Source: a virus
DNA length: 23,369 nucleotides
Strand: one strand, 5' to 3'
Virus record (IMG/VR): IMGVR_UViG_3300045918_000093
Coordinates: 1 to 23,369 of that record
Shown: in pieces, positions 1 to 23,369 of the stretch
How the letters are laid out: the number at the start of each line of letters is the position of its first letter
Position numbering within the stretch: position 1 is the stretch's first letter
The notes under the pieces: generated by a model
What the model saw: the letters and a program-made list of their open reading frames with translations, nothing else
The model's database searches: none
What the model was told of the DNA's origin: nothing
Position numbers and translations under genes: made by a program

Positions 1-3000
1 GAGGCGGTCGTCCCTAACTGCAATGTCAATGTGTTAACAGAGACTACACAGCCTGAAAGCACTGTACCGTAGTCCATTGTTTCAGAGTACGTACCAAGTG
101 CAGGAGGCGGCGCTGCAAAGCCTGGAGAACCTGCTGCAATCTGATCATTGACAACCTTCAGGCCACGCTTCACTGAAAGAATACCTGCCCCTGCAGCTGT
201 CACAGCAATCAACGCGCCTGTCTGCCCTGTAGTTACAAGTATCAGATTAAATGTGTTGGTGGTGAGCAGCTTGACATAGTAACCGACATTCGGGAAAATG
301 CCTGTGGGAAGTAGCAACGTGGAGCTGAAAGAGACAACATCCAAGTCGGCATAGCCGTGCGCCGTGACTGTAACAACTGTAGGGGTTGCAACTGTCAGTG
401 TAGCAACCTTCGACACGTCGGTGGAACCGTTCAAGAAGTGCTGTTGAAAGGTTGCGGAGGTGTCTACAGGCAGCAATACTGCGTTACCGTCCCAGAAGGC
501 ATTTGTGTATGTACCCAAGGTGAAATCACTATTGTAGTCTGCAACCAGCTGGAAATCAGGAGGTTGCGAAACAACAGCAGAGACACTTGTAGGTGCGCTT
601 TCGCCACCACCTGAATCTACCGCAGTGATCCAATAAATATACGTACCACCAGCGCTCTCAAACAGAGTAGTGAATTGGCCGGACTTTTCACCCACAAGAC
701 CAGAAGGCTGAAACGTGTTACCCTTGTAAATACGATAGGTACGGATCGGCAGCACAGAGCTCGGAGTACCCCAATACATCAATACATTATTGTCAATCAC
801 CTTTACTGTAAAGTTCGTAGGAGTAGACGGCAAGGCATATGACAGTGCAGCCTGCGTGATGGGACTTGCATTCCCATAGATATCTATTGCTCTAAAGAAG
901 TACGAAGGGATGTGATTCAAATCAACAGGCACTCTGAAGATGGTAGATTTAATCTTGCCTATTGTGACCATGCTCTGATCTAGCACTTCGTAGTAGTCAA
1001 TCCCCCAAGGATACTGCGGGGTATTCCACTCGAACAGAGCATCAGCACCTGACACAGAACCTTTGATTACAAGCGCAAGAGGACCTTCCAGTACTAAGGT
1101 AAATACACCTTCCACTGCCGAGTAATTTCCGAAGATGTCCAATGCCTTGACCATGTACGTGGTAGTTCCGGCAGATGTTGGTGGTAGTTTAAAGAAATTA
1201 CTGGTGATGCCTGCCTGGACCTCCACACCTGCATTCCATCCGAAATTACCCTTTCGTATCTCGTAGCTATCCAGACGAACTGTAGTGGTCGGAGTCCAAG
1301 CTGCAAGAATTCCGTCACTCACTACAGACATGCTAAAGTCTGCAATCCCAGGCGCGCTGAACCGTGTAGAGTCCACATACAAGATAGGCCAGCCTGCTTG
1401 TTTTGCTATCTGTCCTGTCCCTCTTGAAGCAACTGCAACAACATATGACTTACCTAGTGACGGCAGTTCAAACATAGTCTGTTGTACTGTAGCTAAGTCT
1501 TGCCAAACAGTATTTGCATTTATTGTAGCTATGGCATCGAAAGTGTACTTGATCACGTATTGAGAAACACGAATGTCTGCAGCTGCATCCCACACAAGGA
1601 AACCTGTGCCTAAGAAGCTGGTATTTGAGGTCGTGTCAATGCGAACATTGGAAGCTTGCGTGATACTGAAGTCATAGATATTGCGCTGGGCAACAACTTC
1701 ATTGTCTTTAGCATTCCATGCTAGATTAGCCGCATCATATTTCGTAGCAGAAATGTCAATTGAGCCCTCTTTGCTGGCCTTTACGGTGTCAATGCGCAGG
1801 ATCTCTCCTGGGATGCCAAGAACGGTGCTCGTGACATTAACAAGGTCACCTGGCTCTAGGTTAAATAAGGCTCTATCCAATGAGAGTTCATATGTAACGT
1901 TTGCACGAGAAGATCTGACACGTTGCTCTGCAGAAGCTAGCGCGTGATAGTAATCCACGCAGCCAGTCTCAAACGCTTCTGTCTCCAGAGGAAGTTGACT
2001 ATCTTGTGCACGATACGCATTATATACAGCTGTATCCGCATAAAGCACCCATGCAGGGTCAGAGGGTGGTGGCGTAGAACTCACCCTCGTGGCTCCGACA
2101 TACAACTGCCATAGCGAGTTACCTACCGGAGTGGTGTTTGCATTGTAATAGATATCTTGCAATGCCTGATACTGTGTATACACAGGGTACGACCAACGAG
2201 CAGGTGCTGGCATCGCTGCATTGTATGAAACTACATTGACGAGAGAACCTCTAGGATAGACAATTCCAGAGCGTGCCTGAAAATGCAGAGGCGGTTGCCA
2301 TGTCATCTCCCATGCACCATTTACTACCTGTGGTAACATGTAGGATCCATCCCCAGGATTCCAATTCCCGCTATAGATGGCTGCACCTAGTACTCTAACT
2401 GTACCTGTCTTTAGCTGATACTTTGTACCTGTATACGTCACAATGTCGGACTTGCCGTAGCCTGTATTAGCATTCCAAGCACCCATATCTATTTGGGGAC
2501 CTTCGATTGTACCAGTCTTCGGTGGCCAAGAAACGCTATCTTCAACAAAGTTTTGGGCTTCATTCAAGAACTTTACAGTGCAATAATTCAGGCGTGATTG
2601 TGCATTTGGCCAAGCAATATTATTTGGCGTCGCACGTACGAGGTGATCATCTGTGATGTAAGCAGCGATTACATTCTTTGCCCACGCTGTTGTATCTGAG
2701 GGCGATGTACCCGTATTACTGACAAGACACCTGTAAAACTCAGTGACGCCATTTGATGTGTATTGGACAACATCGTTTGTGACGTACGCAACATTAAGGT
2801 CGTACAGGTACGGGTAAAGTGTGTTGAGCTTATACACACCGCCTGCCCAAATCAATTCAGCCATTCCCATCGTTCCCAATATCAGGTCGATGTTTTCTCG
2901 AATTGTCTTTGTGGTGTCGATTCCTAAGTTACACTCATACAGCTTAATTGAACGGATACTGTTAGAAGATGCAAGACTCCCAGCACCGTTAACCAACAAA

Positions 3001-4238
3001 GAAATAACACCGCCACCTGGCGCGCTTGCGATTTGGAAAGTGTCCACTGTAGGGTTAACGACATAGTAATTCGTGTTCAACAAGAGCCCACTGTTCAAAG
3101 GCACCTTTGAGAATTTCACAACCGCACCGCTAGCTAGTCCATGCTTTGTGCATAAGATATTGTTGACAGTCATTACGAGATTCGGCAATGCAATTCTGAA
3201 ACCGCCGCTGGCAATTGGAGGTATTGTGACTGTAGCCTGAAATGTCAATTGCTTATCGGCAGTTAGCTTTGCTTTCCAAAACTTACCATCACAAGAGACA
3301 TCTGACATCACAACCTTGTCGCAAATATCTTGTGCATTCTTAAAGGAAAGTAAGTCGATCTGTTCAACAGGGAGGCCGCGACCATACACAGGGTTCGTGA
3401 GGTAGTCAAGAAGTACCAATGCTGGATTGTTCGAATATGTCTTTGCAGCAGACATTTGCCAAGCATTTCCTGTATATTCCAGATTAGCTATTTTCATGCC
3501 TTCCACATAGAACTGTAGATTTGGCACTCCCGAGTACTGAGGCTGGTCACGGTTCAAACGATAGACAGCAGTCGCGTATGCAGTATTCGTAAACAGGGCT
3601 GTAGCACGAGAGGGGTCATTTGCCACCATTAAAGGGTCGGCAACTCCGCCGTCTGTGTACACATGGATACGTTGACCATAGATGAATTCAGGACTGTCAT
3701 ATACGCGACTGTCCACATCTACTTGCACAATGGAATTAATACCTCCATAGCACAATGCCTGTTGCGTATATAGGAACTCATGCTTAGCACCGTTGACTGC
3801 TGAGCCTAATGAATAATTTACAAGGCTCGCAAGACTGAAAGCGCCTTTGGCGAAGATGTCGTACCATGCACTTGTGTCAGGGAAATACGACACGACAACA
3901 GGAGGCCCATTCGGATTTGCGGCGAAGCAAGTACCTCCAACTGCAGGTGCAGCTGGCGTGTATGTATTCATTGTGTTGTGATAAACGCGAGTGCCGCCCA
4001 CAAGATTGCGACCGTAGATCACACGTAGAGGTTGCGATTGACCTTCGGTAACCACGGAGGTGCCTTTGGCTGCATCTGCTCTTGCGATTGCTTCTGCTTG
4101 TGCTGCTGCTTGTCTCGCCTTGGCTGCTGCCGCTGCCTGTTGCTGGACGACCACAGATACTATAAATAAGACAGCTTGAGCAACAGTACCCCATGCAATT
4201 GCGGCACCTGTTGCATATGCTACAACTATACTAACCAT
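1..4238 (-). CDS. Tail tip / central fibre protein (lambda gpJ-like), 3' end cut off by window edge
   Basis: I checked this frame codon by codon: it is open from the ATG at 4238 to base 1, giving 1412 complete codons with no stop, so the C-terminus lies outside the window. AAAGGAG lies just upstream and the start overlaps the cupin gene stop by 8 nt. Residues 3-31 are hydrophobic and are followed by an Ala/Gln-rich stretch (32-58). Then comes GQSQPLRVIYGR (66-77), typical of gpJ-like tip proteins. Three aromatic-rich modules that look like carbohydrate-binding inserts lie near 477-520, 583-606 and 680-730. A GDLVNVTS...GEILRIDTV hub segment lies near 797-833. Three fibronectin type III-like repeats follow (about 966-1050, 1052-1135 and 1137-1225). 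A small beta module with an H-G-[LY]-A start occurs twice (about 360-405 and 1275-1345). The inferred role is the tail tip that closes the tube and contacts the receptor. Confidence 0.88.
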   Translation of the reverse strand, partial: MVSIVVAYATGAAIAWGTVAQAVLFIVSVVVQQQAAAAAKARQAAAQAEAIARADAAKGTSVVTEGQSQPLRVIYGRNLVGGTRVYHNTMNTYTPAAPAVGGTCFAANPNGPPVVVSYFPDTSAWYDIFAKGAFSLASLVNYSLGSAVNGAKHEFLYTQQALCYGGINSIVQVDVDSRVYDSPEFIYGQRIHVYTDGGVADPLMVANDPSRATALFTNTAYATAVYRLNRDQPQYSGVPNLQFYVEGMKIANLEYTGNAWQMSAAKTYSNNPALVLLDYLTNPVYGRGLPVEQIDLLSFKNAQDICDKVVMSDVSCDGKFWKAKLTADKQLTFQATVTIPPIASGGFRIALPNLVMTVNNILCTKHGLASGAVVKFSKVPLNSGLLLNTNYYVVNPTVDTFQIASAPGGGVISLLVNGAGSLASSNSIRSIKLYECNLGIDTTKTIRENIDLILGTMGMAELIWAGGVYKLNTLYPYLYDLNVAYVTNDVVQYTSNGVTEFYRCLVSNTGTSPSDTTAWAKNVIAAYITDDHLVRATPNNIAWPNAQSRLNYCTVKFLNEAQNFVEDSVSWPPKTGTIEGPQIDMGAWNANTGYGKSDIVTYTGTKYQLKTGTVRVLGAAIYSGNWNPGDGSYMLPQVVNGAWEMTWQPPLHFQARSGIVYPRGSLVNVVSYNAAMPAPARWSYPVYTQYQALQDIYYNANTTPVGNSLWQLYVGATRVSSTPPPSDPAWVLYADTAVYNAYRAQDSQLPLETEAFETGCVDYYHALASAEQRVRSSRANVTYELSLDRALFNLEPGDLVNVTSTVLGIPGEILRIDTVKASKEGSIDISATKYDAANLAWNAKDNEVVAQRNIYDFSITQASNVRIDTTSNTSFLGTGFLVWDAAADIRVSQYVIKYTFDAIATINANTVWQDLATVQQTMFELPSLGKSYVVAVASRGTGQIAKQAGWPILYVDSTRFSAPGIADFSMSVVSDGILAAWTPTTTVRLDSYEIRKGNFGWNAGVEVQAGITSNFFKLPPTSAGTTTYMVKALDIFGNYSAVEGVFTLVLEGPLALVIKGSVSGADALFEWNTPQYPWGIDYYEVLDQSMVTIGKIKSTIFRVPVDLNHIPSYFFRAIDIYGNASPITQAALSYALPSTPTNFTVKVIDNNVLMYWGTPSSVLPIRTYRIYKGNTFQPSGLVGEKSGQFTTLFESAGGTYIYWITAVDSGGGESAPTSVSAVVSQPPDFQLVADYNSDFTLGTYTNAFWDGNAVLLPVDTSATFQQHFLNGSTDVSKVATLTVATPTVVTVTAHGYADLDVVSFSSTLLLPTGIFPNVGYYVKLLTTNTFNLILVTTGQTGALIAVTAAGAGILSVKRGLKVVNDQIAAGSPGFAAPPPALGTYSETMDYGTVLSGCVVSVNTLTLQLGTTA

Positions 4239-4764
4239 GATACTCCTTTAGCAGATCTCCTGCGTTAATTTTCTTTTCAAACTCTTCGTATTCTGCATAA
4301 TATCTGAAAGTGAGCATTTCTAAAAGCTCGGATGCACAATAGCTCTCCGCATCTCTTACTCCATACGCGCAAGCCCAGAGCACATCAGTATGCGCATACC
4401 CTGCGCGTTTCATTCCAGGTTTCACCTCAGTAATGGATGGCCCAACAACTCGATGAAGACCCTTTTCAGGTGTCCAAAGTGTCATTTCACCAGATATGAG
4501 GATGCTTACATGCTCCACTTTCTGAACCATCCCTGTCGCGACAGTACCTTTCTTGAATAGTAACTCTTTCACATAAACATCTTTACCGAAGTAGTGATTT
4601 GGAGGCATATCCAAGGCAGGACCTTCTTCCAACTTCTTCTCGAAGGCTTCCAGCATAGTGATGCATTCACGCTTGTCTTTAGTTACGCGAAGAAAGTCAA
4701 AAACCTTCGTAATCGCATTGTTTGTCGGCACAATCAAAGATGAAAGCTTCTGTAATCTGTTCAT
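4231..4764 (-). CDS. Cupin-fold phage protein of the tail-tip cluster
   Basis: The product has 177 residues. Its middle (about 57-135) reads as a single cupin-like beta barrel: YFGKDVYVKELLFKKGTV, then a segment with the pattern VEHVSILISGEMTLWT, then GPSITEVKPGMKRAGYAH. The pattern of short strands separated by glycines, with histidines at the first and last motif positions, fits the family, but I cannot assign a metal site. The N-terminus is helical and charged, and the C-terminus is a Glu/Lys helix. It starts one base inside the upstream stop (TAATG) and overlaps the tail-tip start by 8 nt, so it is translationally coupled to both. Cupin-like proteins of similar size occur in the tail regions of some phages, but their role is not established to my knowledge. 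A structural or assembly role is inferred from position only. Confidence 0.72.
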   Translation of the reverse strand: MNRLQKLSSLIVPTNNAITKVFDFLRVTKDKRECITMLEAFEKKLEEGPALDMPPNHYFGKDVYVKELLFKKGTVATGMVQKVEHVSILISGEMTLWTPEKGLHRVVGPSITEVKPGMKRAGYAHTDVLWACAYGVRDAESYCASELLEMLTFRYYAEYEEFEKKINAGDLLKEYHG

Positions 4765-5366
4765 TATGCTTTACCCCATAAGTAACTTATCTGCCCTGAG
4801 CCTGCATACACTTGGTCGAAGGCTGTGTCTCCCTTTGCGCGTTGCAGAAGAGAATCTTTAGATGTGTACATCGGTCTAACCATACCGAGGCTTGCCATTG
4901 GCGAAGAGCATTCAACTACAGCGGTCACAGTACCGTTCTGTGGGTCCACAACGTACCCTTGCGTATCTACCACGCCTGAATAGATGATAGTGAGATCATT
5001 TGCGTCAATCAGGGGGTCTCCAGGCAATGCACTTCCAAGTGTTCCGCTACTCGTATTGTAGAAGCCAATCCAGATGGTCACACTTGAACCTGTCAGAACA
5101 TTCTCAAACATTGCACGCTTCTCAAACAGAGGGTCAATATAAACTACCTTGTAAGTTGCTCGGTCTGTGACATTCGAAAGTCTTGGTGTATCGACACTCA
5201 TCAAGTTGTTCTGCGAAACAAAGAGACCCAACGAAGGCGACGCAATGTCAAAAGAAGCAGTCGTGTCTTGAATTATCTGCAAGGGTGTGACTATCTTCAC
5301 CAGATAGAAAGTTGCAGGATTGTCAAGGTTCAGCAACGTAAAAATATTTGGACTTATTTGTCTCAT
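4764..5366 (-). CDS. Distal minor tail / baseplate-hub-like protein
   Basis: The product has 200 residues and is beta-rich with no signal peptide. The first two thirds look like a hub domain: FYLVKIVTPLQIIQ, a stretch ending in TYKVVYIDPLF, and VTIWIGFYNTSSGTL, followed by a short acid-bearing loop (DANDLTIIYSGVVDT). The C-terminal part (about 148-200) reads CSSPMASLGMVRPMYTSKDS, then a GDTAFDQVYAGSG motif ending in WGK. This resembles the C-terminal stretch of DUF2163 and lambda gpL-type distal tail proteins, where a Y/T-S...GD..F pattern is common. The start has AGGA about 8 nt upstream and lies 14 nt after the previous stop. Its position between the tape measure and gpJ-like genes supports a hub or tail-tip collar role. 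The exact family is not certain. Confidence 0.7.
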   Translation of the reverse strand: MRQISPNIFTLLNLDNPATFYLVKIVTPLQIIQDTTASFDIASPSLGLFVSQNNLMSVDTPRLSNVTDRATYKVVYIDPLFEKRAMFENVLTGSSVTIWIGFYNTSSGTLGSALPGDPLIDANDLTIIYSGVVDTQGYVVDPQNGTVTAVVECSSPMASLGMVRPMYTSKDSLLQRAKGDTAFDQVYAGSGQISYLWGKA

Positions 5367-5380
5367 TTAACTATTCCTGA

Positions 5381-5998
5381 TCACAGTGCTTCTATGAATT
5401 TAACAGAACCTGGGTCTGCAAGCATGCCGTCTACGTACCGAATGCCGACAACAGTATTCGTGTCATACCTTGCTTGCATAGTAACAGAGTCCCCATGCGT
5501 TATCGCAGCACCGATGATCAGCGCTTTTCTCAAAGGTGGCCAGATACCTACATTGATTCCAAAAGAGCCTGCATCGGTAACCATATAGACCTTTGTGTCG
5601 CCAGCAAACGTAATGAAGCTGCCGGGAATCATTTGATTATTACCCAACCCTGTTACAGCAATTACTGAGGTATTTGCAAGATATGCAGCCGAAGTTGCCA
5701 ACGTAAGAGTATTCGCGAGCTTCTTGAGAGCAGCCACTTGAGGCATCCTGATATAAATAACGCCAGCGTGTCCAGCTTTAACTGTGTGAACAAGGTGATT
5801 CGCATCTCCGAGTGTGATTGCAATGTTTGCTTCTATCTCCCAACGCTGCACATTCTGAGGGCTAGCAACTCTGCGCAGACTCATGGTGTCTTGCACATAC
5901 GAAGGTTGGTTACTTACTACTGATAACGGCGCTGTGAATATTGTTTGCAGCTCAGAGTCTGCACCTGTGTTTAAATTAGCTTTTAATACGCCATACAT
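5381..5998 (-). CDS. Distal tail protein, family not identified
   Basis: The product has 205 residues and starts at an ATG preceded by AAAGGAAG. It is the first gene after the gene-free interval downstream of the tape measure. The N-terminal part (1-95) looks like a small barrel with a WEIEANIAITLGDANHLVHT segment, as in minor tail proteins that bind the tube end. The C-terminal part (about 115-200) contains GSFITFAGDTKVYMVTD, then GINVGIWPPLRKALIIGA and DSVTMQARYD. This 'G-x-x-x-x-F-A-G-D-t-x-v-Y ... P-P-L-R' pattern recurs in many phage structural proteins and is probably a compact beta module. In lambda-like order, this slot (directly after the tape measure) holds the distal tail protein, so that role is a reasonable inference. 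No enzymatic motif is visible. Confidence 0.68.
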   Translation of the reverse strand: MYGVLKANLNTGADSELQTIFTAPLSVVSNQPSYVQDTMSLRRVASPQNVQRWEIEANIAITLGDANHLVHTVKAGHAGVIYIRMPQVAALKKLANTLTLATSAAYLANTSVIAVTGLGNNQMIPGSFITFAGDTKVYMVTDAGSFGINVGIWPPLRKALIIGAAITHGDSVTMQARYDTNTVVGIRYVDGMLADPGSVKFIEAL

Positions 5999-6411
5999 AA
6001 TTCTTCCTTTCGATCATTTATTGGAGTATCCTTTTATAGAACACTTGACACTGTACTATAAGAGGACGCCTCGCAAGAAGCGCCTCCATTTACCTGTGAG
6101 AATCTTAAACAGACGCTCGACTTCATTTCAAATAGTGCAAAATCCTGACCCGCCTGCGCGTCCAAATTCCGGGCTGATACCGGAGCATCAAAATCCGTGT
6201 CGGGGTCGCAGTGGGGCAGTTTCTGGGGCAGCCTGATGGCATTTTGCCGTGGATTTTCGGATTTGCCCGAAATCGCAATTTGCAAAAGTGTGCCAAGGAC
6301 GCGTCCAAATTTTCAGGATGGCCGGAGTATCAGCTGACCTCCAGCAGGCCCGACTGGGTGCCTTCTCGCATGCCCATTTTTCAGGGCGCGTGAGTCGTTT
6401 TCAGAAGTGAC
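5999..6411. other. Gene-free interval between tape measure and distal tail genes
   Basis: These 413 nt hold no convincing gene. Bases 6181-6360 contain 101 G/C out of 180 (56%), visibly richer than the flanking genes. The two short open frames on the minus strand here (6034-6285 and 6123-6308) overlap in different frames, lack good ribosome sites and have low-complexity sequence unlike phage proteins. A degenerate direct repeat lies inside (see the repeat entry). The last 90 bases before the next gene (about 6000-6090) return to AT-rich composition. On the minus strand they include TTATAG - 17 nt - TATAAA (about 6056-6028), a weak sigma70-like match that could restart transcription after the very long tape measure gene. 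No clear intrinsic terminator with a U-run was found. Confidence 0.6.
6157..6332. repeat. Degenerate direct repeat pair in GC-rich patch
   Basis: Two copies start with the same 12 bases (CGCGTCCAAATT, at 6157 and 6300) and continue through a diverged 8-10 nt stretch to CCGGAG[CT]ATCA, ending at 6190 and 6332. Weaker similarity extends upstream of both copies to a TGCAAAA block (near 6137 and 6281). The copy-to-copy distance is about 143 bp. From memory, the motif TTCAGGATGGCCGGA resembles repeat-rich non-coding ends of some proteobacterial insertion sequences (IS21 type), but this was not searched. Confidence 0.5.
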
Positions 6412-9400
6412 CTACTGGCGTGTTCCGCGTTCGTAATTGTGCATGTTTACGCCAGTCGCTATCTGAGGGATCATTGATTGGATCTCTCTACGAGTCTGTT
6501 GTGAAACATCGCCGGTCACGTTGATGTGGAATGTGCTTTCAGTTTTGCTACGAGGTGAATTCGAAGCGGCTTGTGCCAAGGTAGATTGCCCGAAGGATGT
6601 ATTAGGTGCGCCTCCGAAGGATGTCTGCCCCATTACGATGCCGCCACCTACATTACCAACAACACCGCCAGCTGCTCTTTTCAGAACAGAGCCAGAATTG
6701 ATTGCATGCAGGAGTGCGTAATGCTTTTGAGTCTGAGCAGCATTGATAACAAACTCACCATTAGACAACATGGTAGGGATTGAATCAGATGTGCCAGTAC
6801 CTGGCCCGCTAACTGCACCGCCTGTGGCAAATCCTGTAAATAAAGAGCCGATAACAGTTCCCAACCCATTACCCGCGCCTGCCATCCCTGCAGCAGCTGA
6901 CCAGTTAAGCGAGCCTGCAGCTTTACCCGCCAATGAGCCTAGCATTGCTCCAGTACCGCCACCCATTGCACCTCCGACTGCACCGCCGAGACCGCCCAAA
7001 AGATTTCCTAAACCTCCTAAGCCGTTCACCATATTGTTAAAACCTGATGTACAGATGTCTGTGAAAGATTTACTATCCGCAGTTGCAGATGTGGAAATTG
7101 TGGTTGCAGTGGTGTTCAATGCAGAAGAGATTGCAGCCGCCGTGCCTGGATCGCTTACCGTTACAGTAGACGCAGGCGAAGCACCTGCAACTGAAACACC
7201 TGCAGAGGCACCTGTGGCAGACGTCGAAACTGCACCAGATTGCAACAACGCATCAAAGCCAGACCCTGTTGTCATTCCGCCTGACGCCCTGCTTGCTTGG
7301 AACATATCATTGAATGACTTGTTGGCAATAACTACAGGCAAAGCAATTCCTGATACATTTGCTGCCCCTGCATTAACAGGTTTCAGCAAATCCATTGCAG
7401 TCTTCTCGACGCTCTTACCGATTTCAGCAGACTTCGAAGGGTTGTCGGCGTATGCAGATTTCAAAGTATCTAGTACAGAGCCATCTTTACCCGCTTTCGT
7501 TTCAAACTTAGTTCCCAAATTGTTATTCGAGAGGGTCTTTACGTAGTCAGTAAAGTCCTGCAAGGCAGTTACGAAATGCTCTTGCGCCAAATCTTTCTCA
7601 GGCTTTGTCCCTCCAAAGATCGAGTATACACTTGAGAACATATTAGCAAGGACACCGTTCTTACCCGTCACATTCGACATAATACCCTGTACAAAGGAGT
7701 CTACGATGTTTTGTGTGAAAGTCTCCACGATTGAGCGAAGCGTACCTTTCTGGGACTGCCCACGCAAGACACCTACAACCCCTTTCTGAATGGAATCTTC
7801 TACACCTTGTGCCATCTTCATGCCAACAGCATAAGCAGGAGTTTCTTCCCACTTCTGACCAAAGTCTTTCAAGCCCTTATTCATCTTGGCTTGCGCAGTT
7901 TCCAGATTCTTAGCGGCAATCAACTGGCCTGCAGCATCACCTTTGCGGAGCGCATCATCGTACTGACCTTGATACAACTCCACTTGGCTGATAAGTGGGC
8001 CGATAAGCTTACCAAAACCTCTGGCAATCGCGCGCTCAGCTTGCTTAGTGTCAAATGTTATTTCTGCATCTTTCGCATCAAACAGAATTCCACCGGTGAC
8101 GCCTTTATGAGCAACTTGTATGGCTCTCGCATTGGCCTTTTCTTCGGCATCCTTTGCACGTAATCCTGCATGGTCTGTGACATCGAAAAACTTCTTTGCA
8201 GTTGCCTTTTGCGCAGCTTCTAATTTCTGCAAGACCGTATCATCAATCTTGAGCAAATCGCCCTTACTGATTCCACCAGCAGCAGATGCCAGATTATTGA
8301 AACTTACTGTTGCAGTCTCTTTAATATTGGCAGCAAAGATTTCAGAGTCTTTTGCAATAGCAGCCGCTTGGTCTTTCAGAGAGTTCCAGTCAGGCCTTGT
8401 GACATCCGACTTGGAGATAGATAACTGTACTTCTCTCCATTTATCTGACAACTCATTTGCTTTTAACACTTCGACATCTGTCATGCGAACCATCTCGCGC
8501 AGTGTTACATTAATACCTGCAGCGTTCCAAGAATCAGAGCGACCTTTAAATGTCTTACGCTCGAACTCACCCATCGTCTTTGTCTGCTGCTCTTGCGCGT
8601 CACGCCTTACGCCATAAGCAGCAAGGCCGCCTGCGGAGGCTGTACCTTCACGAGACATCTTAAAGTCAGCATCGCGTATCTTTGAAGTTAATGGAGCAAG
8701 TTTAGCAAACAAGGCAGCGGAGAAAGACTTTGGCAAAGCATCCATGGAGCTACTGACTTCGCTGAATGACATGAGTGAATTAAACTCAGGCCCTTTATCG
8801 AGACGCTGTTGCTTATTTTCATTTGCTGCCAACTTATAGCGCTCTTTGTCAGAGCCCCCGTCAGCAAGCGTTGAGAGTCTAAGACGCTCTGCATCATTCT
8901 TCAACTTGAGAGTGGCAGATAAGTCAGCGTTTTTACTCAACGGATTCGTACCTGCAGCAGCAACTCTTGAACCTACATTGGTTGACTCTAAATTATTCTT
9001 CAAAGTCTCCGCAGCTTTCGCAGCAGCTAATTTAGCAAGTGCAGCAGGGTCGTCTTGACCTTTTGCCAAAGATAGCTGGAACTGGGTCAAGAATGCAAAC
9101 AAGCCATCCTTCGCTTTGTCACTCATCGCGTTGATGATTGCATCGCTAATGCCCATATCGACTTCTTTAACTGCCTTTTTCAGACCTTCGCCCTTGTTGA
9201 CAGAGTAGTCAGCATTCAGATTGTTAATAGAGACTTGCGCCTTTATGTTATTGATCTGCGTATCTAATGCCTTTTTGGCAATTGTTTTTGACTTTCTGTC
9301 AGTGGCATCTGCCCAAGCTTGCTGTAGAGTAAGACCAAGATCAGTCATCGCAGTCAGATGACCTGCCAGGAACGGTGTTGCCACATTTCCGATTTGAGAG

Positions 9401-12400
9401 TCGCTTATACCTGAAATATCCAGTTTCTTGAAGCCTTCTGAAGTCTTCCCGGTCTGCGTACTCATTGCAGTGATGGCGGCATTCTTCGCTTTGTCCTTCT
9501 GACCTAGACTTACCTGTGTCAGAAGTTCAGCCTGCTTCGCTTCTGCGATACGCTTAGCTGCGCCTACTCGCAAGCTATCCGCTCCAAACTCATCGGTGAT
9601 TCCGTTTAGTTTATCGAGAGCAGTATTATATTCCTGTGTTGCGAGAATAATCTGCTCAGCCACCTTGTCAGAAGCCTTTCCAGGAGTCGCTGCATACAAA
9701 CCTAATGTAGCCTTGAAACCTTCTTCTGCCTTTGTGAGTTTCTTGTAGTCTGCATTGAACTTAGTATTCTTAAGGTCTTTCAGATCTTCAAGTGCTTGCA
9801 CGTCTTTTGTGTTAGCCTTGCTTTCAGTAAAAGAGAAGCCTGTGCGCTTGGCTATGTTTGCATTTAGACGTGCACCGGTCTCCGCGAAACTTTCGTTTAG
9901 TCGGTATCCTTTCAAAGCACCTGGATTAACTTGCTCACCCTCACTGAGGAAATGCGGAGCGAACTTGTTCTCTGTACCTGTTACAACCTTAAATCTGGCA
10001 GCACGTAACTGCTCTTCGTACTTGACATTCATCTGCCCTTGCAACTGATCTCTTGCAAAGTTAGGCAGGATACCGTCACCCTTAGGACGCTGTTGCATCT
10101 TCTCGATAACTTGATTGAATGCATCGGCAGTATCTGCAGGAACTTGCGTTGCTAACGTAGAAATGTACGTCTTCATTTCATCAGCTGCAGTATTCCACTT
10201 GTCTGCGGCAGCCATTGTCACTTGGCCATTCAGCCGCTCACTATTACGCGTGGCTGTCAAAACATTTCCAAGTGCTGCAAACTTAGTGCCAAGCTCCTCT
10301 TTCTGAGAAGAGGTCATCTTGGTTTGGTCTACATTAACAAGAGATGGCATGTTGTTCATTGCAATGCCATGATCTTGCTTCAGCCAAGCAGCATCTCGCT
10401 TAGGTATTTCGGCAAGTAAACGCTTATTCAGCTCAAAGGCATCTGGCTTGATAAGCCCTGTCAGTTCACCTATGCGTCTTCCCGCATCTCGGAAGCGTTC
10501 AGCCAGCGTATCACCTTTGCCAAAGATGGCAACACCAATCAACCCTCCGACAGCCAGAACTGCAGCAACTGCGCCTCCAAGAACTACAGCAGAGATTCCC
10601 GCAAAAGCTTCCACAATGCTTGCCACAAGCGCTGTGCCCAGGAATTTCTTAAGCCCACTTACAATTGCTTCGCCCAAGAAGCTGCCGATCATACCGCCTT
10701 CTGCCATACTAGCAAAGGTTCCGTCTGTTGCGAAACCTGCAGCTGCACCTACTGCTGCCCCGACACTTGTTCCGTGACTCCCTACAAATGAGCCTGCGCG
10801 AGAGATCAGAGATGGCCCAGGCACCGTACGATTAGCTACAGCTGCACGTTTCTGTTGTTCGCCACTGAAGCTACGCAAGGGATCGACAGAAGAGATGTCA
10901 TCTTTAGGAACTGCACGGTACTTGCTAGACTGCAAGAACGTAGCTTCACCTGCATTGAAAGCCTTTACAGTGGACAGCGCACGATAGGCAGCAGCTAGGC
11001 CTGTAACAGCGGCAGCAACAGCACCTATCGCAACTGCAGTAGTAGACCATGGACTGTTACTGAAGCGCATACTTACGCTTTGCAATAGCTCACCGAACAT
11101 TCCGGTACTTGTATTTAGACTCGCGATTGTGTTGTTTGTATCATCAGCTGCATGAGACATTCCTGAGAACATCAGAAGTGCTGCAGTGATTCCGCCCATA
11201 ACCAGCCATTTGCCGTTCTTGCCAAATACCGCTTTGCCCACTAATCCGTCGGCACCGCCTATTGCTTCGGCAGACGCACGTGCAGCAGCTAGGCGATCAA
11301 TTGTTGCAGACGAGACTTTCTTGACTGAGTCTGTTACATTCTTGTTGAGATCTGCTTGGATTTTACTCCAGTCTGTTTTCAGCGACTCAGTAGCTCCTGG
11401 CGAGGTGGTCGTCGCACTCCAGTCAATCTTTCCTGAACCTTTATTCCAAGCATCCTTAGCGGTCTTTATGAAGTTAGCAGCTGCAGAGCCATCTTTGAAT
11501 ATCTTCTCTTTCTCTGTCTTACTTCCTCCGAAGAGTGTTGCAAACAGAGAGGTAGATTTGACCGAGGTAACAGCAGCGTTAGCAAATGTGGTAACTTCTC
11601 GGATGAATGTGCCGATGTAGTCCAATACAGTTACTTTAACAGCTGCACTGCTTTTTCCAAACAGCAATGTACTTATGAAAGTAGAAACTGAAGGAAGATA
11701 CGCAGCCCCGAGTGCTATCATAACGCCTGCGAGCTTCGAATACATCTCTTTGACAAAAGCCGTCAATGCAGCACCGCTTGAACCACCTGCAGGATACAGA
11801 ATAGAAGCAAGTGTGGCTGCGATTCCGCTGCTCTTCGAACCAGCCACGAGCGCGCTTTCGATACCCTGAAGAATTCCTGAAGTAGCTTTTTGTGAGAGAC
11901 CTACAATACGTTGCCAGCCTTCTTTACCGAAGAGGGTCAGCGCAATGAATCCGCCAGACAGTGCATACTGTGCCAACTGCGAGCCTGCAAGGATTCCATC
12001 AAAGACACCATACGCCTGCGCAACAAGGCCAAGACCGCCAATGACGCGAGACACACCGAAAGTCCCGAACAAGGAGTTTGCAACCGCGCCCAGCCCTCCG
12101 GACGTGCTGGTGCCCCTAAGTATCTTGCCGAAGTTAGCAATAGCCTTGCTTCCCAAGATTGCAGGGGCGACAAAAGCAGCAATCGCAGCAGCTTCTATAA
12201 CGCCAAGAATACCCGAGATTCCGGCAAAGTTAGCCACACCTAGGAGGCTCTTAAATACAACTCCAATGTGCGGTATTTGAGATAAGAATGCAGAAACAAA
12301 ACCAGACAGCATAGAGAATACGCCGCTAAGCATCGCAGGTAATTCACGTAGGGTCATCGCGAAGGCGTTACCTAACATGTTACCGATTGAGCTGCCTAAT

Positions 12401-14853
12401 TTCGCCATCACACTTGTATTCGAGAGCGACTCCGAAAGCTTTTCTAAGATCGTTGATACACTAGCTGCTCCGGCCAATGAAAAGTAACCTACCAAGAAAC
12501 TCTTAATCGCGCCGCCAGGAATCAACAAGACAGACAACGAAAGTCCTACCGCAGCCATCGCAGCCTTTAATGCAGAAGGGTACACTTCGGCAATACTAGC
12601 GAATTGTTGCTTAATGTACTTGATTGGAGAGTCCAAGAACTTAATGTCTGTAAATCCTTTTATCTCTGCAATTACACCCTTCACTTGCTCACGTAACTTA
12701 TTGAACGTGGGAAAATGCGAAGACAGATACTGCATACTGGAATGCCAACCTGATTCAATGACCTTTAATGCCTTGTCAACACCAGCAATCAACACCGCCG
12801 AGACACTCGCTGCTACCGCTGTTGCACCTGCGAGTAATGACGATTGCGAGCCTATGCTTAAATGCTGAGACAGTGCAGAGTCACCGGCAAAGGAGCTGCC
12901 TGTGTGTATTCCGTGAATACTAGTGCTACCTATTTGAGAGATGCTTTTCGCAGTGGTGCGCATTACACGACTTGCAGTATCTTCAATCTTTCTGAACATA
13001 TTTATTACATAGTTTGAGAAAGTCTCCAGAGCAGGCTGTACATTAGACAGCAAGGATTTTGAAGTATTTACAACTGACTTGATCGTATCAGTCCACCATG
13101 AGTGCGCAATTACGTCGTCGTATATCAGCCAGAACCAGTAAATTACCTTTTGTGCGAACTCTTTAATTGCATCCAATGCGCCACCTAACTTCTTGACGCC
13201 AGAGTTCACCCCGGAGACGAGGTCATCAAAGCCTGTGGATAGTTTTGGCAATAACAAGAGTGAAGATGTCATATAATCTCTGAAGATCGAGAAATAGTCG
13301 CGTATGCCACCTACTGAAATCCTGATCGTAGAGATGTTGAGCAGCTTTGCCCACAATACGCTGACTGCATCCTGTAATGCAAAGAACAAGTCAAGATATG
13401 CAGGGCCGAATACACTCTGTATTGTGCTTCCGAAATCAAGGAATGACCGCTTGGCACCTGAGATGCCCCGCACGATGTCTGCAAGACTGGACAAGATTCC
13501 GGAAAAATCACCAAGCTTCAGGTACACACCCGTATTCTTCATCAATCCGAAGAAGCGTAAACCTTCCTGAGAGAAGTACTGTATGTCGTGAATTGCGCCA
13601 TAGAAGGTATTCTTAAATGAAGCAGAGTTCGATTTCAAACTCGCATCTATCATGTTGAGTGCAGCAGCTATACTAAGTACGGTAGAGGAATCCCAGGGAG
13701 CTGTCAGTGTAGCTTTCAGTAATCGGAAACCTGTCTCTGTCTTTGTACTTATTTCAAAAAGACCTGTGAACCTGGCCTTGAGGTCTGCCATTAGGCTAAA
13801 GTCAAACAAGAAATGCCAGGTCTTCGAAAAGATGTTGCCCAGGCGATTGTCAAGCGTCTGTGCTGCTGTACTGATGTCTCCAAATAAGGTACGAACATTG
13901 TGTACAGAAGGCAGTGTGGCAATTAGCTGCTTACCTAGCGTCTTGAAGATTGAAACCAGCGGCGTTCCAATTGCAATCGCACCTGCCTTTATGGCATCAT
14001 ACTGCGCCCCAAACGCCTCACCAATACCCTGTGCAGCTCCTGCAAACGCGCGGAGCTTAGTAAGCTGACCCTCCAGCCCTGCAGTAAGACGTCCGCCAAT
14101 ATTTGCACCACTGTCAAAGTTAGCAACAATCTCGCGCATCGCCTGACCTACGCTAGCAGCTGTTTTTGCGATGGTGAAGTTTACTGTCGAGAACTCGCCT
14201 GAAATGGCATCAGATTGACTAGTAATCGCCTTAAACACTGCTTCAGAGGTTAGAGAGCCTTGCGCGCCAAGCACACGAAGTTGACCGATAGTTACACCCA
14301 TACCGTCTGCAATCGCCTTTGCCAATCGCGGTGTTTGCTCCATTACTGAGTTCAGTTCCTCTCCACGTAACGCGCCTGCGCTAAAGCCCTGGCCCAGCTG
14401 TATTAGCGCAGCTTCAGCAGACTGAGCACTCCCTCCCGAAACTGCGATTGCCTTCTGGATGGTGGCTGTGGTAGCTATCAATTGTCGCTGCGAGAGATTC
14501 ATACTCTGCAAAGAACGACCTAGAGAGTTGTACAGGTCAGCCGTCGAAGATATGCTCGCCTTGGTTGAATAAGACATATCCAACAGCTGCTTTTGTACCA
14601 CAAGAAGCTCTTCAGTCCGCCCTGTGATGATTGCAATCTTGTTGCCAACTTCGGTAAACATATCAGAAGACGTCTTCAAATATGATGCGAGGCCGCCCAT
14701 TGCAGCGATAGCAGCTATACTTTTAGCAAACGCACCCATTGAGTCCGTTGCTTGTTTTGTGGAACTCTGAATGCTCTTCAGCGTTCCGTTAATCTGGTCG
14801 AGGTCTTTCTGGCCATTACCTCGTGTATTTACATCAATTACTACACCTGACAT
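6412..14853 (-). CDS. Tape measure protein (very long, 2813 aa)
   Basis: This protein sets tail length and is packed in the tube lumen. The N-terminus matches the tape-measure N-terminal domain: residues about 60-215 contain TGRTEELLVVQKQLLDMS, GGSAQSAEAALIQLGQGFSA, LRGEELNSVMEQTPRLAKAI and LGAQGSLTSEAVFKAI. Many hydrophobic, Ala/Gly-rich segments that could cross a membrane follow, for example near 760-785, 1210-1230 and 1404-1450. Long Lys/Ala/Glu-rich helical stretches lie in the second half. The C-terminal quarter has Gly-rich loops and then FATGGAVSGPGTGTSDSIP plus LSNGEFVINAAQTQKHYAL, a hallmark of tape measure C-termini. I see no peptidase or lysozyme motif. The start is 1 nt past the previous stop, with AAGGAG at 14865-14860. 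At the usual 0.15 nm per residue this predicts a tail of about 420 nm (inference). Confidence 0.97.
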   Translation of the reverse strand: MSGVVIDVNTRGNGQKDLDQINGTLKSIQSSTKQATDSMGAFAKSIAAIAAMGGLASYLKTSSDMFTEVGNKIAIITGRTEELLVVQKQLLDMSYSTKASISSTADLYNSLGRSLQSMNLSQRQLIATTATIQKAIAVSGGSAQSAEAALIQLGQGFSAGALRGEELNSVMEQTPRLAKAIADGMGVTIGQLRVLGAQGSLTSEAVFKAITSQSDAISGEFSTVNFTIAKTAASVGQAMREIVANFDSGANIGGRLTAGLEGQLTKLRAFAGAAQGIGEAFGAQYDAIKAGAIAIGTPLVSIFKTLGKQLIATLPSVHNVRTLFGDISTAAQTLDNRLGNIFSKTWHFLFDFSLMADLKARFTGLFEISTKTETGFRLLKATLTAPWDSSTVLSIAAALNMIDASLKSNSASFKNTFYGAIHDIQYFSQEGLRFFGLMKNTGVYLKLGDFSGILSSLADIVRGISGAKRSFLDFGSTIQSVFGPAYLDLFFALQDAVSVLWAKLLNISTIRISVGGIRDYFSIFRDYMTSSLLLLPKLSTGFDDLVSGVNSGVKKLGGALDAIKEFAQKVIYWFWLIYDDVIAHSWWTDTIKSVVNTSKSLLSNVQPALETFSNYVINMFRKIEDTASRVMRTTAKSISQIGSTSIHGIHTGSSFAGDSALSQHLSIGSQSSLLAGATAVAASVSAVLIAGVDKALKVIESGWHSSMQYLSSHFPTFNKLREQVKGVIAEIKGFTDIKFLDSPIKYIKQQFASIAEVYPSALKAAMAAVGLSLSVLLIPGGAIKSFLVGYFSLAGAASVSTILEKLSESLSNTSVMAKLGSSIGNMLGNAFAMTLRELPAMLSGVFSMLSGFVSAFLSQIPHIGVVFKSLLGVANFAGISGILGVIEAAAIAAFVAPAILGSKAIANFGKILRGTSTSGGLGAVANSLFGTFGVSRVIGGLGLVAQAYGVFDGILAGSQLAQYALSGGFIALTLFGKEGWQRIVGLSQKATSGILQGIESALVAGSKSSGIAATLASILYPAGGSSGAALTAFVKEMYSKLAGVMIALGAAYLPSVSTFISTLLFGKSSAAVKVTVLDYIGTFIREVTTFANAAVTSVKSTSLFATLFGGSKTEKEKIFKDGSAAANFIKTAKDAWNKGSGKIDWSATTTSPGATESLKTDWSKIQADLNKNVTDSVKKVSSATIDRLAAARASAEAIGGADGLVGKAVFGKNGKWLVMGGITAALLMFSGMSHAADDTNNTIASLNTSTGMFGELLQSVSMRFSNSPWSTTAVAIGAVAAAVTGLAAAYRALSTVKAFNAGEATFLQSSKYRAVPKDDISSVDPLRSFSGEQQKRAAVANRTVPGPSLISRAGSFVGSHGTSVGAAVGAAAGFATDGTFASMAEGGMIGSFLGEAIVSGLKKFLGTALVASIVEAFAGISAVVLGGAVAAVLAVGGLIGVAIFGKGDTLAERFRDAGRRIGELTGLIKPDAFELNKRLLAEIPKRDAAWLKQDHGIAMNNMPSLVNVDQTKMTSSQKEELGTKFAALGNVLTATRNSERLNGQVTMAAADKWNTAADEMKTYISTLATQVPADTADAFNQVIEKMQQRPKGDGILPNFARDQLQGQMNVKYEEQLRAARFKVVTGTENKFAPHFLSEGEQVNPGALKGYRLNESFAETGARLNANIAKRTGFSFTESKANTKDVQALEDLKDLKNTKFNADYKKLTKAEEGFKATLGLYAATPGKASDKVAEQIILATQEYNTALDKLNGITDEFGADSLRVGAAKRIAEAKQAELLTQVSLGQKDKAKNAAITAMSTQTGKTSEGFKKLDISGISDSQIGNVATPFLAGHLTAMTDLGLTLQQAWADATDRKSKTIAKKALDTQINNIKAQVSINNLNADYSVNKGEGLKKAVKEVDMGISDAIINAMSDKAKDGLFAFLTQFQLSLAKGQDDPAALAKLAAAKAAETLKNNLESTNVGSRVAAAGTNPLSKNADLSATLKLKNDAERLRLSTLADGGSDKERYKLAANENKQQRLDKGPEFNSLMSFSEVSSSMDALPKSFSAALFAKLAPLTSKIRDADFKMSREGTASAGGLAAYGVRRDAQEQQTKTMGEFERKTFKGRSDSWNAAGINVTLREMVRMTDVEVLKANELSDKWREVQLSISKSDVTRPDWNSLKDQAAAIAKDSEIFAANIKETATVSFNNLASAAGGISKGDLLKIDDTVLQKLEAAQKATAKKFFDVTDHAGLRAKDAEEKANARAIQVAHKGVTGGILFDAKDAEITFDTKQAERAIARGFGKLIGPLISQVELYQGQYDDALRKGDAAGQLIAAKNLETAQAKMNKGLKDFGQKWEETPAYAVGMKMAQGVEDSIQKGVVGVLRGQSQKGTLRSIVETFTQNIVDSFVQGIMSNVTGKNGVLANMFSSVYSIFGGTKPEKDLAQEHFVTALQDFTDYVKTLSNNNLGTKFETKAGKDGSVLDTLKSAYADNPSKSAEIGKSVEKTAMDLLKPVNAGAANVSGIALPVVIANKSFNDMFQASRASGGMTTGSGFDALLQSGAVSTSATGASAGVSVAGASPASTVTVSDPGTAAAISSALNTTATTISTSATADSKSFTDICTSGFNNMVNGLGGLGNLLGGLGGAVGGAMGGGTGAMLGSLAGKAAGSLNWSAAAGMAGAGNGLGTVIGSLFTGFATGGAVSGPGTGTSDSIPTMLSNGEFVINAAQTQKHYALLHAINSGSVLKRAAGGVVGNVGGGIVMGQTSFGGAPNTSFGQSTLAQAASNSPRSKTESTFHINVTGDVSQQTRREIQSMIPQIATGVNMHNYERGTRQ

Positions 14854-14854
14854 A

Positions 14855-15178
14855 CTAGGCTCCTTCGCTATAAGTCACAACAGTTCCATTAGGCTTTACG
14901 CCGGGTGTGTTTAAAACTGCTCTTTCAATAAAAAATGCAGGTGCTTGTTTAGAGCTACCTGCATTAAGGTTCGAAAGATACTCTGTGCGATTTATTATAG
15001 CAGAGCCTTCAATTTTCCAATTCTTTTGCGCATTACCGGTAGCTACAGGCGTGTTCTCCTTGAGCGTCTCCAACAATTTGTGTTCTATCAAAACAGCGCC
15101 TGCAGAGCTCTGCAAGTTAAATGCATCCGAAATCTGTTTAATGACAGAGTCCAAGCCTTCGATTTTCAATTCGATCAT
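14855..15178 (-). CDS. HK97 gp10-like tail completion / minor tail protein
   Basis: The product has 107 residues. It begins MIELKIEGLDSVIKQISD and has the family core: ENTPVATGNAQKNWKIEG, then IINRTEYLSNLNAGSSKQAP and FIERAVLNT. The sequence TPvaTG...W followed by N..eYl..lN.GssKqAP is characteristic of HK97 gp10-like proteins, which normally work at the head-tail joint. Its ATG overlaps the stop of the frameshifted chaperone by 4 nt (ATGA), so translation is coupled. The location, between the assembly chaperones and the tape measure rather than beside the head-closure gene, is uncommon for this family. It may instead be a tail-tube capping or tape-measure partner. Confidence is good that it is a real structural gene and moderate for the family. 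Confidence 0.75.
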   Translation of the reverse strand: MIELKIEGLDSVIKQISDAFNLQSSAGAVLIEHKLLETLKENTPVATGNAQKNWKIEGSAIINRTEYLSNLNAGSSKQAPAFFIERAVLNTPGVKPNGTVVTYSEGA

Positions 15179-15830
15179 AGTTGTCCTATAATATTATCAC
15201 CGCCTTTTGCAGCGAGAAGTTTAGCAAAGAATGCTGAATTCTTCAGTGACGCCATGTCAGTAGTACCTTCCTCGATCTTAGGTGCATACTTCGCGACGGA
15301 CTCTGATAGCTGCTTCAAAGAATCGAAGATATCTTCGGGCTTCGCTGTGACACCTTGCACTTGCATAAGTTTAGCCACGCGAAGATCATCTCTCCATGAT
15401 ACAGGCCTGCGATCAAAATACTCCAACCAACCTTGAAATTCGGTGTACGGCATCTCTTCTAAAAGACTACGAACTGACATACGCAATGTGTACGCCAGCT
15501 CGTATATTACAAGGTCTTCAGAAGAGAGACTTACTTTCCCGCTTCGCCGAGACCGGAAAACTTCATGATCTCAGCAGAGAGCTTCGACAGCTCATCCATT
15601 GGCAAACTTTCAAAATCTTCATCAGTTAGTTGATCGCCGTCTGTTGCAGACGAACGGATGACGGTCTTCAGCACGTCAAAACCACGAGCGTCATCTTCGG
15701 ACAACGACTTAGCTTGTGCTTGAATCTCGAGAACTTGAGCAACGCTCAGCTTACTGATCTCCAGATCTTGATTCATGAACTTTACGTTCTTAGATTGCTT
15801 CTTACCTACCATACTTTTGATTCCGGCCAT
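15175..15830 (-). CDS. Tail assembly chaperone G-T fusion made by -1 frameshift
   Basis: Ribosomes that slip back one base on GGGAAAG (15540-15534) extend the 99-residue G protein by 119 residues: 15830..15534 joined to 15534..15175, about 218 residues in all. After the slip the T part reads VSLSSEDLVIYELAYTLRMS, then VRSLLEEMPYTEFQGWLEYF and DRRPVSWRDDLR. This matches the pattern of lambda-type T extensions, with L-EMP..EF..W..YF..RP.gWR.D.R. The T frame has no stop between the heptamer and 15175 and no credible start of its own: the ATG at 15480 lies inside a conserved segment and has no ribosome site. The fusion should bridge the tape measure and the tube subunits during tail assembly and be absent from the finished virion, as known for lambda. 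Confidence 0.88.
15531..15830 (-). CDS. Tail assembly chaperone G
   Basis: The product has 99 residues and is the unshifted version, ending four bases past the slippery site (GGA AAG TAA). Residues 14-40 (KNVKFMNQDLEISKLSVAQ, then VLEIQAQAKSL) show the usual opening of gpG-type chaperones: a short beta hairpin that leads into helices. The rest is acidic and helical (DGDQLTDEDFESLPMDELSK). The start has AGAGGA about 10 nt upstream. In lambda-like phages G is made in large excess over G-T and coats the tape measure to keep it soluble. The gene order G/G-T then tape measure is kept here, with one small gene in between. Confidence 0.88.
   Translation of the reverse strand: MAGIKSMVGKKQSKNVKFMNQDLEISKLSVAQVLEIQAQAKSLSEDDARGFDVLKTVIRSSATDGDQLTDEDFESLPMDELSKLSAEIMKFSGLGEAGK
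15534..15540 (-). promoter_or_regulatory. Programmed -1 ribosomal frameshift site GGGAAAG
   Basis: In the zero frame the site is read G GGA AAG and is followed at once by the TAA stop of G. After slipping, GGG AAA GTA AGT continues into the open T frame. This is the X-XXY-YYZ type and the same heptamer that lambda uses for gpG-T. A strong downstream pseudoknot is not evident; only a short TCTTC/GAAGA self-complementary stretch follows. Confidence 0.88.
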
Positions 15831-15836
15831 GATGTA

Positions 15837-16061
15837 TTATCCTCTAAATTCTTCTTTATGTTGTGATTGAAATTCATCCAGCTGGGCGCGCATAGAATGC
15901 AACACCGACAAGGTCTGGAAGACTTCCCTTGATTTTTCCTGATTGCCATCGAATTCTTTGACTCTTCCGAATGTCTTTCGGATGCTAATGTCAATGCTCT
16001 TACGCATATGTTTAGCAGTTGTTCTGAGGACAAAGCTCTGGCTAAATGGTACTTCTGTCAT
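15837..16061 (-). CDS. Small hypothetical protein between tube and chaperone genes
   Basis: The product has 74 residues. The ATG has AAAGGAAG 4 nt away and starts 10 nt after the previous stop. The end is 6 nt before the chaperone start, so the gene fills its slot exactly. The protein is basic at the N-terminus (FVLRTTAKHMRKSIDISIRK) and helical and Gln/Glu-rich at the C-terminus (LHSMRAQLDEFQSQHKEEF). It has no membrane segment, no cysteine and no recognisable motif. Position suggests a small tail assembly or structural role, but I do not recognise it. Confidence 0.62.
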   Translation of the reverse strand: MTEVPFSQSFVLRTTAKHMRKSIDISIRKTFGRVKEFDGNQEKSREVFQTLSVLHSMRAQLDEFQSQHKEEFRG

Positions 16062-16071
16062 TCAGCTTCCT

Positions 16072-16359
16072 TTAACAGTCGCCTGTCATTACACCAAATT
16101 TGCTGTTCTGATATAGACGTTCGGCAAGTGCAAAGCCCATAAGCTTCCACACATCGTCAATTGCCTTTTCTCTGGCAAACTTGTTGCCGATTTCTTGATT
16201 GAAATTGGCGGTTGAGACACATGCACTTTCTCCTGTTACGGTAAATCCGTTGGCAAGAGTAAGTACACAAATTGTGATGTTACTTTCAGGGAGGCGATGA
16301 TATGCCTCGTTCTGAATAGCAGCGTTCACTTCTTCTAAAGTAATACGCGGCGCAGTCAC
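16072..16359 (-). CDS. Phage protein of the N4 gp49 / Sf6 gene 66 family
   Basis: The product has 95 residues and starts with GTG, overlapping the previous stop by one base (TAGTG). The sequence follows the family signature closely: ITLEEVNAAIQNEAYHRLP, then ITICVLTLANGFTVTGESAC, STANFNQEIGNKFAREKAI and DDVWKLMGFALAERL. The elements C-V-L-T-L-x-N-G-F-x-V-x-G-E-S-A-C, x-x-x-N-F-x-x-E-I-G and A-x-x-x-x-W-x-L-x-G-[FY]-x-L-x-x-R-L are the recognisable core (Pfam Phage_gp49_66). The function of the family is not known to me. It is usually small and found in many unrelated phages and prophages, often outside tail operons, so its place here inside the tail cluster is of some note. Confidence 0.85.
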   Translation of the reverse strand: MTAPRITLEEVNAAIQNEAYHRLPESNITICVLTLANGFTVTGESACVSTANFNQEIGNKFAREKAIDDVWKLMGFALAERLYQNSKFGVMTGDC

Positions 16360-16661
16360 TAGAGTTGATCTCTCTTGACTACGATGTTACGCTCATGCCA
16401 GTACAGGGCATCAGTCAATGCACGTACACAACGTTGCAGTTCGCCCTTTGCGTAAGAATAGTCAACCTCAGCTGAAACTTCTGCAATTAACGATTCCAAC
16501 TTTGAACAACGAGCATCTTTAGTTGCAGGCAGAGGCTCCGGAGCAGGTGTGGCAGCAACTGCTGCGATTTCGGTGGCAACATCCAACAATACTTCCGGAG
16601 GTACAACTTCGACAATTGCCTCAGTAACGACTTCTTCGATTCCAGGTTCATCTTGCTTCAT
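16359..16661 (-). CDS. Small acidic hypothetical protein
   Basis: The product has 100 residues counted from the ATG at 16661, which I prefer because AAAGG lies 5 nt upstream; an in-frame GTG two codons earlier (16667) would sit on the ribosome site. The first half is strongly acidic and low in complexity, rich in Glu/Val/Ala/Pro (EPGIEEVVTEAIVEVVPPEV, then TPAPEPLPAT). The second half is a charged helix pair (SKLESLIAEVSAEVDYSYAK, then LQRCVRALTDALYWHERNI). The C-terminal helix pair looks like a small protein-protein interaction domain. It is the first gene after the tube proteins and is coupled to the gp49-like gene by a one-base overlap. Function is not recognised. Confidence 0.66.
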   Translation of the reverse strand: MKQDEPGIEEVVTEAIVEVVPPEVLLDVATEIAAVAATPAPEPLPATKDARCSKLESLIAEVSAEVDYSYAKGELQRCVRALTDALYWHERNIVVKRDQL

Positions 16662-16796
16662 AAACACCTTTCTTTAATCACGATACACTAGTATTGAGGA
16701 CACTTTGCATTCGATTAGCAAGGTCAAGACTATTAAGCACTGTTACCTTACAGGGCTCCTCAAAACGTCTCAATCACCGGTTAGGGCGTTCAAAGA
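16662..16796. other. Intergenic gap after the tail tube genes
   Basis: These 135 nt separate the second tube gene from the small acidic gene and are one of the few real gaps in the cluster. On the minus strand they contain a weak ATAC/GTAT hairpin around ACTAGT (near 16684-16695) and TTGACC (near 16730), without a matching -10 box. I see no convincing terminator or promoter. Confidence 0.4.
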
Positions 16797-17381
16797 TTAG
16801 GACGTGTACGCACCGTAGAACTCAGATTGCATCGAGAAGGTCAGAGTGGCAGTTGTGGCGTCAGTCAGTGAAGGCTTAACGATCAGTGCTTCCATACGAC
16901 CTACAAAGAACCACTGAGAGTTCTCCACAGTACCCAGACCAAGAGCGACTGAGGCATACTTTGTGGCAGCAGTTACACCCAAGCTGTCGCGATTCATCAA
17001 TGTGAAACGGAATGCGCGAGAGATACCGTCAGCAACAAAGAAACCAAGACCAACCGTCTTGTCCCAGTCAGCAGCTACGTAGTTGATCGTCAATTCCAGA
17101 TTCGGAGCATCAGACTGACCTTGAATCTGGCGAGACTGTTTAGCACCGTACGTAGGAACTTTGACGATATTAGCAGGAGCGCCAATAGCAGGAAAATCAC
17201 GGACGTTTGAAATACGCAGAAAACCACCTGCGATTGCCGCGTCAGAAACAGTACCGGTATCAGCAGTTGCAAAAAGCGCTTGGAAGCCAGCGACGTCATA
17301 GGTTGCGGGTACAATTGCAGTACCTACAGCCAGAGACAAGTCACTGAAAATACTTGCGCCAAGAGAGGAGACGTGAGCCAT
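16797..17381 (-). CDS. Tail tube protein, second paralogue
   Basis: The product has 194 residues and is a paralogue of the gene just upstream. Both share MAH[VL]SSLGASIF at the N-terminus, the core NVRDFPAIGAPANIVKVP followed by YGAKQS and GQSDAPNLELTINY, and a C-terminal block with EA[LI]IVKPSLTDATTAT plus FYGA. These are features of long-tailed phage tube subunits: an opening strand-loop, a beta sandwich and a C-terminal strand that packs between rings. This copy is 20 residues longer. The extra residues lie mainly in the N-terminal loop (about 20-55) and in the segment before the final block. The stop of the first copy is 12 nt upstream, with AAAGGAA as ribosome site. Whether it forms part of the tube shaft, a terminal ring or an alternative tube cannot be told from sequence. 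Confidence 0.85.
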   Translation of the reverse strand: MAHVSSLGASIFSDLSLAVGTAIVPATYDVAGFQALFATADTGTVSDAAIAGGFLRISNVRDFPAIGAPANIVKVPTYGAKQSRQIQGQSDAPNLELTINYVAADWDKTVGLGFFVADGISRAFRFTLMNRDSLGVTAATKYASVALGLGTVENSQWFFVGRMEALIVKPSLTDATTATLTFSMQSEFYGAYTS

Positions 17382-17393
17382 AGAGTTCCTTTA

Positions 17394-17918
17394 TTAAACA
17401 GCGACGTGAGTAAATGCGCCGTAGAAGTCCGACAGCATGGACAACGTAACGGTTGCAGTGGTTGCGTCTGTCAAAGATGGCTTAACGATGATAGCTTCCA
17501 GCTTACCTAACCAGTAGTAGCAAGAGTTATCTGTTGCCAGCTTGTTAGCAGCAGCGGTGACAACGGCAGCATTCATCAGAGCAAATCGTAACAACACAGG
17601 CGTATCGTTATCGATCAGATTCATCAGTGTGCCGCCAGATGCCCAATCAGAAGCGATGTAGTTGATCGTCAGTTCCAGATTAGGTGCATCGGACTGACCC
17701 ATGACCTGTTTCGATTGCTTAGCACCATAACCAGGTACTTTGACGATATTAGCAGGAGCGCCAATAGCAGGGAAGTCGCGAACGTTAGCAATAACCGAAC
17801 CGCCAGCTACGAAAGCCGTACCAAAATCAGTTGCAATACCTGTACCCGGAATTGCGGTAGCAGGTACATAGTTTAGCGTAGTAAAAATACTAGCGCCTAA
17901 AGACGACAAATGTGCCAT
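17394..17918 (-). CDS. Tail tube protein, first paralogue
   Basis: The product has 174 residues. It starts MAHLSSLGASIF and carries the shared core (NVRDFPAIGAPANIVKVP, GQSDAPNLELTINY) and the C-terminal VKPSLTDATTAT...FYGAFT block. It follows the tail terminator gene by 2 nt and has a GGAA ribosome site about 9 nt from its ATG. Gene order (terminator, tube, chaperones, tape measure) is the standard siphovirus layout, so tube identity is well supported even without a search. A 35-nt stretch is identical between this gene (17737-17771) and the second copy (17158-17192), which suggests a fairly recent duplication or gene conversion, because the rest has diverged at the DNA level. Confidence 0.87.
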   Translation of the reverse strand: MAHLSSLGASIFTTLNYVPATAIPGTGIATDFGTAFVAGGSVIANVRDFPAIGAPANIVKVPGYGAKQSKQVMGQSDAPNLELTINYIASDWASGGTLMNLIDNDTPVLLRFALMNAAVVTAAANKLATDNSCYYWLGKLEAIIVKPSLTDATTATVTLSMLSDFYGAFTHVAV

Positions 17919-17920
17919 AT

Positions 17921-18325
17921 TTATTTTCCATAGTAGTTGAAAGGGATGGAGTATAGCGCGCGATATAGACTCTGATTGTCACCATCACGCCCTAAGCCTG
18001 TCAGAGTACTTGTCATACATTGCACACGACTGCCATTCGGCGAATCCGTGGACTTTGTTGCAAGAATTGCGTCTAACATGTCAGCAATCTGGGTAGACCT
18101 TCGCGGCCCAACCCCTAATGCTGTGAATATATCTATATTCAATATGCCCGAAACAGACCTTATATTTACGCCTGTATGATTGGCCAGTATGTGAATACGA
18201 ATATAATCCGACCCACCTACCGTACCTGTAAAGTTAGACGGTTGCGCTGTTACACCGTTCGCTGTCCAGGCAGAAGCACCAAATATGGAAAATACAGCGG
18301 ACTCGAGTTCCGAATACTTACCCAT
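17921..18325 (-). CDS. Tail terminator / tail completion protein
   Basis: The product has 134 residues from the ATG at 18325, chosen because GAGG lies 5 nt upstream. An in-frame GTG at 18331 would put the ribosome site inside the gene. The start overlaps the head-closure gene stop by 8 nt. The protein has an alpha/beta pattern typical of tail terminators: a first helix (YSELESAVFSIFGASAW), then DYIRIHILANHTG, SGILNIDIFTALGVGPRRST and QIADMLDAIL, ending with a strand near SIPFNYYG. The 'I-D-I-F' strand followed by 'G..r...qIad.Ld..l' is frequent in lambda gpU and DUF4128-type terminators. It would cap the tube and dock it to the neck. Position just before the tube genes agrees. Confidence 0.72.
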   Translation of the reverse strand: MGKYSELESAVFSIFGASAWTANGVTAQPSNFTGTVGGSDYIRIHILANHTGVNIRSVSGILNIDIFTALGVGPRRSTQIADMLDAILATKSTDSPNGSRVQCMTSTLTGLGRDGDNQSLYRALYSIPFNYYGK

Positions 18326-18686
18326 AAGCACCTCTTGAAATGTTTAATTCAACTGTGAAGCCATTATCAGACTGTACAGAATCGAATGACCATACGCTAC
18401 CATTGACCGTTATTTTGTCGAACGCGGTAACACCCTTCACATCTGCTGACTTACAAATTAACAGAGCCTGTTCAACACCAAGGACTACCTCGGCACCGGG
18501 CTTTTTCTTGCGCGGTGCTAAGTAACCTTTTACAGTTACAGTAGTTGGTGGTGTTAGTACGGAAGCATCTGCGTTGAAGTCAAAAGATGGAGATTGTTTT
18601 TGTACAAAGGTAACATCGGACATTAAATCCTTCATCAGAATAAATGCCTTCCTGACTTGTGAATTCAATAGTCCTTTGTATGCCAT
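18318..18686 (-). CDS. Head closure (head-tail stopper) protein
   Basis: The product has 122 residues and starts one base inside the previous stop (TAATG). The sequence is a small beta barrel with long loops: an N-terminal helix (LLNSQVRKAFILMKDL), SDVTFVQKQSPSFDFN, TTVTVKGYLAPRKKKPG, VEQALLICKSADVKGVT and DKITVNGSVWSFDSVQSDNG. The pattern 'V...G.l......a....l......ad..g.....D.i...g..w.v..v' is that of stopper proteins of the SPP1 gp16/HK97 gp9 type. They bind below the connector and close the capsid portal after packaging. The place between connector and terminator fits. No direct match was made, so the family is an inference from fold pattern and order. Confidence 0.68.
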   Translation of the reverse strand: MAYKGLLNSQVRKAFILMKDLMSDVTFVQKQSPSFDFNADASVLTPPTTVTVKGYLAPRKKKPGAEVVLGVEQALLICKSADVKGVTAFDKITVNGSVWSFDSVQSDNGFTVELNISRGAYG

Positions 18687-19162
18687 TAGTTAGCTCTCCA
18701 CCAAGACTTGACACCTGCATTTGCCAACAACGGTCGAATTAATCGAGTCACTGTTGGAGGGATCAGGCTGGTAGGAATGACGGCAGATAAAGCAATACCT
18801 CCGAGAGATATGTCTCTAACTCTTCCAGATTCATCTAGAAGGCCGTCATTATTTAACAAGTGGTAAGCCATTTCAAAGTTAGCATCTGTGACGCGCTTCG
18901 GAACGTCTGCTCCTGTATCTACTTGCATGCCGAGTCTTGGATCAAAATAAGAGCTAATTCTGGGCCAAGCTAATGGTTGAAACTCGTCCAAGACAACTCC
19001 CTCCCAACGGAGGTTTTCAAGGACGTTTGCTGCAGTAATGAGGGATTGTTCCTTCATCGTTGCGTCTGCAGCTGCCCATGCCGCCACATCGAGGCGTCTG
19101 CTGAAATACACTTCAGCCTCGGCGACAGTCACATAGGCATCCGTACCCTTTACGAGTGCCAT
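18686..19162 (-). CDS. Head-tail connector protein, DnaT_2-like
   Basis: The product has 158 residues with an AAAGGA ribosome site, 17 nt after the capsid gene. It opens ALVKGTDAYVTVAEAEVYFS, then RRLDVAAWAAADATMKEQSL and ITAANVLENLRWEGVVLD. This is the recognisable start of the phage family often labelled 'putative DnaT-like ssDNA binding protein' (DnaT_2), whose members in this position act as head-tail adaptors under the portal. The W.G segment is followed by PLAWPR and DVPKRVTDANFEMAYHLLN, which match the adaptor helices. The C-terminus has LIPPTVTRLIRPLL and ends WWRAN. The 'DnaT' name reflects weak similarity; the connector role is the better inference here. Confidence 0.78.
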   Translation of the reverse strand: MALVKGTDAYVTVAEAEVYFSRRLDVAAWAAADATMKEQSLITAANVLENLRWEGVVLDEFQPLAWPRISSYFDPRLGMQVDTGADVPKRVTDANFEMAYHLLNNDGLLDESGRVRDISLGGIALSAVIPTSLIPPTVTRLIRPLLANAGVKSWWRAN

Positions 19163-19179
19163 GGAAGTCCTTTCAAATC

Positions 19180-20370
19180 TTAGCTATGGAACACAGGCAA
19201 GATACCCAGGCTCAATGCAGATGCAGCCTTACGTTCCCACGTACCAGAAACAGCGCCAGTAGCCAAACCGGAGGTAGCGGCAGTCAGCAGCATAGGCGAA
19301 CCAGCTTGTACGATCTTTGAGTAGTCGGTATCAGCAGGGAACACGCTTTCGGAACCGATCCAGTTGTAACCCTGAGGTGCGATCACATAGCCCCAACGAT
19401 GCCAGATAGAGGTAGCACCACCGCCAGCGAACGCACGAGCGTCACGGAAGATTTCTACCGAATCAGGAACATCTAGCATAGCCATAGCCAATGCGCCAGG
19501 AGCGACCAAGAACGAGGTCTTAGTACCGATGATGTCAACACCAGCGCCAGAGTTGATCATAGTCAATTGGGCGGATGTCATGCCTTGTGTTGCGCGAGAC
19601 TGGATCAAACGGATTTTGCCGCCGAAGATGGTGCTGAAGACTACGTTACCTTCGGTGATTGTGTTGTCGTTCACCAGATTAGCAGAACGCAACGAAGCGA
19701 ACACTTCAGGAGAAGTAACCAAGTACATGTACTCTGGCTCGTAGTCTTTGAAAGCCATAGAGATAGCGTTCAGGAAGCCTTCAGCTCGAGCAGCACCTTG
19801 TACCGCAACAGTAGCGGCAATAACAGGGGTAGCAGTACCCAAGTCAACGTAGAAGCCGTAACGCTTGTCTGCTGGGTCATTGGTGAAAGATTGACCGCCT
19901 AGACCAGCAGCACCGGAACCAGCAGCAGCACCGTTCAGGGCTTCAGTGATTGCAACACCCTTCATAACTGCCAAAATAGCGTTATGTTCGTCTTGTGCCT
20001 GAGTTTCAGCAAAGTCACGACCGATCTTAGCCAGCCCGTCGACTTGCGTAACGATTTGTTGCATGTTGACCTTGGTAGCACCGTGTGTACGGACAGTCTT
20101 GATGTAACGCAAGAAGTCAGAGGTGTAAGTCGAGTTGGTACCATTCGTTGCATCAGTCAGGTTAGCAACATTGATAACCGGATTGATAGGCTTGTACCAA
20201 CGAACTTGACCCAGGAAGGTTTCAGTCGAGGTGTCAATTTCAGGATTCGTGCCAACGATACCGGTGCCGGACAGTTTCTTGGCATTGGTATACGCTTCAT
20301 CACGGTAAGCGCTGATAGCAGATTGTAATACAAAGTTATCAGCACCAGCCAAATTGGTAGTAAGAGCCAT
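19180..20370 (-). CDS. Major capsid protein
   Basis: The product has 396 residues and directly follows the scaffold gene, with AGGAA upstream of the ATG. Recognisable regions are a start rich in small residues (ALTTNLAGADNFVLQSAIS), an arm-like segment (EIDTSTETFLGQVRWYKPIN), a long helix (GRDFAETQAQDEHNAILAVM) and a probable flexible G/A loop (GAAAGSGAAGLGGQSFTND). Then come MYLVTSPEVFASLRSANLVN, GKIRLIQSR and VEIFRDARAFAGGG, with SIWHRWGYVIAPQGYNW near the end. The last pattern, in which a beta strand with R-W-G-Y-V is followed by P-x-G-Y-x-W, is common in capsid proteins of long-tailed phages. No N-terminal protease-processed scaffold domain is fused, consistent with the separate scaffold gene. 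The HK97 fold is inferred. Confidence 0.9.
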   Translation of the reverse strand: MALTTNLAGADNFVLQSAISAYRDEAYTNAKKLSGTGIVGTNPEIDTSTETFLGQVRWYKPINPVINVANLTDATNGTNSTYTSDFLRYIKTVRTHGATKVNMQQIVTQVDGLAKIGRDFAETQAQDEHNAILAVMKGVAITEALNGAAAGSGAAGLGGQSFTNDPADKRYGFYVDLGTATPVIAATVAVQGAARAEGFLNAISMAFKDYEPEYMYLVTSPEVFASLRSANLVNDNTITEGNVVFSTIFGGKIRLIQSRATQGMTSAQLTMINSGAGVDIIGTKTSFLVAPGALAMAMLDVPDSVEIFRDARAFAGGGATSIWHRWGYVIAPQGYNWIGSESVFPADTDYSKIVQAGSPMLLTAATSGLATGAVSGTWERKAASALSLGILPVFHS

Positions 20371-20416
20371 ATTTAATTCCTATCTTAAAGAGTTGTGCTT
20401 CAGATCAGCATTGATC

Positions 20417-21166
20417 TTAGCGTTTTGGGAGTTTGCCTTCACGAGCAAGCTTGAGAACTTCATCTTGCGACATCGCAAATAATGAGTCACTCTTCTTGCT
20501 CTGTGCGGTTGTTGCAGCTTCTTGTGTGCCGCCGCCTGAATTGGCACGTGCTTTGAACAAGAACGCCATGTCATCATTCTTAGCAAAAGCCTCGACGTAA
20601 CTTGACACAGAAATACCTGAGCGATGTACCCAAGCACCCTGTTCGTTTTGAACCAATTGAGCAACGATTTCTCTGTAAGCCATGTCGACTGCAGCAGGAC
20701 TACGGAAAGGGAGTGTGCCCAAAGAGTTACGAACAACAGCATCGCGTGACAGTTCAGTGTTCTTGCGTTCAGCTTCGGCCAACTTTGCGTTAGTCTCAGC
20801 CAGCTTGATTTCGTATACCTCTTTGTGCTTACCCTCTTCTTCGAGACGCTTGATCGTAGCTTCACGTTCCTTACGTTCGAATTCTGCAGCCTTTGCTAGA
20901 GCTTCATCACGTACCTTGTAGGAAGCATCCAGCTTGCGCTTGATTTCTGCCAGTTCGGAAGTCACCTTTTCTTGCACACGAGTTTCAACAAGACGTTTTA
21001 CCATCTCGTCATCCTGCTCGCTACCTTTACCTACATTCTTAGCAATCTCTGCCAAGCGTTCGGCCTCTGCTTCGGCTGCAATACGTGATGCTTCTGCACG
21101 TTCCAGTTCGAGCTTCTTTGCTTCAAGGTCTGCAATACGCTTTGCTTCCAGTTCTTCGGGACTCAT
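20417..21166 (-). CDS. Capsid scaffolding protein
   Basis: The product has 249 residues. It is almost all charged coiled coil from residue 2 to about 150 (LEAKRIADLEAKKLELERAE, then AAEFERKEREATIKRLEEEG and ETNAKLAEAERKNTELSRDA). A helical middle follows (PAAVDMAYREIVAQLVQN), then a Ser/Gly/Thr/Gln linker and a short basic C-terminal helix ending LAREGKLPKR. A coiled-coil rod plus a basic C-terminal helix that binds the capsid subunit is the usual scaffold build. The gene sits immediately before the major capsid gene. The start has only a weak AGAAAG ribosome site, preceded by a 167-nt gap. I see no protease catalytic motif, so any prohead protease must be encoded elsewhere. Confidence 0.87.
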   Translation of the reverse strand: MSPEELEAKRIADLEAKKLELERAEASRIAAEAEAERLAEIAKNVGKGSEQDDEMVKRLVETRVQEKVTSELAEIKRKLDASYKVRDEALAKAAEFERKEREATIKRLEEEGKHKEVYEIKLAETNAKLAEAERKNTELSRDAVVRNSLGTLPFRSPAAVDMAYREIVAQLVQNEQGAWVHRSGISVSSYVEAFAKNDDMAFLFKARANSGGGTQEAATTAQSKKSDSLFAMSQDEVLKLAREGKLPKR

Positions 21167-21333
21167 GTTAGTTCTTTCTGAGGCACAGCCTCTTTAAATG
21201 TTTGTAACGGTTGTGCCAATGTACAACATTGACGATTTGACGGCAGCCTTCAGAGGTACAAGCTCTCAGCCGCTGATACTTTCTTGTACTGCAAGAGTAT
21301 TTCAACTCGAAATAAGTAAATTGCTCGGCGCAA
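21167..21333. other. Gap before scaffold gene with two small inverted repeats
   Basis: On the minus strand this leader holds GAGGC-TGT-GCCTC (21192-21180), which can form a 5-bp hairpin 13 nt before the scaffold ATG. It also holds a six-base inverted repeat CAATGT-TGT-ACATTG (21231-21217). Neither is followed by a U-run, so they are not intrinsic terminators. They could mask the weak ribosome site, bind a regulator, or be chance. No confident promoter was found. Confidence 0.45.
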
Positions 21334-21956
21334 TCAACCTACTCCGTAGAAACCTCGATTCGATTCAAAACCCCTAGGAACATCCTGCAGGATATCTTCA
21401 CGTTTCAAGATGTCACTTTCTTTCAATACCTTACCTCCAATTACACTACGCCCAGGAACAGGAATGAGACCTGTGTCAACAGCTTCGTTCAAATATCGGT
21501 AATATAATTCATCTGGCAGACCTCGGCCGTGCATTTCGTCGAGCGTCTTAAGAACAGAGTTTGCTTCTAAAGCGTCAGCATAAATAACCCGCAGAGCGTC
21601 TCGTGCTCTAAGCATGTCTGCAGCATTTGTGAGGAACGCATCATGTACTGTTGAAGTAGGAATCTTTGCATTCGCGCCCCATATGTGGAACTGTTTGACA
21701 AGAGTAGCGTCGTTCGAGTGATTGCCATTAACTGCGAAGGCAGTCCTAGCTTTTCCAGTGTCTGCAATGTCGTTAATCTTACCATCTTTATTTCTAAACT
21801 CTTCCCACCAAGTTGGATCTGTTTTCTGTTGAATCTGGAGAACGTTGTTGACCCATTTTCCATCAGCATCTTTGTATGCAAGCTTTTCCTCGAAGACCTG
21901 AGTGAAATTCTGTTCGATAGTCTTTCCGTCAAAGTTGACCCCGATAATGTTCAACA
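21334..21956 (-). CDS. 3' exon: C-terminal part of a T7-type single-subunit RNA polymerase-like protein
   Basis: This reading frame has no good start: an in-frame TAA lies just upstream and the first possible start is a GTG without a ribosome site, so I read it as the second exon of an interrupted gene. Residues about 62-110 fit the end of the T7 polymerase palm. INDIADTGKARTAFAVN is followed by GNHSNDATLVKQFHIWG and STVHDAFLTNAADML, parallel to T7's NFVHSQDGSHL and the LIHDSFGT motif C, where His811 and catalytic Asp812 lie. The H-D pair and the upstream N-H-S-x-D-A/G-T/S are both kept. About 100 residues follow, more than T7's roughly 70 (GRGLPDELYYRYLNEAVDTG, then EDILQDVPRGFESNRGFYG). If spliced as I propose, the protein joint reads SNVP-L-LNIIG. 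Position next to the scaffold and capsid genes is unusual for an RNA polymerase and suggests a virion-carried enzyme. Confidence 0.65.
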
Positions 21957-21993
21957 CTGCCCGTTAAGCAATGCCAGTAACTCGCTAAGTTAT

Positions 21994-22653
21994 TTAATAA
22001 TTAATCCAAGTTTTACCGTTAATAATACTTGAGATTGTACCACCAGCTACACCGAAAAGTGTGCCAATAGTTTCTTGTGAATATCCCTCTCTGTACAATG
22101 TACGAATTTCTGGGATGTTTTCTGCAGATAATTTCTTACAGCCTGTGGCACTTCTTGAATATTCAAAATCTACAATGACGTGCTTCCAAGAGTTGCCTAA
22201 GCGTATTTGTGAAATACACTTACGACCTACACCATACACTTCAGCAATAGCTACATTAGAGAGCCCTTGTGCAAATAATTCTTTTATGCAAGTAACACGA
22301 ACCTCGTCTAGTATCGCAAGGTGACTTTCAGAGCCACATGTAAGAAGATTGTGCGCAGAAGCGTGTGACATATTTTCAGCATTGGTTACCCACTCCAAAT
22401 TCTCTGCTCGGTTATCTGTCTTTACTCCGTTCTTATGGTTGACTTGCAACCAAGGAAATGCTTTCAGGAGAAATACACTTGCAACCAATACATGTACTTT
22501 CGTAGTGCGTTTTACTGCGCCTAGGTACACAGACATCTCTGGATAACCGTCTTTATCGAGCCAAGACGCGATAACCAGACCTTTCTTGTTCTTAACACGA
22601 CCTGCATCGCTAACAAAGTAATTAGCGTTATACTCTTTCCAAATTTCTTCCAT
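21994..22653 (-). CDS. HNH homing endonuclease (NUMOD4-HNH with two HTH modules)
   Basis: The product has 219 residues from the ATG at 22653, preferred because GAGAGG lies 6 nt upstream. A longer open frame to 22764 would run through conserved intron core sequence. Order: NUMOD4 at 2-40 (EEIWKEYNANYFVSDAGRVK, then a KDGYP turn); HNH at about 50-95, with His54, Asn72-His73 and Asn81 (KVHVLVASVFL, then VNHKNGVKTDNRAENLEWVT and NAENMSHA); then two similar DNA-binding helix-turn-helix units at about 114-160 and 174-219 (IKELFAQGLSNVAIAEVYGV; IRTLYREGYSQETIGTLFGV). Such enzymes cut intron-less alleles near the insertion site and so spread the intron. All key HNH residues are present, so it is probably active. 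It is the only gene inside the intron. Confidence 0.93.
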   Translation of the reverse strand: MEEIWKEYNANYFVSDAGRVKNKKGLVIASWLDKDGYPEMSVYLGAVKRTTKVHVLVASVFLLKAFPWLQVNHKNGVKTDNRAENLEWVTNAENMSHASAHNLLTCGSESHLAILDEVRVTCIKELFAQGLSNVAIAEVYGVGRKCISQIRLGNSWKHVIVDFEYSRSATGCKKLSAENIPEIRTLYREGYSQETIGTLFGVAGGTISSIINGKTWINY

Positions 22654-22722
22654 CTCAAACCTCTCGTAGTGCTTAGCGAGCACATCTACAATTTCTAACA
22701 GCGATGCTGTATTATATGTAGT

Positions 22723-22944
22723 CCAGATCATATCATCACCCCGAAGGGTGTTACGCGCTTCCAACTCACTTGAGTTGTATAGACTTCATCGCCATATTAT
22801 AAACTTAGGCGGTATGTCTTGATCGTTGCACCTTCAAGTCCATTTCTGAACGAGCTTGGCTCAGTATTGTCCATTAACGTATGGAGTTCCACTGAATTCA
22901 CGTAATTATTCGATACACATCACTGTGTAAAGCCTCTAATTTTA
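22723..22944 (-). ncRNA. Group I intron catalytic core (IA-type)
   Basis: In RNA order the following can be paired by hand. P2 is UACACA-GUGA-UGUGUA, closed by a GUGA loop. P3 is UUACGUG with CGCGUAA. P4 is CAGUG with UACUG. P5 is UCCAU with AUGGA. The P6 side is GCC with GGU. P7 is GAUCA with UGAUC. P8 is CACCC-UUCG-GGGUG (22750-22737). The conserved strings AATACTGAGCCAAGC (22868-22854) and GAAGGTGCAACGATCAAGAC (22835-22816) match the Q and R elements. Two extra hairpins, CGCC..GGCG and CAACUC-AAGU-GAGUUG (22777-22762), sit between P7 and P3', as P7.1/P7.2 do in IA introns. Confidence 0.88.
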
Positions 22945-23369
22945 AAGGAACATTTGACCAACTCTTCGGTAGCTTATTTGGATACCCAATTTCAATACCT
23001 TTCGTTATGTCTTCACTGAACAGAGAATACTTACCTACCTTGGTACCTGTACGTCTTATCTCAGATGCGCGAATGCCAAACATAAGCTTATCAAGATCAC
23101 CTTGCGGTATCCATCCAGGTATCCTACTAAGCAACTTCTCTCGCATTGACTCATCTTTAATTCCGAGTATCTGGCTCAACCATTTAGGCAATCGCTTACC
23201 TGCGTAGTATTCGCCATAAACCGCTGTCTGTAAGCCTTCACTGTAAGCAAAAGCTGCATGTTTAGGTTTGGCATTATTGATAAAGTCCTCAGCAAGCCGT
23301 CCAAAGAACTTTGTGAAATTCTTAAGGACAGGCACTTGTTCAGAGAGATGGCTGCTCATAATGAAACCG
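22945..23369 (-). CDS. 5' exon of the interrupted gene (5' end outside window)
   Basis: The frame is open through the right edge (the last in-window codons read G-F-I-M), so the ATG at 23359 is probably internal and the gene begins outside the window. The frame runs on to a stop at 22898, but those last codons lie inside the group I intron. The 5' splice site I favour is after base 22945, in CCTT|T. The part seen contains FTKFFGRLAEDFINNAK, HAAFAYSEGLQTAVYGEYYA, RLPKWLSQILGI and LLSRIPGWIPQGDLDKLMFG, then IGYPNKLPKSWSNVP at the exon end. I cannot align this segment with a known polymerase region. It would correspond to the part between motifs B and C, which is variable in this family. It may belong to a much larger protein. 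Confidence 0.6.

Follow-up and report, generated by a model that had tools for sequence, protein, structure and literature searches.

A phage gene for a T7-type RNA polymerase, fused to a MuF head domain in relatives, is interrupted by a group IA-type intron carrying an HNH gene

Results

A group I intron interrupts a polymerase gene next to the head genes

The window analysed here is the whole 23,369-nt stretch of the IMG/VR virus record IMGVR_UViG_3300045918_000093. Its minus strand carries a group I intron of 1003 nt (22944-21942) with a nested HNH gene, flanked by the two exons of a polymerase gene that lies beside the genes for the head scaffolding protein and the major head protein (Table 1). 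Roughly the last 344 codons of this host gene are visible, the 5' exon leaving the window at 23369. Of the polymerase motifs, the window contains motif C; motifs A and B, like the MuF part, would lie past its end. Two tandem similar major-tail-like proteins (phrog_158), possibly a duplication, are encoded at 16797-17381 and 17394-17918.

Table 1. Features of the intron, its host gene and the neighbouring head genes in the window.
Feature	Position	Strand	Evidence
Major head protein	19180..20370	-	phrog_247
Head scaffolding protein	20417..21166	-	phrog_206
3' exon, RNA polymerase C-terminal part with motif C (VHDAF)	21334..21941	-	PF00940 5.6e-6; phrog_414 3e-8
1003-nt group I intron, preceded by an exon U and ending in G	21942..22944	-	joint fixed by intron-free L004; 162 contigs uninterrupted at the same site
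Intron 3' tail UUGAACAUUAUCG	21942..21954	-	13-nt spacing also in Vibrio phage terminase and RNAP2 introns
Terminal hairpin GGCAUUGC/GCAGUGUU, enclosing the splice site of the sequence-only reading	21953..21975	-	fold
Gene for a 219-aa HNH homing endonuclease, located on the P9 side	21994..22653	-	HNH_3 1.5e-9; phrog_59 2e-49; Bacillus phage relatives
Ribosome-binding-like GAGAGG upstream of the HNH gene	22660..22665	-	sequence
Ribozyme core P1-P8 with P7.1 and P7.2	22720..22948	-	Rfam RF00028 46.3 bits; covariation
P7 3' strand UGAUC	22726..22730	-	sequence; covariation
P7 5' strand GAUCA	22820..22824	-	differs from relatives by two compensating pairs
5' exon of the RNA polymerase part, truncated at the window end	22945..23369	-	38.6% identical to EBPR siphovirus 1 gp49; in frame with L004

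The ribozyme core is conserved by compensatory changes

The Rfam Intron_gpI model was aligned from end to end with the minus strand at 22954-22706, with a score of 46.3 bits (E 4.2e-10) that is slightly below the gathering score of 50. Covariation was studied in five introns, namely that of the window, three from relatives of the host gene (L022, L103 and L150) and one from a Vibrio phage terminase gene (L087). The 38 core pairs counted belong to P3, P4, P5, P6, P7, P7.1, P7.2 and P8, including the P3/P7 pseudoknot. All 177 of the 177 cells were paired (100%), a level reached by none of 500 shuffles, and in a control in which the partners were slid by 1-3 columns only 29-42% remained paired; as the structure had been modelled on the window itself, the percentage of paired cells favours the window row. 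Changes on both sides of a pair, which are unaffected by that bias, were found at 25 of the 38 pairs. In P7, the window differs from the other four introns by two compensating pairs. The presence of the extra hairpins P7.1 and P7.2 places the window intron with the IA introns, and its borders follow the group I rules, with a U.G pair at the 5' splice site and a terminal G. These results support a group IA-type intron that is predicted to be self-splicing.

The nested ORF starts 3' of the P7 3' strand (ATG 22653) and stops at 21994. Its product matched HNH_3 (37.8 bits) and HTH_38 (33.5 bits), both above the cut-offs, and may be called NUMOD4-like, with a NUMOD4 match of 20.5 bits that is below the cut-off of 23.4. 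The closest relatives in the phage collection are Bacillus phage HNH homing endonucleases, 39% identical, and a protein query of IMG/VR found no close relatives. Cognate alleles that are free of the intron exist (L004; 162 contigs).

A sequence-only reading of this DNA had described a nearly complete group IA core with P7.1 and P7.2, as well as a full HNH gene with its own ribosome site. Both descriptions were borne out, the former by the covariation, both hairpins and the covariance search with Intron_gpI that had been put forward as a check, which gave the match just under the gathering score, and the latter by the HNH_3 match, the ATG and a plausible ribosome site, GAGAGG at 22665-22660.

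Intron-free relatives define the exon joint

The borders of the intron were obtained by comparison with L004, an intron-free sister contig whose protein is 92% identical over the 3' exon. In L004, GTGCCTTGGGTTAAC stands in place of the GTTCCTT, intron and GGGTCAAC of the window, which gives an intron of 1003 nt (22944-21942) ending in G and a joint NVP-W-VNFDG (CCT T|GG GTC in DNA). The 5' splice site is thus located after U22945, where P1 pairs CCUU with GAGG and contains the U.G pair, and the 3' splice site after 21942. At the joint, 97 loci have the peptide NVPWVNFDG and 27 have NIPWVNFDG; of the 165 distinct contigs, 162 are uninterrupted through the insertion site. Comparison of the joined exons with L004 over 265 common codons gave 115 silent and 23 replacement differences and no gap, indicating that they form one protein under constraint. 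A single intron-free stretch that matches both window exons is also found in EBPR siphovirus 1 gp49.

The sequence-only reading had placed the intron at 21957-22944, with an in-frame joint NVP-L-LNIIG. Its 5' border and the rejoining into one continuous protein agree with gp49 and with the gapless L004 alignment, whereas the intron actually ends 15 nt further on, at 21942, and the joint is NVP-W-VNFDG. A comparison with intron-less relatives at the joint had been proposed, and L004 and 162 contigs run through it; relatives with two separate, complete genes, named beforehand as evidence against an intron, were looked for, and one continuous protein was found instead. A 3' splice site at 21957 was rejected, as it falls inside the hairpin 21975-21953 and would add five residues that are absent from the relatives. 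Counterparts of the intron tail are UUGAACACAACUG in the Vibrio terminase intron and UUGAACAUUAGUG in the RNAP2 intron of Vibrio phi 1, each of 13 nt like that of the window.

In relatives the polymerase is fused to a MuF domain

Intact relatives of the host gene encode a single protein of ~1,500 aa, in which an N-terminal MuF minor head domain is joined to the polymerase. The homologue from Roseophage DSS3_VP1 is one ORF of 1463 aa with MuF (PF04233) at its N-terminus and RNA_pol (PF00940) at its C-terminus, annotated as 'minor head protein-like protein', and L017 has an intact ORF of 1524 aa with both Pfam domains. Forty-five distinct contigs align without interruption from MuF through the C-terminus, and a scan of IMG/VR confirmed at least 528 stretches encoding the family. 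The MuF-RNAP fusion is common in uncultured phages. The annotated records that were found label the family as head or hypothetical protein, not as polymerase, and a search confined to the open-licence literature found no published description of the fusion.

A PDB sequence search gave no meaningful match, and one was obtained by fold comparison only. An AlphaFold2 model of the polymerase part of L017 (pLDDT 82.5, pTM 0.82) was aligned with T7 and mitochondrial RNA polymerases over ~800 columns, with E ~1e-15 and a probability of 1.0 but a TM of only ~0.5. The Asp of motif A, the Lys and Tyr of motif B (eight residues apart) and the His-Asp of motif C were invariant in 44 relatives, these motifs being what we take them to be from general knowledge of T7 RNAP. 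The window exons are the predicted C-terminus of a T7-type single-subunit RNA polymerase.

The gene order is portal (EBPR gp46, phrog_145), MuF-RNAP, scaffold and major head protein. MuF genes are usually located between the portal and the scaffold or major head protein genes, and the MuF fusion explains why a polymerase gene is present in a structural cluster. The polymerase-like host gene that the sequence-only reading had noticed beside the capsid genes is thereby sharpened to a T7-type RNAP, MuF-fused in relatives. Its place in a structural cluster, regarded there as less common for an intron host, is accounted for by the fusion, and introns in phage terminase and capsid genes were already known (PMC11878797, PMC7886860).

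Some relatives have insertions of 108-233 aa near motif A and behind motif B of the polymerase (L023 4477-4911, L030 4657-4980, L073 1143-1841 and others); these are in frame, contain no stops and gave no Pfam match at cut-off. Gaps near L017 residues 970 and 1089 were considered as introns and rejected, being stop-free in-frame insertions.

Introns occupy eight sites across the polymerase family

At least one stop-containing insertion with group I features was found in the RNAP gene of about 32 of the 165 distinct contigs, a frequency that is not an estimate, since sampling was biased by one search pattern that needs an intact 1322 site and another that needs an intact 1395 region. Rfam found eleven introns in nine of these loci (56-97 bits), and others were identified besides. 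In L017 numbering, the motif B region has sites 1026, 1057, 1060, 1064 and 1066; two more are 1395 and 1423, the latter immediately behind the motif C Asp. These seven sites lie around motifs B and C, and the 1322 site of the window intron brings the number in this RNAP family to eight. Four introns are present in the gene of L189, and two in each of those of L103, L145 and L137. At 11 of the 12 junctions in the protein-alignment set, a T precedes the intron and a G ends it. In the sole exception, L122 at site 1060, the intron ends in A, and the true border may differ.

Interruptions of the 1322 site elsewhere in IMG/VR were sought by a separate pattern scan, which gave eight matches, none of them in an RNAP gene, and the insertion site of the window looks rare. 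The window intron is a further example of a known intron type, at a new site. In the intron tree, introns from different sites are intermixed, which indicates that introns have moved between sites or phages. The window intron adjoins the Vibrio phage terminase intron with modest support. A jump from the motif-B site of the same gene, which has the same CCTT target and a similar P1, was considered and received no support from the tree.

Several of the other introns showed features of their own. L189 (IMGVR_UViG_3300028410_000014, minus strand, about 920-3120 of the reversed locus) contains group I introns of 251-349 nt at sites 1026, 1060, 1064 and 1395, in which no endonuclease gene was seen. 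L145 has a 765-nt group I intron at site 1423, after CACGAT| (the catalytic Asp of motif C), and a second at 1060. In the motif-B introns of L002 (7225-7236) and L009 (5225-5236), the TGA that closes the HNH frame seems to lie across the 3' splice site. The exon end AAGGCT is shared by the three nearby sites 1026, 1057 and 1060 (L189, L106), and CCTT by site 1066 and the 1322 site of the window. The exon ends are repeated as if matches to the guide sequence had permitted new insertions.

Discussion

We favour, with a probability of roughly 85%, a mobile IA intron with an HNH gene in the gene of a MuF-T7-type RNAP, including its proposed splicing, homing and delivery with the head. The ribozyme core, the joint, the one protein, the HNH domain, the intron-free relatives and the MuF-RNAP of the relatives are read from sequence; self-splicing, homing by the HNH enzyme, packaging in the head with entry, and early transcription are what we infer as their best explanation. 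The intron would splice itself out through the two-step guanosine reaction, leaving NVP-W-VNFDG. The HNH enzyme would cut or nick the intron-free allele of co-infecting relatives, and repair of that allele would copy the intron into it. The fused protein would be built into the head through MuF and would enter the cell with the DNA, where the polymerase would transcribe early genes. The fusion and the gene order, by analogy with N4 vRNAP and the tape-measure RNAP of P23-45, suggest that the fused polymerase may be delivered by the virion.

It is also conceivable, although we regard it as unlikely, that the intron and its HNH gene are real and that virion delivery of the polymerase does not take place: the fusion may be cleaved, or the RNAP may act only once it is synthesised late, or serve in packaging. 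The position of the gene in a late structural cluster and a size that is very large for a MuF protein would suit such a case, but in 45 contigs a single unbroken ORF spans MuF and the polymerase, and packaging of a polymerase joined to a structural protein is known from other phages (PMC10770324; N4). A degenerate intron that has lost splicing, so that this copy of the polymerase gene is broken, is very improbable. The two compensating changes in P7 with every counted core pair intact, the strong protein constraint on both exons and the exact U and G borders argue against it, despite an Rfam score slightly under threshold and an insertion site that the IMG/VR scan found nowhere else. We give almost no credence to an arrangement without an intron, in which a free-standing HNH gene would separate two distinct genes: EBPR siphovirus 1 is so annotated (gp47, gp48, gp49), yet the interruption there is likewise a group I intron, located at motif B, and the intact relatives are single ORFs.

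The mobile intron in a virion-delivered polymerase gene that we propose may be compared with several known systems. Phage polymerase genes that contain HNH-bearing introns have been described before, the most pertinent case being PhiPA3 gp210, an HNH intron endonuclease encoded in a virion RNAP gene, which nicks the virion polymerase gene of a rival (PMC11620839). In both cases, a conserved site of a phage RNAP gene is occupied by a group I intron that carries an HNH gene and probably has an advantage over intron-free rivals. They differ in the polymerase, which is a multisubunit-type beta subunit in PhiPA3 and a T7-type single-subunit enzyme with MuF here, and in that cutting, predicted for the window HNH protein, was demonstrated for PhiPA3.

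N4 vRNAP and the P23-45 tape-measure RNAP (PMC5512222, PMC10770324) likewise combine polymerase and virion parts in one polypeptide encoded among structural genes. However, the domains that flank N4 vRNAP are different ones, and in P23-45 the tape measure is joined to an unrelated polymerase of the two-barrel type; here, the partner of the T7-type enzyme is MuF. In a survey of polyvalent proteins, N4-like virion RNAPs were found only in N4-like phages or prophages, and MuF domains fused to many effectors were already known (PMC5512222). The predicted host protein is a new variant of structurally fused phage polymerase.

Twort, Bastillevirinae (PMC11878797) and crAss-like phages (PMC7886860) likewise have several group I introns in one core gene, although the host genes differ. 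Here, they occupy eight sites across one RNAP family, with four introns in a single gene (L189).

On balance, the data lean towards a large uncultured lineage of tailed phages that would deliver a T7-type RNAP in its MuF head protein, a previously undescribed kind of virion polymerase, and whose RNAP gene would be an intron hotspot, many of the introns carrying endonucleases, with at least eight sites and up to four introns per gene. If the fusion is packaged, these phages would begin transcription with their own head-carried polymerase. The gene is also well suited to studying why homing introns accumulate at catalytic motifs, as well as the idea that intron endonucleases act against co-infecting relatives (PMC11620839). 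The introns make gene callers split the MuF-RNAP protein.

Related introns occur in Vibrio phages. The RNAP2 introns of the N4-like Vibrio phages phi 1 and pVco-5 have a related core (77% over 93 nt for pVco-5) and resemble the window intron in their CCTT exon end and, for phi 1, in the 13-nt tail spacing. They are located at motif B of a non-virion polymerase, and their endonuclease gene lies inside the core (P6-P7), whereas that of the window follows the core. The terminase intron of Vibrio phage 249E41-1, the nearest in the tree, has 74% over 171 columns and the same tail, in a different host gene. The terminase ORF of this phage (L087 2161-3006) contains, besides the intron at its end, an intein-like stretch, CVDKDTEVLTKKGW.
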